DNA of 64,000 nt. Origin: Elusimicrobiota bacterium. Lineage in GTDB: Bacteria; Elusimicrobiota; UBA8919. The stretch is taken from positions 219,186 to 283,185 of the forward strand of contig JAQUMH010000001.1 in the NCBI GenBank assembly GCA_028718185.1. The letters are read 5' to 3'. The translations under genes were made by a program, and so were the position numbers. This document shows, piece by piece, positions 1-64,000 of this stretch (the first letter of the stretch is position 1; each line of letters begins with the position of its first letter). The notes below the pieces were generated by a model that was not told the origin of the DNA, ran no database searches, and saw only the letters and a list, made by a program, of their open reading frames with translations.

Positions 1-202
1 CAAAAAGTTCACTAAACTTTTTAACCGCTTCCTGAACCTTATTCTCACCAATATCAACTATTCCTGCACTAATCGCTTCCCTTACTTTATCCGCAGGAAC
101 CGTTTTAGTCACTGCCACAAGTTTTACTGTATCCTTTCGCCCAACCTTGTTCTTCGCTTTTTCAATCCGTTCTAAAATATTCTTAATATTATCGCTAATC
201 AT
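1..202 (-). CDS. YggS/PLPBP-type PLP homeostasis protein, 5' part only
   Basis: This is the N-terminal 67 codons of a gene that runs off the left edge. The translation starts MISDNIKNILERIEKA and contains VAVTKTVP followed by a GENKVQEA block. This is the N-terminal signature of the YggS/PROSC pyridoxal-phosphate-binding homeostasis family, and Lys33 of VAVTK would carry PLP. The family is cytosolic and buffers PLP; it has no established catalytic reaction. The ATG at 202 fits the usual family start. A TTGTAA-16 bp-TATAAT promoter ends only about 10 bases before the ATG and no Shine-Dalgarno is visible, so the mRNA may be leaderless. Confidence 0.85.
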   Translation of the reverse strand, partial: MISDNIKNILERIEKAKNKVGRKDTVKLVAVTKTVPADKVREAISAGIVDIGENKVQEAVKKFSELF

Positions 203-211
203 TAAGCAACA

Positions 212-239
212 ATTATATCAAAAAATCAAAAAATTACAA
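212..239 (-). promoter_or_regulatory. sigma70-type promoter for the YggS-like gene
   Basis: On the minus strand TTGTAA (234-239) and TATAAT (212-217) are separated by 16 bp. The predicted transcription start, near 205, is almost on the ATG at 202, giving a leader of about 3 bases or none. The rest of the gap up to 401 shows no gene, only AT-rich sequence. Confidence 0.6.
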
Positions 240-401
240 CTAATTGCTTGATATTTTATATGTTATTCCTGTATTCTCCGATATATTTATACGATTATAC
301 TTGCAGTCGCTTTACATTTGAGAAGATAACATTCACTTTTTGTTTCCAATTCAATGTAAAAATTACTTGCGAAAGATGGAAAAGTCAACCATCCCAGTAC
401 T

Positions 402-3068
402 TTATTCTATCTTAACTGATAATATCTTAGATTTTCCTATAACCTTATTTTCTTTATTAACAAAGAGCAGAATATAATAGTAATTATCGGGTTGTAATGG
501 AATAACTCCAGTCGGTGTCCTTGTCCCTATGTCTAAATAATTATGTAAAATGGTGCTTGTTTTAACAATATTTTGTTGATGTTGCCTAAACATGTGAAGG
601 AATCGCATTAATTTAATATATACATTATTGCCCCTTAATAGTATAATACTACTAACATCGGGAAGATCATTCTTAGACCATTTTAAATTAACATTCTCTT
701 TAATTATCTCATATTCAAAATTAACATCTATTTCTTCTACTTGAGACATATCCTGACTAAGCACATCACTAATCTTGAAACTAAAATCTCTCACACCTGT
801 CGATGAAGTTCCCGGCTTTGCAATTGCTAGAATAAAATTATCTTCACTAAAGGCAAGAATAATATTTCCTGTTTGTACATCTATTATTTTGATATTAAGA
901 TTCGCAGATAATTTATTTTTTTCTAATGTCCGTGAAGAGATGGTTCCTGTAACAAAAGCATCAACTGATAATAAATTACCCATCTTTTTAGTATTTTCTT
1001 TATCAGTTAATCCTGACAAATTAAAAGATTGTTCTTTTAATATTTTTTCAACATAGATACTATCTACTACTTCCAATATCTCACAATCAATTATTTCTGT
1101 AGATAACTGCTTTGATAAGTTTGTGCCAAAGTTAGATTTGCTGACATCTAGATCTGTAAAATTTAGAACAGCAATTTTGTAAATATTTTTCTTTATAAGG
1201 TCTTTACTTATTTTTTTAGCTAATTTTTCAAGTTGTTGCAATATTAGTGGATTAATATAACTTTTTTTTGATTTATCATGAAATTCTTTCATTTTATAAG
1301 CCATTTTGCGGCTGTTGTAGGCTTCGGTATATTTTGGATATATTTGAATTGCTTTAGTATAATCTTCTATTGCCTTATTATATAATCTTTTCTTAATATA
1401 TGCACTCGCACGGTTGTAATAAGCCTTTGCATGTTTTGGATTTATTTGTATTGCTTTTGTATAATCTTCTATTGCCTTATCATATTCACCCTTAGCATCA
1501 TAAGCAAGCCCACGATTGCTGTAGGCTTCTGCATATTTTGAGTTTATCTGTAGTGCTTTTGTAAAGTCTTCTATTGCCTCATCATATAATCTTTTAATAC
1601 CATAAACATTTCCGCGGTTGTTGTAGGCTTCTGCATGTTTTGGGTTTATCTGTACTACTTTTGTATAGTCTTCTATTGCCTTATCATATAATTCTTTCCT
1701 GATATATACACCTGCACGGTTGTTGTATGCAGCACCTTTTTCTTTAGTTACACACTGACCCGTGGGATCAAATTCTATTGCTTTATTGTAATCCTCGACT
1801 GCCGGGTCATATTCGCCTTTTTCATAATAAGCAATCCCACGGTTGTAATATGCACCTGCATATTCCGGGTCATATTCGATTGCTTTAGTATAATCTTCTA
1901 TTGCCTTTTCATATAATCCCTTCTTGTCATAAACAAGCCCGCGGTTGTTGTAAACAGCACCTTTTTGTTTGAGCCCGCATTGACCCGTGGGATCAAGTTC
2001 TATTGCTTTATTGTAATCCTCTATCGCTCGGTCATATTCACCTTTATTGACATAAGTATATGCACGGCTGTTGTAGTTATCTGCATATTTTGGGTTTATC
2101 TGTATTGCTTTTGTATAATCTTTTATTGCCTCATCATACAATCCTTTCTTATCATAAGCAAGCCCACGGCTATAGTAGGCTCCTACAAATTTTGAATTTA
2201 TTTTTATTGCTTTATTACAATCTTCTATTGCCTTATCATATTCACCCTTAGCACCATAAGCAATCCCACGGTTGTTGTAAGCAGCACCTTTTTCTTTGAG
2301 CCCGCATTGACCCGTGGAGTCAAGTTCTATTGCTTTATTATAGTCCTCTATTGCCCGGTCATATTCACATTTTTTATTATAAACATATCCACGCATATGA
2401 TATACTTTTGCACTTTTTGGGTTTATTTCTAATATCTTTATGTAATCCTCTATTGCTTTATCATATAATCCTTTACTACAATAAACATCTCCACGTGCAT
2501 TATATGCTTCTTCATATTTTGGGTTTAATTCTATCGCTTTTGTATAATCTTCTATCGCCTTTTCATCTTCTCCGTTATAACTATACGCAATCCCGCGAAA
2601 AAAATATGAACTTGCATCTTTTGAGTTTAGTTCGATTGCTTTACTATGGTCTTCTATTGCCTTATCAAATAATCCTTTATTAAAATAAGAAATTCCGCGG
2701 TTGTTGTAGGCTTCTGTAAATTTTGAGTTTATTTGTACTGCTTTTGTATAATCTTCTATTGCCTTATCATATAATCCTTTCATTCCATAAGCAGTTCCGC
2801 GAATATAATATGACTTCGCATCTTTCAAGTTTAGTTTTATATTTTTCGTATAATCTTTTATTACTTTGTCATATTCTTTCAAGGCAAGATTTGTTATGTA
2901 TTTTTCGTGAAACTCTTCTATATCTTTTGGGTTTAATCCTATCGCTTTGTCAAAATCTCCTATTGTTCTAGCATTTTCGCTTTTTCCATCATAAGCAATT
3001 CCCCGGATGATAGATGGTAGTGTTATAAATATTAAAAACAAAACACATCTCGTTTTGTTTTTTCCCAT
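402..3068 (-). CDS. Exported TPR-array protein with CsgG-like and Fn3-like C-terminus
   Basis: The product is about 888 residues. A hydrophobic leader (MGKNKTRCVLFLIFITLPS) is followed by about 15 tetratricopeptide repeats of the form AYNNRG..Y..KG.YDKAIEDYTKAIQINPKYA. Next comes a CsgG/FlgO-like alpha/beta domain beginning KIAVLNFTDLDVS, and then a beta-rich tail resembling an Fn3 domain. TPRs bind proteins, and CsgG-like domains occur in envelope lipoproteins and secretion channels, so a periplasmic scaffold role is inferred; the substrate is unknown. Three repeats carry a 12-residue insert starting TGQC. The frame is open back to a TTG at 3128, but ATGs at 3104 and 3068 are likelier; 3068 puts the signal peptide at the N-terminus. 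An extended -10 promoter lies just upstream. Confidence 0.8.
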   Translation of the reverse strand: MGKNKTRCVLFLIFITLPSIIRGIAYDGKSENARTIGDFDKAIGLNPKDIEEFHEKYITNLALKEYDKVIKDYTKNIKLNLKDAKSYYIRGTAYGMKGLYDKAIEDYTKAVQINSKFTEAYNNRGISYFNKGLFDKAIEDHSKAIELNSKDASSYFFRGIAYSYNGEDEKAIEDYTKAIELNPKYEEAYNARGDVYCSKGLYDKAIEDYIKILEINPKSAKVYHMRGYVYNKKCEYDRAIEDYNKAIELDSTGQCGLKEKGAAYNNRGIAYGAKGEYDKAIEDCNKAIKINSKFVGAYYSRGLAYDKKGLYDEAIKDYTKAIQINPKYADNYNSRAYTYVNKGEYDRAIEDYNKAIELDPTGQCGLKQKGAVYNNRGLVYDKKGLYEKAIEDYTKAIEYDPEYAGAYYNRGIAYYEKGEYDPAVEDYNKAIEFDPTGQCVTKEKGAAYNNRAGVYIRKELYDKAIEDYTKVVQINPKHAEAYNNRGNVYGIKRLYDEAIEDFTKALQINSKYAEAYSNRGLAYDAKGEYDKAIEDYTKAIQINPKHAKAYYNRASAYIKKRLYNKAIEDYTKAIQIYPKYTEAYNSRKMAYKMKEFHDKSKKSYINPLILQQLEKLAKKISKDLIKKNIYKIAVLNFTDLDVSKSNFGTNLSKQLSTEIIDCEILEVVDSIYVEKILKEQSFNLSGLTDKENTKKMGNLLSVDAFVTGTISSRTLEKNKLSANLNIKIIDVQTGNIILAFSEDNFILAIAKPGTSSTGVRDFSFKISDVLSQDMSQVEEIDVNFEYEIIKENVNLKWSKNDLPDVSSIILLRGNNVYIKLMRFLHMFRQHQQNIVKTSTILHNYLDIGTRTPTGVIPLQPDNYYYILLFVNKENKVIGKSKILSVKIE

Positions 3069-3150
3069 ATATATATAGTGTTGATTTCTGTTGGAATATG
3101 GCATAATCGGACAAATTTCAAAATGCAAGCTTTATTTTACTTTAAGTTTA

Positions 3151-3159
3151 ATTATAGCA
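3151..3159 (-). promoter_or_regulatory. Extended -10 promoter for the TPR/CsgG gene
   Basis: The minus strand reads TTGCTATAAT, an extended -10 (TGnTATAAT), about 80-90 bases upstream of the preferred ATG at 3068. No good -35 box is seen, as is common for extended -10 promoters. It lies between this gene and the stop of the RNB gene. Confidence 0.5.
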
Positions 3160-3223
3160 AATTGTAAATGTTTTAAACATCGTTTAATTAATTAGCAACT
3201 ACAGCTGTACCCTTTATAAGTCA

Positions 3224-4696
3224 TCAGACTTTTTTAAAATCTATGTATCCACGTTCTACGTCTGCTAATGTTAGCTGTACGCGAATCCTGTTGCCTACGT
3301 CTATGCCCTCAAAACCTTGGACCAGGCGGCCTTCTACGGGTATAGTCAACAGCCGGACCCACGTTCCTTTGTCTGAAGCGCCGGTGACTATGGCGTCGAA
3401 CTGTTCACCGATTCTTGATTCAAGGAGAAGAGCAGCGGCGGATTTGCTGACCTGTCGTTCCACTTTATTAGCGGCATCTTCTTCTTCCGTGCAATGTTTT
3501 GCCAAAGCTACAATATCATCGTTGCTATATGGTAAGGAACTTTTTATTAATGCGGCTTTCAATAAGCGTTGTGTTATAAGATCAGTATACCTGCGATTAG
3601 GGGCTGTGGAATGGGTATAGTCTCTTACTGCAAGACCAAAGTGTCCCGGCGGAACAGTGTCTCCCGGAATTTCTGCGACGTATTCACCTGCCCCCATAAG
3701 TTTGATTACAGCAAGTGAGAGGTCAGGGAATCTTACCGGATCGGCTGCTTTCTCCTTAGTCAGAAACTCTTCCAACGCTTTTGAATCAGGTGTATCGGGA
3801 AGCTTAAACCCGTGTTCATTAGCAATCGCTACGATTCGTTCCCATCGTTTTGGAGTACGAACCACCCGTCGTATAGAAGGATATTTTTTTAATGAAAGAT
3901 ATCTGGCGGTTACACCGTTTGCCGCTATCATGAAATTTTCAATGATGTCTTTTGCCCGGTTCTTTTTTTCAACTTCAAGACCACGGATTTCATCACCGTC
4001 AAATACCGGCCTCGCTTCAACGGTTTCAAAACTAAGAGCACCCTGAACATGACGAAGATTCTTCATGCTTTGCGCCACTCTGTCCTGCAATCGCAGATTC
4101 TCTTCAAGTCCTTTTACCGAAGCTACGGCCTCAGGTATAATTCCATTTCCTTCAAGCCATGCGGCAACACTATTATAGGCAAGCTTTGCATGATTACGAA
4201 CATACGCCCTGTAAATATCAGAGCTATTTAAAGATCCATCTACTGAAAGCACTATCTCAATGACGATTGCCAGTCGAACCTCATTAAAGTTCAGGGATGT
4301 CAAGTCAGTGGAGAGTTTTTCAGGAAGCATCGGAAACACTTCGGCAGCGGTATATACAGAGGTAGTATTGTGGCGAGCGTGCTCGTCAATTGCTGAACCA
4401 TTCTTAACTGCCGAGTCCACATCAGCCACAGCAACAAGAATCTTTACTTTATCTGCCGGTATTGCCTCAGCAACAGTAAGCTGGTCCAGGTCACGGGAAT
4501 CATCGTTATCGATAGAAACCCATAACAGATTCCTAAGGTCACGAACAGACTCATCATTTATCGTCGTAATTGCTTTGAACTTACCAAGTTCGGAAAGTAC
4601 TTGAGCAGAAAAGTCAGGTAATAATCCTCTCGCAACCATAGCATTATGAGCGATTCTCTGTAAAATAGCCCGGTGCTGTTTATTATTAGTATTCAT
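3224..4696 (-). CDS. RNB-domain exoribonuclease (RNase II/R superfamily)
   Basis: A 490-residue protein with the RNB catalytic motif at residues 61-73 (SIDNDDSRDLDQL), whose acidic residues would bind the catalytic Mg ions of a 3'-5' hydrolytic exoribonuclease. The second conserved RNB block appears as STAPNRRYTDLITQR. A short OB/S1-like tail follows (GASDKGTWVRLL to ERGYIDFKKV). It is shorter than classical RNase II/R (about 640-810) because the N-terminal cold-shock domains are missing, as in the short RNB proteins of some bacteria. It is the last of three same-strand genes after the patatin and LssY-C genes. Base composition is richer in G+C than most neighbours (30 of 60 bases in 3361-3420), which could mean acquisition by transfer. 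Confidence 0.88.
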   Translation of the reverse strand: MNTNNKQHRAILQRIAHNAMVARGLLPDFSAQVLSELGKFKAITTINDESVRDLRNLLWVSIDNDDSRDLDQLTVAEAIPADKVKILVAVADVDSAVKNGSAIDEHARHNTTSVYTAAEVFPMLPEKLSTDLTSLNFNEVRLAIVIEIVLSVDGSLNSSDIYRAYVRNHAKLAYNSVAAWLEGNGIIPEAVASVKGLEENLRLQDRVAQSMKNLRHVQGALSFETVEARPVFDGDEIRGLEVEKKNRAKDIIENFMIAANGVTARYLSLKKYPSIRRVVRTPKRWERIVAIANEHGFKLPDTPDSKALEEFLTKEKAADPVRFPDLSLAVIKLMGAGEYVAEIPGDTVPPGHFGLAVRDYTHSTAPNRRYTDLITQRLLKAALIKSSLPYSNDDIVALAKHCTEEEDAANKVERQVSKSAAALLLESRIGEQFDAIVTGASDKGTWVRLLTIPVEGRLVQGFEGIDVGNRIRVQLTLADVERGYIDFKKV

Positions 4697-4732
4697 AAAG
4701 TATATCTTCTCCCATTTTCGAACATTAAGACG

Positions 4733-5416
4733 TTAATCCGGATGACTTGGCGTAATGCTTGCTATCTTTATTTTACCATCGGTAAAATATTTGTCTCCAC
4801 CACCGTTGCGGCCGTCCATTTTCCAACCGACACCTTCAATTTCATAGACATTACCAAGTAAACCGGTTTTCCCAATATCACTAATAAGTTTATCACGTTC
4901 TGCATCAATATCCGGATCTATGTGATGCGTAAGCTGTCCTGTTAAGTGGCTAAATCCGATACTTGTATCAAATGTTGCGGCACCTAACCATAATATTCTA
5001 CCGGAAATGTCAAGGTTAACCGAGCGCCAAAAACGGACATGATGACGGCGGCGAGGACTGTTATTTACAAGTTGCTCAAAAGTAATATCCTGTTTCCGGT
5101 CATAAAAATACAAATTACTGACCGGAGCATCCTTATAAGGTCTGTGTATCATTACACTTTCCACTTCATGGGTAAGTGATAATATATTTCTTTTATCGGC
5201 AGGATACCATCCTGCCATAAACAGAATATGCGCCACCTCAGCTGAAGTACCTATCAAACCTATGTTGATTGGATCGCCGGGTGTTCCTTGTTTAGTAACT
5301 GTCGTTTTAGAAACGTTTGAAAAAGATACCAAATGCTTATATCGATGATGCAACATACCAGGTAAGATTACATATGAAACAAACATATAGGCACCTAAAA
5401 TAGAAGCTAATGGCAT
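4733..5416 (-). CDS. LssY C-terminal domain protein, membrane-anchored
   Basis: A 227-residue protein with an N-terminal hydrophobic segment (SILGAYMFVSYVILPGML), then a domain matching the LssY C-terminal family: NIGLIGTSAEVAHILFMAGWYPADK, HRPYKDAPVSNLYFYDRKQD, and the RHHVRFWR block. The domain is found alone or fused to PAP2/DedA-type membrane phosphatases in envelope loci. Its biochemical function is not established and none is claimed here. It starts 23 bp after the patatin stop and ends 36 bp before the RNB start, so the three are probably cotranscribed. The pairing with a phospholipase suggests a membrane-lipid context. Confidence 0.78.
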   Translation of the reverse strand: MPLASILGAYMFVSYVILPGMLHHRYKHLVSFSNVSKTTVTKQGTPGDPINIGLIGTSAEVAHILFMAGWYPADKRNILSLTHEVESVMIHRPYKDAPVSNLYFYDRKQDITFEQLVNNSPRRRHHVRFWRSVNLDISGRILWLGAATFDTSIGFSHLTGQLTHHIDPDIDAERDKLISDIGKTGLLGNVYEIEGVGWKMDGRNGGGDKYFTDGKIKIASITPSHPD

Positions 5417-5439
5417 ATGATATTATTATATTGGCGGGC

Positions 5440-6366
5440 TCAGCTTTCCTGTAAATATTTTTTGAGAACTTCTACTACAGATTCTGCCGCTCTTTCTCCG
5501 TTTTTAATAATTTCTTCAGCTCTATTAAACTCAAACCAGCCTACGGTCATATTATGATTGGGCTCAAGCAGAAAATCCGGTTTATTTGTCAGTAAATCCA
5601 TCTGAATCAGATTATATTCAATAATATTCCTGGTTTGCATAGAGATATTAAGGATATTGGGAAGAATTTTGTTTTTACGATTATAATCTATATTAATAAA
5701 ATGCTCTCCCCATTTTTCATTAGGTAGTGATTTCCAATTATTTATTTTGCCGAATATTTTTTTAAAGACCGGATTCTGGGGTTTTACTTTTTTGACATTT
5801 TTCCTATATTCCGGTGATGGAACAACATTAACCGATAAAACAACATCAGCACCCATATCACGTACTACGGACGTAGGCAAAGGAACGGACAAACCCCCGT
5901 CTATCAGAATTCTATCTCCTATAACTGCCGGTGTAAAAACAACCGGAACGGAACTGCTTGCTTTTATTGCATCCAGCAAACTACCTTTTTCAAAAATATA
6001 TTTTGTGCCGGTGAGAAAATCCGTAGCAACAACCCTAAAAGGTATATTAAGTTCTGAAATATCAATGTCGGAAATTAAAGTTTTTAAATATTTAGTAATG
6101 TGCTCGCCGGAGATAAAACCTGAATGTGACAGCGAAGGTAAAAACAACTCCCAAGTACGTCCTTTTCTTAAATTAAGTGCTATTTCTTCCAGTTCAAAAG
6201 ATGAAATGCCTGCAGCATAAAGTCCGCCTACTATCGCACCCATGCTTGTACCTGCAATGAAACTAACCGGAATCTGATTCATTTCCAGTACTTTTAAAAT
6301 TCCTATATGCGCCAAACCGCGCACAGCACCGCCGCCAAGAGCTATCCCGATTTTTCTTTTATTCAT
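5440..6366 (-). CDS. Patatin-like phospholipase (RssA/NTE family)
   Basis: A 308-residue patatin-fold hydrolase. It has the oxyanion loop GGGAVRGLAHIGIL (residues 11-24), the nucleophile elbow GTSMG with Ser41, and the catalytic-dyad Asp156 in LIDGG. The family hydrolyses acyl esters of phospholipids or lysophospholipids; the exact substrate cannot be read from sequence. There is no signal peptide, so it probably acts at the cytoplasmic membrane face. The length is typical of bacterial RssA-like proteins. It heads a likely operon with the LssY-C and RNB genes. Confidence 0.88.
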   Translation of the reverse strand: MNKRKIGIALGGGAVRGLAHIGILKVLEMNQIPVSFIAGTSMGAIVGGLYAAGISSFELEEIALNLRKGRTWELFLPSLSHSGFISGEHITKYLKTLISDIDISELNIPFRVVATDFLTGTKYIFEKGSLLDAIKASSSVPVVFTPAVIGDRILIDGGLSVPLPTSVVRDMGADVVLSVNVVPSPEYRKNVKKVKPQNPVFKKIFGKINNWKSLPNEKWGEHFINIDYNRKNKILPNILNISMQTRNIIEYNLIQMDLLTNKPDFLLEPNHNMTVGWFEFNRAEEIIKNGERAAESVVEVLKKYLQES

Positions 6367-6432
6367 ATTTCATTAAGCAACTATAACGTTTATATATTTT
6401 CTTTAGTTAGGATTTAAAGAAATTATTATGAA

Positions 6433-7437
6433 CTAATATTTTTCCTGTTTATTGCTTACAATACCATAAAGTTCTGAAACTGTAAGGAATTTTACGTTAT
6501 ATTTCTCTTTTATCGTAGTCAATACCAGTTTCATTGCATTCCAATATGCTTCATGGTTCCAGTTTGAAAAATGGTGACTTATGAAAAATGGGCGCCGTTC
6601 TCTAAAACATTTTTCTGCCTCTTCAAGATAAAGCATAACCATGTCACCTTCGGACTTCATCATGTTAATTTTGTGTATTTCATCAAAAATATAGAAATTA
6701 TAATCCATCAGCATTATATTTTTATTATATTCATGGCCATAGGATATTGGAAATTGAATAATTGTATACAACTTTCCTTTATGTTTTATAGTAATTCGGT
6801 CAAATTCCTCATAACGATTCTCCACAACGGAAGTAATCGAATAAATATTGTTTTCTATCATTACAGGAAAAACCTTGTAGTTCATCGCCAATAACGGAAA
6901 TCTTACATGATGAACCGGCTCCGGCAGAAATCTACATAGTTCATTAAATTCTTTAAACTCCCTCCCCCAATCATCTTCTACCCATTTACTACCGTTAAAA
7001 TGGCCGTTAAGATGAGTCTCAACATCATGTTCTTCTTCTAATGCCTCTAATGTATATTCTGTTCTCTTTGCTACTTCCGTACTTACTCCACCAAAACCTA
7101 TTTCAGAAATACCTGCTTTTAATGGATTAACAGGATCCACGTATTTTTTATTTTCGTTATCAGGAATAAAGTAAACTCCGCTAATAAAAAAAGTGAATTT
7201 GACTTTATTATCTTTTGCAAACTCAAGAATATTCTGCCATCGTTCAAGCGACTTGCCTCCATCAAAACTGGCAATAACTGTGAGTGTACCGCTATCAAGA
7301 TATCTCGAATAAGAAACTTTTTGAACAGTATAGGAAAAATCCTCACCAACAACTCTACAATTTGACAGTATATTAAATTGAATGATTAAAACAAAAATAA
7401 TCCTAAACGAAAATCTACCAAAACCTGATGAACTCAC
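6433..7437 (-). CDS. NodB/polysaccharide deacetylase-like exported protein, degenerate motif
   Basis: A 334-residue protein with a hydrophobic leader (FRIIFVLIIQFNIL) and a NodB-like fold: LTVIASFDGGKS...WQNILEFAKDNKVKFTFFISG, then a HLNGH block resembling the H(S/T)xxH metal motif. The usual TFDDG motif reads SFDGG: the first Asp (catalytic base) is kept but the second Asp, normally a metal ligand, is Gly. It may therefore be inactive or use altered chemistry. A GTG start at 7437 is chosen because GGAGGT lies 4 bases upstream; the longer frame to 7449 would put that Shine-Dalgarno inside the gene. No partner gene identifies the substrate. Confidence 0.65.
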   Translation of the reverse strand: MSSSGFGRFSFRIIFVLIIQFNILSNCRVVGEDFSYTVQKVSYSRYLDSGTLTVIASFDGGKSLERWQNILEFAKDNKVKFTFFISGVYFIPDNENKKYVDPVNPLKAGISEIGFGGVSTEVAKRTEYTLEALEEEHDVETHLNGHFNGSKWVEDDWGREFKEFNELCRFLPEPVHHVRFPLLAMNYKVFPVMIENNIYSITSVVENRYEEFDRITIKHKGKLYTIIQFPISYGHEYNKNIMLMDYNFYIFDEIHKINMMKSEGDMVMLYLEEAEKCFRERRPFFISHHFSNWNHEAYWNAMKLVLTTIKEKYNVKFLTVSELYGIVSNKQEKY

Positions 7438-7511
7438 TGTTACCTCCAATCATATATTTCAAACGACAATTCTGGCAATTCCGAGAACGATACTTTAACT
7501 ACCGAGGGATA

Positions 7512-7590
7512 GCTCCTCTACTAATGCTTTGGAGGACAATAATCCACTCACCACAAAACATCAGCCAACCACTGAACCGTTGTCGGGCAA
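7512..7590. repeat. Two dispersed hairpin-repeat copies (CTTTGGAGGA and GAACCGTTG types)
   Basis: Between the NodB-like gene and coaD lie TCCTC..AATGCTTT..GGAGGA (about 7513-7536) and a copy of the CCACTGAACCGTTG element (7570-7583) with a damaged GCCCGCC/GGCGGGC stem. Related copies occur near 10508, 11617, 18451 and 54028. There is no coding potential. Confidence 0.6.
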
Positions 7591-7594
7591 CTAC

Positions 7595-7665
7595 AACACT
7601 ACAACTCTATAACTCTATAACTCTATAACTCTATAACCCTATAACCCTACAACCCTACAACCCTA
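7595..7665. repeat. 9-bp minisatellite ending in the coaD stop codon
   Basis: About eight tandem copies of a nonamer, AACTCTATA grading into AACCCTATA and AACCCTACA (plus strand). The array runs up to and includes the coaD stop codon (CTA at 7663-7665, TAG on the minus strand), so the array edge coincides with the gene end. Confidence 0.85.
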
Positions 7666-8136
7666 TTTTTTAGCCTTAAACATCTTCACTACAATTGGAG
7701 GGACGAAACATTTTATGTCTCCGCCAAATAAAGCGATTTCTTTTACAAGAGTTGAAGAAAGATAAGTCCATTTTTCTGCAGGTGTCAAAAACATTGTTTC
7801 TATTTCCGGGTATAGTTTTCTATTGGTTAATGCCATTTGAAATTCGTACTCAAAATCACTTACTGCCCGAAGCCCTCTTATAATAACTCTTGCGTTCTTT
7901 TTTTTCATAAAATTAACCAGCAAACCGTCAAATGACTCAACAACAACATTCTTTTCCTTTACCGTATTTTTAAGAATTGACACCCGTTCCGGTGCCGTAA
8001 AAAATGACTTTTTGGAAGATGTGGAAACGACAGCTACAACAAGTTTGTCAAATATTTTTGCCGATCTGTTTATAATATCCAAATGTCCGTAAGTTGCAGG
8101 ATCAAAAGTTCCCGGATAAACAGCAATTTTTTTCAT
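7663..8136 (-). CDS. coaD: Phosphopantetheine adenylyltransferase
   Basis: A 157-residue CoaD that transfers AMP from ATP to 4'-phosphopantetheine, the penultimate step of coenzyme A synthesis. It shows the N-terminal nucleotidyltransferase signature YPGTFDPATYGH (TxGH at residues 15-18), the RGLRAVSDFEYE block, and the C-terminal SSTLVKE motif. Length and order match the bacterial family. It begins 14 bp after the recG stop, so the two are probably cotranscribed, a common arrangement. The stop codon lies in the last unit of a minisatellite. Confidence 0.97.
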   Translation of the reverse strand: MKKIAVYPGTFDPATYGHLDIINRSAKIFDKLVVAVVSTSSKKSFFTAPERVSILKNTVKEKNVVVESFDGLLVNFMKKKNARVIIRGLRAVSDFEYEFQMALTNRKLYPEIETMFLTPAEKWTYLSSTLVKEIALFGGDIKCFVPPIVVKMFKAKK

Positions 8137-8150
8137 AATATTCCCCTCCT

Positions 8151-10226
8151 CTAAACCTCTATAAAACTAAACTTTTCAAAATTAGGATTTGCTTTTTTTA
8201 AACTATCTAATAAAACCGGTTCATTCTGAATAATCTCAATTGCAAATTGTTTCGCTTCTTTTATTATAGCAAAATCACTTAATATATTTCCAATTTTAAA
8301 ATCCGGTATGCCGGATTGCTCTGTCCCCATAAACTCACCCGGTCCGCGAATGCTTAAATCTTCTTCCGCAATTCTAAAACCATCGTTTGTCGTTGTCAAG
8401 ATATCTAACCGTTTTTTAGCATCTCCGGTTTTGGCATCGCTCAAAAGAATACAAAATGACTCTTTACTGCTTCTCCCAACTCTGCCTCGTAATTGATGTA
8501 ATGTTGAAAGTCCATATCTGTCTGCATGTTCTATCAGCATTACTGTTGCATTAGGTATATCAATTCCAACCTCAATTACTGTTGTTGAAATAAGTATATC
8601 ATAAACCCTATTGGCGAAATCCGACATAACTTTGTCTTTTTCTTTAGATTTTAGCCTGCCGTGGATTAACCCAACAGAAAAACCCTTAAATTCTGTTTCC
8701 CTCAAATTCTCAGCTTCTTTAACTGCTGATTTAAGTTGTATTTTTTCGCTTTCATCCACAAGTGGATAAACAATAAATGCCTGTTCGCCTTGTTTTACTT
8801 TATCCTTTATAAAATTATATGCGTTTTTTTCCGGCATTTCAATAGTTTTAACAGGACAGCGGCCCGGAGGCAATTCATCAAGCACCGAAATATCTAAATC
8901 TCCATACGCAGTAAGTGCAAGTGTTCTTGGAATCGGAGTAGCAGTCATCATAAGCAGGTCTGCTTCTGAAAAAATTGATTTTCTTTTTATTTTCAACCGC
9001 TGTTCTACTCCGAATCTATGCTGCTCGTCAACTATGATTAATGTCAACTTTTTAAATTTTATATCTTCTTCCAATATCGCATGAGTTCCAATTATTATAT
9101 TCGACGACCCGTCTGCAATATTTTTTTTTACATTTACCTTTTCTTTTTTCGGCATCCTACCTACAATAAGGTCAACTTTTACAGGCAACCCTTTAAGGAG
9201 TTTTTGAATAGTTGCAAAATGTTGCTCAGCAAGGATTTCCGTAGGAGCAAGCAGAATTGACTGAAAACCCGACTCGACTGCTAATAACATCGAAGAAAGC
9301 GCAACTACAGTTTTACCGCTTCCGACATCACCCTGCAAAAGCCTGTTCATCGGATGCTGAAAAAGCATATTTTGAAAAATCTCATTAATAACTTTTACCT
9401 GGGCATCCGTAAATTTAAACGGCAGGTTACTTTTAAACGATGTCAATAATCGTTTTGTAAGATTATATTTGTAATTTTTAATTATTCTTTTCCTTTTTTG
9501 CCTGAACAACTCAAGCATTAACTCTAAATTTAAAAATTCATCGAATGATAACCGTTTTCTTGCAATCTCTTTTGCTTTAAAGCTTTCCGGGAAATGAATA
9601 TTTTTAATTGCATACTTAATTCCGCTTAAATCGTATTTTCTTAGATATTTTTCAGGAAATAACTCAGACACATCTTCTAAATATTTATCTAATGCCAATT
9701 TTATTATTGTTCTTAAAAATTTGCTGGTGAACTTTTCCGTGAGAGAATAGACGGGGACAATCCTGTTAGTATTAACCAGGTCATTAACTTCTTTACCGAC
9801 AACTTCATAATCTGAAACATTTATACTATGACTCCAAAAATCACTTTCCACTAATCCTGTAACAAATATATCTGCGCCGATTACAATATCTTTTTTTAAC
9901 GTTTTTAAGACATCATATTTCCTTGTGTAACGCCTGAACCATACTGCAACTATCGTAGCCGTTGAATCATTTATCTCTGCTTTAAATACTACTAAATACC
10001 TGCCGCGAAATTCCGTTGATGTTTTTACAACTTTGCCCCTGATTGTTATTTTTTCGGCAGGTTTAAGTTCTGATATCTTTCTTGGATTTGACCTATCCTC
10101 CCAATCCCTGGGAAAATAATATAATAAATCTTTTATATAACAGATTCCTAAGTACCGGTCCAGTTTCGCCGCAATTTTTTCTCCGACTCCTTTTAGGTAC
10201 CTGACTGAAATATTCTCTATTGACAT
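8151..10226 (-). CDS. recG: ATP-dependent DNA helicase RecG
   Basis: A 691-residue RecG that remodels stalled replication forks and Holliday junctions. An N-terminal wedge/OB domain (ITIRGKVVKTSTEFRGRYLVVFKAEI) precedes the superfamily 2 motor: Walker A GDVGSGKT, the DEQHRFG box, motif III TATPIPRTLAL, and motif VI QLRGRVGRS. The C-terminal GPGEFMGTEQSG matches the RecG TRG region. Length is normal. The ATG at 10226 overlaps the -35 box of the divergent rpmB promoter, so the two genes share a 53-bp control region. Confidence 0.97.
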   Translation of the reverse strand: MSIENISVRYLKGVGEKIAAKLDRYLGICYIKDLLYYFPRDWEDRSNPRKISELKPAEKITIRGKVVKTSTEFRGRYLVVFKAEINDSTATIVAVWFRRYTRKYDVLKTLKKDIVIGADIFVTGLVESDFWSHSINVSDYEVVGKEVNDLVNTNRIVPVYSLTEKFTSKFLRTIIKLALDKYLEDVSELFPEKYLRKYDLSGIKYAIKNIHFPESFKAKEIARKRLSFDEFLNLELMLELFRQKRKRIIKNYKYNLTKRLLTSFKSNLPFKFTDAQVKVINEIFQNMLFQHPMNRLLQGDVGSGKTVVALSSMLLAVESGFQSILLAPTEILAEQHFATIQKLLKGLPVKVDLIVGRMPKKEKVNVKKNIADGSSNIIIGTHAILEEDIKFKKLTLIIVDEQHRFGVEQRLKIKRKSIFSEADLLMMTATPIPRTLALTAYGDLDISVLDELPPGRCPVKTIEMPEKNAYNFIKDKVKQGEQAFIVYPLVDESEKIQLKSAVKEAENLRETEFKGFSVGLIHGRLKSKEKDKVMSDFANRVYDILISTTVIEVGIDIPNATVMLIEHADRYGLSTLHQLRGRVGRSSKESFCILLSDAKTGDAKKRLDILTTTNDGFRIAEEDLSIRGPGEFMGTEQSGIPDFKIGNILSDFAIIKEAKQFAIEIIQNEPVLLDSLKKANPNFEKFSFIEV

Positions 10227-10247
10227 TTTTCTATTTTTTAATATAAT
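10220..10247 (+). promoter_or_regulatory. Consensus promoter of rpmB, overlapping the recG start
   Basis: TTGACA (10220-10225) and TATAAT (10242-10247) with 16 bp spacing. Both boxes are perfect sigma70 consensus. The -35 box overlaps the recG start codon (CAT at 10224-10226). The predicted transcript starts near 10254, giving a 25-base leader with GGAGG at 10270-10274. Confidence 0.8.
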
Positions 10248-10279
10248 TACACCAATACAAATCTCTTTTGGAGGAAATT

Positions 10280-10465
10280 ATGGCATTTAAGTGTGTTATT
10301 TGTGGCAAAAAAACAACTTCCGGAAATTCTATTAGCCATTCTCATAAGGCAAGCAGAAGAAAATTCAAACCCAACCTTCAGAAAATAAGAATTCTTCTTG
10401 ACGGAAGAAGAACTTCAGAATACGTTTGTACAAAATGTATAAAATCCGGCCGCATTGTAAAATAA
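10280..10465 (+). CDS. rpmB: 50S ribosomal protein L28
   Basis: A 61-residue L28, a large-subunit protein. It reads MAFKCVICGKKTTSGNSISHSHKASRRKFKPN and ends in a second CTKC pair. The two CxxC pairs make it the zinc-binding form of L28. The start at 10280 is fixed by GGAGGAAATT just upstream; the in-frame TTG at 10268 is the edge of that ribosome binding site. It is a single gene on the plus strand with its own strong promoter. Confidence 0.96.
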   Translation: MAFKCVICGKKTTSGNSISHSHKASRRKFKPNLQKIRILLDGRRTSEYVCTKCIKSGRIVK

Positions 10466-10482
10466 GCGACTTCGTCCCAAGA

Positions 10483-10556
10483 AGACACAATACTATGAGA
10501 TTGCTTCCCACCACTGAACCGTTGGCGGGCTAACGTCATTCCATTCCTCGCAATGA
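10483..10556. repeat. REP-like element (GAGATTGCTTC ... CTCGCAATGAC) with nested GAACCGTTGGCGGGC
   Basis: The sequence runs GAGATTGCTTCCC, then CCACTGAACCGTTGGCGGGC, then CTCGCAATGAC. The outer parts are the halves of the widespread GTCATTGCGAG/GAAGCAATCTC repeat. The inner part matches copies at 7570, 18451 and 54028. It sits downstream of rpmB and of the convergent PorV-like gene. Confidence 0.7.
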
Positions 10557-10622
10557 CATTTCTATATAATCTACAGTTTAATCTGTGTAATCAGTGCCTG
10601 TTTGTGGTTTTTTAATCAGGCA

Positions 10623-11597
10623 CTAAATAGGAATGTTTAGTGAAAAGATATAATCGGTTACTTTGTCTTTTGCGGCATTATCAAGTTTGTATATACCGGT
10701 AGCAAAATCCATAATCCAATCTTTTATTTCGTAGCCTACTCCATAGGTTTTCTTATAAGATTTTTCTGAAAACTTTTCGTTTATTATTCCCTCTCTTAAA
10801 AACAGGTGCTGTGTTACTGCCTGTTGCATTCCATAATGGCAATATTCTTTCTTTATTGAATCTATATTTTCATAATCCCCTGTTAATAAAAGCCATTTTA
10901 CCGGATTTATGGAAATCCCGGTCCGTAGATGTATTTTTAATTTCTGATATTTATAATCACTCCACCAAATATAACCGGGGAAATTCTCAACATTTAAACC
11001 CAATTTCATATTATCAGATACTGTGTAAAGCAACCCGACATCAGCCGACGCGCCATTTCCATCTGAAATATTTGTAGATAACACTGCCCTGTCTATTACT
11101 CCCAATTGCGCGGAAATGTAGTTAAGATTTACTCCAACAACCAGATTTGGAGCATATTGTGAAGCTGATGAAAAGGAATACTTATTTGCACGTATTTCTA
11201 TTTCCTTGCCATCAAAAACACCTTCGTAATCCGTGATTGGTTTAAAAGCAAATGCACCGTTCGGTCCTACAAATCCCATAAAAATCAAGTTCCTGTCCTT
11301 TAGAGAATCATTTGCAAAAAGTTCTTCATTACCTGCATCAGATTTGCGGGAAACATTTAAACATGTTGCAAAATATTTTTTTTCAATTTGTTTTAATCCT
11401 GCAGGATTCCAGTACATTGCCGACGGGTTATCACTTACAGCAACAAAAGCTTCTCCTAGACCTATTGCTTTTGCATCAATTGTTCTGCCATCATAAATAA
11501 ATTTCGGCAAAGAAATTTCTTCTTTTGCTTCAGAAACTGTATAAATAAAATTAATAAAACAAGAAAGCAGCATAACTAACAAAGATATTTTTTTCAC
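10623..11597 (-). CDS. PorV/UPF0164-like outer-membrane beta-barrel protein
   Basis: A 324-residue protein with a signal peptide (MKKISLLVMLLSCFINFIYTVSEA). The characteristic N-terminal segment reads AKAIGLGEAFVAVSDNPSAMYWNPAGLKQ, the hallmark of the PorV/UPF0164 family of outer-membrane barrels. Alternating beta-strand patterns follow to the end. In Bacteroidetes PorV serves type IX secretion, but many other phyla have homologues of unknown role and no other type IX genes are visible here. It follows the MsbA-type gene on the same strand with about 96 bp between, containing hairpin repeats. Confidence 0.75.
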   Translation of the reverse strand: MKKISLLVMLLSCFINFIYTVSEAKEEISLPKFIYDGRTIDAKAIGLGEAFVAVSDNPSAMYWNPAGLKQIEKKYFATCLNVSRKSDAGNEELFANDSLKDRNLIFMGFVGPNGAFAFKPITDYEGVFDGKEIEIRANKYSFSSASQYAPNLVVGVNLNYISAQLGVIDRAVLSTNISDGNGASADVGLLYTVSDNMKLGLNVENFPGYIWWSDYKYQKLKIHLRTGISINPVKWLLLTGDYENIDSIKKEYCHYGMQQAVTQHLFLREGIINEKFSEKSYKKTYGVGYEIKDWIMDFATGIYKLDNAAKDKVTDYIFSLNIPI

Positions 11598-11616
11598 TCA
11601 TGCCTCCAATCCACCA

Positions 11617-11682
11617 TCCGCCAATGCTTTGTGGCGGAGCAGATTACCCTTCTTGCATTCACCTTGACTAAAGTCAGGGGGT
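11617..11682. repeat. Two intergenic hairpins upstream of the PorV-like gene
   Basis: TCCGCCA/TGGCGGA (11617-11638) encloses an ATGCTTTG loop resembling the element near 7520. It is followed by a CCTTGAC-TAAA-GTCAGGGG hairpin (about 11661-11680). Neither has a T tract that would make it a clear terminator. Confidence 0.55.
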
Positions 11683-11693
11683 GCGGGTAATAA

Positions 11694-13418
11694 TTATTCA
11701 AGGTTTTGCAATTCGTAAAGAGATCTGTATAATGGTGATTTTTCAAATAGTTCAAAGTGATTACCTATAGCAGCAATTCTGCCTTTATCCACAACAACAA
11801 TTTTATTAGCTGATTTAATGGTTGATAATCTATGCGCTATTACAATTGTTGTTTTATCTTTCATAAGTTTGTTTATAGCTTCCTGAACCAAATTCTCCGA
11901 TTGAGAATCAAGCGCCGAAGTAGCTTCATCAAGTATGAGTATATGAGGATTTTTCAAGAAAACTCTTGCTATTACAAGCCGTTGTCTTTCACCGCCCGAA
12001 AGCGTAACTCCTCTTTCACCTATTATTGTATCATACTTATTGGGAAGTTTTATTATAAAATCGTGCGCATTTGCTAATTTTGCTGCATTTTCGACGTCAT
12101 TGATATTCTTATCCGATATCCCATAACAAATATTATTTTTAACAGTATCATTGAATAAGATGGTCTCTTGTGTAACGATACCCATGTTCTGCCTGAGAGA
12201 TTTTACAGTTAAATTTTTTATGTCTTCGTCATCAATTGTAATTTTGCCTGCTGTCGGGTCAAAAAATCTCGCCAAAAGGTTTATTATTGTTGTTTTACCG
12301 CTTCCCGATGGTCCGACAATCGCTAATATTTCACCTTTCTTTATTGTAAAATTCATATTCATTAATACTTTGGGCTTGTTTAAATCATATGAAAATGAAA
12401 TATTTTCGTATATTATCTCTTTTCTGAAATCTGACATTTCCTTTGCATCTTTAATATCAAAAACAGTCGGTTTAGTATCGAGAATTTCAAAGATTCGCTC
12501 ACTTGCGGCAAGTGCCGTTTGAATATCAGTATTAACTTCAGTTAGCGATTTTGCAGGCCTGTACATTGACATTGCAGTAGCTATAAACGCAATAAATGTC
12601 CCTTGTGTTATTGTTCCTCTTATCACTTCTAAACTTCCCCATAATATTACAATAGAAATACCAATCACACCAAGAAATTCAATTAGCGGTGCCTGCAAAA
12701 TATCTGCTCTTGTCAAACGCATAAATATTTCAAAATATTTTTGATTTTGTCTTTTCATTTCATCCACTTCACCCTGCTCTGACGTTACAGACTTTATTAG
12801 TTTTATACCTGTAATCTTTTCCTGTAAAAGAGAATATATCCCTCCCGTAAATTCCTGAACTAGTTTTGACCTCTTTTTAATTTTCTTGCCTATTTTTAAT
12901 ATCACCAATGATATAATCGGAAATGCTATAAATATTGCTAATGTCCATTTAACATTTAGAGAAAACATAACCCCGATATAAAATATTATATATAGACCAT
13001 CTCTTAATATATTTCTCGGAATCATAACAATAGCACGCTGAATTAAAGAAACGTCATATGTAAGACGGGAAATCAGCTGGCCGGTCGATGACTTTATATA
13101 ATAATCAAGTGAAAGATTGAGAAGTTTCTCATACATTTTATTTCTTATATCTCTGACAACATTTTGTCCTATCCATGAAAGAAAGTAACTTTGAAAATAC
13201 GAGAAAATGAATTTCAAAAATGAAGCGAGAATTATTGCCGCAATAAGCGGTACAACAAATTCCTTCTGTTTATTTGCAAATATCTTATCTATTGTCGGCT
13301 TAATCAGATACATAAGTGACGCCTGAAAAGCAGCAATAAATACCATACATATTACCGAGTAAATAAATCTGGTTTTGTAAGGTTTTAAATAATAAAATAT
13401 CTGGCTAGATTTGTTCAT
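11694..13418 (-). CDS. MsbA-type lipid/polysaccharide ABC exporter (fused TM and ATPase)
   Basis: A 574-residue half-transporter with an N-terminal six-helix membrane domain (residues about 1-310) and a C-terminal ATPase. It has Walker A GPSGSGKTT, the signature LSGGERQR, Walker B ILILDEATSALDS and the H-loop IAHRLST. Its size and architecture match MsbA, which flips lipid A-core across the inner membrane; other type I lipid exporters look similar, so the substrate is inferred. Its start overlaps the preceding glycosyltransferase by 14 bp, so it is translationally coupled to galT-deacetylase-GT4, consistent with export of a lipid-linked glycan. Confidence 0.85.
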   Translation of the reverse strand: MNKSSQIFYYLKPYKTRFIYSVICMVFIAAFQASLMYLIKPTIDKIFANKQKEFVVPLIAAIILASFLKFIFSYFQSYFLSWIGQNVVRDIRNKMYEKLLNLSLDYYIKSSTGQLISRLTYDVSLIQRAIVMIPRNILRDGLYIIFYIGVMFSLNVKWTLAIFIAFPIISLVILKIGKKIKKRSKLVQEFTGGIYSLLQEKITGIKLIKSVTSEQGEVDEMKRQNQKYFEIFMRLTRADILQAPLIEFLGVIGISIVILWGSLEVIRGTITQGTFIAFIATAMSMYRPAKSLTEVNTDIQTALAASERIFEILDTKPTVFDIKDAKEMSDFRKEIIYENISFSYDLNKPKVLMNMNFTIKKGEILAIVGPSGSGKTTIINLLARFFDPTAGKITIDDEDIKNLTVKSLRQNMGIVTQETILFNDTVKNNICYGISDKNINDVENAAKLANAHDFIIKLPNKYDTIIGERGVTLSGGERQRLVIARVFLKNPHILILDEATSALDSQSENLVQEAINKLMKDKTTIVIAHRLSTIKSANKIVVVDKGRIAAIGNHFELFEKSPLYRSLYELQNLE

Positions 13419-14496
13419 TTAATAACCCCGTATAAAGTTTTTCGTGTTTTAAAATCATTGATTTAACTAAAAATTTTTCCATAACAAGTTCTCTTCCTTT
13501 CTCCCCCATTCTTTGTGCGTCACCAGGTTTCCCAATCAGGCTTACAATAGCGTTCGCAATTGCATTTGAATTTTTTGGTTCTATTAAAATGCCGGTTTCG
13601 TTATCTTTTACTATTTCCGGATTTCCACCAACCCTGGTTGCTATAACCGGAAGCCCGACAGCCATCGCTTCCCTGATTACACCGGCAAGACCTTCCTGGA
13701 GTGAAGGACAAACTAAAAAATCAGATGCTCTCATAATTTCAGGAATATCGGACCTAAAACCGAGAAAAATCACATTGTTTTCAATTTTTAAATTTTTTGA
13801 TAGTTCTACGAGTTCTTTACTCACATTTCCAACAACTAAAAATTTAATATCCGGGAATTTTCTCAGCACTTCCGGAATTGCTTCCAAAAAAAAAGTATGT
13901 CCTTTATAATATGAATAATTTCCGATTAAACATCCTACAAAAGAAGTCAAGGGGATTTTAAACTCTTCGCGTATTTTAGATTCACCGTCAGGGCTAAATT
14001 TACCGATATCTGTCGCACTGTAAATCACCTCAACTCTTTTATCTTCTATTCCATAATCAACAAGATTCCTTTTAATAGCTTCCGAAACAGCTATATATTT
14101 ATCAACTCTTTTAGTTTTATATTTAAACCGGCTAAAAATATTTTTTCTTAACTTGAATATTACTCTTCTTGTGGCAACAAATTTTATGTTTTTCAAACCG
14201 TAAGTTGCCAGAAGCCCTATTGAATGGGACTTTGAATGATGGCTGTGAAGAACTTCAATTTTTTCATCTTTCAAATATTTCCGAAGATTTAGCGCTGCAA
14301 AGATATCATAATCTTGCCGCATCTTCATAGTTTTTATATTAACTGAAGAACCTGTCAGTCGATTTTCTACATCACTTTTTGGAGGAATTATGAGTGTTAT
14401 GTTATGACCGTTTTGCTTAAGTCCTTTAATAAGCAAAATCATCTGTTCGGTTCCGCCGGATGTACCGGTCGAGTTAGTTATATGTGCGATATTCAT
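13405..14496 (-). CDS. Glycosyltransferase family 4 (GT-B fold)
   Basis: A 363-residue GT4 enzyme with the N-terminal GTSGGTEQ loop and the C-terminal nucleotide-sugar site VCPSLQEGLAGVIREAMAVGLPVIATRVGGNPEIV, containing the retaining-enzyme EGxxxxxxEAMAxGxPV pattern. It would transfer a sugar to a lipid- or polysaccharide-bound acceptor in the cytoplasm; neither donor nor acceptor can be read. It overlaps the deacetylase upstream by 23 bp and the ABC exporter downstream by 14 bp, a tightly coupled glycan operon. Confidence 0.9.
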   Translation of the reverse strand: MNIAHITNSTGTSGGTEQMILLIKGLKQNGHNITLIIPPKSDVENRLTGSSVNIKTMKMRQDYDIFAALNLRKYLKDEKIEVLHSHHSKSHSIGLLATYGLKNIKFVATRRVIFKLRKNIFSRFKYKTKRVDKYIAVSEAIKRNLVDYGIEDKRVEVIYSATDIGKFSPDGESKIREEFKIPLTSFVGCLIGNYSYYKGHTFFLEAIPEVLRKFPDIKFLVVGNVSKELVELSKNLKIENNVIFLGFRSDIPEIMRASDFLVCPSLQEGLAGVIREAMAVGLPVIATRVGGNPEIVKDNETGILIEPKNSNAIANAIVSLIGKPGDAQRMGEKGRELVMEKFLVKSMILKHEKLYTGLLNEQI

Positions 14497-15274
14497 TAAA
14501 TATATTTTTTACCTTTCTATCCAATCCAAACACCAGTCCGTATAAATTAACAATCATTTTGTTACTGCACAATGATACTCTATTTGAAAACCAATCAATA
14601 TTTTCTTTTTCTATTTTGAACCTTTTTATTTCATACGGGTTTGTTTTTTCTGTGTTTGCCCCGACTCTTGTAGTTACACAACCTGTATACCCGTTATTCT
14701 TTGCGATATCCACCCAATTTTTCCTGTATTTACCCCAAGGCCAGCATATAAATCCACATTCTTTATTAAGATTTTTTTCTATAATATTTTTTGACACCTT
14801 AATCTCTTCTTCTATATTTTCATATTCATTGTATTTGTTGAAATTTTTGTGTGTATTTGTATGCGATTGTATATCTATCAAGCCGGATTTATACATAATT
14901 TTAAGTTCCTGCCAATTCAGAAAATATTTTTTATCTTTTTCGTTCTTCAAAGTATCAAGCTTTATTTCAGAATTGTCGTCGTAATTTTGCCTAACAAGAC
15001 CATCATCAATGTAAGATGTAGTTACAAAAATGGTCGCTTTCATATTTAACTTCTTAAGTATCGGAAAAGCATAAATCCAATTATCGACAAAACCATCATC
15101 AAAAGTTATTACAACTGACTTTTTAACCTTTTTTGTAAAACAAGGCAGTTGATTAAGAAAAATCGTCTCATACCCTGTTTTCTTCAAAAATACAAGCTGC
15201 TGAAAAAACCCGTCCGGTGTAATTTCCCTGTCATATGAGATATGATGATAAAGTAAAATGGGAACTGAGTTCAT
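14474..15274 (-). CDS. Polysaccharide deacetylase (NodB/CE4 family)
   Basis: A 266-residue CE4-type enzyme with intact motifs: TFDDG in VVITFDDGFVDNW (catalytic base and metal Asp), SHTNTH supplying the two metal His, and a WPWGKYRK block. It would remove N-acetyl groups from a glycan using a divalent metal. No signal peptide is obvious, so it may act on a cytosolic lipid-linked precursor, or be exported by another route. The start overlaps the galT stop by 4 bp. In contrast to the copy at 6433, its active-site motif is intact. Confidence 0.88.
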   Translation of the reverse strand: MNSVPILLYHHISYDREITPDGFFQQLVFLKKTGYETIFLNQLPCFTKKVKKSVVITFDDGFVDNWIYAFPILKKLNMKATIFVTTSYIDDGLVRQNYDDNSEIKLDTLKNEKDKKYFLNWQELKIMYKSGLIDIQSHTNTHKNFNKYNEYENIEEEIKVSKNIIEKNLNKECGFICWPWGKYRKNWVDIAKNNGYTGCVTTRVGANTEKTNPYEIKRFKIEKENIDWFSNRVSLCSNKMIVNLYGLVFGLDRKVKNIFNEYRTYN

Positions 15275-16269
15275 ATTTTAACTTCTCTTAAAAACTTTGC
15301 ATCATTTTCCGGAAAAGACGAGTTAATAAACATACCGCTACCCAATTCAAATCCTGCTGTTTTTGTTAGACGCGGAACAATACTAATATACCAATGGAAA
15401 AAATCAAGATTATTTAAATCTGTCGGTGATGAACGTATGACGTAATTGAAATCAGGATTATCAAGTCCTTTGTAATATTTTTTTAGCGTTGTGTGCAGGT
15501 TAAAAGCTAAATCAAAAACTTCATCTTCAGTTATATCGCCAAAACTTGAATAATGCTTTTTTGGATAAATCCAGCAATGGAACGGAGACAGTGCCGCATA
15601 TGGAATAAACGCAACAAAATGTTTGCTTTCAAGTACTATGCGTGAGCCGTCTTTCAATTCCTCCGCGAGAATTTTACAAAAAACACATTCAAAATTTTCA
15701 TCAAAATATTTTTGCGCATCGTTAAATCTTTCCCTTACCTGTGCAGGAACAACCGGAGTTGCGACAATCTGCGAATGCGGATGAAGCAATGAAGTTCCGG
15801 CAGCTTCACCGTGATTTTTAAAAATTATTATCATCTCAACCCGCTTATCAGCAAGCATTTCATTGTACCGTATTTTGTATGACTTAATTATATCACAAAC
15901 ATCTTCATATTTTAAAAGTGCAGTGGTAGTATTATGTAACGGAGTTTCTATAACTACTTCATGAAGTCCTACACCAGTAAGTTTCCTTTTAATGCCATCC
16001 ACAGTACGCACTCTATCACCTGTCTTGGACAATGCCGGAAATTTATTAGGAATTATCCTTACCTGCCATTTTCCGCCCCTGTTAATATGAAGTGTCTCAT
16101 CGGGTGACATCTTTTCTTCATTACCAGGACAAAAAGGACAGTTTTGCTCATATTCCGGTAAAATTACTTTTAATTTTTCTTTCTTTTTAAAATCTTCAGG
16201 TCGTTTCGCCCTTTCTGTTGATATAATTACCCAATCTTTTGTAACAAGATTTTGCCTTATTTCCGGCAT
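15271..16269 (-). CDS. galT: Galactose-1-phosphate uridylyltransferase
   Basis: A 332-residue GalT of the HIT superfamily, which exchanges UMP between UDP-glucose and galactose-1-phosphate. CPFCPGNEE supplies a metal-site Cys pair, HPHSQ contains the nucleophilic His, and a second CVFC pair and a HWYISI block follow. The ATG at 16269 is chosen because GGAGG lies 8 bases upstream; the frame extends to a TTG at 16284 that contains that site. As the first gene of the run with a deacetylase, GT4 and MsbA-type exporter, it probably feeds nucleotide sugars to envelope glycan synthesis. galK and galE are not in the window. Confidence 0.92.
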   Translation of the reverse strand: MPEIRQNLVTKDWVIISTERAKRPEDFKKKEKLKVILPEYEQNCPFCPGNEEKMSPDETLHINRGGKWQVRIIPNKFPALSKTGDRVRTVDGIKRKLTGVGLHEVVIETPLHNTTTALLKYEDVCDIIKSYKIRYNEMLADKRVEMIIIFKNHGEAAGTSLLHPHSQIVATPVVPAQVRERFNDAQKYFDENFECVFCKILAEELKDGSRIVLESKHFVAFIPYAALSPFHCWIYPKKHYSSFGDITEDEVFDLAFNLHTTLKKYYKGLDNPDFNYVIRSSPTDLNNLDFFHWYISIVPRLTKTAGFELGSGMFINSSFPENDAKFLREVKI

Positions 16270-16329
16270 TTTGTCCTCCAACAAATATCACTAGATAGGA
16301 TGTTTCAATGACACCACCCTAATTTTTCT

Positions 16330-17658
16330 CTACTTTTCAATTTTTTTTAATTGCTCAATGTTCTTTTGAGATTCTTCACCAGTACTGATAAGAATACGTG
16401 ATGTAATATAAATGAGAACTTGATTGGTAATTTTAGTTTTTGTTTTCTTAGAGAATAGATACTTAATCAAAGGAATGCTTTTTAATACAGGAACACCTTT
16501 TATTGAATCCACTAAAGTTGTTTTTTCAATACCACCCATCACATAAGTTTGACCATTCTTTATGTCTATCGTACTTGCCGCTTGACGTGATGAAACCATT
16601 GGCTGTCCTTGCGGACTCCAACCTATCAAATCACTTATTTGTGCATTTATATTTAAATTAATTAAGTCATCAGATTTTACAAGTGGCGTTACATTTAAAG
16701 TTAGTCCGATTCTATTTGAATTTTCATATGAACTGTTCTGTTGCATATACATTATTGAATCACCAGTGTATATGGTTGCCGACTTATTGTTCAAAGTAAT
16801 AATTTTCGGTGAGGAAAGTATCTTTGCGTTACCATCATTGACCAACATGTTAACAAAATCTCCTAAATTTGCATTCCTAAGATATACACTTGTATTAAAG
16901 TTATTGTTATTTTGTTTATTTTTAGAAACGTTATCCCAAGTATGGTTATTACTGGTATTTGGTGTATAATTACTAGTATCTGTTTGAGAAGTGCCATAGT
17001 TAATTTTGCTGTTAGAATAACTTAAATTACCTTCTAATATTCCTGTTAGAGCATTCCAATCAAGCCCAACTTTACTTATATAATCCTGGCTGATTTCAAT
17101 TATCTTTGCCTCAATGACTATCTGTGGTACAGGAGTATCTAATTTGGCAATCAGGTTTCTGATGAAATCAATTTTACTTCCCACATCAGTGATTACCAGG
17201 GTATTATGATCACTATCTACCAGTATACTGCCATCTGGTGATAACTGTGACTGGACCAGAGGTTTAATCATGAATGCTTGTGTATATTTTAAAGAAATTG
17301 ATTCTGTTTTTAAACGAAGAAATTCTTTTAATCCATTTATATCCAATTCTTGAACAAGTTTTGATAAGTCATTAACTTTTGGTTGTTTATCTGTAATTAT
17401 AATCATATTTAAAGCATCGTTTACTTGAACCGTCCCATAACGGGAAAGACGACCCTTGATGAACATCTCAATTTCTGATGCTTTGATATTTTTCAAGGTT
17501 ACAATTTTACTTACTGTATCTATACCCGCATCATCCTGAATATCTACATCAAACTTTATACGTCCTTGAGAAGTCGGCTCTGCACTATAAGAATTCACTC
17601 CCAGTAAAAAGATCACCCCAGCAAACAACATTACTTTTATACTAGTCTTGTAATTCAT
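16330..17658 (-). CDS. Orphan secretin (GspD/PilQ family)
   Basis: A 442-residue outer-membrane secretin with a signal peptide (MNYKTSIKVMLFAGVIFLLG). Two N-type domains follow (VKNIKASEIEMFIK-like and VDSDHNTLVITDVGSKIDFI), then an Asn/Ser/Thr-rich loop at about residues 215-255. The C-terminal secretin domain holds KILSSPKIITLNN, VMGGIEKTTLVDSIKGVPVLKSIPLIKYLF and the closing IYITSRIL. It would form the gated channel of a type II secretion or type IV pilus machine. No other machine genes adjoin it; the nearest is a GspE/PilB-like ATPase at 50.7 kb. The start is preceded by a run of ten G residues serving as its ribosome binding site. Confidence 0.88.
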   Translation of the reverse strand: MNYKTSIKVMLFAGVIFLLGVNSYSAEPTSQGRIKFDVDIQDDAGIDTVSKIVTLKNIKASEIEMFIKGRLSRYGTVQVNDALNMIIITDKQPKVNDLSKLVQELDINGLKEFLRLKTESISLKYTQAFMIKPLVQSQLSPDGSILVDSDHNTLVITDVGSKIDFIRNLIAKLDTPVPQIVIEAKIIEISQDYISKVGLDWNALTGILEGNLSYSNSKINYGTSQTDTSNYTPNTSNNHTWDNVSKNKQNNNNFNTSVYLRNANLGDFVNMLVNDGNAKILSSPKIITLNNKSATIYTGDSIMYMQQNSSYENSNRIGLTLNVTPLVKSDDLINLNINAQISDLIGWSPQGQPMVSSRQAASTIDIKNGQTYVMGGIEKTTLVDSIKGVPVLKSIPLIKYLFSKKTKTKITNQVLIYITSRILISTGEESQKNIEQLKKIEK

Positions 17659-17663
17659 CTCGT

Positions 17664-17673
17664 CCCCCCCCCC
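17664..17673 (-). promoter_or_regulatory. G10 homopolymer as ribosome binding site of the secretin gene
   Basis: The minus strand has ten consecutive G (C10 on the plus strand at 17664-17673), 5 bases upstream of the ATG at 17658. It is the only Shine-Dalgarno-like sequence there. Slippage would change leader length without touching the frame, so it could tune rather than switch translation. Confidence 0.6.
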
Positions 17674-17684
17674 TCACTTCACTT

Positions 17685-17713
17685 CTTATAATTTAAAATC
17701 AATTTTTTAACAA
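17685..17713 (-). promoter_or_regulatory. Promoter of the secretin gene
   Basis: TTGTTA (17708-17713) and TATAAG (17685-17690) on the minus strand with 17 bp spacing. The transcript would start near 17678, giving a leader of about 20 bases consisting mostly of the G10 tract. Confidence 0.5.
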
Positions 17714-17745
17714 CATCAATTTCTGTTAGAATTTGGAGTTATCAA

Positions 17746-18270
17746 TCAAATTTTTCTTAATATTAAAATAGCTAAAATCATTCCTATACAGCCAAAAATT
17801 GCATTATACTCCCTATTCTTAAAAATAGCAAGTTTTACGTCGAATTCCCCATTTTCCAATCCATATGGTTTTATCCCGGGTAACCATCGCCTTACATTCT
17901 TTTTATAATCAAGATATTTTTCTCCGAAAATATTTTTAAGTTCCTTTTCTTCCGAATTTATTTGTAAAGTATAAATTACAATAAAAAGTACTACAATAAA
18001 AGCTAAAATGTAAAAATTCCAAATAAATAAACCAAAACCAATGCCTATTAAAAGTGAACCGACATAAAGCGGGTTCCGGACATATTTATACGGACCAACA
18101 ATTGAAAGTATTTTATTTTTTCTAATATATCCGGCCGCCCAGACCCGTATAATTTCTCCAAAAAAAATAAAAATAATAGCCCAATAAAAAAGCATTTCGG
18201 TCTTCACTGCAAAATACAAAACTACGATAGCAAACAAAAAAGCAATAAACCTTCTTAAATTATTATACAT
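17746..18270 (-). CDS. Isoprenylcysteine methyltransferase-like membrane protein (ICMT/PEMT type)
   Basis: A 174-residue integral membrane protein with about five hydrophobic segments. The diagnostic block GPYKYVRNPLYVGSLLIGIGFGL is followed by EEKELKNIFGEKYLDYKKNVRRWLP. This is the SAM-binding core of the ICMT/phospholipid methyltransferase group. In bacteria these enzymes methylate diverse lipophilic substrates, and the target here is unknown. It lies downstream of lpxB, separated by about 245 bp of repeats. Confidence 0.8.
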   Translation of the reverse strand: MYNNLRRFIAFLFAIVVLYFAVKTEMLFYWAIIFIFFGEIIRVWAAGYIRKNKILSIVGPYKYVRNPLYVGSLLIGIGFGLFIWNFYILAFIVVLFIVIYTLQINSEEKELKNIFGEKYLDYKKNVRRWLPGIKPYGLENGEFDVKLAIFKNREYNAIFGCIGMILAILILRKI

Positions 18271-18329
18271 TTTTCTTTTATCTATCCTTTAAAAATACAA
18301 GAGTTTTTAATTAATACATCCGTATTTGT

Positions 18330-18490
18330 CGTCATTGCGGACATATTTGTTACACTCAGTGCCTACGATGCCACGAAGCAATCTCGATTTTCCCTAAGAA
18401 CGAGATTTAAGAAACAATATCATTCGTCGTAAAAAAAGCGAGATTGCCACGCCCGCCACTGAACCGTTGGCGGGCTCGCAATGACAGCCT
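18330..18490. repeat. REP-like composite element between lpxB and the ICMT gene
   Basis: This contains GTCATTGCGGAC, CGAAGCAATCTCG, GCGAGATTGCC and CTCGCAATGACAG segments, all parts of the GTCATTGCGAG/GAAGCAATCTC family. Nested inside is the perfect 8-bp hairpin GCCCGCCA/TGGCGGGC with loop CTGAACCGT at 18451-18475. No coding potential is seen in 18271-18515. Confidence 0.75.
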
Positions 18491-18515
18491 GACTGCCAAC
18501 AATTTTAACGAATAC

Positions 18516-19625
18516 CTATGACATTTTTTTAAACTCATCAAGAACTATTTTTGCAACTCTTCTCGTGGTCCCGGAAACACCAAACTTCTGCTTGATTTCC
18601 CTAAACTCTATTTTGGTTTTTTCATAAATTGATTTATTTTTTAATATTTCAATACATTTCTCCGCAATCTTTTCAGATGTTGCTTCTTTTTGAATCAATT
18701 CAGGACTAACCATTTTACCGGCAAGTATATTCACCATTCCGATATGTTTAATATTAATTAAGGCTTTAGCAATAGTGTATGTCAAAAAAGACGTCTTATA
18801 AACAATCACCATCGGTACACCTAAAATCATATTTTCTACCGTAGAAGTACCCGAAGACGTAATACAAAAATCCATCTTTGCTCTTTTCTTATAATTATCA
18901 TGCGGAATAAACTTTACTTTTTCAAAATTGAATTTAAAGTATTTCTTTATATATTCAGTAACCTTGTCTGAGAATACAGGAATAATACACTCTGCATTAT
19001 TAAACTCTTCTGATATTTTTAAAAATGCTTTGTAAAACGGAGTAAAATGTTTATTAATTTCCTGTATTCTGGAACCCGGCATCAATCCTATATTTAAGCA
19101 GTTATTTGAGTGACCACCCGGAAAATCAGGGATAATATCTAAAAACGGATGTCCTACAAATTCACAATCGATACCTGCATTCCGATAAATTTCCTTTTCA
19201 AACGGAAAAATAACCAATGCTTTTTTAATATATTTTTTTAGAGTTTTTAGCCGCCCTATTCTTGTCGCCCATACTTGCGGACAAATGAAATAAATAACAG
19301 GAATTTTATGTTTACTTGCCGCTTTGGCTATATGAATGTTAAAACCGTAATAATCTATCAGAACAACCCCGGCAGGTTTTTCTTTAATAAAAAACTGTTC
19401 TGCAATTTTAAGATCCCTTTTGAGTCTAACCAGATTTTTTACCGGTTCCCAGAAACCGATAATCGAAGCGTCAGCTATCCTGTCAAAAATGTTTCCAACG
19501 GAAGCCATTTTACTTCCACCGAACCCGCATATTTCAACCTGAGGATTTTGAATTTTAAGTTCTTTTATTAAATTTGACCCGTGTAAATCTCCGGACGGAT
19601 CCCCTGCAGATATAAAAATCTTCAT
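18516..19625 (-). CDS. lpxB: Lipid-A-disaccharide synthase
   Basis: A 369-residue GT19 enzyme that joins lipid X and UDP-2,3-diacylglucosamine to form the beta-1,6 lipid A disaccharide at the inner-membrane face. The N-terminal SAGDPSGDLHG and later GLMPGSRIQEI and TSSGTSTVENMILGVPMVIVYKTS motifs are characteristic. The length is standard. It starts 2 bp after the Gfo/Idh-type gene stop, the last step of the lipid A genes in this leftward run. Confidence 0.96.
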   Translation of the reverse strand: MKIFISAGDPSGDLHGSNLIKELKIQNPQVEICGFGGSKMASVGNIFDRIADASIIGFWEPVKNLVRLKRDLKIAEQFFIKEKPAGVVLIDYYGFNIHIAKAASKHKIPVIYFICPQVWATRIGRLKTLKKYIKKALVIFPFEKEIYRNAGIDCEFVGHPFLDIIPDFPGGHSNNCLNIGLMPGSRIQEINKHFTPFYKAFLKISEEFNNAECIIPVFSDKVTEYIKKYFKFNFEKVKFIPHDNYKKRAKMDFCITSSGTSTVENMILGVPMVIVYKTSFLTYTIAKALINIKHIGMVNILAGKMVSPELIQKEATSEKIAEKCIEILKNKSIYEKTKIEFREIKQKFGVSGTTRRVAKIVLDEFKKMS

Positions 19626-19627
19626 AT

Positions 19628-20551
19628 TTACAATTTCATCTTTTTCAGTATTTCAATAGCAACTTCCAATGCATTCCTTCCATGTTCCCCGGTTACTAAA
19701 GGCTTTTCACTGGTTTTTATACAATTAACAAAATGTTCGAGTTCTCTTTTTAACGGTTCTTCTTTTTTTAACCTGGGTTTTATAATCTTAATGTCCGACA
19801 ACGAAGTTACAACATCTGACTTCTTCTTATAAATCTTCAAATTCTGGTCCATATAATCAAGTGAAATATAAGTATCATCCTGAAAAATCCGTATTTTTCT
19901 GAATTTATTAAGCGAAACACGTGATGCTGAGATATTAGCAACACATCCATTTTCGAATTTCAAACGAACATTAGCAATATCTTCATTTTGTGATAAAACT
20001 TTTGCCCCAATAACATCCATTTGAACTATTTTTGAATTAACAAGAGTTAAAATAATATCTATGTCATGAATCATTAAATCCATAACAACGCCTATATGCG
20101 CCATACGCGGATTATAGGGACCAAGCCGTTGTGCCTCGATAAATTTTGGCAATTTTATGTATTTTTGTGCTTCTATCACAGCGGTGTTAAATCTTTCTAC
20201 ATGCCCTATCTGAAGAATAACGTTCTTTTCATTAGCAATTTTAAGTAATTTCTCTGCATGTAAAATATTATCAGTAATGGGTTTTTCAACCAGGCAATGA
20301 ATCCCTGCTTCCAGAAAATCTTTTGCTAATTGATAATGCAAGGGAGTCGGGACTACGATGCTTACAGCATCAATTTTCCCTAGAAAGTCTTTATAATCTG
20401 TAAAATATTGCGTATTATATTTTTTAGCAATTTTCTCGGATATTTTTTTATCCGTATCGCAAACACCGGCAAATTCTATATCACTAAGTTGCGAATATAT
20501 TCTTGCATGATGCTGCCCTAATGAACCGACACCAACAACACCTATTCTCAT
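19628..20551 (-). CDS. Gfo/Idh/MocA-family oxidoreductase in the lpx cluster
   Basis: A 307-residue NAD(P)-dependent sugar oxidoreductase. GVGSLGQHHARIYSQ forms the Rossmann loop, CLVEKPITDN the conserved EKP motif with the active-site Lys, and the C-terminal half has the Gfo/Idh alpha/beta domain. Such genes recur between lpxI/lpxA and lpxB in several phyla. The family includes GnnA, which oxidises UDP-GlcNAc for amide-linked lipid A, but no aminotransferase GnnB lies beside it, so that role is unproven. It is 2 bp from lpxB, probably cotranscribed. Confidence 0.85.
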   Translation of the reverse strand: MRIGVVGVGSLGQHHARIYSQLSDIEFAGVCDTDKKISEKIAKKYNTQYFTDYKDFLGKIDAVSIVVPTPLHYQLAKDFLEAGIHCLVEKPITDNILHAEKLLKIANEKNVILQIGHVERFNTAVIEAQKYIKLPKFIEAQRLGPYNPRMAHIGVVMDLMIHDIDIILTLVNSKIVQMDVIGAKVLSQNEDIANVRLKFENGCVANISASRVSLNKFRKIRIFQDDTYISLDYMDQNLKIYKKKSDVVTSLSDIKIIKPRLKKEEPLKRELEHFVNCIKTSEKPLVTGEHGRNALEVAIEILKKMKL

Positions 20552-20574
20552 AAAATTATCCTAAAGTAACACAA

Positions 20575-20700
20575 GATAAGCAAAGCTTCGCTTTGCAGTT
20601 ACAAACCAATTGATAGTATAGCCGCACATTGAAATTCCTATACATTAAATTAGGGCGACCAAGGTCGCCCCTACGCGTAGGGGCAAGGTTTGCCTGCCCT
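20575..20700. repeat. Composite hairpin repeat island
   Basis: This contains GCAAAGC/GCTTTGC (20580-20596) followed by AGTTACAAA, then CATTGAAATTCCTATACATT, GGGCGACC-AA-GGTCGCCC (20653-20670), the palindrome CTACGCGTAG and a GGGGCAAGG/TTTGCCTGCCC part. Closely related pieces recur at 50118-50210 and 53930-54115. Confidence 0.75.
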
Positions 20701-20728
20701 ATTTTTTATTATATTCCCAAACGATAAA

Positions 20729-21058
20729 TTACCATTTTTTGAATATAAAAATAACTGCCAAAATTATAAAGCTGAAACCAACAAGGTAATTCCATTTAAA
20801 ATCTTCTTTTAAGTAAATTATTGAAAATATTGAAAAAATCACAAGTGTTATTACTTCTTGAATCGTCTTTAACTGTGCAGCTGAAAACTGGGAATGTCCC
20901 CATCTGTTTGCCGGAACCTGAAAACAATATTCCACAAATGCAATAAGCCAACTTATCAAAATGACTTTTCCTAAAGGTGAACTTTTATATTTTAAATGTC
21001 CATACCATGCAATCGTCATAAATATATTTGATATGGTCAGTAAAACAACTGTTCTCAT
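20729..21058 (-). CDS. DMT-superfamily small membrane protein (DUF486)
   Basis: A 109-residue protein with four hydrophobic helices. It matches the DUF486 family through TISNIFMTIAWYGHLKY, SWLIAFVEYCFQVPANRWGHSQFSAAQLKTIQEVITL and YLKEDFKWNYLVGF. The family is placed in the drug/metabolite transporter superfamily, but no substrate is established. It starts 4 bp after the lpxI stop and is cotranscribed, yet need not take part in lipid A synthesis. Confidence 0.85.
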   Translation of the reverse strand: MRTVVLLTISNIFMTIAWYGHLKYKSSPLGKVILISWLIAFVEYCFQVPANRWGHSQFSAAQLKTIQEVITLVIFSIFSIIYLKEDFKWNYLVGFSFIILAVIFIFKKW

Positions 21059-21062
21059 TTAT

Positions 21063-21854
21063 TCATTTAATTGCTAATATGCAAATTTCATTTTCATTAG
21101 CGAATTTTATTACTTCATCCATTTCCAATATAAGAGTTTTGTCCGATTCAACAGCCATTACAGATGATTTGGCGTTTTTTAATGTTTCAATTGTTTTCAA
21201 ACCTACAATAGGTATATCAAACCGCATATCCTGGTTAGGTCTGGCTGCTTTGATAACTACAAAATCCTTTGTAATTTCTCCCGCTCTTCTTATACATTCG
21301 TCGGTTCCTTCCATAGCTTCTACTGCCACAATAGATTTATCTTTTACACAGATGGTTTGACCTATATCAGAATGTGCAACTTCTCTTGCAATTTTATATC
21401 CAAATTCAATATCTTCTTTTTGTGTTTTGTCAGGTTTTCTTTTGGTAAGAAGTCCTGCTTTTGGGATAAAATCGGAAAGGTATGTGTTCGAAGGTATAAA
21501 CTTAATACCTTCTCTTTCCAGTTCACTGCATACCGCAGAAAGAAGTGAGTCGGCTGTTTTTGATTTAAGTTTTGCAAGTAATGCGAGTGCTTTTAAATCA
21601 GGTTTTACAGAAAAGAGTTTGGTATGTTTTACCTGACCTGCCATTATACATTTTTCTATTTTTTCTTTTTTTAATATTTCAATAAGTTTTGAAAGCTGTC
21701 CTACATTTATCCAGTAAGTTTTATCTGCAATACTTTCAATTGTTTTATCTGTTTCATCAAAAAGAGCGATGGCAATAACTTTTTCTCCTCTCTTTTTTGC
21801 TTGTCTTGTGAAAATTAAAGGAAAGTTACCATTGCCTGCTATCAATCCAATCAT
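21063..21854 (-). CDS. lpxI: UDP-2,3-diacylglucosamine pyrophosphatase LpxI
   Basis: A 263-residue LpxI, which hydrolyses UDP-2,3-diacylglucosamine to lipid X and UMP and replaces the unrelated LpxH in many phyla. Family blocks are GLIAGNGNFPLIFTRQAKKRG, AGQVKHTKLF, VCVKDKSIVAVEAMEGTDECIRRAGE and KAARPNQDMRFDIPIVGLKTIE, with the acidic EGTD residues in the catalytic domain. It lies 15 bp after lpxA, consistent with pathway order. Confidence 0.94.
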   Translation of the reverse strand: MIGLIAGNGNFPLIFTRQAKKRGEKVIAIALFDETDKTIESIADKTYWINVGQLSKLIEILKKEKIEKCIMAGQVKHTKLFSVKPDLKALALLAKLKSKTADSLLSAVCSELEREGIKFIPSNTYLSDFIPKAGLLTKRKPDKTQKEDIEFGYKIAREVAHSDIGQTICVKDKSIVAVEAMEGTDECIRRAGEITKDFVVIKAARPNQDMRFDIPIVGLKTIETLKNAKSSVMAVESDKTLILEMDEVIKFANENEICILAIK

Positions 21855-21869
21855 AGTTTTTTTCTTTGT

Positions 21870-22661
21870 TTATTCAGAATCGTCTTCAGTAGGTCTTCCG
21901 GGTCTTGTAATCCCTCGTTTAGAATTCTTTATGAAATCTATAAATTCTTTAACTTCTTTGGAAGGATTTGAGGCATAGAGCTGGTCAATAGCTTCCGCAA
22001 CAATAAGTCCTGATGTGAAAACAGTTTTGTATGTTGATTTTATATCACTTATGTGTTTTTCGGTAAAATTGTGCCTTTTTAAACCTACAATATTAAGTCC
22101 AACAAGTTTTGCTCTGTCACCCTGCGCCTGACAGAACGGAGGCACATCCAGAACCACCATTGCACCACCACCAAGCATAACATATCTTCCTATTTTTACA
22201 AACTGATGTACAGCAACCAACCCGCTTATCACAACATTGTCCCCTACTTCCACATGCCCGGCAAGTGTCGATGCATTTGACATTATCACATTATTACCTA
22301 CTATGCAATCGTGCCCGACATGTGTATATGCCTGAAGCATACAATTGTTACCTATTTCAGTAACACCATGTGCAGATGTTCCGCGATTTAACGTAGCACA
22401 TTCTCTTACTATACAATTATCGCCCAAAACGACTTTTGTTTTTTCATTTTTGTATTTTAAATCCTGCGGAGCAGTACCTATAAAAACCGAAGAAAATATC
22501 TTACAATCCTTACCTATTTCTGCATATTCAATTACCGAAAAAGCACCAACCGCAGTCCCGCTTTTTATTCTTACATCTTTTCCAATAATTGAATAAGGAC
22601 CTATTTCAACGTCTTTATCAATTTCTGCCGATTTATCAATTATAGCAGTTGTGTGAATCAT
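21870..22661 (-). CDS. lpxA: UDP-N-acetylglucosamine acyltransferase
   Basis: A 263-residue left-handed beta-helix acyltransferase, the first step of lipid A synthesis. Hexapeptide repeats (IDKSAEIDKDVEIGPYSIIG onward) are followed by the catalytic-His region AYTHVGHDCIVGNNVIMSN and a C-terminal helical domain (KRHNFTEKHISDIK). The size matches LpxA. It starts 20 bp after the lpxC/fabZ fusion stop. Confidence 0.95.
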   Translation of the reverse strand: MIHTTAIIDKSAEIDKDVEIGPYSIIGKDVRIKSGTAVGAFSVIEYAEIGKDCKIFSSVFIGTAPQDLKYKNEKTKVVLGDNCIVRECATLNRGTSAHGVTEIGNNCMLQAYTHVGHDCIVGNNVIMSNASTLAGHVEVGDNVVISGLVAVHQFVKIGRYVMLGGGAMVVLDVPPFCQAQGDRAKLVGLNIVGLKRHNFTEKHISDIKSTYKTVFTSGLIVAEAIDQLYASNPSKEVKEFIDFIKNSKRGITRPGRPTEDDSE

Positions 22662-22681
22662 GTTACACCTCGCGAATTTTT

Positions 22682-23995
22682 TTAGGGTTTATCAACTAAA
22701 ATGAATGTAAATTCAGCTTCTGTTACCGGCTTTCCTTCCACATATGCACAACCTCTTACTATACCTGTTGTTTGTTTTGCCCGCACCACTTCAATATCCA
22801 AATAAACTGTATCCCCGGGTAAAACCGGTTTTCTGAATTTAACATTATTTATTGACATAAAATATGCCAATTTCTTATTTTTTAAATCAGGTCTCGCCAG
22901 AAGTAATACGCATGAAGTTTGAGCAAGCGCTTCGACGATTAAAACACCGGGCATTATAGGTCTTTCGGGAAAATGCCCCTGAAAAAAAGGCTCACCTGCA
23001 GAAACATTTTTTATTCCGACAGCTCTTTTTAATTCTTCCACTAAAATCACTTTATCAACAAAAAGAAACGGAAATCTATGCGGTATAATTGATTTGACTT
23101 CATCTATATCAACCATTTTCCCTTCAGGTATCTGCCATGAGGATTTTTCTGATAAAGATGACTTACCTGTAATTTCTGAAGCAATTTTTTTGGCAAATTC
23201 TATATTATTTTTATGACCGCATTTTAAAGCCGAAATTTCCATTTTTAATGAATTAGCAAGCAATGAAATATCACCGATTAAATCAAGAATTTTATGACGT
23301 ACGAACTCATCTTCAAATCTAAGTTTCGTATGGATTTTTTTAGCACCTATTACTATAGCGTTTTCTAAATTACCGCCTTTTGCAAGCCCTTTGCTTTTCA
23401 ACGCCTCAATTTCATAATCAAAACAATATGTTCTTGCCGGTGCAATTTCCTTTTCAAATATTTCCGGTGTTATATCAATGCTAAAAAACTGGGTTTTCAA
23501 TAAAGGATGATTATATACTACCGTGCATGAAATACTGAATTTATCAGAAGGGACCGCAGTTATTAAAACATCACCGTTTTTATAAACGACCGGTTTTGAA
23601 ATGTTTAATATTTTCTTTTCACTTGTTAGTTCTGTTATACCTGCTTTCTTTATAAGTTCAACAAACGGCAATGCACTACCGTCTGCCACCGGAGGCTCAT
23701 TGGAATTCATTTCAATAACTAAATTATCTACCCCAAAAACAAATAACGCCGCAAGTAGATGTTCTATGGTATGAATTGATGTTTTCTCATCTAAGCCGAC
23801 AGTTGTACCCCGGACAGTTGTCAAGACATTAGAAATATCTGCTTTTATTTGCGGTTGCCCGGGCAAATCAGTCCGGACAAAGACTATCCCTGTATTTTCA
23901 GGAGCAGGTTTTAATTTAATTGAAACATTATTTCCGGTATGAAGCCCGATTCCTGAATATGAAACCTCTTTTGAAATTGTCTTTTGTTTTTCCAT
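22682..23995 (-). CDS. Bifunctional LpxC deacetylase / FabZ dehydratase fusion
   Basis: A 437-residue fusion. Residues 1 to about 290 are LpxC, the zinc enzyme that deacetylates UDP-3-O-acyl-GlcNAc: HTIEHLLAAL, EPPVADGSALPF, HKILDLIGD and KCGHKNN carry the zinc and catalytic residues. Residues from about 300 are FabZ, the 3-hydroxyacyl-ACP dehydratase: IPHRFPFLFVDKV and GHFPERPIMPGVLIVEALAQ with its catalytic His and Glu. The fusion is known from Bacteroidetes and several other diderm phyla and couples lipid A commitment with fatty acid elongation. It sits in order between lpxD and lpxA. Confidence 0.96.
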   Translation of the reverse strand: MEKQKTISKEVSYSGIGLHTGNNVSIKLKPAPENTGIVFVRTDLPGQPQIKADISNVLTTVRGTTVGLDEKTSIHTIEHLLAALFVFGVDNLVIEMNSNEPPVADGSALPFVELIKKAGITELTSEKKILNISKPVVYKNGDVLITAVPSDKFSISCTVVYNHPLLKTQFFSIDITPEIFEKEIAPARTYCFDYEIEALKSKGLAKGGNLENAIVIGAKKIHTKLRFEDEFVRHKILDLIGDISLLANSLKMEISALKCGHKNNIEFAKKIASEITGKSSLSEKSSWQIPEGKMVDIDEVKSIIPHRFPFLFVDKVILVEELKRAVGIKNVSAGEPFFQGHFPERPIMPGVLIVEALAQTSCVLLLARPDLKNKKLAYFMSINNVKFRKPVLPGDTVYLDIEVVRAKQTTGIVRGCAYVEGKPVTEAEFTFILVDKP

Positions 23996-24052
23996 AAAAC
24001 CTCGCTGATTTACGCAGATTTAATCGTCAATCTGCATAGTAATCGGTGATTA

Positions 24053-25063
24053 TTAGCATTGTTTCTTAAGTTTTTTAAATTCTTCAAATAGCTCGGGTAA
24101 TCTCTGGATTAAAGCATAAATCCTCATTGCTTGTTTATGTGGTCTTGCAGGATAACCAGATACTGTCTCTTTGGACTGAACATTACCAATAACACCGGCT
24201 TGAGCAGCAACTATAGCACCATCTCCAATTGTTATATGTCCGGCAAATCCTGCTTGCCCGCCTATAGTAACACCATTGCCTATTTTGGTGCTTCCTGAAA
24301 TTCCCACTTGGGCAACTATTATAGAGTTTTCTCCGATTTGAACATTATGAGCAATCTGAACAAGGTTATCTATTTTTGTTCCTTTACCTATAAAAGTTTT
24401 TCCGGTTGTTGCCCTATCAACTGTCACATTAGCACCAATTTCAACATCATCTCCGATTTCAACGATTCCTATCTGAGGAATTTTCTTTAAAACACCGTTT
24501 TCCGGAACATAACCAAATCCATCAGAACCAATAACTGTCCCGGAATGAATAATAACATTATTGCCGATTATAATATTTTCCCTAATTGTCACGTTGGAAT
24601 AAATAAGACAATTTTTACCAATTTTAACATTTCTTCCAATATAGCAATTCGGATAAACAATCGTACCTGTATTTATTTCCGCATTATCCCCGATTACCGT
24701 AAAATCAGATATAGCAACATTATCTTTGACTACTGCCGACTTAGATATCGAACATTTTTCGGATATTCCTGACGGATGTTTTTCTCTTTCTTTAGCAATA
24801 TATATAAGTATTTTTGTATAAGATAAGTACGGATTTTTTGAAACTATCGCAGGAATTCTGACTTTAGATTTTTGGGCTTCTGATATTACTATTGCTGATG
24901 CTTTTGTCGTCTCTACAAATTGGATGTATTTGGGATTTGAAACAAATGTAATATCGCCTTCTTTTGCTTCTTCAATTCCCGCAATATTAGTAATAATCGT
25001 ATTTTCGTTTCCAAAAACTTCATCACCTGTAATTCCAGCAATTTCTTTTAATGTTTTTTTCAC
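24053..25063 (-). CDS. lpxD: UDP-3-O-(3-hydroxyacyl)glucosamine N-acyltransferase
   Basis: A 336-residue LpxD, the third enzyme of lipid A synthesis. An N-terminal uridine-binding domain ([34 protein letters not shown]) precedes a hexapeptide-repeat beta-helix containing [12 protein letters not shown] and the catalytic-His segment [17 protein letters not shown], and a C-terminal helix. Length is typical. The gap before it (25064-25174) holds a hairpin repeat. Confidence 0.95.
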
Positions 25064-25121
25064 GCTTATAGTCCCGCTGTGAATAGATTTTCAAATCCAA
25101 ATGTCCAGTTGTCGTTATGAT

Positions 25122-25146
25122 AGATCCCGAATCGAGTTCGGGATAG
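25122..25146. repeat. Hairpin ATCCCGAA/TTCGGGAT between ompH and lpxD
   Basis: A perfect 8-bp stem with loop TCGAG, within GATAGATCCCGAA...GATAGATTTCG. There is no T tract on either side, so it is unlikely to be an intrinsic terminator. A similar TCCCGAT-AT-ATCGGGA palindrome lies at about 50228. Confidence 0.55.
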
Positions 25147-25174
25147 ATTTCGTAATGACTTAATAGGACGAAAT

Positions 25175-25999
25175 CTATTTTAATTTCTTTATTACTTTTT
25201 CTGTTATATCCTGTACTTCTTCTCCGTAAATAATAAGGCTGGAATCTATAACAACGGTTAAGCCTTCTTCATCAGATACTTCTCTTATAACATCGTATAT
25301 TTTTCCAAAAAGATTTTTCTTAATTTTACTATTTATCGCTTTTTCTTCCTGTTTTGTTGATTCCAGATATTTCACGAGATCTTTTTTTTGTTTTTCAAGG
25401 TTACTTTTTTTTAATTTTATATCATCTGCTGTAAATGTCGGCGAAGATATTTCAGGTATCATATTTAGAACTCCAGTTGATGCAGTAATTGCCGTATTAG
25501 ATGAACTACTGTTACCTACAGCAGCGCCTGACATTGCTACAGCCCCGCTAGATGAACTAATGTTGCCTACAGCACCGCCTAACAATGCAACAGCCCCACT
25601 AGATAAACTGATATTTCCTACAGCCCCACTTGACGTTTTAACCGGTTCACCGTATGAATATGCAGTTACCGGAGCCGCCACCGGTATCAGCATAGCTTCC
25701 TGTTTAGCTTTTTCATATTTTTTAAGCTGTTCTTCCATGTTTTCGATTTCATTTTCAACTGAATCAATCTGATTTTGAAAATTTTCTATATTAGTTTTAC
25801 GGGTTTGTAAACTCGCGGAAAGGTCTTCTTTAATCTTTTTCGCTTCAGGATATACTTCTATTATACGATTTATATCGACAGAGCCAATCCGCTGACCGGA
25901 AATTGTAGCAGAATAAACACTGCCAAAAGTCATACAACCCACAGCAATAAATAAGATAAATATTTTATTTACGTTTTTTAGTCTAAGACTATATCCCAT
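25175..25999 (-). CDS. OmpH/Skp-family periplasmic chaperone with repetitive insert
   Basis: A 274-residue protein with a signal peptide (KIFILFIAVGCMTFGSVYSA) and the Skp start IGSVDINRIIEVYPEAKKIKEDL. Two long coiled-coil arms (about residues 60-105 and 185-225) flank a Gly/Ser/Ala/Val-rich insert. The insert holds three units of about 17 residues (GAVGNISLSSGAVALLG and variants) where classical Skp (about 160 residues) has its tentacle tip. Skp escorts unfolded outer-membrane proteins to the BAM machine, and the gene sits 40 bp after bamA. The ATG at 25999 follows GAGG by a good distance; an in-frame GTG at 26011 overlaps that site. Confidence 0.82.
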   Translation of the reverse strand: MGYSLRLKNVNKIFILFIAVGCMTFGSVYSATISGQRIGSVDINRIIEVYPEAKKIKEDLSASLQTRKTNIENFQNQIDSVENEIENMEEQLKKYEKAKQEAMLIPVAAPVTAYSYGEPVKTSSGAVGNISLSSGAVALLGGAVGNISSSSGAVAMSGAAVGNSSSSNTAITASTGVLNMIPEISSPTFTADDIKLKKSNLEKQKKDLVKYLESTKQEEKAINSKIKKNLFGKIYDVIREVSDEEGLTVVIDSSLIIYGEEVQDITEKVIKKLK

Positions 26000-26039
26000 A
26001 ATTTTCCTCACCCCGTTTGAGTACGGGCAGATAAAATAT

Positions 26040-28304
26040 CTAAAATACTTGACCCATTGTGAAATAAAATTGTGATAATTGTTCTCCAGGTTTATGATTT
26101 AACCCATAACCCCAATCTATTCTTATTGGAAGAACAGGCATAGGTCTTAATCTTATACCAAACCCAACACCTGTTTTGAGTTGTCTTTCCTTAGAACCTA
26201 TCTTAGTAGTTATTTCATCATTCTTTTCCCAGGAACCGCCCATATCAGCAAAAATTGCAGCAGACAATATAGAACGCCCCTTTTCCTGAATAATCGGGAA
26301 CTTGTATTCAATATTTGATACTGAAATTATCTTCCCTTTTCCGGGAGGTCCCACTTCTCCGTAATCATAACCACGAATTGTATCCGCACCGCCTAAGAAA
26401 AATTTTTCATATATCGGAACATCATCGGAAGGAGGAAATTCTTTTACATATGAAATACGTGTATTTAACCCGATTACAAACTTCCAAAACGTAGGAATAA
26501 ATTTAGATAATGTAAGGTTCGGTTTGTAAAAGTTAATATTTCCTCCAAAAGGACCACCTGCAACTTTTACAGCAAGAGAATATTTTGAACCTCTAACTGT
26601 ATCGAAAACATTGTCTCTTGTATCACGAGTGATGGCAGAAGTAAGTGATGATGCAACATCCTCAGAAGTTGGAATGTCAGCCGCCAAATCACTATCTACA
26701 TTAAAAACTTTTACTTCTTCGTAAGCATATGTAAAATTAAGTGAAAGTATGTCCGATATCGGTTTGCCTATCCGTATATCGCCGCCCCTTCTTCTTTCCT
26801 GATAGGCAGTTGAATCTGTTCCATAACTCCTGTAAACTGTTGTATTGAAAATATCAACACCAAATAGAAGTTTTTTTCTAAAAAGATACGGTTCCGTAAA
26901 ACCAATTTCATAATTCTGCTTTCTTGAACCAATCTCATATGTTAAATTTATTTTCTGACCCCTTCCAAAAAGATTTATTTCTGAAACCTGAACCGTACCT
27001 ACAACCTTATCAACCGTGGAATATCCTGCACCGAGCGAAACTAATCCTGTTTTATCTTCTTCTACTTCTATTGCCAAATTAGCTTTATCCGGTTCTTTTG
27101 TCTCTTCAATATCTATTTTTACATCCCTGAAGATACCAAGATTATAAAGCCGTTCCTGGCTTCTTCTTATTCTGCCTACAGCAAAAACATCGCCTTCCTG
27201 TACAAGAAGTTCCCGCTTTATTACATATTCTTTTGTCTTTGTGTTACCGTCTATAAAAATCCTGTCTATATATATAATGCCATTTTCAATTATATTAATC
27301 GAAACATCCACAACACCCGTATCATCGTTTTTGGTGGTAGTTGAATCTAATTTAGCCCGAATGTAACCTTTATCAGCGTATAAAGACTTGATATTTGATT
27401 CGCTTTCATCATATTTCGTCTGATTGAAAATTTCACCTGCTTTAAAATTAAAATTACTCAACAAATCTTTTTCTGTAAACACTGTATTACCGGTAAAACT
27501 AACTTTGCCATTTTTGTATCTTTTACCTTCGTCTATTATAACGCGTAAAAACATTTTTGTGCGGGTTTCATCGTATGTTATTCCCGGGTCAAGTACTTTT
27601 ACATTAACAAATCCGTTATCTTTATAAAATGCTTCTACTTTCTTTACATCTTCCTCATAGGTCTCTTCTTTATAAACTTTTTTCTTCTTTGTATCAAATA
27701 GTTTTTTTATCTTCTTGGGCTTAAAACTCGTTACGCCTTCTATTTCAACCCCACCTATAAGAATTTTGTTGCCTTCGCTAATTGAAAAAGTGACAGTCGC
27801 AAAACCGGAGGTCTCATCAGTAGTTGAAAAATCATCTATCCTTACATCAGCATATCCCTTATCTTTGTAAAGTGTTGTTATCTTCCTTATATCATCCTGA
27901 ATTTTCCTGGTGTCATACCCTTCTTTTTCTTTTGTTGATATCTCTTCTTTTAATTTCCTGTTTGAAAACTCCTTGTTTCCTTTGAAATCTATCTGTTTAA
28001 CAATAAGCTTCTCCTGAACTATAAAGGTAACCTTAACCCCGTCTTTATAATCAGATACATCAACTGCTACATCAGAAAATAACCCCAGTTTATATATATT
28101 TGATATGTCCTCATCGGCAAGTTTCTTATCAAACTTATCGCCTTTGCTTATTTTTATTGCGTCCTTTATAACCCGTTCTTTTACATTTCTTAAACCGGAA
28201 AATTCTATCGCTCTTATTTTCTTTTGAACGACCTGCTCTTCGGCAAACAAGGAAATAGAAACACTAATTCCTAATAAAACTGCTAATAAAATATTTTTTT
28301 TCAT
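26040..28304 (-). CDS. bamA: BamA outer-membrane assembly factor
   Basis: A 754-residue Omp85 protein. A signal peptide (MKKNILLAVLLGISVSISLFAEE) is followed by five POTRA domains (residues about 30-410, such as KKIRAIEFSGLRNVKERVIKDAI) and a C-terminal 16-strand barrel. The barrel carries the FFLGGADTIRGYDYGEVGP block with the lid-lock VRGF/Y-type motif and ends in an aromatic residue (YFTMGQVF). It folds and inserts outer-membrane beta-barrel proteins. It heads the envelope cluster and has a good promoter. Confidence 0.96.
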   Translation of the reverse strand: MKKNILLAVLLGISVSISLFAEEQVVQKKIRAIEFSGLRNVKERVIKDAIKISKGDKFDKKLADEDISNIYKLGLFSDVAVDVSDYKDGVKVTFIVQEKLIVKQIDFKGNKEFSNRKLKEEISTKEKEGYDTRKIQDDIRKITTLYKDKGYADVRIDDFSTTDETSGFATVTFSISEGNKILIGGVEIEGVTSFKPKKIKKLFDTKKKKVYKEETYEEDVKKVEAFYKDNGFVNVKVLDPGITYDETRTKMFLRVIIDEGKRYKNGKVSFTGNTVFTEKDLLSNFNFKAGEIFNQTKYDESESNIKSLYADKGYIRAKLDSTTTKNDDTGVVDVSINIIENGIIYIDRIFIDGNTKTKEYVIKRELLVQEGDVFAVGRIRRSQERLYNLGIFRDVKIDIEETKEPDKANLAIEVEEDKTGLVSLGAGYSTVDKVVGTVQVSEINLFGRGQKINLTYEIGSRKQNYEIGFTEPYLFRKKLLFGVDIFNTTVYRSYGTDSTAYQERRRGGDIRIGKPISDILSLNFTYAYEEVKVFNVDSDLAADIPTSEDVASSLTSAITRDTRDNVFDTVRGSKYSLAVKVAGGPFGGNINFYKPNLTLSKFIPTFWKFVIGLNTRISYVKEFPPSDDVPIYEKFFLGGADTIRGYDYGEVGPPGKGKIISVSNIEYKFPIIQEKGRSILSAAIFADMGGSWEKNDEITTKIGSKERQLKTGVGFGIRLRPMPVLPIRIDWGYGLNHKPGEQLSQFYFTMGQVF

Positions 28305-28348
28305 TTGAATACAAACCCCCCTGAATTAATCCTTTAACTTAAATTCTT

Positions 28349-28377
28349 ATGATATAAAATTATTGTCAATAAGTCAA
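28349..28377 (-). promoter_or_regulatory. Promoter of the bamA-lpx cluster
   Basis: TTGACT (28372-28377) and TATCAT (28349-28354) on the minus strand with 17 bp spacing; the transcript would start near 28342, about 38 bases before bamA. A G6 run at 28316-28321 serves as Shine-Dalgarno, at a rather long distance. Confidence 0.7.
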
Positions 28378-28456
28378 GAAAAATTCCAAAAAATGCACCG
28401 GTTTTTATGAGTGAATCTACTTATAGCAAGAAAAGAACATAGAATATTGCTTTATT

Positions 28457-30439
28457 TTACAATTTCACCCGCACCGGCAGGATAATGGTTGCAACCTCCT
28501 CCCAGTGAAGATTACGTTGTATGGCAAAAGAAGTCTCATTATGTAACATTTTATGAAAAAACTTTTCCTGTTGAAATACCAATTGTCCGGTAAATACCGT
28601 GCATTTAGGAAATTCCTGCTTTATCTTTTTGCAAAGATTAGTTGCTGTCTCAATAACATCAGTAGATGTATCATAACGGAAATCAGCAACAACCCCCAAT
28701 TTGCGGGCAAGTGTTACATATTTTTCAAGGGAACTTTTTATAGATTCCTCAAGAGTTTTCACTTCTTTTGAACCCCTGAAAGAACCCGAGTCAATTACAG
28801 CCACAGATGCAAAAATATAATTTTTATAAAGGTTCGGAAAATTTCTCACGACGGACAGAAAAATATGCACCCCGAACCCGTTATATCCGTTGACAAGCAT
28901 AATTGCAGTCATCTCTTTAGGATTAACCGGTTCCATATTTGCCGCCTGATCAGTAGGAATATTTAGCAGATATTTATCCAATTTTCGAACCGATATTTTG
29001 ACTTTTCTGTAATGTGTCCGTATAATATAACACAACACTATAAACGATGCAGTAATAAGCAGAGTCATCCAACCGCCTTCCCTGAATTTTTCAAAACTGG
29101 TTACAATAAGTATTGTTGAACAGAGTATAAAACCTGTTAGATGGACCGGAAGATGTTTTTTCCAATGTTTTTCCTTCCTGCGATTTTTTATAAAGTATTT
29201 TGACATTCCTATTTCAGAAATGGAAAACGTAAGAAATACATTAATTGAATACATAACAATCAGATTAGAAATAGAACCGCGGGTATATAATAATAGGAGA
29301 ATGGAAGCGCCACCCATAAGAAGTACACCATTGTGCATTGTAAACCGTTCTGAAAGCGAAGAAAATCTGTGCGGGAACCAGGAATCAATAGCCATATTTG
29401 ACATAACCCTCGGACCGTCAATAAATCCTGTTTGAGCAGCAACGAACAACAATGCACCTTCCGATAAAATGGTTATTAACGCCAGCCAGTAACCAAAAGA
29501 CCAATTTCCAAAAAGATTATTCGCAAGAATAGCGTTAAGCGTTTTTCCCGGAGTTGGTACTACTTTCAGCAAAAGATAACATATAAAAAGCCCACCTGCA
29601 GTAACTGCCAGTGAAACTGACATATAAAGCATAGTCCGTTTTCCAGTCTGTACTTTAGGTTCTCTCATTATCTGAAGTCCGTTTGATACTGCCTCTATTC
29701 CTGTATATGTACCTCCCCCTAATGAATATGCACGTAAAAATATACCCAACATTCCCAACCACCCGAGAGTTGAAAGACCTGAACTAAAATTATTTTTTAT
29801 TCCTGCCGTCACGGGACCAACTTCAGGCAAATGCGATATTATTCCGTAACTTATCAGAAAAATATGCGTCAAAACAAAAATTATAAATATCGGGGCAAGA
29901 ATGATTACAGATTCTTTTACCCCCCGGATATTTAACACAATTAATGTAATTATCAAAAATAAATCAAAGAAAATTTTTAAACTTTGATACTCTATAGGCA
30001 GAAAACTAAAAATAGCAGCACCGCATGAAACAATGGAAACTGTTATGGTAAGCATATAATCTACCAGCAAGGCGCATCCCGAAAGAACTCCCGCCTTCTC
30101 GCCAAGCGTGTTAGTAGCTACAATGTAACCGCCGCCGCCATGAGGAAAATGTTCAATAATACGGGAATAAGCATACGATATAACAAATACTGTAATCGCA
30201 GTTGCTAATGCCAAAAAAACCGCCAGATAGGTGTGGCTTCCCAGTGCTTTAAATGCCTCCTCCGGACCATAAGAAGAAGAAGAAAGCCCGTCAGCACCTA
30301 ATCCAATCCAGGCTAAAAGGGGAATTAACGATAATTTATGAAAAATAGAAGGGTCGTGAATGTCCCGGGGCGCACCTATTATCTTGTCTCGCACTTTTTC
30401 ATAAAATGAATGATTTTCATCTGGATTATTTTTGTCCAT
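28457..30439 (-). CDS. KimA-like potassium/amino-acid transporter (APC superfamily)
   Basis: A 660-residue membrane protein with about twelve helices. The N-terminal region (SLIPLLAWIGLGADGLSSSSYG and FPHGGGGYIVATNTLGEKAG) matches the KimA/YdaO branch of the APC superfamily, and the C-terminal about 150 residues form a USP-like cytosolic domain. Bacillus KimA imports K+ and is controlled by c-di-AMP. Here a c-di-AMP riboswitch lies directly upstream, which supports K+ uptake over amino acid transport. The ATG at 30439 is preceded by GGAGG; the open frame continues upstream through the terminator to 30520, which is not credible as coding. Confidence 0.82.
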   Translation of the reverse strand: MDKNNPDENHSFYEKVRDKIIGAPRDIHDPSIFHKLSLIPLLAWIGLGADGLSSSSYGPEEAFKALGSHTYLAVFLALATAITVFVISYAYSRIIEHFPHGGGGYIVATNTLGEKAGVLSGCALLVDYMLTITVSIVSCGAAIFSFLPIEYQSLKIFFDLFLIITLIVLNIRGVKESVIILAPIFIIFVLTHIFLISYGIISHLPEVGPVTAGIKNNFSSGLSTLGWLGMLGIFLRAYSLGGGTYTGIEAVSNGLQIMREPKVQTGKRTMLYMSVSLAVTAGGLFICYLLLKVVPTPGKTLNAILANNLFGNWSFGYWLALITILSEGALLFVAAQTGFIDGPRVMSNMAIDSWFPHRFSSLSERFTMHNGVLLMGGASILLLLYTRGSISNLIVMYSINVFLTFSISEIGMSKYFIKNRRKEKHWKKHLPVHLTGFILCSTILIVTSFEKFREGGWMTLLITASFIVLCYIIRTHYRKVKISVRKLDKYLLNIPTDQAANMEPVNPKEMTAIMLVNGYNGFGVHIFLSVVRNFPNLYKNYIFASVAVIDSGSFRGSKEVKTLEESIKSSLEKYVTLARKLGVVADFRYDTSTDVIETATNLCKKIKQEFPKCTVFTGQLVFQQEKFFHKMLHNETSFAIQRNLHWEEVATIILPVRVKL

Positions 30440-30450
30440 ATTTTTCTGCC

Positions 30451-30466
30451 TCCGAATTTGCCTGAA
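30451..30466 (-). promoter_or_regulatory. Conserved leader element TTCAGGCAAATTCGGA before kimA-like gene
   Basis: This 16-mer on the minus strand, 11 bases before the KimA-like ATG, is 15/16 identical to TTCAGGCAAATGCGGA at 38521-38536, 9 bases before the TMTC-like gene. It includes part of the ribosome binding site. Shared control is possible but untested. Confidence 0.35.
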
Positions 30467-30472
30467 TACACT

Positions 30473-30499
30473 AATAAAAAACCGCCGGAATGGCGGTTT
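30473..30499 (-). terminator. Riboswitch expression platform: intrinsic terminator
   Basis: On the minus strand AAACCGCC/GGCGGTTT forms a strong stem with loop ATTCC, followed by a U-rich run. The segment AATGGC at 30505-30510 can instead pair with GCCATT at 30489-30494 inside this stem, giving a competing antiterminator. Confidence 0.85.
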
Positions 30500-30504
30500 A
30501 ATTT

Positions 30505-30636
30505 GCCATTGCCCTTCCAAAGACCTACGAGGTTAGCTGACAGGCTCGAGCTCAGAAGTGCTCTATCCTTAATTAGGAATACGCCTCATTTTCCGGTTCC
30601 CCCGCATCCATAATTTAATGGATTTCGGCGACAATT
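30505..30636 (-). ncRNA. c-di-AMP riboswitch (ydaO-yuaA class)
   Basis: The minus strand after the purF stop shows the ydaO-yuaA consensus in order: CGCCGAAATCC, GGATGCGGGGGAACCGG, GAGGCGTATTCC, GGATAGAGCACTTCTGAGC, GTCAGCTAACCTCGTAGG and TTGGAAGGGCAATGGC. This class senses c-di-AMP and usually switches genes off when the ligand is high. A terminator follows immediately, then the KimA-like gene, which is the expected target. The riboswitch begins about 8 bases after the purF stop, so it may be read from the carAB-purF transcript or from a promoter inside the purF 3' end. Confidence 0.93.
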
Positions 30637-30643
30637 CTATAGA

Positions 30644-32041
30644 TTATTTTTCTAAATCATATTTTGATATTTTTTCTTTAGTAGGTACGGGATATTCTCC
30701 GGTAAAACATGCAGCACAGAAATTTGTCCCTTCTACAGGCATTGATTTAAGCATTCCTTCTAAACTCAAATAACACAAACTATCCACTCCAATAATTTTA
30801 GCTATTTTATTTACTGAGTTAGATGAAGCTATCAATTCTTCTTTGGTATGAAAATCAATGCCATAAAAACACGGATACCTTAGAGGAGGACAGCTTATCC
30901 GCATATGTATTTCTTTTACCCCGGCCTCCCGCAGCGTTTTCATTCTTATACGGCTGGTTGTTCCTCTGACAATAGAATCTTCAACTACGATTATTCTCTT
31001 GCCTTTTATAACTTCATTAATAGGGTTGAGTTTTAATTTCACTCCAAGATCTCTGCTGCGTTGAAACGGCTGGATGAAAGTCCTTCCTACATAATGATTC
31101 CTGATTATTCCCATTTCAAAAGGTATCTTTGATTCCTCTGAATAACCCAAAGCGGCATAATTACCCGAATCAGGAATGGATAAGACCATATCCGCTTCAA
31201 CCGGCCATTCTTTCGCTAATTGTCTTCCAAGATTTTTTCGGGCTAAATATACATTCCCACCAAAAATATTACTGTCAGGTCTGGCAAAATATATATATTC
31301 AAAAATACAAAATGAGTGACTTGCTTTAGGAAAGGGTTTGATTGATTTAACACCGTCTTTCCCGATAACAACAATTTCTCCCGGTTCAATATCCCTGATA
31401 TACTTCGCATTTGTAATGTCAAAAGCACAGGTTTCAGAAGCCACAACATATGAATCATTTATTTTCCCTAAACATAAAGGCTTAAATCCATGAGGGTCCC
31501 TTGCTGCTATTAATTTATTTTCTGATGTTAAAAATAACAATGAATATGAACCTTTTATCCGGCCTAATGCATCAATAACCCTGTCTTCAACCTTATTTTT
31601 TCTGGATCTTGCAATAAGATGGACAATTAATTCGCTATCCATTGTAGTCTGAAAAATCGCCCCGTCAGCCACTAATTTATTTTGTAACTTGCTCGTATTA
31701 ACCAAGTTTCCATTATGCGCTATTGCGATACTACCCTGCTGATAATTTACTATAAACGGTTGTGCATTTTTTATCATTGAAGACCCGGTAGTAGAATAGC
31801 GGACATGTCCTATTGAAACACTACCCGGTAAAAAATTCAACTTTCCGGGACTAAAAACTTCGTTTACTAAACCCATGCCTTTTTGACATGTAATTTTTCC
31901 TTCATTTAATACGGCAATTCCCGCACTCTCCTGACCACGGTGCTGAAGCGAATATAACCCTAAATAGGTAAGTTCATACGCATTTTTATGCCCGAATATT
32001 CCAAAAATTCCACACGCTTCTTTAGGATAATGATTATTCAT
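30644..32041 (-). CDS. purF: Amidophosphoribosyltransferase
   Basis: A 465-residue PurF, the first committed enzyme of purine synthesis, making phosphoribosylamine from PRPP and glutamine. A nine-residue propeptide (MNNHYPKEA) precedes the N-terminal nucleophile Cys10 of CGIFGIFG. The PRPP loop VVEDSIVRGTTSR is present. Conserved cysteines (CACFTGEYP near the end) suggest the Fe-S form. It starts 27 bp after carB, joining purine and pyrimidine entry steps in one probable transcript. Confidence 0.96.
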   Translation of the reverse strand: MNNHYPKEACGIFGIFGHKNAYELTYLGLYSLQHRGQESAGIAVLNEGKITCQKGMGLVNEVFSPGKLNFLPGSVSIGHVRYSTTGSSMIKNAQPFIVNYQQGSIAIAHNGNLVNTSKLQNKLVADGAIFQTTMDSELIVHLIARSRKNKVEDRVIDALGRIKGSYSLLFLTSENKLIAARDPHGFKPLCLGKINDSYVVASETCAFDITNAKYIRDIEPGEIVVIGKDGVKSIKPFPKASHSFCIFEYIYFARPDSNIFGGNVYLARKNLGRQLAKEWPVEADMVLSIPDSGNYAALGYSEESKIPFEMGIIRNHYVGRTFIQPFQRSRDLGVKLKLNPINEVIKGKRIIVVEDSIVRGTTSRIRMKTLREAGVKEIHMRISCPPLRYPCFYGIDFHTKEELIASSNSVNKIAKIIGVDSLCYLSLEGMLKSMPVEGTNFCAACFTGEYPVPTKEKISKYDLEK

Positions 32042-32068
32042 GATATTTTCAGGCTGGTTGAACTTTTT

Positions 32069-35000
32069 TTATCTCCAATATTGTTGAATCGGTTTAATAT
32101 GAGGCTTTTTATGTCTGAGCGATTTAATTGCTTCTAATGAAACTGTCGCTGCAGCAATCGTTGTAATTATAGGTACATTATAAGAAATCGCAGTTGTTCT
32201 TATTATACGACCGTCAGACACTGCCATTTTCTTCCCGCTTGGTATATCTATAATAAGAGACATTTTTCCGCCTTTTATATAATTTACAATATTGGGACTC
32301 CCTTCACTTACTTTTTTTACATATTTCACTTTTATATTTTTAGATTCAAGATATTCTGCTGTTCCGGTTGTTGCTACAATATCAAAACCTAATTCCTCAA
32401 ACCCTTTCGCAACATGTAAAATCTTTTCTTTTTCATTTCTCCTGACGCTTACAAAAACTGTACCTTCTTTCGGTAATGGTGTTCCTGCCGCTATCTGGGA
32501 TTTTGCAAATGCTATTTCATATAAAAAATCTATCCCCATTACTTCTCCTGTTGAACGCATTTCAGGACCAAGAACAGTGTCAGTTCCGATAAACCTGTTA
32601 AAAGGTAAAACAGATTCTTTAATCGCAAAATAATCCATCTTCTTCAGTTTATTATGATAAATTGATAATTTCTTATTAATTATTGCTGAAACCGCCAATT
32701 TAACAAGTGAAACACCTGTTGCTTTGGATACAAATGGAACTGTCCTTGATGCTCTAGGGTTAACTTCAAGAATAAAAACTTTCCCATCTTTAATAGCAAA
32801 CTGAATATTTAAAAGTCCTTTTACATTTAGTGCTTTTGCTGACTTTTTAGTATAATCTATAATTGTATTTATAATTTTTGGCTTTAATGTTCGCGGTGGG
32901 ATTGCACAGGCGCTGTCACCGGAATGAATACCTGCCTGTTCAATATGTTCGAGGATTCCACCGATAAAAGTATCTTTTCCGTCACAAACTGCATCAACAT
33001 CAACTTCAATGGCGTTCTGTAAAAATTTATCTATAAAAATAGGGTGCTCAGGTGAAACATCCGTCGCTATCTTAACATATTTCTCGAGAGATTGATTATC
33101 ATATGCTACTTCCATCGCTCTTCCACCTAAAACATATGAGGGTCTTATAAGTACAGGATAACCGATTTTTTCTACAATTTTTATTGCTTCTTTAAGATTA
33201 TTTGCACATCCCCATAACGGAACAGGTATATTTAACCTCTTCAATAACTTACCGAATTTTACCCTGTCTTCTGCTAAATCAATATTATCAGGAGAAGTAC
33301 CAATAATATTCACACCGGCTTCTTTTAATCTAAGTGCTAAATTAAGAGGTGTCTGACCGCCAAACTGGATGATAACACCTTCTGGTTTTTCTCTTTCTAC
33401 GATATTCATAACATCTTCGAAAGTTAACGGTTCAAAATAAAGTTTATCGGATATATCATAATCAGTTGAAACCGTCTCAGGATTACAATTAACCATTATA
33501 GTTTCAAACCCCAATTCTCTTAAAGCAAAAACAGAATGAACACAGCAGTAATCAAATTCTATCCCCTGCCCGATTCTATTCGGTCCCCCTCCTAAAATCA
33601 TAATCTTCTTTTTTTTCTTGCTTCTTACTTCTTGCTTTTTTTCTCCTATATCATCATTTTCAGATTCATACGTTGAATAAAAATACGGCGTGGATGCCTC
33701 GAATTCACCGGCACAGGTATCTATCAGTTTATATTTCGGTGTAATCTTGAATTTTAATCTTAATTTTTTAATCTCATACTCGCTTCTATCTGTTAAATAC
33801 CCGATTTGTCTATCGGAAAACCCATACTCCTTTGCTTTCCTTAAAAGAAAAGGGCTTAGATTTTCCTCCAAACCAATTTCCTCCCCTAAATCAACAATTT
33901 CTTTTATCTGGTAAATGAACCACTTGTCAATTTTTGAAAGTTTTGATATTTTATCAACGCTAAAACCCAGCTGCAGCGCATAACCTATGTTAAATATTCT
34001 ATCACAATTCGGAACTTTCAGTTTGTCTGTAACCTGTTCAATATAATTTATTTTTTCTATAGATTTATCAGAATAATTACTCAGTTTATCTACTATCTGA
34101 ACCTGACCTAAACCATCAGCATTCATTCCGTAACGGCCGATTTCAAGACCTCTAATTGCTTTCTGCAAAGCTTCTTTAAAGTTCCTCCCAATTGCCATTA
34201 CTTCCCCGACCGATTTCATCGCCGTATTCAGGGTTTGGTCTGCTTCAAGAAACTTTTCAAATGTGAAACGAGGGATTTTAACAACAACATAATCAATCGC
34301 CGGTTCGAAAGAAGCAGGAGTTTTTTTAGTTATATCATTTTTTATTTCATCAAGAGTATACCCGACTGCAAGTTTTGCCGCAATCTTAGCAATCGGAAAT
34401 CCCGTCGCTTTTGATGCAAGCGCAGACGACCGGGAAACCCGTGGATTCATTTCAATAACAACAAGTCTTCCGGTATCCGGATTAACAGCAAACTGAACAT
34501 TACTCCCTCCGGTATCAACACCTATTGACCTCATAATCGTTATTGATGCATCACGAAGTTTTTGATATTCTTTATCCGTCAATGTCTGCGCCGGCGCTAC
34601 GGTAATTGAATCGCCGGTATGTATGCCCATCGGGTCAAAATTTTCTATAGGACATACAATTACAACATTGTCGTTCTTGTCTCGCATCACTTCAAGCTCA
34701 TATTCTTTCCATCCAATCAGCGATTCTTCAATTAAAATTTTATTTACGGGACTGGCAGCAAGCCCCCACTTAACTTTTTCTTTAAATTCACTTTCTTTAT
34801 AACATATCGAACCACCGACACCGCCTAAAGTAAAAGACGGTCTTATAATGTTAGGATATCCCACTTTTTTCACAATTTTTAACGCTTCTTTTACACTCTT
34901 TGCATATCCTGATTTTGGGACTTCAAGACCTGCTTCTATCATTGTTTTTTTAAAAAGAAACCTGTCTTCTGCTTTTTTTATTGCTTCATATCTTGCACCT

Positions 35001-35347
35001 ATTAGTTCCACACCATATTTTTTCAATATTCCTTTTTCGTAAAGTTCAACCGAAAGATTCAGAGCTGTTTGCCCGCCAAGTGTGGGAAGAAGCGCATCCG
35101 GTCTTTCTTTCCTAATTATCTCTTCCAAAAATTCTTTTGTCAGGGGTTCAATATAAGTTTTATCCGAAAATTCCGGGTCGGTCATAATTGTCGCGGGATT
35201 TGAGTTCACAAGGATAATTTTATATCCTTCTTCTTTTAACGCCCGGCAGCCCTGAGTCCCTGAATAATCAAATTCGCATGCCTGTCCTATTACAATCGGA
35301 CCGGAACCTATAATAAGTATTTTTTTAATATCATTTCTTCTTGGCAT
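32069..35347 (-). CDS. carB: Carbamoyl-phosphate synthase large subunit
   Basis: A 1092-residue CarB with two ATP-grasp halves ([13 protein letters not shown] and [19 protein letters not shown]), an oligomerisation region, and a C-terminal MGS-like regulatory domain. It makes carbamoyl phosphate for pyrimidines and arginine from bicarbonate, ammonia and two ATP. The linker before the second half ([17 protein letters not shown]) carries an unusual [13 protein letters not shown] run encoded by a 7-bp G/A-rich minisatellite. It overlaps the carA stop by 17 bp. Confidence 0.97.
33617..33643. repeat. 7-bp minisatellite inside carB (CTTCTTA/CTTCTTG type)
   Basis: The plus strand shows CTTGCTTCTTACTTCTTGC followed by a T tract. 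The same repeat sequence occurs at 42608-42633 inside the gltB-like gene and at 43109-43141 just upstream of it. In carB it encodes the Lys/Gln/Ser-rich interdomain linker. Confidence 0.75.
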
Positions 35348-36458
35348 ATTTTTTTACCATACCGGCAAATTTTTCAAACAAATAACCGGTATCGTGCGGA
35401 CCCGGTGACGCTTCAGGATGAAACTGAACAGAAAAAACAGGTAATTTTTTATGTTCCATACCTTCAAGTGTTCCGTCGTTTAAATTCATATACGTAGGAA
35501 TAACATCATCAAGTGTTTTCAAATCCACGGCAAAATTGTGGTTTTCTGCAGATATTTCAATACGACTTGTCTTTAAATTTTTTATAGGCTGGTTTGAACC
35601 GTGATGCCCGAATTTTAATTTATATGTTTTTCCACCCATAGCAAGCCCAAGAATCTGGTGACCGAGGCAGATGCCGAATAAAGGAAGTCCGATGTCCGAT
35701 GTCCGATGTCCGATGTCTGAAATTAACTTCTTTACTGTTTCTATTGCATATGTGACACCTTCGGGATCGCCGGGACCGTTTGAAAGAAGAATGCCTTTGG
35801 GTTTCAATGATAATATTTTTTCAAAAGATGTGTTTGCAGGGACGACTACCGGATTCAGATTAACATTACACAATGACCTCAAAATATTTGTTTTTACTCC
35901 GAAATCCATAACAACAACAGAAAGAAATTGAGAAACTGGGAAATTGGGAAATTGAGAAAACTTGTGAACCTTTTGACAGGTGACTTCTTTTACAAGGTCT
36001 CTGCCGACAATATCAGGAGCTGATTTTAACTTTCTTAACAACAGTTCTTTTTTATCATTAACTGTTGAAATAATACCTTTCATTGCCCCTTTTTCCCTTA
36101 TGTGTTTTACGATACATCTCGTATCAACACCTTCTATTCCGATAATATGGTTTTCTTTAAAGTACTTATCTAATGATTTGTCTGCCCGCCAATTTGAGTA
36201 TATTTTAGAATATTCTTTTACGATAAAACCTGATACATGAGGACTTTCACTCTCCATATCTTCACTATTTATACCATAATTACCGATATGAGGATAAGTC
36301 ATAGTTACAATTTGACCTTTATAGGAAGGATCAGTTAAAATTTCCTGATAGCCGGTATGTGAAGTGTTAAATACTACTTCGCCAATAGTTTCGCCTTCAT
36401 AACCAAACGAATTTCCGCTAAACATTAAACCATCTTCAAGTAAAACTATCGCTTTCAT
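35331..36458 (-). CDS. carA: Carbamoyl-phosphate synthase small subunit
   Basis: A 375-residue CarA, the glutaminase subunit supplying ammonia to CarB. The N-terminal CPSase domain includes [20 protein letters not shown]; the C-terminal GATase has the nucleophile motif FGICLGHQ and the [11 protein letters not shown] His-Glu pair. Two minisatellite-encoded segments are present: [11 protein letters not shown] in the interdomain linker and [11 protein letters not shown] 3 residues before the FGICLGHQ motif. The second is an insertion relative to the usual family spacing. A promoter and a probable attenuator lie upstream. Confidence 0.96.
35688..35719. repeat. 7-bp minisatellite in the carA glutaminase domain
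   Basis: Four and a half tandem copies of TCCGATG (plus strand). Three units equal 21 bp, so the frame is kept while the peptide repeats as SDIGHRT. Confidence 0.85.
35924..35960. repeat. 8-bp minisatellite in the carA interdomain linker
   Basis: About four tandem units of GAAATTGA/GAAACTGG/GAAATTGG (plus strand). It encodes the Phe/Pro/Gln-rich linker between the two CarA domains. Confidence 0.8.
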
Positions 36459-36482
36459 ATTTTCTTCTAATTACCTATTCCT

Positions 36483-36518
36483 AAAAAAGCCTTCAATCCC
36501 ACATCGTAATTGAAGACT
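36483..36518 (-). terminator. Probable attenuator terminator in the carAB leader
   Basis: On the minus strand AGTCTTCAAT pairs with ATTGAAGGCT (10 bp, one G-U) around an 11-base loop, followed by TTTTTT. It lies between the carA promoter and its start codon, which is 24 bases further on, so it should act on carAB rather than end the upstream gene. No competing antiterminator was convincingly found. Confidence 0.65.
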
Positions 36519-36584
36519 TCGATTTCTAAAACTTATTAAAAACCAATTATTATTAGTTTATGGACTTCCTTGTCTTTTGTAGTT

Positions 36585-36614
36585 ATTATACCCTATTTTA
36601 TTACAGCTTGTCAA
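36585..36614 (-). promoter_or_regulatory. Promoter of the carA-carB-purF run
   Basis: Perfect TTGACA (36609-36614) and TATAAT (36585-36590) on the minus strand, 18 bp apart. It gives a leader of about 120 bases that contains the attenuator-like hairpin. Confidence 0.8.
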
Positions 36615-36678
36615 GAAAAAAGAACTCAAGATATGTCACTCATTAAATTTGGAAGAAGTAATCCTAACATTATTAGAA

Positions 36679-38511
36679 TTAATTTTTATAGGTTGAGGTT
36701 TCACTGGACCAAACTGTCCCTGATTTATCTAAAAACCCTTTATAACTAGGATCGACTCTAATTGCCTTTACTATGTAGTGAGCAACTTTTTCTAACTCAT
36801 TTATTCGCTTATAAACTACTATAAGATTATGATAAGGAACAATCCAATAGGGGTCAATACTCAATGCAGATTCATAGAAGACGATAGCTTTTGAAAATTC
36901 AGTTTTATAATAATAACAGTTACCAATTTCGTTATGAGCACCTTTGGCAAGAGAATTTAAAGATATACACTTGTTATAGTAAAATATTGCTTTATCCCAT
37001 AATCCTTTACCTGCATAAGATTTACCAAAGTCATAGTAAAATACATCATAAGTTTGGGTTTGTTGGGGAAAATTTTTCAGTAAATCCGAGAAAACTTTTA
37101 TTGCTTCGTCATATTGACCTATTTCGATGCGGAATTCCCCTAAAGAAAAATATGGATAGAAATTTGCCGGATACATTTCATGCGCTATTCTGATATGTTT
37201 TAAAGCTTCCGTATAATTCTTACGTTGTAAATATCTATAATTTGCAAAAAGATGCGCGTCCATTGATTGAGGGTATACCTTTAGATTTTTTTCAAATAGA
37301 ACCAAATCATCTCTCCAGTCAATATTTCTTTTTAACGTTCTCACTAAATAAAAGCAGAAAATTAAACCAAGAAAAAGATATGCTATTTTTTTTATTTCTT
37401 TTTTAAACAAGAATCTATCAAATAAAATTGCGACTAACATACAATATCCTATCGAAGGAATATATAAGTAACGTTCAGCATAAATTATATTAAAAGGTAT
37501 AATTTGAGATACAGGCAATAAAGTAATAAAAAAATAAAGGGTAGAGAAACTAATTTCCTTAAATTGATTTTTTATCATAAAGGCAAAAATAACAAAAGAA
37601 AATAAAAGAAAAAGACAAAGAACTTCTCCAGCTGTAGGAAAATTTCCCGGCAAATGACTGGGATACAATAAAACCAAATTGAGTGGAAAAAAGCATACCC
37701 ATATATACCTCAAAATAGGTTTGCCCATAGAAGACAAAATTCTAAAATGTACCTTAGTACCAAGTTGACTTCCATAGTGTATACCGTAAAATACTTGACC
37801 TGAAGTTTCAAGCAATGAAGGTATCACTGTAACCCACAAAATAATTATGATGAAAAAAGGAATGCACAGTATAAGTCCTTTACGGACTTTTTCTCGTGAT
37901 AAGAAAAAGTAATCATATAAAACTAGAACTATAGGTAAGGAAACAACCATCAATTTTGAGCACAACCCCAAAATGAACAAAACCAAAGAAACCGCATAGA
38001 ATCCTTTTCTTATTTTCGTATTTTCCATAGCTTTCAAGTATGTATAAAAAGAAATTAGAAAGAACATACAAGCTAATAGTTCTGTTCTATAGACAATAAC
38101 ATTAACTGTTTCTGTATGTATGGGATGTACTGCAAATAGTATTGCTGTAATGAAAGATACAACATTATTCCTGAATATCCACCAGATAAGAAGATAGATT
38201 AAAATGCTGTTTATTATATGAAGTAAAATATTAAAAAGTCTCCAACCATAGACATCCAAATTAAACAATTTATAGTTCAGAAATAAGGTCAAAGTACCAA
38301 GTGGACGATAATTTGCTTCATTAAAATATAGCAAATATTTTGAACTGAAAATGTGCGGAATATTACTCAAATGTTTTATTTGTGAATTTTCCACAATACG
38401 TGACACGTCATCATAAACAAAAGGATTTCGCAAAGTATCTACAAAAGAAAAAAATGCAAGGATTCCTATTATGACTATAATTATTTTTTTATTATTTATG
38501 ACTTTTAACAT
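36679..38511 (-). CDS. TMTC-like membrane protein with C-terminal TPRs
   Basis: A 610-residue protein. About ten transmembrane helices (residues 1-390) start with NPFVYDDVSRIV, a GT-C type acidic loop, and contain NYRPLGTLTLFLNYKLF and FAVHPIHTETV. TPRs follow (DAHLFANYRYLQRKNYTEALKHIRIAHEMYP onward). This architecture matches bacterial relatives of the TMTC O-mannosyltransferases; sugar donor and protein target are unknown. It stands alone with its own promoter, and its stop lies about 65 bp from the carA promoter. Confidence 0.78.
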   Translation of the reverse strand: MLKVINNKKIIIVIIGILAFFSFVDTLRNPFVYDDVSRIVENSQIKHLSNIPHIFSSKYLLYFNEANYRPLGTLTLFLNYKLFNLDVYGWRLFNILLHIINSILIYLLIWWIFRNNVVSFITAILFAVHPIHTETVNVIVYRTELLACMFFLISFYTYLKAMENTKIRKGFYAVSLVLFILGLCSKLMVVSLPIVLVLYDYFFLSREKVRKGLILCIPFFIIIILWVTVIPSLLETSGQVFYGIHYGSQLGTKVHFRILSSMGKPILRYIWVCFFPLNLVLLYPSHLPGNFPTAGEVLCLFLLFSFVIFAFMIKNQFKEISFSTLYFFITLLPVSQIIPFNIIYAERYLYIPSIGYCMLVAILFDRFLFKKEIKKIAYLFLGLIFCFYLVRTLKRNIDWRDDLVLFEKNLKVYPQSMDAHLFANYRYLQRKNYTEALKHIRIAHEMYPANFYPYFSLGEFRIEIGQYDEAIKVFSDLLKNFPQQTQTYDVFYYDFGKSYAGKGLWDKAIFYYNKCISLNSLAKGAHNEIGNCYYYKTEFSKAIVFYESALSIDPYWIVPYHNLIVVYKRINELEKVAHYIVKAIRVDPSYKGFLDKSGTVWSSETSTYKN

Positions 38512-38520
38512 ATTTTATTT

Positions 38521-38536
38521 TCCGCATTTGCCTGAA
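38521..38536 (-). promoter_or_regulatory. Leader element TTCAGGCAAATGCGGA before the TMTC-like gene
   Basis: 15/16 identical to the element at 30451-30466 before the KimA-like gene, and similarly close to the start codon (9 bases). It may be a shared regulatory or ribosome-binding element. Confidence 0.35.
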
Positions 38537-38596
38537 GTGTTTGCAAAATATATCGTGAAAATAATTCTACTTATTTACCAGTTGTCTGCAACTATA

Positions 38597-38624
38597 AGTG
38601 TAAAGATTTTTATCATTTTGTCAA
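38597..38624 (-). promoter_or_regulatory. Promoter of the TMTC-like gene
   Basis: TTGACA (38619-38624) and TACACT (38597-38602) on the minus strand with 16 bp spacing. The leader would be about 80 bases. The remainder of 38512-38737 shows no gene. Confidence 0.5.
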
Positions 38625-38737
38625 GATTTTCTTTAGATTATCTATTAAGAATTAAAAGTGGATACTTTTTAAAGGATTTAGAATTCAACTAATACTGGTT
38701 TTTTATGTTTTATGTTTCTACTAAATGGTTTTGAATC

Positions 38738-39466
38738 TCAATATGTGTAGATTTTACCGTAGGGTCTGGTGTGGAGAGCTTTTAATTTTGTAAATTTCTG
38801 ATTTGAGTATTTTCTGTAATCAAGCTTAAATTCACCGCAAAATTCGGCTAAATACTTCTTTATTATGGCTTCATCATTTTTATCATATTTTACAATATCA
38901 ACTTCACGACCTAACTGGTTTTTTTTAATATTCCCTCTTACATAAATAGTACCGCCATGCATTCCTGTACCAACGAAATTTCCGGCTATTTCTTTACTTT
39001 TATCCAATCCAAGCAAAATTATAATACCACCCGCCATATACTCCGCAAAGAAATCGCAAACACAACCCCCAATAACAATCAAAGGAACCATTTCTTTATA
39101 CGATTTCATATGTATACCCGCTCTATATCCTGCATTATCTCTTACAAAAACCTTACCGCCTCTCATTCCGTAACTTAAAATATCACCGACAGAACCATGA
39201 ATTGCAATTTTTCCAGTATCCATCGTATTGGCAATACAATCCTGTGCATTACCATAAACGCTTATTTTAGGACCGCTCATAAAACTTCCCAAATCATTAC
39301 CGGCAGTACCATAAATCTTAATCTCTACATCCGACTTAAGCCCGGATGCAATATATCTCTGACCATTGATATTTTTAAGCACAATTTTTTTTGTGCCCTT
39401 TTTAACATTTTCTCTTATTTTTTCATTTAATTGTCTATGAGTAAGATTTTTAGCATCAATAATCAT
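38738..39466 (-). CDS. Glutamate synthase GXGXG-domain subunit (stand-alone)
   Basis: A 242-residue protein forming only the C-terminal GXGXG beta-helix domain of glutamate synthase (SGLKSDVEIKIYGTAGNDLGSFMSG, GSVGDILSYGMRGGKVFVRDNAGYRAG, GNFVGTGMHGGTIYVRG). In classical GltB this domain is fused to the synthase; here it is separate, as in archaea and Thermotoga-like bacteria. It is the last gene of the glutamate synthase run. The ATG at 39466 is preferred; other in-frame starts lie at 39478 (ATG) and 39481 (TTG). Confidence 0.9.
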   Translation of the reverse strand: MIIDAKNLTHRQLNEKIRENVKKGTKKIVLKNINGQRYIASGLKSDVEIKIYGTAGNDLGSFMSGPKISVYGNAQDCIANTMDTGKIAIHGSVGDILSYGMRGGKVFVRDNAGYRAGIHMKSYKEMVPLIVIGGCVCDFFAEYMAGGIIILLGLDKSKEIAGNFVGTGMHGGTIYVRGNIKKNQLGREVDIVKYDKNDEAIIKKYLAEFCGEFKLDYRKYSNQKFTKLKALHTRPYGKIYTY

Positions 39467-39495
39467 TTTTTCACCCATCAATAAAACATAAAGGC

Positions 39496-39527
39496 GTTCA
39501 CGTGTTCATATGTTCAAATGTTCATTA
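39496..39527. repeat. 8-bp minisatellite (GTTCATAT type)
   Basis: Four tandem units GTTCACGT, GTTCATAT, GTTCAAAT, GTTCATTA in the 39482-39681 gap between the flavoprotein and GXGXG genes. The rest of the gap includes inverted-repeat-like sequence but no gene. Confidence 0.75.
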
Positions 39528-39681
39528 GGACCTTGTTTTTGCCAAACAACCTACCTCTAAAACACCAGAGAGCGAAGCAAGAAATTTTCGCAGAGCCTAG
39601 ATTTGCGACTACGCTTTCAAGAGCAAATCTCAGAGCGAGTTGGTGCCGAGCGACTCAAGAAAATTTACTTGCGAGCGATTT

Positions 39682-40917
39682 TTATATTTCCGTAGGTACA
39701 ACTTCTTTTGACCTGAACTCTTTTGGAACATATATATACCCGAAATTTTCTTTCAATAAATCATCTTTGAAATTCGAAACATCGACACTGTCCCTAATAA
39801 GCCCCGTAACTATACCGGCACGGCTGATTTCACCTACAAAAATTGCACCGACAATTTTATTATCGTTAATAATTATTTTTTTATACTTTTTTGTTTTTTC
39901 ATCAACTGCCGTTATTTCCTCACCAATATTTTCATTACTCATACCAATTGTTATTATTGGAAGTCCGAATATATCCACAGAATTCATAACAAAACCACCT
40001 TCGTATTTGGTTTTAACTCCGGAAATATTATTACCCGCAACACTCCCTTGTCTATAGGCAATAGGCCAAATCGGCAACACCCTGTTTTCTCCTTTAAGGA
40101 TATCAGCTGCTTCCACACAATCACCCACAGCATATATATTCTCTTTTGATGTCATCATAAATGAATCTACAACTATTCCCCTGTTTGTTTTAATACCGGA
40201 TTTTTTGGCAATGTCAATATTAGGTACAACCCCAATTGCACAAATAACTAATTCAGCTGAAATCTTTTCACCGGATTTAAGAATACATTCATTATTCTTT
40301 ATTTCCACAATACTGTTATTTAAGATAAGTTTCGCATTTTTCCTTATCTCATCGGCAACCATTTTACCCGACTTTTCATCCAATACCGAAGCAAACGGTC
40401 TATTCATAAGTTCAACTATTGTAATATTAAAACCTAACCCTTTTAAAAATTCAGCAGCTTTTATACCTATCATCCCACAACCTATTATCACAGCATTCTT
40501 CTTATTTTTTGCAAATTTTCTAATCTTATTTGCATCTTCAAAATTTGTTAGTGTAAAAACATTTTTTCCATTTATGCCTTTTATGTCGGGAATTATCGGT
40601 TTTCCTCCGATAGCTAGAATCAATTTTGAATATTTTACCGTCCTTTTACTTTTAAGAACAACTGAATTCTTCTTCAACAAAACTGCTTCATCGAAAATTA
40701 AGCTAACATTGTTCTTTTTATAAAAATTCTTATCTCTATAATAGAACTGGTTAGGAGTAATATTTAAATGTGAAATCAGAGGTTTTGAATATGAGATATT
40801 TTTTTCCTTAGTAATAACAGTTATTGACAATTCTTTATTATTGTCTCTTATTGATTCTATCGCAGAAATAGCAGCAACTGAACTGCCTATAATTACAATT
40901 TTTTCTTTCTTTTTCAT
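39682..40917 (-). CDS. FAD-dependent NAD(P)H oxidoreductase of the glutamate synthase cluster
   Basis: A 411-residue flavoprotein of the pyridine nucleotide-disulfide family. KIVIIGSSVAAISAIESIRD binds FAD, VIIGCGMIGIKAAEFL binds NAD(P)H, and IYAVGDCVEA is the second FAD motif. There is no redox CxxxxC pair, as in rubredoxin or ferredoxin reductases. Placed between ferredoxin and GXGXG genes, it probably feeds electrons from NAD(P)H to the ferredoxin subunits in place of GltD. The ATG at 40917 sits at the usual family start; the open extension to 40995 overlaps the ferredoxin gene and a hairpin and is unlikely. Confidence 0.85.
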   Translation of the reverse strand: MKKKEKIVIIGSSVAAISAIESIRDNNKELSITVITKEKNISYSKPLISHLNITPNQFYYRDKNFYKKNNVSLIFDEAVLLKKNSVVLKSKRTVKYSKLILAIGGKPIIPDIKGINGKNVFTLTNFEDANKIRKFAKNKKNAVIIGCGMIGIKAAEFLKGLGFNITIVELMNRPFASVLDEKSGKMVADEIRKNAKLILNNSIVEIKNNECILKSGEKISAELVICAIGVVPNIDIAKKSGIKTNRGIVVDSFMMTSKENIYAVGDCVEAADILKGENRVLPIWPIAYRQGSVAGNNISGVKTKYEGGFVMNSVDIFGLPIITIGMSNENIGEEITAVDEKTKKYKKIIINDNKIVGAIFVGEISRAGIVTGLIRDSVDVSNFKDDLLKENFGYIYVPKEFRSKEVVPTEI

Positions 40918-40965
40918 ATTCGCTTCACTCACCATCACTGCTTCGTTTCGTGAAAGGACAAAACA

Positions 40966-40982
40966 GCAGACCAAGGGTCTGC
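40966..40982. repeat. Hairpin GCAGACC-AAG-GGTCTGC with AACTAC flank
   Basis: A perfect 7-bp stem with an AAG loop, immediately after the ferredoxin stop, followed on the plus strand by AACTACT. It belongs to the variable-stem family at 20653, 47222 and 53931. Confidence 0.6.
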
Positions 40983-40984
40983 AA

Positions 40985-41434
40985 CTACTTTCCACTCGCC
41001 TCTTTATATATCAGTGCTTCATTCGGACATGCTTCAACACAAGCGGGTGAACCAATATCTTTGCATAAATCACATTTTGTAGCGACTTTTTTTTCTTTAG
41101 CATCCATTAAAATAACACCAAATGGACAAGACATTATACACATCCAACAACCGACGCATTTCTCCGAATCGTGTGAAACCTCGTTTGTTTTTTTATTTTT
41201 TTTCATCGCACCGGTGATACAAGCAGATATACACGGCGCATCTTTACAGTGACGGCACTGGATAGCAAAAGATAGAGGACCTTTTTGTTCAATAACAAGC
41301 CGCGGTGTCAGTTTGGGAAATTCTTCTTTATATGCTTTGATTATTTTTTTGGACTTTGAATGGGCAACTAAACAAGCTATTTCACAAAGCCGGCATGCCA
41401 TACAATGTTCTTCTTTAAAATATATTTTTTTCAT
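40985..41434 (-). CDS. Four-cluster [4Fe-4S] ferredoxin (HycB/CooF-like)
   Basis: A 149-residue polyferredoxin with four cysteine groups: CMACRLCEIAC, CRHCKDAPCISAC, CVGCWMCIMSC, and CDLCKDIGSPACVEAC. This is the HycB/DmsB-type electron-transfer subunit pattern. Between the glutamate synthase core and a flavoprotein it probably relays electrons to the synthase. There is no Tat or Sec signal, so it is cytosolic. Confidence 0.9.
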   Translation of the reverse strand: MKKIYFKEEHCMACRLCEIACLVAHSKSKKIIKAYKEEFPKLTPRLVIEQKGPLSFAIQCRHCKDAPCISACITGAMKKNKKTNEVSHDSEKCVGCWMCIMSCPFGVILMDAKEKKVATKCDLCKDIGSPACVEACPNEALIYKEASGK

Positions 41435-41540
41435 CTTAACAACATAGAAGCGGATTTACGCAGATTACAACGCAGATAAACGCTGATGATTTCCGCGTGT
41501 ATCAGCGTATTGTTCCGCGTTTATCTGCTTCTATTCCTTT

Positions 41541-43079
41541 TTATAGGGATTCTCCTGCTGGTTTTATATCTAATACTTTTAATTCATTTTCGTGTAAATC
41601 AAAACCTCTTAAGCGTAAACGATTGCCTCTCAGAGATTCAATTGCATTTATACCCATACCGCCCATAATTTCTTTTATTTCATGACTCCACGCTTTAATC
41701 ATATTCACAAGACGGCGAGCTGCGATATCAGGATTCAATCTTTTAACTAAATACGGGTCTTGTGTCGCTATACCCCAGTTACATTTTCCGGTATAACATT
41801 TCTGACATAAATGACATCCCATAGCAACCAAAGCAGCAGTTCCTATATATACAGCATCAGCTCCAAGTGCAATTGCCTTAACAACATCTACGGAATTTCT
41901 AAATCCGCCGGCAGCAATAACTGACGCCCTATTTCGAATACCTTCTTCTCTTAAACGAGTATCAACAGACGCAATTGCAAGCTCAATCGGAATACCGACA
42001 TTATCGCGAATCCTGGTAGGTGCAGCACCGGTACCGCCTCTTATGCCGTCAATAGCAACAATATCGGCGCCCGCTCTAACTATGCCTGATGCTATTGCGG
42101 CAATATTATGGACCGCGGCGACTTTAACGCTTATTGGTTTCTTATATTCTGTTGCTTCTTTTAACGCATAAATCAACTGGGAAAGGTCTTCTATTGAATA
42201 AATATCATGATGCGGCGCCGGTGAAAGCGCATCTGTACCGATTGGAATCATTCTCGTTTGAGAAACTTCCTCTGTTACTTTTTCACCGGGAAGATGACCG
42301 CCAATCCCCGGCTTGGCTCCTTGACCGACTTTTATTTCAACTGCCGATGCTATTTCTAAATAATCCGGATTTACGCCAAACCTTCCTGAAGCCACCTGAA
42401 CTATTGTATTTTTGCCATATTTATATAGTTCTTTCAAAAGACCGCCTTCTCCTGTATTATAATAAATCCCGCATTCTTCTGCCGCATTTGCCAAGGCACG
42501 GCATACATTAGCAGATATAGCCCCGTAACTCATCGCAGAAAAAAGTATAGGAGTCTCTAATTTAAGCTGCGGTGGTAATACAGGTGCCTTATGCAACTTA
42601 TCTTTATTTCTTACTTCTTGCCTCTTACTTCCTAACTCGATTCTATCAGGCTTACTGCCAAGATATGTCCGAAGCTCCATTGGTTCTCTCAACGGGTCAA
42701 TAGAAGGATTTGTAACCTGTGCCGCATCGAGAAGAATATTGTCCCAGATAATTTTATAATTTTTATCTGTTCCCATACCGGTAAGTAAAATACCGCCGGT
42801 TTCAGATTGTTTATATAGTTCTTTTAATTGTTTTTCACTCCAGTTTTTATTTCTTCTAATATTTTGAGGATATTCAGAAACCCTGATTGCTCCGGTTGGA
42901 CACATATTTGCACAACGCAAACATCCGACACATTTTGAAAAATCTGTTTCTACTTTATTAGAATCCTTATCAAATGAATGAGATTCAAAAGCACATTGCC
43001 GTACACATACCTCACATTGAATACATTTATCAAGGTCTCTATTAATTATAAAATCCGGAAATAAATAAGATTTTCTCAT
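41541..43079 (-). CDS. Glutamate synthase FMN/Fe-S core subunit with N-terminal ferredoxin
   Basis: A 512-residue archaeal-type glutamate synthase core. The N-terminus holds two [4Fe-4S] motifs (CIQCEVCVRQC and CVGCLRCANMC). The FMN-binding barrel includes PILFSAMSYGAISANVCRALA, GQGAKPGIGGHLPG and VAIDGIRGGTGAAPTR, and GCHLCQKCYTGKC would bind the [3Fe-4S] cluster. It forms glutamate from 2-oxoglutarate using ammonia from the separate glutaminase subunit. An EVRNKDK-type insert at about residue 150 comes from the G/A-rich minisatellite (42608-42633). Confidence 0.94.
   Translation of the reverse strand: MRKSYLFPDFIINRDLDKCIQCEVCVRQCAFESHSFDKDSNKVETDFSKCVGCLRCANMCPTGAIRVSEYPQNIRRNKNWSEKQLKELYKQSETGGILLTGMGTDKNYKIIWDNILLDAAQVTNPSIDPLREPMELRTYLGSKPDRIELGSKRQEVRNKDKLHKAPVLPPQLKLETPILFSAMSYGAISANVCRALANAAEECGIYYNTGEGGLLKELYKYGKNTIVQVASGRFGVNPDYLEIASAVEIKVGQGAKPGIGGHLPGEKVTEEVSQTRMIPIGTDALSPAPHHDIYSIEDLSQLIYALKEATEYKKPISVKVAAVHNIAAIASGIVRAGADIVAIDGIRGGTGAAPTRIRDNVGIPIELAIASVDTRLREEGIRNRASVIAAGGFRNSVDVVKAIALGADAVYIGTAALVAMGCHLCQKCYTGKCNWGIATQDPYLVKRLNPDIAARRLVNMIKAWSHEIKEIMGGMGINAIESLRGNRLRLRGFDLHENELKVLDIKPAGESL
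42608..42633. repeat. 7-bp minisatellite inside the glutamate synthase core gene
   Basis: The plus strand reads TTCTTACTTCTTGCCTCTT ACTTCCT, the same composition and period as the copies at 33617 (carB) and 43109 (intergenic). It is in frame and adds a charged loop (SKRQEVRNKD) before the catalytic barrel. Confidence 0.8.
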
Positions 43080-43108
43080 ATCTCTCTTCTTTTATTTATT
43101 ATTTGTTA

Positions 43109-43141
43109 TCTCTTGCTTCTTGCCTCTTACTTCTTGCTTCT
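43109..43141. repeat. 7-bp minisatellite between the glutamate synthase subunit genes
   Basis: Plus-strand CTCTTGCTTCTTGCCTCTT ACTTCTTGCTTCT, four to five units of CTTCTTR/CTCTTRC, lying in the 62-bp gap between the glutaminase and core genes. Confidence 0.8.
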
Positions 43142-44194
43142 TTATTTTAATTTTCCTATAGCAGGTTCGCCTGATTTAAGAAAAAATACATTTTTCGGTA
43201 CAGGACAAACTTCCCTGATTGCACATTCTTCTGATGCCAGATAAAATTTAGAACCTTTTCGTGCAGCCACTAATGGTCTCAACTTAACTCTATCAGTAAA
43301 TCCAAACATCATTTTGCCGTCAGAAACGATTATTGCGGAAGGACCGTTTATAAGGGCACTACCGTAAATTATCCGTAAAGTTTCAAAAAGTTTTTTTTCC
43401 TTTTCAGGCATTAGTTCTATTTCAGACCACAATGGTGAACACAAAATTTTATGGGTAATTTCTATAGGTAAATTATGCCTTCTTAACAACAAATCAAAAA
43501 GATAGAGTATTGCTTCGGAATCAGTACGAAGCGTAAGGTTGTATCCAAATCCTTCAAGATACCTCTTATTTATTCCATATGAAGAAATCTCGCCATTATG
43601 AACTAACGAAAAATTAAGAAGCCCGAAAGGATGCGCCCCGCCCCACCAACCGGGAGTATTTGTAGGAAATCTATCGTGCGCAATCCAGCAATAACCGGAA
43701 TATTCTTCAAGCCTGTAAAATTTCCCGATATCACTTGCAAACCCGACACCTTTAAAAATACCCATATTCTTACCGGAAGATACAATAAAAGCACCGGATA
43801 ATCCACCATTAATTTTCATCACTGACCGCATTACAATATCTTCTTCTGTAAGTTCATAAAACTGTTTCTTAACTTCTTCTTTAACCTGAAGAAAATACCT
43901 CCATAAAAGCGGCCGGTTAATAATTTTTTTTATCGGTCTTATCGGCAGAGGTTCTGATTTAAGAATATTAAAATCGCTTTTCAAATAATCTTCTGTATCT
44001 TCTTTAATTTTTTCACTGTTATAAATTATATGAAAGCAAAAATCATCTTTATTCTCCGGATAAATCCCGTAGCCGGCAAACCCCCCGCCAAGACCGTTTG
44101 CTCTTAAATACATTTTTTGTATTGAACAAATTATCTCTTTGCCGTAAAATCTCTTCCCGCTTTCATCAATTATTCCTGCAATTGAGCATCCCAT
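43142..44194 (-). CDS. Glutamate synthase glutaminase (class II GATase) subunit
   Basis: A 350-residue stand-alone class II glutamine amidotransferase. MGCSIAGI places the nucleophile Cys at position 3. HDRFPTNTPGWWGGAHPFGLLNFSLVHNGEISS carries the glutamine-binding and oxyanion residues of the GltB N-terminal domain. It releases ammonia from glutamine for the FMN core subunit encoded next. It is the first gene of the glutamate synthase run, with a promoter upstream. Confidence 0.92.
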   Translation of the reverse strand: MGCSIAGIIDESGKRFYGKEIICSIQKMYLRANGLGGGFAGYGIYPENKDDFCFHIIYNSEKIKEDTEDYLKSDFNILKSEPLPIRPIKKIINRPLLWRYFLQVKEEVKKQFYELTEEDIVMRSVMKINGGLSGAFIVSSGKNMGIFKGVGFASDIGKFYRLEEYSGYCWIAHDRFPTNTPGWWGGAHPFGLLNFSLVHNGEISSYGINKRYLEGFGYNLTLRTDSEAILYLFDLLLRRHNLPIEITHKILCSPLWSEIELMPEKEKKLFETLRIIYGSALINGPSAIIVSDGKMMFGFTDRVKLRPLVAARKGSKFYLASEECAIREVCPVPKNVFFLKSGEPAIGKLK

Positions 44195-44248
44195 ATTATC
44201 TCTCTAATGTTTTCTTATTATGTTTTACCAAATTTTCCAGATTGAAAT

Positions 44249-44277
44249 ATTCTACAAAAAACTTCTTCACATTGCAA
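44249..44277 (-). promoter_or_regulatory. Promoter of the glutamate synthase run
   Basis: TTGCAA (44272-44277) and TAGAAT (44249-44254) on the minus strand with 17 bp spacing, about 55 bases upstream of the glutaminase ATG. Confidence 0.55.
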
Positions 44278-44667
44278 TACATTTGAAATTTAACCACAAA
44301 AAATAATGATAAAATTGTATATTTGAGAAGATAAGCTAGCAAAATCAGTTCAAAAACATAACAATCAAAATGTATTAAAGTTGTATTAACTTTCGTAGTC
44401 GCAACCTTTACGGTTGCGTGAATATATCATCAATAGAACGCAGGCATAAAGCCTGCGACTACCAAATTCATAATATTATAACTTTATCCAGACCTTGAAT
44501 AATCAAACAATATTTCAAACTCAACAATGATTGCAATTAAGCAACATTGTGATTTTACTATTTTTTGATGGAAAATCAATACTTTAATCTGAAAATATTC
44601 TGCTATTTTCTTTTATTAAAATTTTTGTATAATGTAACCATATTGTTGGAAGTCAGGAGGTTTTTAT
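44278..44667. other. Divergent intergenic region with hairpin repeats
   Basis: Besides the glutamate synthase promoter this gap holds two variable-stem hairpins: GTCGCAACC/GGTTGCG (44398-44418) and CGCAGGC/GCCTGCG (44439-44457, followed by ACTACC). The plus-strand operon has a TATAAT at 44628-44633 without a clear -35, and a strong AGGAGG at 44655-44660. No gene or structured RNA of a known class was recognised. Confidence 0.6.
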
Positions 44668-45360
44668 ATGGTGTTGAAAAGTTTTTATAAATTATCGGCA
44701 TTTATGATTTTACTTTCACTGGTTGGGTGTATTAAAACCAAAGAAAAAAATGAGTTATATGGGTCCGGGACGCTTGAAACTAACGAAATAAATGTCAGTG
44801 CAAAAGTTATCGGAAAAATTTCATATTTAGCGATAAGTGAAGGCCAATCCGTTACAAAGGGACAAATAATCGCCAAACTTGACGACCTTGCAAAAGCGGA
44901 GAAAGATTATGTGCGGGCTCAGAAATTATTTTCAGAAAACATAATACCGGCAGAACAGATTGAGCAGGCACAGCAGCTTAAAGATAACTATGTCTTAACC
45001 TCACCTATAACCGGTATTGTTATATTACAAGAACTGTTCGAAGGTGAAACCGCTACCCCTGGAATGCCGATAGTTACTCTGGCTGACACAAAAACTCTCT
45101 GGGTTAAAATTTACATACCTGAAGATAAAATCGGCAAAGTAAAACTCGGCAGTAAAGCTAAAGTATATATTGATACTTTCCCGGATAAAAATTTTGGCGG
45201 AACGGTGATTAATATTTCAGATAAGGCTGAATTTATACCAAAAAACATTCAAACCAAGGAAGACAGAATTACACAGGTTTTCGCTGTGAAAGTTGCTGTG
45301 GAAAACCCTGAAAATCAATTGAAAATAGGTATGCCCGCTGACGTATATATTGAACAATAA
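44668..45360 (+). CDS. Short HlyD/RND-type membrane-fusion lipoprotein
   Basis: A 230-residue periplasmic adaptor with a lipobox (LSLVGC) after a hydrophobic leader. It has the biotinyl-lipoyl-like halves (VSAKVIGKISYLAISEGQSVTKGQIIAKL and VLTSPITGIVILQELFEGETATPG) and a beta-barrel domain (LWVKIYIPEDKIGKVKLGSKAKVYID). The alpha-helical hairpin between the lipoyl halves is very short (about 35 residues), so reach to a TolC-like channel would be limited. It heads an export operon with an ATPase and an ABC-2 permease; AGGAGG sits 7 bases before the ATG. Confidence 0.88.
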   Translation: MVLKSFYKLSAFMILLSLVGCIKTKEKNELYGSGTLETNEINVSAKVIGKISYLAISEGQSVTKGQIIAKLDDLAKAEKDYVRAQKLFSENIIPAEQIEQAQQLKDNYVLTSPITGIVILQELFEGETATPGMPIVTLADTKTLWVKIYIPEDKIGKVKLGSKAKVYIDTFPDKNFGGTVINISDKAEFIPKNIQTKEDRITQVFAVKVAVENPENQLKIGMPADVYIEQ

Positions 45361-45362
45361 TT

Positions 45363-46088
45363 ATGAACCAGGAAAATTATATAATTGAAACAAATAATCT
45401 GACTAAAGCATACGATACGCTTATTGCTGTAAATAATATTAATTTGAAAATAAAACGCGGGGAAATTTTTGGGTTTCTCGGACCAAACGGTGCCGGTAAA
45501 AGCACCACGATAAGAATGCTTTGCGGTATTCTCCCCCCTACAAGCGGCGATGCTTTTGTTAACGGTTTCAGTATTACGAAAGAACCTGAAAAAATCAAAC
45601 GAAGCATAGGATATGTAACTCAAAAATTCGGACTTTATGAAGACCTCACCGTAGAAGAAAATCTTGAATTCTATGCATCACTTTTTAATATTCCGTCAAG
45701 CAGGGTCAATCTTAATATAGACAAGACACTTGAATTGCTTAAATTGAGTAACCGTAAAAATTCACTTGTAAGCGAGTTGTCCGGCGGACTAAAACAACGG
45801 TTAGCAATCGCCAGTTCAATGGTTCATGACCCGGAAATAATATTCCTTGACGAACCTACAGCAGGCGTGGACCCGGTACTACGCAAGGAGATTTGGGATG
45901 TTTTGAAAAACCTGTCTAAACAGGGAGTAACTCTTTTTTTAACTACACATTATTTAGAAGAAGCTGAAAGATGCAATACTATCGGTTATATTTTTAACGG
46001 TTTATTAACAGCAGTTAATACACCTGAGAATTTTAAATCAGGCGGAAAATCTCTGGAAGAAGTTTATATTTCCTTTATAAAACAATGA
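45363..46088 (+). CDS. ABC-2 type transporter ATP-binding protein
   Basis: A 241-residue ATPase with Walker A GPNGAGKST, signature LSGGLKQR, Walker B IIFLDEPTAGVDP and an H-loop TTHYLEEAE. It resembles the YbhF/CcmA-type ATPases that drive ABC-2 permeases in drug or glycolipid export. It starts 2 bp after the adaptor stop and overlaps the permease by 4 bp, so the three genes are coupled. Cargo unknown. Confidence 0.93.
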   Translation: MNQENYIIETNNLTKAYDTLIAVNNINLKIKRGEIFGFLGPNGAGKSTTIRMLCGILPPTSGDAFVNGFSITKEPEKIKRSIGYVTQKFGLYEDLTVEENLEFYASLFNIPSSRVNLNIDKTLELLKLSNRKNSLVSELSGGLKQRLAIASSMVHDPEIIFLDEPTAGVDPVLRKEIWDVLKNLSKQGVTLFLTTHYLEEAERCNTIGYIFNGLLTAVNTPENFKSGGKSLEEVYISFIKQ

Positions 46089-47200
46089 AATCACTAATTT
46101 ATACTGTTTCAAGAAAAGAAATTCTGCATATTATACGGGATAAAAGGACTCTGTTTATGTTATTTTTTCTTCCGGTGTTTCAGTTAATAATTTTTGGTTA
46201 TGCAGTATCGGTAGATTTAAAACATTTATCAACAGTGGTATTGAATCGTGATAATCATAATGCAAGCAGGGAATTAATAAGTGATTTTAAAAATTCTACT
46301 TATTTTGATATAAATTATTATGTTCTTGACCGTCACGAAGCAGAAAAAATCCTGGATTCAGGTAAAGCCAAAGTTATTCTTGAAATTCCGCCGGATTTTT
46401 CAAAAAATATTAAATTAAACAGGTCTGTACAGGTAAGCCTGACAGTTGACGGAACAGATCCCAATCCTGCAAACACTGCAATGAATACAGCATCCGCAAT
46501 TACACAATCGTTCGGTGCAAAAATTTATTTTCAAAAAACAAATATGCAGCCAAGCGTTCCCGTTGATTTGAGAGCAAGAGTGTATTATAACCCGGATTTA
46601 AGGTCTGCAAATTTCATGATACCCGGAGTTATCGGATTTTTACTTCAGATTCTGATAATAATCCTGACTTCTAATACCATTGTGAAAGAAAAAGAAAAGG
46701 GAACTCTGGAAGTCCTCATAACGACGCCAATAAAACGATATGAACTTATAATAGGTAAATTAGTACCTTACATTTTTATAGCTTTTTTTGATGTTATTAT
46801 GGTGTTAAGTTTAGGATTACTGCTTTTTAAAGTGGAAATTGCAGGAAGTTTAATTTTGCTTTTATCAATTTCTTTTTTATTTCTCTGCGGTTCGCTGGGG
46901 TTGGGATTATTTATTTCTTCAGTTGCCCAGAACCAATACCAGGCTTTTCAATTGCTGGTTCCTTTATTTCCGCTGTCAGTATTATTGTCGGGATTTATTT
47001 TTGCCAGAGATGGCATGCCAAAGATATTATATTACCTGGGATATATGGTACCTTTGACCTATTTTTTAAAAGTACTTAGAGGTATAATGCTTAAAGGAAT
47101 CGGTATAGAATATTTACTTCCTGAAACATTAGCACTTACCGCTTATACGATTTTTTTTGTTGCTCTGAGTATTTTTAATTTCAAGAAGAAACTGGATTAG
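46085..47200 (+). CDS. ABC-2 type permease (YbhR/YbhS-like)
   Basis: A 371-residue membrane protein: one N-terminal helix (FMLFFLPVFQLIIFGYAV), a large extracytoplasmic domain (residues about 45-175), then five helices and the conserved EKEKGTLEVLITTPIKRYELIIGK block of ABC-2 exporters. It forms the membrane path for the adaptor and ATPase encoded upstream. In other bacteria such triads export drugs or toxic compounds; the substrate here is not known. A hairpin at 47222-47238 follows the stop. Confidence 0.92.
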   Translation: MKSLIYTVSRKEILHIIRDKRTLFMLFFLPVFQLIIFGYAVSVDLKHLSTVVLNRDNHNASRELISDFKNSTYFDINYYVLDRHEAEKILDSGKAKVILEIPPDFSKNIKLNRSVQVSLTVDGTDPNPANTAMNTASAITQSFGAKIYFQKTNMQPSVPVDLRARVYYNPDLRSANFMIPGVIGFLLQILIIILTSNTIVKEKEKGTLEVLITTPIKRYELIIGKLVPYIFIAFFDVIMVLSLGLLLFKVEIAGSLILLLSISFLFLCGSLGLGLFISSVAQNQYQAFQLLVPLFPLSVLLSGFIFARDGMPKILYYLGYMVPLTYFLKVLRGIMLKGIGIEYLLPETLALTAYTIFFVALSIFNFKKKLD

Positions 47201-47221
47201 CTTTTACGCATTCAACACATA

Positions 47222-47238
47222 GCACGCCAAGGGCGTGC
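47222..47238. repeat. Hairpin GCACGCC-AAG-GGCGTGC followed by GACTACAAA
   Basis: A perfect 7-bp stem with AAG loop, between the convergent permease and response-regulator genes. It shares loop and GACTACAAA flank with other hairpins in the window though the stem differs. No T tract, so terminator function is uncertain. Confidence 0.65.
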
Positions 47239-47310
47239 GACTACAAACACAACTAAAATACAACTGCAATTATAACTACGACTTAGTCTCTCTCTAAGCT
47301 GAAAACTCCA

Positions 47311-47682
47311 TTAATCTCTAAGTATATGACTTATTTTTTCTCTCACTTTTTCCAGGTCAAATGGTTTGACAATATATCCAACAGCGCCAAGGCTAAGTCC
47401 TTTATCTATATCGCCAAGTGAACCTTCAGCAGTGCAAATAAGCTTTGGAATTTGGCTTGTTTTTTCATTTGACTGCAACATACTGCACAACTCAAAACCA
47501 TTCATACGCGGCATTATCACATCAATAATGATTAAATCCGGTGTTTTACCGCGTAATGCTACTTCCAGTGCATCTACACCGTTAAGAGCATAAGAAACTT
47601 CGTAGCCGGCGTCTTCTAAGCTTGCTTTTAATAACTCGACAATAGCCATATCATCTTCTGCTATCAATATTCTTTTTTTCAT
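47311..47682 (-). CDS. Stand-alone CheY-like response regulator
   Basis: A 123-residue single receiver domain: acidic pocket EDD (residues 8-10), phospho-acceptor Asp in DLIIIDVIMPRMNG (about 54), a CTA switch residue and the VKPF lysine. With no output domain it must act through protein contact. No histidine kinase adjoins it. The Hpt protein at 50.3 kb and the receiver fused to the GspE/PilB ATPase at 50.7 kb are candidate partners by proximity only. Confidence 0.92.
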   Translation of the reverse strand: MKKRILIAEDDMAIVELLKASLEDAGYEVSYALNGVDALEVALRGKTPDLIIIDVIMPRMNGFELCSMLQSNEKTSQIPKLICTAEGSLGDIDKGLSLGAVGYIVKPFDLEKVREKISHILRD

Positions 47683-47830
47683 ATATTATATTTTACTATT
47701 TTTTAACAAACATTTCAATCATTCTTTTTTACAATCTTATAATTTTCCCCCTCAACTCTTTCTTCTCCCCATAGGGGAGAAGATGAAAGATGAGGGGTAT
47801 AAACATCTGTGACTTAAAATAATAACTTTG

Positions 47831-48709
47831 CTATTCATTTTTCAGCCACCACAATGGATTAACAGGTATTGAATGTACATATATGCCCCAGTGTAAATTT
47901 GGTGCTGTTGAAAGACCGGAATCACCGACATTACCGATAATTTCACCTTTTTTAATATTATCCTCATTTTTCACTGTTATCTTATCCAAATGAATATATA
48001 CGCTTGTTACTCCAAGCCCGTGGTCCAATATAACTGTTTTTCCATTAATATTAAAATCTTCAGAAGCAAGAATGACTTTTCCGTTCGCAGGCGCACTAAT
48101 TGGAGTACCCTTAGCTGCGGAAATATCAATACCTTTATGCTGCCAAAGAAACCGTTTTTTGGTCCTTCTTTCAACTCCAAAAAAACCTTTTATCTTACCA
48201 TTAACAGGTAATTTAAACTTACCGTCCCACATCTTTTGAGGAGTGTTCTCCTGAACTGCTTTTTTTATCAATTCTCTTTCCCGCTCATTTTCGGGAGCAT
48301 CTATCTTTGAATATTTTTCCGGGGAAAATTTTAAGTATTGTACCGGAAATTTGGCTTTCTTTATTTTTATTTCAATTTTTCTTATTGTGTTATTTTCATT
48401 GTCCGTTCTATATTCACTAATATTAATCGTGTAACTTCCCGCTTTAATATCATAAGGTACACCTATATAGCATACTTGTTCCGGTAAAATTACTGCTCCT
48501 CCCGAAGAAATGCCAACAAAGGCATATTTTTCATCGTTAAAATACAAATCGTAAAAGTAATCTTTATTATAATCAGTTATTTCTGCTTTTATTGTATCTC
48601 CCTGAACAAAAACAAAAGATGATATTTTTATAGAATATGCACTAATTCTCCCATATAAGATAAATATTAAGACCAATAAAACAGATACAATATTATAACG
48701 TTTTTTCAT
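47831..48709 (-). CDS. M23 family peptidoglycan endopeptidase (LytM-type)
   Basis: A 292-residue exported protein with a signal peptide (KRYNIVSVLLVLIFILYGRISA), an N-terminal beta-rich domain, and a C-terminal M23 domain. KRFLWQHKGIDISAAKGTPISAPANGKV supplies the first zinc His and Asp, and NLHWGIYVH the second His. It would cleave peptide cross-links in the periplasm. Adjacent genes do not hint at a specific partner. Confidence 0.9.
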   Translation of the reverse strand: MKKRYNIVSVLLVLIFILYGRISAYSIKISSFVFVQGDTIKAEITDYNKDYFYDLYFNDEKYAFVGISSGGAVILPEQVCYIGVPYDIKAGSYTINISEYRTDNENNTIRKIEIKIKKAKFPVQYLKFSPEKYSKIDAPENERERELIKKAVQENTPQKMWDGKFKLPVNGKIKGFFGVERRTKKRFLWQHKGIDISAAKGTPISAPANGKVILASEDFNINGKTVILDHGLGVTSVYIHLDKITVKNEDNIKKGEIIGNVGDSGLSTAPNLHWGIYVHSIPVNPLWWLKNE

Positions 48710-48723
48710 TTAAGTTTTGATTG

Positions 48724-48860
48724 ATTATGAATCTCCCTGTGGCAAGCCGCAGGGTATCAAGGTGTTACCCCGCACAGTTTTGTCTTCGACAAAACTAGAC
48801 GTGGGGGTTCTCCTTTTCTTCATCCCCGTCATGTTTCACTTGACGGGGTATTGTGAAGGA
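48724..48860. repeat. Three intergenic hairpins between DUF401 and M23 genes
   Basis: CCCTGTGG-CAAG-CCGCAGGG (about 48738-48757), GTTTTGTC-TTC-GACAAAAC (about 48776-48796), and CCCCGTCA/TGACGGGG (about 48825-48850). The first has the same AAG-type loop as other hairpins. None has a clear T tract. Confidence 0.6.
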
Positions 48861-48865
48861 GAACG

Positions 48866-50065
48866 CTAAAACGGAAAGAAACTACACCATAAGAAAGCAA
48901 CCAGTAAAATAATAATACTGGGAGGCATAAGTATCTTATACACATCTTTCCAGTTAGCTTTGTAATATTCCTTAGTAAGTGACAAACAGTAATGCGTTGG
49001 TGAGATAAGCAAACCGAAATATCCCGAAGCAAACGTCCATACAAGGTAGCGTGGAAAATTCGTTAAATAGCCAAGAAGGATAGGAAAAGCGATCCCGACA
49101 TAAGTTACGGTCGAGCCTGTAAGCATCCCGATTATAAAGGGCAACAAGAACAGAAGCAGCATTGGAGGAACACGCCACCTGATAAAATCTGCTGACAATT
49201 GCGTAATAACTCCTGTATTTCCCATAATACCTTTTAAGCACATTACGCCCAGCACTAAGCTAACATTTGCAAAATTAAATGTATCCATAAATATCTTCAA
49301 CGCCCTCTTAATTTTAATTCTGTATAATACTAACATTAAAGTTATAATAAAAATTAAAGAAATTATCATATTTAATTTAAGAATTAGTACAAATATTATA
49401 ATTGAAGCAAGCGGTAACACTGAAATGATAAGTGTTCTAACGTCGCCTTTCTCAGTCTTTAGTTCATTTTTAACAGGTTCATTTTTAACACCCTTCAACC
49501 CAAAATATAATCCGCATAATATTGCGGTAAGAGTCAGAGGAAAGTTTATAACAAATATTTTCCCGAACGATATTTTCATTAACGAAGATACAAGAATAAT
49601 CGCCGGATATGTCGGCATAATATATTCCCATAAATGCCGGAACCAGTAATTAAGGAATGTTTTTTGGACAGGTGAAAGATTTTTTGCTGCTGACGAATCT
49701 TCAAGTAAAGGGGCGCTCATCATAGCCCCGCCTACTATAGGAATAAACCCAATAAGAGATGAAGGCAAAACAAGTGTCATTTTGGGATTTTTGAATGTTT
49801 TTTCTAAACTTTCTATTAGTTTTGTAATATACCCGGCATCTTTCCATATTCCCATGAAATAAAAAATCAATATAAGTGAAAATAAAAGATCGAGTGTTTC
49901 CCGCTCATAAAAATACTTGATTTCCAGAACAATAACACTGCCAATGTCCAGATAAAAAAGCCCGAGTATAGTACTGCTTATGAAAAGTCCTATACCTAAA
50001 TCTTTTTTTTTATATACCCAGATTAACAAAAAAATACAGATTACAATTATTCTTAAAAGGGTCAT
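48866..50065 (-). CDS. DUF401-family integral membrane protein
   Basis: A 399-residue protein with about ten helices. GFIPIVGGAMMSAPLLEDSSAAKNLSPVQKTFLNYWFRHLWEY is the DUF401 hallmark, with a repeat of the GGAMxSAP theme later (IIGMLTGSTVTYVGIAFPIL). It resembles anion or organic-acid permeases of the ion transporter superfamily, but no substrate is established. Its neighbours do not suggest a pathway. Confidence 0.87.
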   Translation of the reverse strand: MTLLRIIVICIFLLIWVYKKKDLGIGLFISSTILGLFYLDIGSVIVLEIKYFYERETLDLLFSLILIFYFMGIWKDAGYITKLIESLEKTFKNPKMTLVLPSSLIGFIPIVGGAMMSAPLLEDSSAAKNLSPVQKTFLNYWFRHLWEYIMPTYPAIILVSSLMKISFGKIFVINFPLTLTAILCGLYFGLKGVKNEPVKNELKTEKGDVRTLIISVLPLASIIIFVLILKLNMIISLIFIITLMLVLYRIKIKRALKIFMDTFNFANVSLVLGVMCLKGIMGNTGVITQLSADFIRWRVPPMLLLFLLPFIIGMLTGSTVTYVGIAFPILLGYLTNFPRYLVWTFASGYFGLLISPTHYCLSLTKEYYKANWKDVYKILMPPSIIILLVAFLWCSFFPF

Positions 50066-50114
50066 TTATAAAAAAAATTATCAGAATCAACAGAATCTAA
50101 TAAATCTCCCAACA

Positions 50115-50300
50115 AATTAAGCAAAGCTTTGCTTTGCAGCTACAAAACAGCTGATGTTGTAGCCGCAGAGCGTTAGCTCTGCTAAACATTGAAATTCCTA
50201 TACATTAAGATAGATTGCTTCGTCGTCCCGATATATCGGGACTCCTCGCAATGACTAAAGAGAATGCGGTCATTGCGAACGAAAGGTGAAACAATCTCAT
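50115..50300. repeat. Composite repeat island between DUF401 and Hpt genes
   Basis: GCAAAGC-TTT-GCTTTGC (50121-50137) followed by AGCTACAAAA, GCAGAG/CTCTGC (50165-50182), CATTGAAATTCCTATACATT, TCCCGAT-AT-ATCGGGA, and a GTCATTGCGAACGAAAG-type REP piece. It shares its parts with 20575-20700 and 53930-54115. No gene is seen in 50066-50342. Confidence 0.75.
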
Positions 50301-50342
50301 GAATTTTAAAATTTCCGTATAATCAATTAATATGTCAATTTA

Positions 50343-50687
50343 TTATTTTGAATTATTACCGTTATTGCTGATTTTTATTTCAAGATTACTTACAAAATCT
50401 GAAAGTTCACATATATATTTTTTCATATCTTCGTAATTATTGTTTTTAGCACCGGCTTCGAGTTCTCTCCCAATGTGTGATATTTCATCTAAGCTGTATA
50501 AACTTCCTGTTCCTTTAATTTTATGCGATATTTTCCTGATAGTTTCCAAATCATTTTTCAATAATGCATTTTCCATAACTATTATGTCTTTTTTTCTTCT
50601 TTCAATATAAACAGGAATTATTTCTGCAATTTCAGGACGTACATAAACAATGTTCTTTTCAGTTTTGTCTGTTTTATTCTGTTCCAT
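50343..50687 (-). CDS. Histidine phosphotransfer (Hpt) domain protein
   Basis: A 114-residue four-helix Hpt domain with the phospho-accepting His55 in RKISHKIKGTGSLYSLDEISHIGRELE. Hpt proteins pass phosphate between receiver domains of phosphorelays. It begins 9 bp after the stop of the GspE/PilB-receiver fusion, so it is almost surely cotranscribed with it and could phosphorylate or dephosphorylate that receiver. No kinase is adjacent. Confidence 0.9.
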   Translation of the reverse strand: MEQNKTDKTEKNIVYVRPEIAEIIPVYIERRKKDIIVMENALLKNDLETIRKISHKIKGTGSLYSLDEISHIGRELEAGAKNNNYEDMKKYICELSDFVSNLEIKISNNGNNSK

Positions 50688-50696
50688 ATATTTATA

Positions 50697-52853
50697 TCAA
50701 TCAACCCTGCGAAAAGCAGCATTAACCTTGGCTATAAACAAATCCGGGTTAAACGGTTTAATAATATAATCATCCGCACCCAGATTTATCACATTTTCCT
50801 GGCTTTCTTCATCGGATAAAGCAGTAAGCACAATTATCGGAAGTTTAATCAAACCTAAACCCGAACGAATTCTCTGAATAACTCCAAAACCGTCCAAGCG
50901 CGGCATCATTAAATCCAAAAGCAACAAATCAGGTATTTTCTGGGCAATCATATCTATTACTTCCCTTCCATCGCTGGCTTCATCTACATCGTAACCATTT
51001 TTATTAAGATATATTTTAATAATATTTCTAACATCAGTATCATCATCAGCAATCAACACTCTCTTGTTTTTATTAGAAGGGACCGGCGCAGGTTCGTGAA
51101 TTTTAGATACTGAGTATTCTTTTTTACTTGGTTTTATATCGGTCATTATGTTTAGATAAGGAAAAATTTCATCCAAAGAAGTATCGCCCTGTGATAAATG
51201 CCATAAAGCATCATAATTCATCGGCCATAGAAAACCCTTTTTCATAGCAGTTTCATGGATGTTATATTCTTTTTCTCCTGCACTTATAAGATTCTTTATT
51301 TCCCGGGTAACTTCAAGGAGCTCTAAAATAGCCAGACGACCTTTATAGCCGCTAAAATCACATTTTACACAACCTACAGGCTTAAAACATTTTGTTGATA
51401 AATTATTTTTTTTTAGCATCCCTTCAATAAAAACAGAATCGGTTTTTGTTAATGTAGCCGGTTCCTTACAATCAGGGCAAAGTCTGCGCACTAACCGCTG
51501 GGCTGTAATAGCAAGCATTGCAGGCGAAATCTTAAATCTTTCCACGCCCATATCTATTAACCTTGTAATACTTGATACAGTATCATTAGTGTGCAAGGTT
51601 GAAAATACCAGATGCCCGGTCATTGCTGTCTGGAAGGTAATATCCGCGGTTTCCCTGTCACGAATTTCTCCTACTAAAATCGTATCCGGATCCTGACGCA
51701 GAACAGACCTTAAAATAGTAGCAAAAGTTAATCCCTGTTTTTCATTTACCTGGACTTGATTGACCCCTTCCATACGATATTCAATAGGATCTTCTATGGT
51801 AATAATATTAGTATTTTCCTTCTTAATCATATTTAACATTGAATACAAAGATGTCGTCTTACCTGAACCGGTAGGTCCCGTTATAAGTATTATGCCTTGT
51901 TCTGCATTAAGTATATCTCTCAATCTATTTGCTATGTCTTGTTTAAAACCTAATTCTTCAAAAGGTACTCTTGCTGATTTTGGATTAAGCAAACGAAGCA
52001 CTACTGTTTCTCCATACGAAGTAGGCAATGTGGAAACCCGCAATCCGATTTCAATATTATTGACTAATAATTTTGCCCGGCCATCCTGAGGTTTAAAATG
52101 TTCCGCCAAGTTTAAATCAGCCATAATCTTTATTCTGGAAACAAGCGGACCCGTAGCTAATTTTCTGGGTATTGTCATTATATTTTTAAGAAAACCATCT
52201 ATGCGAAAACGCACAATGCTGCCGTAGTCTTCATGTTCAATATGGATATCAGATGCCCTCATTTTAACTGCTTTAGCGATAAGAGAGTTAACCAATTTTA
52301 TTACAGGGGGCATAATTTTTTCAGGAGAAGTATAGTCTTTATCAACCTGGAAATCCTGTAATACTTCAACTTCATTTTTTTCATCCATCTTTCCCAGAAG
52401 GTCATATACCATTATTTCAGGATTAAACTGTTCTGCTATTAAAGCTTCAATCTTTGAAGGAATACAATAATAAGGTTTTGGGTTTCTGCCGGTAACAACC
52501 TGAACATCATTTCTTGCAATAAAATCTAAAGGGTTAATCATAAGCACGTCTATGATTTCATCTCTTAACCGGAATGGAATCAAACCGTGCCTTCGACAAA
52601 TCTTTTCCGGGACAAAAGAAAGAGCTAATTTTTCAACAACTATTTTATCAGGATTGAAATATGGAATTTGATGAGTTTCAAATAATTCTCTCTCTAACAT
52701 TTCAATGGTAATTTTCTGGGAATCAACCAAGGATTCGGATAAAAACGCACAGCGTTTATTCCTCAGGTCTTCAATCACATCCGCAGTTATGTTAGGTAGT
52801 TTTAAAACTACTTCCAATAACCATTCATCTTTAAAAATATGCTTGGTCCCCAT
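50697..52853 (-). CDS. GspE/PilB-type secretion ATPase fused to a response-regulator receiver
   Basis: A 718-residue protein. Residues about 1-165 form a MshEN-like N-terminal domain, residues about 170-560 the type II secretion/type IV pilus assembly ATPase (Walker A GPTGSGKTTSLYS, His/Asp boxes, RQDPDTILVGEIRDRETADI, and a zinc tetracysteine CPDC...CVKC), and residues about 600-718 a complete receiver (ADDDTDVRN, LLLDLMMPRLDG, VLTA, IIKPF). The receiver should let phosphorylation control the motor, and an Hpt gene follows 9 bp later. The c-di-GMP-binding motif of the N-domain looks degenerate. No pilin, GspF or GspG lies nearby; a secretin is at 16.3 kb. Confidence 0.93.
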   Translation of the reverse strand: MGTKHIFKDEWLLEVVLKLPNITADVIEDLRNKRCAFLSESLVDSQKITIEMLERELFETHQIPYFNPDKIVVEKLALSFVPEKICRRHGLIPFRLRDEIIDVLMINPLDFIARNDVQVVTGRNPKPYYCIPSKIEALIAEQFNPEIMVYDLLGKMDEKNEVEVLQDFQVDKDYTSPEKIMPPVIKLVNSLIAKAVKMRASDIHIEHEDYGSIVRFRIDGFLKNIMTIPRKLATGPLVSRIKIMADLNLAEHFKPQDGRAKLLVNNIEIGLRVSTLPTSYGETVVLRLLNPKSARVPFEELGFKQDIANRLRDILNAEQGIILITGPTGSGKTTSLYSMLNMIKKENTNIITIEDPIEYRMEGVNQVQVNEKQGLTFATILRSVLRQDPDTILVGEIRDRETADITFQTAMTGHLVFSTLHTNDTVSSITRLIDMGVERFKISPAMLAITAQRLVRRLCPDCKEPATLTKTDSVFIEGMLKKNNLSTKCFKPVGCVKCDFSGYKGRLAILELLEVTREIKNLISAGEKEYNIHETAMKKGFLWPMNYDALWHLSQGDTSLDEIFPYLNIMTDIKPSKKEYSVSKIHEPAPVPSNKNKRVLIADDDTDVRNIIKIYLNKNGYDVDEASDGREVIDMIAQKIPDLLLLDLMMPRLDGFGVIQRIRSGLGLIKLPIIVLTALSDEESQENVINLGADDYIIKPFNPDLFIAKVNAAFRRVD

Positions 52854-52924
52854 ATTTTTTTAACTCCTATTAAAAAACATTCTATTCTCTTTATTTCTGC
52901 ATTTTACTTATTTTAAACAATTTT

Positions 52925-53896
52925 TCAAGAAGCAAATATTGCTCCATAACCACCAGTATGTATAAAAACGATATTATCCTTTTTCTTAAATTTTTCTGAT
53001 TTAACATGTTTAAGCATTCCGGCAAATCCTTTAGCAGTATAAAACGGATCTAAATATATACCTTCTAATTTGGCTAACAACTTAGATGCTTCTCTTCCTG
53101 CCGACGATTCTATCCCATATCCGGGACCCATAATTTTATTATCGAGAATTATCCGTAATTTTTTTTGTTCTATATTCAACATTTTTTGTGTTTCTGTTAT
53201 AAGCTTTCTTATATACCCTTCAAGCCCCGGCAACATCCCTTTTGCTACTGCCATTCCATATATAGATACAGGAATATCCACGATTTGTGACCCTATCAAA
53301 AATCCGGATTGTGTCCCTCCGGAAGAACTTGTGTGAAAAATGGCAGTCAGAGAAGGCAGTTGTTCCACTATTTCTTTAAAAGCTTCAATGTAACCAAGAA
53401 CTGCAACAGGAACCGAACCTCCTACCGGGAACGAAAAAGGTTTCTTATTTTTATAAATGAGCTTTTTTTCAAAATCTTTCATAATTTTAATAATTTCATC
53501 CCAATCGTTCGTACCGCAAAAATACATATTCGCACCTACAATTTGATTAAGGATAAGATTGCCTTCATATTTTTTCGGTTTAGAACCTCCAAGAAAAAGA
53601 TGTGAAGTCATTCCTAAACGGGAAGCCGCTAACGCTGTTTGATTAGCATGGTTAGACTGTATTCCGCCTGCCGTTAAAATATCAGTCGCACCTATTCTCA
53701 CGGCTTCTGCCATAAGATATTGCAATTTTCTGCATTTATTTCCACCCAACCCTAAACCGTTTAAATCGTCTCTTTTAATATAAATAGACGGACCGCCAAG
53801 ATATTTTGTTATTTTTTTAAGCTTATACAAAGGCGTCGGATAAATACCTAAACTCACTTTTTTAAATTTAGCAAGGATTTTTTCTATTTTTTGCAT
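52925..53896 (-). CDS. PLP-dependent D-cysteine desulfhydrase / ACC deaminase family enzyme
   Basis: A 323-residue fold-type II PLP enzyme. The PLP Lys lies in RDDLNGLGLGGNKCRKLQYL, followed by TAGGIQSNHANQTALAASRLG and the glycine-rich phosphate loop TSSSGGTQSG. It matches DcyD/ACC deaminase, which convert D-cysteine to pyruvate, ammonia and sulfide, or open aminocyclopropane carboxylate. D-cysteine desulfhydrase is likelier outside plant-associated bacteria, but sequence alone does not decide. Confidence 0.88.
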   Translation of the reverse strand: MQKIEKILAKFKKVSLGIYPTPLYKLKKITKYLGGPSIYIKRDDLNGLGLGGNKCRKLQYLMAEAVRIGATDILTAGGIQSNHANQTALAASRLGMTSHLFLGGSKPKKYEGNLILNQIVGANMYFCGTNDWDEIIKIMKDFEKKLIYKNKKPFSFPVGGSVPVAVLGYIEAFKEIVEQLPSLTAIFHTSSSGGTQSGFLIGSQIVDIPVSIYGMAVAKGMLPGLEGYIRKLITETQKMLNIEQKKLRIILDNKIMGPGYGIESSAGREASKLLAKLEGIYLDPFYTAKGFAGMLKHVKSEKFKKKDNIVFIHTGGYGAIFAS

Positions 53897-53924
53897 TTTG
53901 AATCTCTTTAAATAATTTGTTTCA

Positions 53925-54115
53925 AGTTAGGCTTGCCAAGGGTCTGGCGACAACTACAAAACTATAACTAAATTGTAGTTTCACGCCCTCGGCGTGATAA
54001 CATTGAAATTCTTATACATCAAGTTAAGCCCGCCACTGAACCGTTGGCGGGCAGCTACAAAACTATTGATATTGTAACCACAGAACGTTAGCTCTGCTAT
54101 ACATTGAGTTAATTA
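53925..54115. repeat. Composite repeat island upstream of the DEAD-box gene
   Basis: The 304-bp gap holds a TTGCC-AAG-GGTCTGG hairpin with CGACAACTAC flank, CACGCC/GGCGTG with loop CTC, CATTGAAATTCTTATACAT, the perfect GCCCGCCA/TGGCGGGC hairpin (54028-54052), GCTACAAAACTATTGATATTG, and an AACGTTAGCTCTGCTA piece. All recur elsewhere in the window. Confidence 0.75.
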
Positions 54116-54162
54116 TAACTTAATTTTCAGAGTATTTCAATTGAAAATTTGGAAGATTTAAC

Positions 54163-54191
54163 TTTACTTTATATAAATAAAATGCTATACT
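54163..54191 (+). promoter_or_regulatory. Promoter of the DEAD-box helicase gene, possibly leaderless
   Basis: TTTACT (54163-54168) and TATACT (54186-54191) with 17 bp spacing. The predicted start near 54198 is only about 3 bases before the ATG at 54201, and no Shine-Dalgarno precedes that ATG. Confidence 0.6.
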
Positions 54192-54200
54192 ATATTTTCT

Positions 54201-55418
54201 ATGCATGATAATCATGAAAGTTTTTACGGGCTCGGCATTGCGCCGGGTTTACTGGAAGTAATAACCAAATTGGGTTTCAAGGTACCAACCCCGATACAAT
54301 ATAAAGCAATACCTATTGTAATTGAAGGCAAGGATATTATCGGTATTGCCCAGACAGGCACCGGTAAAACTCTCGCATTCGGAATACCGATGATTCAGCG
54401 ACTCGCCCAAAAGAAAGGCCGGGGACTGATACTTGTCCCTACACGCGAACTTGCTATCCAGGTAAATGATGCTCTCAAAAAACTTACGCAAGCATTCTCT
54501 ATAGAAACGGTTGTAATTATAGGCGGCGAATCTATAGGAAAACAAATATCCTCGCTAAGAAGAAATCCGCGCATTATTATTGCAACACCGGGTCGCTTAA
54601 ATGATCTTCTGGGTCAGAGACAGGTACGGCTCGATGATGTCAACATTCTTGTACTTGACGAAGCCGACCGTATGCTGGATATGGGTTTTGCACCGCAAAT
54701 AGAGCGAATCATCAGACTTATACCTAAAGACCGGCAGACAATGCTTTTTTCTGCAACCATACCGTCAAAGATAGTCAGTATCGCATCACATCATATGAAA
54801 CTTCCGGTTCAAACTGAGATAGCTCCTACAGGTACAGCAGCCGAAGGAATTTCCCAGGAAATATTCGTAGTTAACAGAGATTTAAAAGGCAAATTATTAG
54901 GACAGCTTCTTATACAATACACCGGTTCAGTTCTTTTATTCACAAGAACAAAACGCGGCGCTTCAAAAATAGCACGACTGTTACGCGGCATGGGACATAA
55001 TGCGGCTGAAATTCACGCGGACAGGTCGCTAAGTCAAAGAAAGGAATCGCTAAGCGGATTTAAATCAGGAAAATACCGTGTTCTTGTTGCGACAGATATT
55101 GCCTCGCGGGGAATTGATGTAGTAGGAATAGAACTGGTTATCAATTACGACCTTCCCGATGACCCGGAAAATTATGTGCATAGAATAGGACGGACGGGCA
55201 GGGCAGGACAGGTCGGACATGCTATTTCACTTGCAACACCGGACCAGGGAAGCGATGTAATTAATATTGAAAAAATTATTAGAACAACAATACCGATATC
55301 AACTCATCCGGCAATTCCCACAGAAACATTTTACCGTTCTACTGTAGCCCCGAAAGTCAACCACAACATCCAGTATCACGGCCGGAGCAGCTTCCACAGC
55401 CGGAGAAGAAGAAGATAA
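54201..55418 (+). CDS. DEAD-box RNA helicase
   Basis: A 405-residue DEAD-box protein: Q motif GFKVPTPIQYKAIP, motif I AQTGTGKT, motif II DEADRMLDMGF, motif III SATIP, motif VI HRIGRTGRAG, and a short Arg-rich tail (SRRRRR) suited to RNA binding. It would unwind RNA during ribosome assembly or cold-shock adaptation like RhlE/CsdA. The N-terminus begins just before the FYGLGI start block, so 54201 is right and no later ATG is possible. Base composition is higher in G+C than the AT-rich neighbours. It is likely leaderless. Confidence 0.94.
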   Translation: MHDNHESFYGLGIAPGLLEVITKLGFKVPTPIQYKAIPIVIEGKDIIGIAQTGTGKTLAFGIPMIQRLAQKKGRGLILVPTRELAIQVNDALKKLTQAFSIETVVIIGGESIGKQISSLRRNPRIIIATPGRLNDLLGQRQVRLDDVNILVLDEADRMLDMGFAPQIERIIRLIPKDRQTMLFSATIPSKIVSIASHHMKLPVQTEIAPTGTAAEGISQEIFVVNRDLKGKLLGQLLIQYTGSVLLFTRTKRGASKIARLLRGMGHNAAEIHADRSLSQRKESLSGFKSGKYRVLVATDIASRGIDVVGIELVINYDLPDDPENYVHRIGRTGRAGQVGHAISLATPDQGSDVINIEKIIRTTIPISTHPAIPTETFYRSTVAPKVNHNIQYHGRSSFHSRRRRR

Positions 55419-55456
55419 CATTAGTGTAATTGGATTTAAATTGGTGTGAAAGACGA

Positions 55457-56542
55457 TTAGAGAGCGGCTTTTTTATACTCTTCGGATAAAATATTTATGA
55501 GTTCGTGTACGGGTATAATCTTATCAGCTCTGTAGGCATTTGCTCCTGCAAAAGCAAAACCATCCGCAAGATTTCCTTTTTTCGCATTACATAAAACAAG
55601 AGCGATACAATAAGGACTATTCACCACATCGCAGGTTATAATGCAGTGGTAGGGACACTTAAATGGTTTTTTATGTCCTTGTGATACATCTACGATAAAC
55701 TGATTTTTTATAGCACGGCCCGGCATACCTACAGGACTTTTAATAATTACAATGTCTTCTTTCTTGGCGTTAATATACGCCTGTTTGAATTTCATGTCTG
55801 CATCGCACTCATCTGTCGTAACAAAACGAGTCGCCATCTGGACGGCTTTTGCACCCATTTTAATAAATTTATAAATATCTGCTCCGGTATAAATACCTCC
55901 GGCAGCAATTACCGGAATGGATTTATGATATTTGTCTTCGTAAGTTTTTACAATTTTTATAACCTCCGGAATTAACACTTCTAATCTATATTCAGGATCG
56001 TCTATATTCTCATACTTAAAACCCAGATGACCGCCGGCTAAAGGACCTTCCACGACAACAGCATCCGGCAAATAATTAAATTTTTCCTTCCACCTTTTAC
56101 ATATAATCCCTGCAGCGCGGGCTGAAGATATTATCGGGACAAGTTTAGTAGTATCCCCTTTCTTTAAATATTCCGGAAGGTTAAGCGGAAGCCCGGCACC
56201 AGAAAAAATAATATCCGCTTTTTCTTCTATTGATGTCCTTACCATATCGGCATAATTAGAAAGTGCAACCATTATATTGATTCCCAATATACCTTTGCTT
56301 AATTCTCTTGTCCGCCTGATTTCTTTTCTTAATGCTCTGATATTTGCTTCCAAAAAATCTTTTTCATAATTAGGCTCAAACAACCCTATACCCGGTGTGG
56401 CAATAACACCGACTCCGCCTTCATTGGCTACCGCAGCGGCTAAACTTGACAGAGAAACGCCTATTCCCATCCCGCCCTGTATAATCGGGATTTTTATCGA
56501 TAAGTCGCCTATTTTAAAACTTGGCCAGATTTTATTTTCCAT
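55457..56542 (-). CDS. Nitronate monooxygenase-like flavin oxidoreductase
   Basis: A 361-residue FMN-dependent TIM-barrel protein. The opening IPIIQGGMGIGVSLSSLAAAVANEGGVGVIA, then VVEGPLAGGHLG and VIAAGGIYTGADIYKFIKMGAKAVQMATRFV, define the 2-nitropropane dioxygenase / NPD family, which includes nitronate monooxygenases and FabK enoyl reductases. Its C-terminal cysteine-containing extension (KCPYHCIITCDVVNSPYC) occurs in a subgroup of uncertain substrate, so an exact reaction is not assigned. It converges with the DEAD-box gene. Confidence 0.85.
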   Translation of the reverse strand: MENKIWPSFKIGDLSIKIPIIQGGMGIGVSLSSLAAAVANEGGVGVIATPGIGLFEPNYEKDFLEANIRALRKEIRRTRELSKGILGINIMVALSNYADMVRTSIEEKADIIFSGAGLPLNLPEYLKKGDTTKLVPIISSARAAGIICKRWKEKFNYLPDAVVVEGPLAGGHLGFKYENIDDPEYRLEVLIPEVIKIVKTYEDKYHKSIPVIAAGGIYTGADIYKFIKMGAKAVQMATRFVTTDECDADMKFKQAYINAKKEDIVIIKSPVGMPGRAIKNQFIVDVSQGHKKPFKCPYHCIITCDVVNSPYCIALVLCNAKKGNLADGFAFAGANAYRADKIIPVHELINILSEEYKKAAL

Positions 56543-56687
56543 AAATTATTTTTTTAATCTTTTCGTTTCTTTCAATTAAATTACGGTAATTCCGGTCATT
56601 AATACTTTGAATATCTTTTTGAAGTTTTATTATACTTTTTCTTCAATTTTTGTCAACAATCAGATGTTAAAATTGTGTCTTTTCAAA

Positions 56688-58616
56688 TTAAGTTTTAATT
56701 TCGTAAAGGACAAATCTGTTATCTTCTTTGTTAACCCGACAGTATTTTTTTATAAAATCATTCATTAAATTAAAGACGTAAGATTCATATTGCGAACAAC
56801 CGATTCCTTTATTTTTCACAAGTATATGCGTTATTTTTAGTTTTGATAATTTAGCTCTTAATTCCTTTAAATCTCTTAATTCATAATAATTTATTATTCC
56901 CTGATTACCACAATCTCCCCAAAGATATTCCTTATCAATATAATATCCTCTGGTCTCATTAAAAAGCAATACTTTTGAGTTTTCAGGTAAATTTTCATTT
57001 ATATATCTGGAAATAGGATAAATAGTTGAAGTAATATCTAAATATCGTTCTTTAGGACTTATTGCCGGATTAACTTGGGATTTTATGCCAAATGCATAAA
57101 ATAACTCGATTGTTGATTTCATATTCACTGATGAGAATATACTGAAACATAAAAGTAAAACTGTTATTTTTTTACCTGATTTATAAAGTGCAATTATCAT
57201 CCACGATAATATTAAACAAAGCAATGGATGAGCCGGAATTAACAATCTCCATATTTCAATCTGATTGAAAAACAAAACACAATTAATAAATATATATAGA
57301 ATTAAACTTTTTATTATCAAGTCTACTTTTATTTTTTTAAAAATTATAAAAATTATAAAAACAAGCAGAAAGGAGATTACAAAGTATTGAGGTTCATATT
57401 TAAGATTATTATTTATTATGAAATATTTAAAAAAACTCTTGAAATCGTTAATTAAAAAACTTGTACCCGGTATAATACTCCTTAAAAAAAACTCTCTTCC
57501 TGCAACAGGGTTCCAGTCTTTCTCTCCGAAAATAAAAGGCCACACAGGATTACCCGTCATAATATAATTTCTTATATACCAGGGAGAGGCAACGACAATA
57601 CTTATCAAACAAAACCTGAAAAGAATTTTCAATTTTTGAGATTTTATGAATATAACTATATATAAGCCAATAATCAAAATAATCAGCAAACCGTTATATT
57701 TACACCCTGCAGATAATGCTGCCATGACTGCACTTAATACAAGCCATGGTGTTTTATCTTCGTTTTTATAATTCCAAAAAGCATAAATTGCAGCCAAAGC
57801 AAACATACCAAGAGTAAAATCAGAACCCGCAACACCGCTGTTTATAACCACAATCCTCATTGTTAAAAATAAAAGAACACTTAGCCATGCAACTTGCTCG
57901 CAAAAATATTTTTTTGAAAATGAATATAATATGCCTGCCGTTATCAATACATTTGCAAAATTAAAAAGCTGAGGTAAAATATCAGAACCTAAACTCAAAC
58001 CAAATAGAAACAACATTTCAGAATTATAAGGCCAGTTGGCTGTTAACCAAGGAACATAAAACATCCCTCCGTGCTTTATCCATAGTTTAGGTATTGCCAG
58101 ATGATAGGCAAGAGAATCATGTTCCGTAGGAGGAGCAATGGCATTTAAAAAACCATACGATACTGCTAATAATACCAAAACACCCAATAATATAAAAACC
58201 GGTGAAATATTAATATTACCTATAGCAACTAATAAACTTTTAATTTTTTTTAAATATGGTAAGGATAAACTTATCAGTATTATTAAAATCAGAAACATTA
58301 TGCTTTTATGAAGCACTCCGAACACTGATAGTAAGAATATAACATAAATTAAAACACCTACCCCGACAGCATAAGAAAAAACAAAACTTTCAAAATTATA
58401 AAATTTCAAAATCTTATTGCCGAGACTTACTAAACCTGAAATTATCGTTAAAAACAGTAAAGGAAAGAGAATAAAATTAGTTATTGTATGAAGAAGTGAT
58501 TCTTTTGTAAAATTTGACGGGTGTAAAATAAGGAATTTGAAAAAATCAAAATTTATAAAAACAAAGGGGATTAGAAATACCGGTATTATCCAAAAAATTT
58601 TTACTTTTTTATCCAT
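56688..58616 (-). CDS. GT-C family membrane glycosyltransferase (PMT/ArnT-like)
   Basis: A 642-residue protein with about twelve helices. The first large periplasmic loop APPTEHDSLAYHLAIPKLWIKHGG carries the acidic motif of GT-C transferases that use polyprenyl-phosphate sugars. A soluble C-terminal part (residues about 520-642) follows. It would glycosylate lipid A, a cell-surface glycan or a protein; the acceptor cannot be read. It starts directly at the typA stop, so it is coupled to typA, perhaps only by transcription. Confidence 0.83.
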   Translation of the reverse strand: MDKKVKIFWIIPVFLIPFVFINFDFFKFLILHPSNFTKESLLHTITNFILFPLLFLTIISGLVSLGNKILKFYNFESFVFSYAVGVGVLIYVIFLLSVFGVLHKSIMFLILIILISLSLPYLKKIKSLLVAIGNINISPVFILLGVLVLLAVSYGFLNAIAPPTEHDSLAYHLAIPKLWIKHGGMFYVPWLTANWPYNSEMLFLFGLSLGSDILPQLFNFANVLITAGILYSFSKKYFCEQVAWLSVLLFLTMRIVVINSGVAGSDFTLGMFALAAIYAFWNYKNEDKTPWLVLSAVMAALSAGCKYNGLLIILIIGLYIVIFIKSQKLKILFRFCLISIVVASPWYIRNYIMTGNPVWPFIFGEKDWNPVAGREFFLRSIIPGTSFLINDFKSFFKYFIINNNLKYEPQYFVISFLLVFIIFIIFKKIKVDLIIKSLILYIFINCVLFFNQIEIWRLLIPAHPLLCLILSWMIIALYKSGKKITVLLLCFSIFSSVNMKSTIELFYAFGIKSQVNPAISPKERYLDITSTIYPISRYINENLPENSKVLLFNETRGYYIDKEYLWGDCGNQGIINYYELRDLKELRAKLSKLKITHILVKNKGIGCSQYESYVFNLMNDFIKKYCRVNKEDNRFVLYEIKT

Positions 58617-60443
58617 TTAAACTTTTAATTTTTTAGTACTGCGATTATTGCGTCCGGATTCAGAAAGTATCATCTTCCTAAGCCGTATGGATTTAGGAGT
58701 TACTTCTATCATTTCATCATCTTTTATGAATGTTATTGCCCGCTCAAGTGTCATTGGTTGAACCGGCGTAAGAAGAATATTGTCATCTCTTGTTGCTGCT
58801 CTCATATTTGAAAGTTTTTTTTCCTTGCAGGGATTAACATTCAAATCGCTGTCCCGGTTATTTACACCAACTATCATACCTTCATATACAGGTTCATTAG
58901 GAGAAACAAAAAGCGTTCCCCTCGGTTCCAGATGGAAAATAGCATAAGGGACAGCTTTCCCTGCTCTGTCAGAAACCAGTGAACCTGTTGTTCTCATAGA
59001 AAAATCGCCCCTGAATTCTTCATAACCCTGAATATACGAGCTCATTATTCCAGTACCCCTGGTATCCGTAAGAAATTCACTCCTGTAACCGATTAGTGCT
59101 CGTGACGGTACAGTAAACTCCAACCTTACTCTTCCTGTACCGTGATTTACCATATTAACCATTTTGCCTTTTCTGTTAGACAGTTTTTCAGTAATTATTC
59201 CGATATTGGATTCATCACAATCAATATAAAGATGCTCTATCGGTTCATAGGTTTTCCCTTCCTTTTTCTTGAATATAACCTGAGGCCTGCCGACATTGAG
59301 TTCAAAACCTTCCCGTCTCATCATTTCAATAAGTATTTCCATTTGAAACTCGCCTCTTCCTTTAACTATATAACTCTCTGAACCGGGAATTTCTTCCAAT
59401 TGGATCGCGACATTCTGTAAAGTTTCTTTTCTTAGCCGTTCCAGAATCCTACGTGATTGAACAATATTCCCTTCCGTTCCTGAAAGCGGAGATGAGTTTA
59501 TAGTGAACAACATTGATATTGTCGGTTCATCGACATGAATCCGTTCAAGTGCTTTCGGGTTGTCTTTATTGCAGATAGTATCACCGATAGAGACATCTTC
59601 AATACCTGCAAGAATAACAATATCTCCGGGCTCAGCTAATGATGTTTCCTTGATACTAATTCCGTCATAAAGCTGGAGTTTGGTTATTTTTAACGGGACC
59701 TGCTTGTCGCCTTCTTTAACACAGATAAGATTATCATTCTTGCTTACTTTGCCGTTAAACACCCTTCCAATTGCAAGCCGGCCTATATAATCCGAATAAT
59801 CAAGGTCACATACAAGCATTTGAAACGGCTCATCAGGATTATACGAAGGAGCAGGTACTTCACTTATTATAGTATCAAACAATATTGTTAAATCCTTGCC
59901 TTTCTCTTCAAGTGTTTTTTGAGCTATTCCTTCCCTTCCGATAGAATAAATAACCGGAAAATCTATATGATGCGATTTTTCAGAAAGATCCATGAATAGT
60001 TCATAAACATCATCGAGTACCTCTTTAGGTCTGGCGTCCTTCCTGTCAATTTTGTTTATTAATACAATTATTTTCAGTTCAGATTCGAGCGCTTTCTGCA
60101 AAACAAATCTTGTCTGCGGTAAAGGTCCCTCGGCAGCATCAACAAGAAGTATTGCCCCGTCAACCATTTTAAGAGCACGCTCCACTTCTCCGCCAAAATC
60201 AGCGTGACCGGGAGTATCTAAAATATTTATCCGGACATCCTTCCACCAAATGGCGCAATTTTTCGCAGAGATTGTCACTCCACGTTCTTTTTCGAGGTCC
60301 ATGCTATCCATCACCCGCTCGGTAACATCCTGATTTTCTCTGAAAGTACCGCTTTGGCGAAGCATATAATCTACAAGTGTAGTTTTGCCATGGTCAACGT
60401 GCGCTATTATGGCTATGTTCCGGACTTTATCATTTTTATTCAT
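58617..60443 (-). CDS. typA: Ribosome-associated GTPase TypA/BipA
   Basis: A 608-residue translational GTPase. G1 AHVDHGKTT, switch I RGVTISAKN, G3 DTPGHADFGGE and G4 NKIDR are clear, followed by domain II, the EF-G-like III/V domains and the TypA-specific C-terminal domain (GTGIMSSYIQGYEEFRGD, GTLFVSPNEPVYEGMIVG). It assists 50S assembly and stress or cold growth. It lies 11 bp after the VIT-like gene and ends where the GT-C gene begins. Confidence 0.97.
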   Translation of the reverse strand: MNKNDKVRNIAIIAHVDHGKTTLVDYMLRQSGTFRENQDVTERVMDSMDLEKERGVTISAKNCAIWWKDVRINILDTPGHADFGGEVERALKMVDGAILLVDAAEGPLPQTRFVLQKALESELKIIVLINKIDRKDARPKEVLDDVYELFMDLSEKSHHIDFPVIYSIGREGIAQKTLEEKGKDLTILFDTIISEVPAPSYNPDEPFQMLVCDLDYSDYIGRLAIGRVFNGKVSKNDNLICVKEGDKQVPLKITKLQLYDGISIKETSLAEPGDIVILAGIEDVSIGDTICNKDNPKALERIHVDEPTISMLFTINSSPLSGTEGNIVQSRRILERLRKETLQNVAIQLEEIPGSESYIVKGRGEFQMEILIEMMRREGFELNVGRPQVIFKKKEGKTYEPIEHLYIDCDESNIGIITEKLSNRKGKMVNMVNHGTGRVRLEFTVPSRALIGYRSEFLTDTRGTGIMSSYIQGYEEFRGDFSMRTTGSLVSDRAGKAVPYAIFHLEPRGTLFVSPNEPVYEGMIVGVNNRDSDLNVNPCKEKKLSNMRAATRDDNILLTPVQPMTLERAITFIKDDEMIEVTPKSIRLRKMILSESGRNNRSTKKLKV

Positions 60444-60454
60444 AGTTTTTTTAT

Positions 60455-60940
60455 TTAACTAAATTGCTTGTGAATAAAATCACCCATATATTTGCTTGCA
60501 ATTATAACTAATATCGCAATACCGATATGTTTAAATAATTCTAACGGTATGTTCTGCTTGTTTCTTTTGGCAATTATATAACTAATACAGGAAAGTATTG
60601 ATAAACCCCAGATGGATGAAATGATCTGTGCAGAAGTAATTGGTAACAACAGAACTATAAATATAAAACTCAGGGAAATAAGAAACCGCGTAATGAAATT
60701 AAATATTGTCAAAACAAATGACTCCTTAACATCACAGAGTTCAGATTCTTTATAAATATGAATACCCAAAGAATCAGAAATATTATCGGCAATACCTATA
60801 ATCAAAAGTCCGCCAATTATCCCGGATCTATGAACATTAGTTTCACCCAACCCGATAATTATGCTTATATTTGTAATAATTGCAGACGTGCCACCATAAC
60901 TAAAATTAGCCAATTTATTTGCTTGTTCTTTTATAGACAT
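60455..60940 (-). CDS. VIT1/CCC1-like small membrane protein
   Basis: A 161-residue protein with about five helices. NFSYGGTSAIITNISIIIGLGETNVHRSGIIGGLLIIGIADNISDSLGIHIYKESE resembles the vacuolar iron transporter/CCC1 family start, which moves Fe2+ or Mn2+, but the cytosolic metal-binding domain of longer members is missing. A metal transport role is plausible, not proven. GGAAGG precedes the ATG. It is the first gene before typA. Confidence 0.62.
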   Translation of the reverse strand: MSIKEQANKLANFSYGGTSAIITNISIIIGLGETNVHRSGIIGGLLIIGIADNISDSLGIHIYKESELCDVKESFVLTIFNFITRFLISLSFIFIVLLLPITSAQIISSIWGLSILSCISYIIAKRNKQNIPLELFKHIGIAILVIIASKYMGDFIHKQFS

Positions 60941-61152
60941 TATTTCCTTCCCTAACTTTTTTTAATAAGCTTAACCCGCTAAATACCTTTATATAGTGTC
61001 CAATCTTTAAATATAATATTTTCAAATATTCTTATGATTATACTTTTTTTTGATAATTTATCAAGCAATAAATTATCTTTCGATATTTATCGTCGGTGAA
61101 TTAAAAATAAGTAATAAATCCATTATAAAATAGTCAAGACTTATATAAAATA

Positions 61153-61181
61153 TTGATTTATTATTAAATATCTGCTATATT
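61153..61181 (+). promoter_or_regulatory. Promoter of the aldo/keto reductase gene
   Basis: TTGATT (61153-61158) and TATATT (61176-61181) with 17 bp spacing; the transcript would start near 61188. AAAAAGGA (61193-61200) then places the ATG at 61206 rather than 61200. The rest of the divergent gap is AT-rich without a gene. Confidence 0.65.
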
Positions 61182-61205
61182 ATTCCGAATTGAAAAAGGA
61201 TGATT

Positions 61206-62315
61206 ATGAAAACATTTGATTTAGGAGAAAGATCAGGATTGAAAGTTCCTCGCGTTAACATTGGCGGAATGCGACTTCCGGCTGATTACGATGATGCTGT
61301 AGATTTAATAAGGCATGCCATAGACTCAGGTATGAGATATATAGACACTTCCCGGGGTTATGGAGAATCCGAATGGATTATCGGTCGTGCCCTTAAAAAC
61401 GGGTACAGGAAAAAAGTCATCCTTTCAACTAAAAGCTCACCCTGGGTAAACAGAATCAGGAAGTCTGACAATACATCATCTGATTCGATACGGCGCAGGA
61501 TTGATGAATCTTTAAAGCGGCTTGATACGGATTATCTTGATTATTACCAGGTCTGGAACATCAATAGCAGGGAATGTTATAATAATGCTGTCGCCAAAGG
61601 CGGTATGGTGGACGGCATAAAGAAAGCAATGAAAGAGGGATTGGTTAAGCGCACTGGCTTCACAACACATGATTCTGTAGAGAACCTCATGGATTACATA
61701 AAAGAAGTTGACTGGTGCGATATTATATTATTCTCTTATAACCTGCTCAACAGAAAATATGCACCGGTCATTGAAGCTGCACGCAAAGCCGGGATTGGTA
61801 CGCTCGTCATGAACCCGGTCGGCGGAGGTAAGCTTGCAGAGTCAAGTTCCAAGCTTAAAAAACTGGCACGTGAAGTCGGCGCTACTTCTGAAACAGACCT
61901 CGCAATCAGATATGTGCTTTCTAATCCTAACGTGGACACCATACTCTGCGGTATGACAAAACTTTCAGATGTGGACAGCACCATCTCTTCAGCTGAAAAA
62001 TCCCGGTTCGGCGAAAAAGAACTTAAAAAAATAGATGGATTCATAGATAACATAACAGAAGAAGGCCGTAAATTTTGTTCCCGTTGTAAATATTGTTTGC
62101 CATGCCCTAAAGGGATTGACATTCCTCAGATTATGAATATTATTTTTGATTACAGGTACTGGGGGTTCAAGAAACTCTCACAAAAACGTTACAAGGATAT
62201 GAAAGGTTCCAAAGCAGGTGCATGTTCAAAGTGCGGAAAATGCGAAAAAGCCTGCACTCAAAAATTAAGTATTATGTCCGAGATGACGTTTGCAGCAAAT
62301 AAATTTGGGGAATAA
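61206..62315 (+). CDS. Fe-S-containing aldo/keto reductase
   Basis: A 369-residue aldo/keto reductase. The barrel shows GLKVPRVNIGGMRLP, YIDTSRGYGESEWIIGRAL (catalytic Asp and Tyr), and LDYYQVWNI; the usual Lys is in VILSTKSS. A C-terminal ferredoxin-like part carries CSRCKYCLPCPKGIDI and CSKCGKCEKAC. Such Fe-S AKRs are widespread in anaerobes with unknown substrate. Base composition is higher in G+C than most neighbours. The start at 61206 fits the Shine-Dalgarno; 61200 adds only MI. Confidence 0.92.
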   Translation: MKTFDLGERSGLKVPRVNIGGMRLPADYDDAVDLIRHAIDSGMRYIDTSRGYGESEWIIGRALKNGYRKKVILSTKSSPWVNRIRKSDNTSSDSIRRRIDESLKRLDTDYLDYYQVWNINSRECYNNAVAKGGMVDGIKKAMKEGLVKRTGFTTHDSVENLMDYIKEVDWCDIILFSYNLLNRKYAPVIEAARKAGIGTLVMNPVGGGKLAESSSKLKKLAREVGATSETDLAIRYVLSNPNVDTILCGMTKLSDVDSTISSAEKSRFGEKELKKIDGFIDNITEEGRKFCSRCKYCLPCPKGIDIPQIMNIIFDYRYWGFKKLSQKRYKDMKGSKAGACSKCGKCEKACTQKLSIMSEMTFAANKFGE

Positions 62316-62340
62316 AAAACGCGGTCGGTTTGTAAATTTT

Positions 62341-63456
62341 TTAGTTTAACTTTTTATTTTTATTGTGTAATTTTATCCGAAGAATCTCGCCGGGTCGCCA
62401 AAGTCTCATTCTTGGACCCCATGTTCCGGTGCCCCTGCATACAATAACCGTCATACCATTTACCTCATACCTGCCGCCAAGCAATGGATATCTTGTCTTA
62501 ACTAAATATCCGAACGGCCAAATCTGTCCGTCGTGTGTATGACCGCAGAGCATTAAACCTGCACCGGCACCTGCTGCTTTCTCTGTAAACCAAGGTGTAT
62601 GTGAAAGCAATATTACGGCACCTTTAGGTTTTTTGTCAAGTGCTTTTGATATGTAATCTACTTTTTCATTCAAGCGACGCCCTGCTGTAAAATCATCTAC
62701 ACCAGCTAAAACAAGACCTGGCTTAATTTCCACCCATCTGTTATGGAGTACCTGTAATCCCGATTCTTTCATCCAGATATTTCCACTGTTTTCATTGCGG
62801 TGGGACTCATGATTACCTAAAACCGCCCATACACCGTAAGGAGCAGATAATTTATGCAATATCGGAGTAAATACATCTTGTGACCTGCCATGCCCTTCTG
62901 TAATATCACCAAGTAAAACAATCATATCAGGTTTTTCCGCTTCAACCTGTTTAATACGCTCATTTAACCAACTTTCGCCTAAAAGTGAGCCAAGGTGCAA
63001 ATCGGACATTGCAACAATTACAGTACCATCCATTTTAGCGGGAAGCCCGGCCAAAGATACTTCATAATTTTGTACAATTGGAGGACGCATACCCTGAATA
63101 AATGCTATTAAAGAAAGTGCTATTCCTGCTAAGAGTGAAAAACCACGTATTGCAGGCGCTAAACCCGGTAAAATATAACCGAATACCGTAACAACATCAA
63201 CTGCAAGAAGACACACGAATATAAGGAATATTGACGCCATCCAATCCATACCGGCGAATTCAAGAACGCGCGCAAAACTGCCACCGTTTCCGTGCCCGAT
63301 TATATTGCCAACTACAAATATCACCCAAAGTGAAACCATTGTAAAAATAAATATTTTTCTTTGCACATGGCGTTTTAAAAACGGCACTGATAAAACCCGA
63401 CAAAATACATAAATATGAATTATCGTGACTATAACAATAAGAATTGTTCCAAACAT
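62341..63456 (-). CDS. Membrane-anchored metallophosphoesterase (YaeI-like)
   Basis: A 371-residue protein with four or so N-terminal helices and a C-terminal calcineurin-like phosphoesterase. The metal motifs are MSDLHLGSLLG, LLGDITEGHG, LGNHESH, LLSHTPWF and CGHTHDGQIWPFG. YaeI-type enzymes act on phosphodiester lipids such as UDP-diacylglucosamine relatives; no substrate is proven here. It converges with the aldo/keto reductase gene, 25 bp apart. Confidence 0.9.
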   Translation of the reverse strand: MFGTILIVIVTIIHIYVFCRVLSVPFLKRHVQRKIFIFTMVSLWVIFVVGNIIGHGNGGSFARVLEFAGMDWMASIFLIFVCLLAVDVVTVFGYILPGLAPAIRGFSLLAGIALSLIAFIQGMRPPIVQNYEVSLAGLPAKMDGTVIVAMSDLHLGSLLGESWLNERIKQVEAEKPDMIVLLGDITEGHGRSQDVFTPILHKLSAPYGVWAVLGNHESHRNENSGNIWMKESGLQVLHNRWVEIKPGLVLAGVDDFTAGRRLNEKVDYISKALDKKPKGAVILLSHTPWFTEKAAGAGAGLMLCGHTHDGQIWPFGYLVKTRYPLLGGRYEVNGMTVIVCRGTGTWGPRMRLWRPGEILRIKLHNKNKKLN

Positions 63457-63508
63457 AGTTTTTATTATTAGTTAACTATTCTGTCTGATTTTATAGAAGT
63501 GTATAACT

Positions 63509-63543
63509 AAAAGGCAAAGAATTTTAAATTCTTCGCCTTTTAT
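63509..63543 (-). terminator. Intrinsic terminator after the small lipoprotein gene
   Basis: AAAAGGC(A)AAGAATT/AATTCTT(C)GCCTTTT forms a long hairpin with A and T tracts on both sides, so it can act in either direction. It follows the lipoprotein stop by about 24 bases. Confidence 0.85.
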
Positions 63544-63566
63544 AATAAATCTAAAAATACAATAAC

Positions 63567-63785
63567 CTACTTGCCTGGTGTTGCCGGTGCAGGTGTTGCT
63601 GCTGGTGCCGGTGTAACTGCAGGTGTTGCTGCCGGAGCCGGTACTGCTGGTGTCGTTACAGGTGCAGGCGCAACTGCTGATTTTGCTGGTGCTGCCGGAG
63701 TTACTATCGTTTTTGATGTTTTATTTGTCGCACAAGACACAAAAATAAACGATATCGCAAACATCACTAATATCATCTTTTTCAT
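63567..63785 (-). CDS. Small Ala/Pro/Thr-rich lipoprotein
   Basis: A 72-residue protein: signal peptide MKKMILVMFAISFIFVSC with a lipobox (FVSC), then a low-complexity tail of PAP, PVTTPAV, PAPAATP units. It resembles small structural or linker lipoproteins that reach from a membrane into the periplasm; no known family is recognised. The ATG at 63785 is about 12 bases from a GGGGG site; in-frame GTG 63797 and ATG 63794 are too close to it. The repetitive coding DNA is richer in G+C than the flanks. Confidence 0.7.
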   Translation of the reverse strand: MKKMILVMFAISFIFVSCATNKTSKTIVTPAAPAKSAVAPAPVTTPAVPAPAATPAVTPAPAATPAPATPGK

Positions 63786-63880
63786 ATTACTCATCACCCC
63801 CTAGTAATTTCATCAACCTTACTGAAATATTTTACATAATAATCTAAGAAAATCAATAAAATATCTTCTGTTGCAAAACA

Positions 63881-64000
63881 CTACTTTCCGTAAAGTTCCT
63901 GTAATTGCTTGACAGTCGGCATCTCAGTATAAAATTCTCCTTGTGGTCCGAGGTAACCACCATCTTGCTTTTTCAATGTAACGGCATTATAGCCTTTAGT
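63881..64000 (-). CDS. C-terminal fragment of an unrecognised protein
   Basis: The last 39 codons of a gene entering from the right edge. The peptide contains VTLKKQDGGYLGPQGEF and ends PTVKQLQELYGK. The GGYLGPQGEFYTEMPTVKQL stretch looks like a conserved C-terminal motif, but the family is not recognised and no function is proposed. It ends 84 bp before the small lipoprotein gene start, on the same strand. Confidence 0.6.
   Translation of the reverse strand, partial: TKGYNAVTLKKQDGGYLGPQGEFYTEMPTVKQLQELYGK

Follow-up and report, generated by a model that had tools for sequence, protein, structure and literature searches.

In the leaders of Bacillus subtilis kimA (ydaO) and of the Bacillus thuringiensis kdp operon, c-di-AMP promotes transcription termination (PMC6488665, PMC5575661). 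With the B. thuringiensis kdpFABC riboswitch, the ligand raises termination in vitro from 27% to 63%, and riboswitch-controlled kdp operons are seemingly confined to Bacillales (PMC6488665). For Elusimicrobia, our literature search returned nothing on either c-di-AMP riboswitches or diadenylate cyclases. Here we analyse a locus of an Elusimicrobiota genome, lying in a window of 64,000 nucleotides (the whole stretch of DNA under study), at which a ydaO-class c-di-AMP riboswitch very probably turns off a KimA-type potassium importer through early transcription termination. The locus resembles the B. subtilis ydaO (kimA) leader in its RF00379 aptamer, its KimA-type gene, the terminator placed directly after the aptamer and the OFF response to be expected; it differs in its position, 3 nt downstream of purF at the end of a carAB-purF operon, and in belonging to a diderm lineage. 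With the B. thuringiensis kdpFABC riboswitch it would share the c-di-AMP-promoted intrinsic termination before a potassium uptake system that we propose here, whereas the transporter is a different one. The type of switch is already known; its host lineage is little studied, and its spacing behind a nucleotide-synthesis operon is unusually tight.

A full-length RF00379 aptamer

Using cmscan, we found on the minus strand a full-length match to RF00379, the c-di-AMP/ydaO riboswitch family, at 30640-30507 (model positions 1-134 of 134). Its score of 79.9 bits, against a family gathering score of 38 bits, bears out the original prediction of a ydaO-type riboswitch. The E-value is 4.8e-19 on 501 local bases and 6.2e-17 on the whole window. 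No other Rfam match occurs in the window, and the 3.03 Mb genome has a single RF00379 copy. Matches to Atu_C9 and EGFOA-assoc-1 on the same stretch were rejected, their Rfam scores lying far below gathering.

30507..30640, minus strand: c-di-AMP (ydaO/yuaA) riboswitch aptamer, RF00379, full length (cmscan, 79.9 bits)
30627..30630, minus strand: 5' strand of P1, partner 30525-30522, outermost pair a C-C mismatch (columns of the cmscan alignment)

In the cmscan alignment, 25 of the 26 modelled pairs are standard, the pseudoknot counted, and the exception is the outermost C-C pair of P1, a short helix that otherwise consists of 3 pairs, one of them G-U. The strongly conserved consensus letters are kept at 45 of 56 positions, and the changes within the aptamer helices are compensated. 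The aptamer is real and appears intact, with a short P1; the minus-strand RNA can be assigned to the established RF00379 class, with c-di-AMP as its presumed ligand.

Terminator and candidate antiterminator

The element also has the feature of an expression platform, a terminator directly after the aptamer on the same strand, and with it spans about 30640-30476 (-).

30505..30510, minus strand: AAUGGC in the tail of the aptamer, candidate strand of an antiterminator, partner 30494-30489 (folding with the terminator penalised)
30479..30499, minus strand: intrinsic terminator hairpin AAACCGCC-AUUCC-GGCGGUUU, then UUUAUU from 30478 downwards (terminator scan)
30489..30494, minus strand: GCCAUU, candidate antiterminator partner, overlapping the 5' arm and loop of the terminator (folding)
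30482..30487, minus strand: CGGCGG in the 3' arm of the terminator, may pair with UCGCCG at 30631-30626 (lowest-energy fold without the terminator)
30449..30453, minus strand: GGAGG, resembling a Shine-Dalgarno sequence, 9 nt upstream of the ATG at 30439 (sequence)

The hairpin at 30499-30479 comprises 8 pairs and a loop of 5 (about -12.2 kcal/mol) and is followed by the T run TTTATT; as anticipated for this site, it is a strong terminator, the strongest terminator-like site that the scan detected across the surrounding 11 kb. The same layout of aptamer and then terminator occurs in four other members of the phylum (L035, L041, L043 and L044). The GGAGG lies far downstream of the hairpin, which points to termination as the natural mode of control.

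The predicted pairing of AATGGC with GCCATT can form (30510-30505 with 30494-30489), but pairing of this strength is equalled by 180 of 2000 shuffled tails (9%). When folds of the growing transcript were followed, the antiterminator dominated at 3' ends 30490-30482 and the terminator from 30480 on. In full-length folds, compared by means of soft penalties on the terminator, the terminator fold is favoured over the best terminator-penalised fold by only 0.6 kcal/mol, and a gap as small is reached by 58 of 1000 shuffled upstream sequences (6%) and by 157 of 1000 random hairpins (16%). The AAUGGC/GCCAUU antiterminator is thus plausible, at a level not above chance. The best terminator-penalised fold, a possible ligand-free alternative, also pairs UCGCCG (30631-30626), which includes the 5' strand of P1, with CGGCGG (30487-30482); with this pairing, aptamer P1 and antiterminator would exclude each other.

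The KimA-like product and the c-di-AMP genes

28457..30439, minus strand: kimA-like gene, predicted potassium importer, 660 aa from the ATG (KimA of PDB 6s3k/8b70/8b71, E 1.7e-58; PF13520, E 2.7e-23)

A phmmer search returned KimA as the only solved-structure relative of the 660-aa product (residues 17-490, across the membrane domain), whose Pfam family is AA_permease_2 (PF13520). The likeness to B. subtilis KimA (PDB 6s3k, 8b70, 8b71) lies in the sequence family and in the K+-site residues, although the window protein is distant. With residue roles and numbering taken from PMC10284832 (the K+ site, Tyr118/Asn237 and the c-di-AMP pocket), the K+-coordinating Asp36, Tyr43, Thr230 and Tyr377 are unchanged in the alignment, and Tyr118 and Asn237, which transmit inhibition, are conserved as well. 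The c-di-AMP pocket of the cytosolic domain retains His579, Asn580 and Trp592, while Gln581 is replaced by Glu, Ser582 by Thr and Arg337 by His. The protein therefore looks KimA-like, as had been claimed, and it likely transports potassium; because of the changes at Arg337, Gln581 and Ser582, its direct inhibition by c-di-AMP is uncertain.

Two Candidatus Aminicenantes genomes encode the closest KimA proteins (75% and 71%), followed by G005, a genome of the same family as ours (66%). The KimA tree places the window protein, fully supported, as sister to the Aminicenantes pair; on this tree, the presence of the aptamer requires at least four changes. In the Aminicenantes pair and in G005, no RF00379 match was found near kimA or elsewhere in the genome.

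The genome encodes a 263-aa CdaA-type diadenylate cyclase with CdaA_N and DAC domains (G000:C1:174500-174856; PF02457, E 2e-41), which answers the question, raised with the original prediction, of whether a DisA or CdaA homologue is present. Neither of the two outcomes named beforehand as refuting the prediction, an RF00379 score below threshold or a genome lacking a diadenylate cyclase, was found. The genome also encodes a 489-aa PgpH-type phosphodiesterase (7TM-HD domain PF07698, E 3.5e-27) and three TrkA_C domains, one of them within an antiporter-like ORF. By eye, the ORF adjoining the PgpH-type gene resembles PhoH. Just downstream of kimA, and with its own promoter-like site (28377-28349), lies a gene for BamA with POTRA repeats, which indicates a diderm cell, in agreement with the host type first supposed. 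Synthase, phosphodiesterase, riboswitch and importer would make up a complete c-di-AMP/K+ gene circuit in an uncultured diderm lineage, where work on c-di-AMP is sparse.

The proposed switch and its alternatives

When potassium is plentiful, c-di-AMP made by CdaA would bind the aptamer. In the bound state, P1 and the pseudoknot would be held, leaving neither the aptamer tail nor the 5' strand of P1 available for pairing with the terminator; the 30499-30479 hairpin would then form and RNA polymerase would halt before kimA. At low c-di-AMP, AAUGGC would pair with GCCAUU, the 5' strand of P1 may pair with the 3' arm of the terminator, and kimA would be transcribed. As in Bacillus, c-di-AMP may additionally inhibit the KimA protein itself. 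The original idea that c-di-AMP shuts off potassium uptake is supported by the genes and the aptamer found here, and the OFF direction for uptake would follow by analogy with Bacillus (PMC6488665, PMC5575661).

The hairpin could instead merely end the carAB-purF operon, the aptamer being decayed or uncoupled and kimA independent of c-di-AMP. No other strong terminator-like site lies at the operon end, the antiterminator does not exceed chance and close kimA homologues lack the aptamer; however, the aptamer score is the second best of the 16 in the phylum and its pairs are compensated, which is unlike decay, and no sigma-70-like promoter was found between the terminator and the start of kimA. 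We regard this explanation as very unlikely. That the ydaO fold has here changed its specificity and binds a ligand other than c-di-AMP is extremely improbable: 11 conserved consensus letters deviate, two of them within the unpaired GUGAAU segment, but the same place varies in other aptamers of the phylum, the crystallised ydaO RNA itself has GCGAAU at this position (PMC5393176), and genes for both synthesis and breakdown of c-di-AMP are present in the genome.

A further alternative concerns the target only and leaves the switch as it is. The transporter might carry an amino acid or an osmolyte, in which case osmolyte rather than potassium uptake would be controlled, as its Pfam placement in a broad amino acid permease superfamily would allow. 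With KimA the only solved sequence matched, and the K+-coordinating residues conserved, we consider this unlikely.

Placement behind carA-carB-purF

Upstream of the ydaO-class switch, in the direction of transcription, lie the genes of a nucleotide-synthesis operon.

36585..36614, minus strand: perfect sigma-70-type promoter TTGACA-18-TATAAT before carA (12/12 matches)
35331..36458, minus strand: carA, first operon gene (ORF; G001)
32069..35347, minus strand: carB, same operon, upstream of the aptamer (ORF; carA-carB-purF order as in G001)
30644..32041, minus strand: purF, immediately upstream of the aptamer (TIGR01134, E 1.8e-160)

The three genes are closely spaced or overlapping. The purF stop codon (30646-30644) is separated from the aptamer (from 30640) by 3 nt, and not by the 8 bases originally given. 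In G001, a genome of the same family, carA, carB and purF follow in the same order and kimA is not behind them. Contamination was rejected as an explanation, the locus lying on a 970 kb contig and carA-carB-purF being common to this genome and G001. The absence of kimA behind the G001 operon and of the aptamer from the closest KimA genes suggest that a cassette of aptamer, terminator and kimA was probably joined behind an older carA-carB-purF operon.

On the minus strand, we saw no sigma-70-like promoter in 30640-30900, nor between the terminator and the start of kimA; promoter-like matches around the locus are no commoner than in shuffled sequences. The promoter before carA is a candidate start for transcription into the riboswitch, and the final part of purF may contain a promoter of another type. 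With that carA promoter and none of the sigma-70 kind in 30640-30900, the riboswitch may act between cistrons. Somewhat short of even confidence, we suggest that the cassette was joined without a promoter of its own, and that c-di-AMP would set whether the transcript ends after purF or reads through into the potassium importer. If this is true, potassium uptake would be tied to pyrimidine and purine synthesis; the inter-cistronic placement would also give an inexpensive way of asking whether a housekeeping operon can gain a conditional gene by means of a riboswitch.

At the other end of the operon, the carA leader (36585-36459, minus strand) contains a strong hairpin with a T run behind it (AGTCTTCAAT...ATTGAAGGCTTTTTT; z-score -2.25). 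No Rfam family was found for this leader; its hairpin, behind the perfect sigma-70 promoter, is a candidate for attenuating carAB-purF transcription.

The aptamer across the phylum

RF00379 is absent from all 59 nearest relatives, which had suggested an aptamer unique to the source genome; this was overturned by the phylum-wide search, in which 16 of 341 genomes carry it. Diderm examples, described beforehand as fewer than those of Firmicutes, are accordingly not exceptional. A DAC domain is encoded by 16/16 carriers and by 221/341 genomes overall, counts in which the species are not independent.

KimA follows the aptamer in six of the 16 carriers (the window, L035, L037, L039, L043 and L045). 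In five others, a distant AA_permease_2 family takes its place, identified through Pfam in L038, L042 and L044 and through resemblance in L036 and L040. Its members have about 670-680 aa and resemble KimA weakly, and that of L038 has no solved-structure match; this family is a candidate for a second c-di-AMP-controlled transporter family of the phylum. TrkH lies behind the aptamer in one genome (L041) and a CitMHS transporter in another (L048); in the latter, the RF00379 match before the CitMHS-type gene (L048:3023-3165) is divergent, at 48.5 bits. A BBP2 porin lies behind the aptamer in the remaining three, which are species of one genus (L046:2658-4350, L047:2735-4416 and L049:3052-4747), which possibly places a diderm-specific potassium porin under c-di-AMP control. 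In L046, the aptamer is followed by kdpABC in addition to the BBP2 outer-membrane porin, an apparent exception to the restriction of riboswitch-controlled kdp operons to Bacillales.

Judged from these gene neighbourhoods, the aptamer targets of the phylum appear close to the K+/osmolarity regulon expected of the ydaO class: RNA control before potassium uptake genes would recur across the phylum, with an outer-membrane porin among its targets. In L037:1572-5805 and L039:1211-5358, the aptamer stands between two tandem copies of kimA, an arrangement in which the switch seems to act on the second copy alone.

Follow-up and report, generated by a model that had tools for sequence, protein, structure and literature searches.

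The current view of extension ATPases is that c-di-GMP or separate partner proteins control them. In the window, the whole 64,000-nucleotide stretch of Elusimicrobiota DNA analysed here, the reading frame of a PilB/GspE-type ATPase runs on into a receiver domain and is followed by a gene for an Hpt protein. The locus raises the question of whether a pilus-type motor would act as its own response regulator, and so offer a path from sensor to motor without a transcription step or a diffusible messenger.

An ATPase and a receiver in one reading frame

The earlier note on this DNA had described a full GspE/PilB ATPase continuing in frame into a complete receiver, and had proposed a domain search of the protein as a check. 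The Pfam search found MshEN, T2SSE and Response_reg, all in one 718-aa frame with the phosphorylation residues intact. The Hpt gene was confirmed to begin 9 bp past the stop codon of the fusion, both genes being on the minus strand. A fusion that is 80% identical is encoded by a relative, G005 (contig MGVS01000030.1, Elusimicrobia bacterium RIFOXYD2_FULL_34_15). The features of the locus are as follows.

50697..52853, minus strand: PilB/GspE-type ATPase with a C-terminal receiver (PilB-REC), 718 aa, a single open frame with Pfam domains
52674..52853, minus strand: fusion residues 1-60, the site of the MshEN c-di-GMP motif, degenerate (at best 6 of 11 motif positions)
52431..52673, minus strand: fusion residues 61-141, Pfam MshEN, 47.0 bits
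51165..52307, minus strand: fusion residues 183-563, T2SSE core with Walker A, Asp box, Walker B, His box and four Cys
51060..51164, minus strand: fusion residues 564-598, variable linker, 47% identical to that of the G005 protein
50724..51059, minus strand: fusion residues 599-710, receiver (Response_reg), with the phospho-acceptor Asp647 at 50915-50913 and Lys699
50343..50687, minus strand: stand-alone Hpt protein, 114 aa, Pfam Hpt at residues 32-99, His55 at 50525-50523

The T2SSE domain scored 426.2 bits against a cut-off of 24.9 (PF00437), which places the protein among the PilB/GspE ATPases, and the receiver scored 96.1 bits and holds the complete set of response-regulator residues (D603, D604, D647, T677 and K699). 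The phospho-acceptor Asp and the Lys (D647 and K699) are kept in all 48 aligned fusions, and the acidic pair and the Thr/Ser in 47 each. The Walker A Lys/Thr, the Asp-box Glu-Asp, the Walker B Glu and the four Cys are present in 48 of 48; in one relative, L082, the receiver is degraded and the His box is altered. Across the fusions, the linker is long and variable, with many Pro and Ala residues. Compared with the G005 protein, the window fusion is 85% identical over the ATPase, 81% over the receiver and 47% over the linker, and the NG86 dN/dS values are 0.10, 0.155 and 0.25, respectively. As judged by these values for the receiver, set against the identity of the linker, the receiver is under constraint.

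The protein falls below the cut-offs of the NCBIfam equivalogs for PilB (TIGR02538, 510.7 bits against 675.65) and GspE (TIGR02533, 515.3 bits against 630.25, slightly above the PilB score), and below that of the TfpB model NF053534 (426.5 bits against 850). Its closest PDB sequence is a pilus ATPase, and no chain spanning both an ATPase and a receiver was found among the 60 best PDB sequence matches. In the AlphaFold model of the whole fusion, the ATPase is well predicted and most of the receiver has a pLDDT below 50, because few sequences in the alignment cover the receiver.

By its sequence and predicted fold, the 114-aa neighbour is an Hpt protein. The domain scores low, at 27.5 bits where the cut-off is 24.6, and the Hpt protein beside the G005 fusion is also above the Pfam cut-off (26.7 bits). 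His55 stands at the position expected of the phosphorylatable His. The predicted model (pLDDT 87.8) is a helical bundle, and the top Foldseek matches in the PDB are Hpt domains with a probability of 1.00, a structural match that is statistically weak because the best E value is 0.0099.

The gene neighbours of the fusion encode a PLP enzyme, the Hpt protein, DUF401 and a peptidase M23, and the gene is not part of a pil or gsp operon. The window fusion is an orphan gene in that, unlike the plain PilBs, it has no PilT, PilC or pilin gene beside it, and no kinase gene was found beside the fusion/Hpt pair within the window. A stand-alone receiver, which is a possible member of the relay, lies 3 kb downstream, past two unrelated genes.

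47311..47682, minus strand: stand-alone receiver, 123 aa

Distribution and phylogeny of the fusions

A profile made from six fusions was run over 340 Elusimicrobiota genomes, with the top three candidates scored in each genome; the counts are therefore lower bounds. Full-length fusions nearly all scored above 617 bits, compared with at most ~593 bits for plain PilBs. Among the window and 54 loci examined, the ATPase and receiver share one frame in at least 48 loci from at least 42 of the 340 genomes. Before fusion loci were counted in any phylum, five loci with no in-frame receiver (L122, L125, L126, L209 and L213) and the unfused L130-L133 were dropped. The architecture is also common in a second phylum, that of the genome titled Gemmatimonadetes, where at least 51 rows among the matches listed read stop-free into a receiver, in 42 of 150 genomes. 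The architecture is rare in a third phylum, that of the genome titled Syntrophobacterales (5 of 198 genomes). Assembly error, which the earlier note had named as one way in which its reading could fail, and chance read-through are ruled out by the 48 loci from 42 genomes and the second-phylum fusions; given these loci and the 80%-identical copy in a relative, the fusion is not an artefact.

In the ATPase-domain tree, 44 core fusion rows from Elusimicrobiota and the second phylum lie on one side of a branch with support of 96/94, three Elusimicrobiota outliers being set aside and very long or redundant rows being omitted from the tree. Placing all 53 fusion rows in one group does not give the best tree and is not rejected (p-AU 0.183). 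On this phylogenetic evidence, the PilB-REC family is a supported clan spanning the second phylum. The fusions L129 and L211/L212 are placed among plain PilBs, which suggests that a receiver was probably attached to PilB more than once.

Loss of the c-di-GMP motif

MshEN domains bind c-di-GMP via RLGxx motifs, according to passages of PMC5013675. Here the motif, in two copies, was scored as present when at least 9 of 11 positions matched. It was present in 21 of 23 plain Elusimicrobiota PilBs, compared with none of the 48 Elusimicrobiota fusions. None of 33 second-phylum fusions had it; among plain PilBs from other groups it was found in 10 of 22, and in the third phylum in 6 of 7 loci (two of the seven being without an in-frame receiver). 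The window fusion, with 6 of 11 positions at best, does not score as a c-di-GMP receptor. The motif was likewise found in 0 of 16 proteins of a second class, REC-T2SSE-REC (best 6 of 11), which is described below. Its absence perhaps reflects two or three losses on the tree, and the counts are not independent.

Two-component genes beside the fusions

Genes for kinases, receivers and Hpt proteins were labelled by local models, with a Pfam check on part of the genes. A direct same-strand two-component neighbour was found for 26 of the 48 Elusimicrobiota fusions (three via Hpt) and for 0 of 23 plain PilBs of the same phylum (Fisher p 2e-6, relatedness ignored), the plain PilBs being mostly in the order pilB-pilT-pilC (PilT was assigned from the T2SSE score and PilC from its position and sequence). 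The same held for 12 of 38 fusions of other phyla. As background, 24 of 325 genes at a distance of more than three places are two-component genes. In 22 of the 48 Elusimicrobiota fusions no two-component gene is directly adjacent on the same strand, and in 16 there is none within three genes.

Several operons join the fusion to kinases. In L084 a sensor kinase, a receiver and PilB-REC stand together, and in L107, the fusion of which is nearest in the tree to the window pair, PilB-REC stands with a kinase and a REC-Hpt protein. The L225 operon, from another phylum, combines a hybrid kinase (HK-REC), PilB-REC and Hpt, and in L214, L215 and L219 a tripartite kinase, PAS-HisKA-HATPase-REC-Hpt, is encoded directly upstream of PilB-REC. 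In family f6, kinases of 377 aa with HATPase_c, one of them confirmed by Pfam, also adjoin PilB-REC.

A separate Hpt gene adjoins only three of the 48 Elusimicrobiota fusions, namely those of the window, L080 and L081, and an Hpt domain is encoded within three genes of seven. Hpt adjacency as a general rule for PilB-REC was rejected on these counts. Taking all fusions together, a directly adjacent Hpt was found in 10 of 86, compared with 0 of 23 plain PilBs, a difference that is not significant (Fisher p 0.116). As judged by gene order, other two-component genes take the place of Hpt beside most of the PilB-REC fusions that have such neighbours.

Co-occurrence of Hpt and the fusion

The Hpt protein of the window is the only PF01627 match in its genome (G000; E up to 0.001). 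Among the eight genomes of the host family, the fusion is present in two and Hpt in exactly those two, with one copy each, both beside the fusion (Fisher p 0.036, relatedness ignored). These two genomes are assigned to different genera; in the second genus, the other genome lacks both the fusion and Hpt. Apart from generic receiver matches and an antisense frame, the fusion/Hpt pair is the sole gene content common to the window and G005 loci. Over 60 relatives, Pfam Hpt was found in 4 of 6 genomes with the fusion and in 9 of 54 others (p 0.017, relatedness ignored). In a fifth genome with the fusion, G040, the neighbouring protein is Hpt-like but diverged and goes unreported by Pfam, and for G008, which also has a fusion, Pfam gave no Hpt. 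Thus the pairing of fusion and Hpt, a survey of which the earlier note had proposed, is conserved in G005, and it does not hold as a general rule given the three adjacent cases in 48.

A second class of receiver-bearing ATPases

The window Hpt was also searched over the 340 Elusimicrobiota genomes, which gave 47 matches in 42 genomes, and the surroundings of all 47 were examined. Twenty of them lie at most 200 bp from a T2SSE protein, 19 of them sharing its strand, mostly with ends that overlap; start-codon overlaps occur at the Hpt genes of L299, L300, L302 and L125. The chance expectation is below one such adjacency, based on 10 T2SSE genes over the cut-off in G000 and an estimate of ~2700 genes per genome. 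A receiver is carried by 19 of the 20 adjoining T2SSE frames, the remaining frame being cut by a contig end. By type of Hpt, adjacency to T2SSE was found for 14 of 29 stand-alone, 6 of 10 REC-Hpt and 0 of 5 kinase-Hpt proteins; the remaining three matches are two fused proteins and one 503-aa frame. Three more T2SSE genes are within 3 kb of Hpt matches, one of them PilT-type and on the opposite strand.

Two of the 47 matches (L296 and L305) are single polypeptides, REC-Hpt-REC-T2SSE-REC, as confirmed by Pfam. Among the genomic evidence, this fusion of Hpt and ATPase domains is the strongest sign of joint action. Most of the T2SSE partners adjoining Hpt belong to the class REC-T2SSE-REC, and in the ATPase tree this class (16 rows) forms a clan of its own (100/100), distinct from that of PilB-REC (95/83). 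With Hpt partners in both, the tree and the gene order indicate that the tie to Hpt proteins exists in two clans of PilB ATPases with receivers.

The earlier note had proposed that a phosphorelay directly gates the motor. The link to a phosphorelay is supported by the co-occurrence of Hpt and fusion, by the standing of these two as the sole shared pair, by the recurrence of Hpt beside or inside receiver-bearing PilBs and by the two-component neighbours (26 of 48 against 0 of 23); what did not stand is universal adjacency of Hpt.

Proposed mechanism

The best reading of these comparisons is that the fusion would be a second PilB, the input of which was switched from c-di-GMP to phosphorylation. 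That the 718-aa protein is an accessory PilB-type ATPase and doubles as the output response regulator in a His-Asp phosphorelay, which replaces the c-di-GMP input, is considered fairly probable. A sensor kinase encoded elsewhere in the genome, in which 28 HisKA kinases were found, would act through a receiver to phosphorylate His55 of the neighbouring Hpt protein, and the phosphoryl group would pass from there to Asp647 of the fusion. The phosphorylated receiver would then switch whether, or where, the hexameric ATPase acts on the platform of the type IV pilus, with pilus extension as the presumed output. Decay of the MshEN motif alongside conservation of the receiver is what would be expected if receiver input replaced c-di-GMP.

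For the last step, the main rival to allostery is docking. Receivers act in localisation or docking in FimX- or FrzS-like systems, and the receiver of the fusion could be such a module that, once phosphorylated, brings the ATPase to a pole or complex and leaves its rate unchanged. The long, variable Pro/Ala-rich linker would suit docking better than rigid allostery. In the sections of PMC11656802 used here, the REC domain of FimX is described as influencing localisation but as having no phospho-Asp, whereas this residue is kept in 48 of 48 fusions. Docking alone also leaves the decay of the c-di-GMP motif unexplained, and as a full account it is considered unlikely.

The identity of the machine served by the fusion was sought in G000, a 3.03 Mb assembly of 27 contigs that is 96.7% complete and encodes several further PilB/GspE-type ATPases; its pilus gene labels other than T2SSE and T2SSF were read from sequence. 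One PilC-type protein was found, a 409-aa frame on contig C7 with two T2SSF domains, the gene for which lies beside those for a PilT-type ATPase, pilin-like proteins and a putative prepilin peptidase. One PilM was found, and there is a pair on contig C1 that we interpret as Tad-like. Contig ends hold both the canonical PilB of this genome (L135) and, on C7, the PilT-type gene, which suggests that the pil operon was probably split by the assembly. By analogy with the second motor TfpB of Acinetobacter baylyi, which shares a machine with PilB (PMC8213720), the fusion, which has no adjoining platform gene, probably uses the same PilC/PilM machine, which the two ATPases would then share. A type II secretion system as the target in place of a pilus is improbable to a similar degree as docking. 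The GspE model scored slightly over the PilB model, neither reaching its cut-off, but a single PilC/GspF-type platform and a single PilM were found, the gene for this platform has the pilus-type neighbours given above, and the closest PDB sequence to the fusion is that of a pilus ATPase.

A more distant alternative, judged quite improbable, is that the fusion no longer drives a filament and that its ATPase fold serves as a phosphorylation-dependent scaffold or sensor. An orphan gene with no adjoining PilT, PilC or pilin gene would fit this, as would the role of Myxococcus xanthus PilB in EPS signalling mentioned in parts of PMC5544727. However, of the catalytic and zinc-site residues tested, each is retained in at least 47 of the 48 fusions, and the dN/dS of the ATPase is 0.10. 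It is very improbable that the Hpt protein serves an unrelated response regulator and stands beside the fusion by chance: such adjacency is rare in PilB-REC (3 of 48) and 25 of the 47 Hpt matches in the phylum have no T2SSE protein within 200 bp or in the same chain, but 22 do, and in two genomes the sole Hpt lies beside the fusion with no other neighbour shared.

The preferred reading, of a PilB gated by phosphorylation, can be extended to a wider and more tentative one, for which the balance lies slightly on the side of doubt. Two or more clans of pilus-type ATPases may have dropped regulation by c-di-GMP to serve as response regulators at the end of Hpt phosphorelays, namely PilB-REC, in Elusimicrobiota and the phylum of the genome titled Gemmatimonadetes, and REC-PilB-REC, to which the Hpt gene is usually joined by overlap and in two genomes is built in. 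In G000, one PilB keeps most of the c-di-GMP motif, and it would then compete with a phospho-gated one for one PilC/PilM machine. If this is true, the cell would choose between second-messenger and kinase control of its pili by a swap of motors.

Comparison with known systems

The fusion has the ATPase core and MshEN domain (PF00437 and PF05157) in common with MshEN-type PilB/GspE proteins such as Vibrio cholerae MshE. The input of MshE is c-di-GMP bound via the RLG motif, as given in passages of PMC5013675, whereas the fusion lacks the motif and has a receiver. The same passages state that MshEN domains associate with REC domains and name an MshEN-containing response regulator, Bd2402, and the combination of MshEN and a receiver is therefore not new as such.

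Control of an extension ATPase by a CheY-like protein has a parallel in PixE and PilB1 of Synechocystis, where, according to excerpts of PMC7690835, the target of the regulator is believed to be the ATPase itself. PixE, however, is a separate PATAN-CheY protein released by a photoreceptor, whereas the fusion has its receiver in the same chain and an adjacent Hpt. TfpB of Acinetobacter baylyi resembles the fusion as an extra, phylogenetically distinct extension motor for type IV pili beside PilB; no receiver is mentioned for it in the portions of PMC8213720 consulted, and the fusion carries one. The Pil-Chp system of Pseudomonas aeruginosa (PilG/PilH) likewise places type IV pili under His-Asp signalling, as in the relay proposed here. 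Its response regulators are separate proteins, and PilG acts on the adenylate cyclase CyaB and not via a domain of the ATPase, as described in parts of PMC11656802. In the portions of that review of PilB control consulted, the word 'receiver' was not found and none is mentioned in PilB.

In the open-licence PMC literature, no description was found of an Hpt-fed PilB-receiver fusion, of REC-Hpt-REC-PilB-REC or of the exchange of a c-di-GMP motif for a receiver. In REC-Hpt-REC-PilB-REC, nearly all of the relay downstream of a kinase would be held in one chain, so that the effect of phosphorylation on the PilB hexamer could be tested with one purified protein. In tripartite hybrid kinases of the ArcB/BvgS type, an HK-REC-Hpt relay feeds a receiver output protein, which is usually a DNA-binding regulator. 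The tripartite kinases encoded directly upstream of PilB-REC differ in this respect, as their output would be a pilus-type ATPase.

Receivers and phosphotransfer domains around other PilB-type ATPases

Two loci in other Elusimicrobiota genomes each encode a single protein of the order REC-Hpt-REC-MshEN-T2SSE-REC:

L296, 1164-4316, minus strand: 1050 aa
L305, 1378-4614, minus strand: 1078 aa

As judged by domain content, each is one pilus-type ATPase with most of a phosphorelay inside its chain.

A sister class, REC-T2SSE-REC, comprises the proteins of L257, L258, L279, L280, L286-L288, L290, L292, L294, L299, L300, L302, L303, L307 and L308, and forms its own clan in the ATPase tree (support 100/100). 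An Hpt or REC-Hpt gene adjoins the genes of this class, in most cases with an overlap of a few bases. In L286 and L287, the C-terminal receiver is the only one detected.

The PilB-type ATPases of L130-L133 (~506 aa), which form a supported clade in the tree, are unfused and without a receiver, and their genes sit inside clusters that encode hybrid kinases and stand-alone receivers. The c-di-GMP motif (RLGxx of MshEN) is missing from these too (4 of 4). At L149 (genome G163), an ordinary pilB-pilT-pilC operon has immediately downstream of it a receiver gene and an Hpt gene, the latter on the opposite strand; beyond the Hpt gene comes a hybrid kinase.

Other features of the window

402-3128, minus strand: long protein with TPR repeats and, close to its C-terminal end, a CsgG-like stretch
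16330-17658, minus strand: orphan secretin (Secretin, 123.9 bits, plus Secretin_N)
50220-50310: palindrome-like non-coding stretch in the hpt/DUF401 interval, tcccgatatatcggga

The secretin gene lies 33 kb from the PilB-REC fusion, and no pilus genes were recognised adjoining it. The core pattern of the palindrome-like stretch occurs as a single copy within the window.

Atypical fusions

In the L082 fusion (genome G031), the receiver is degraded (acid pair D-N, Thr replaced by Ile) and the His box of the ATPase is altered (His to Glu); this protein may be a relic or may act as a dominant negative. The L129 fusion (genome G203) was placed outside the main clan of PilB-REC fusions. Behind two tandem PilB-REC genes, this locus encodes in turn a CheY-like receiver, a protein resembling CheC (26.2 bits by Pfam) and a further receiver; CheC is a phosphatase of CheY-P.
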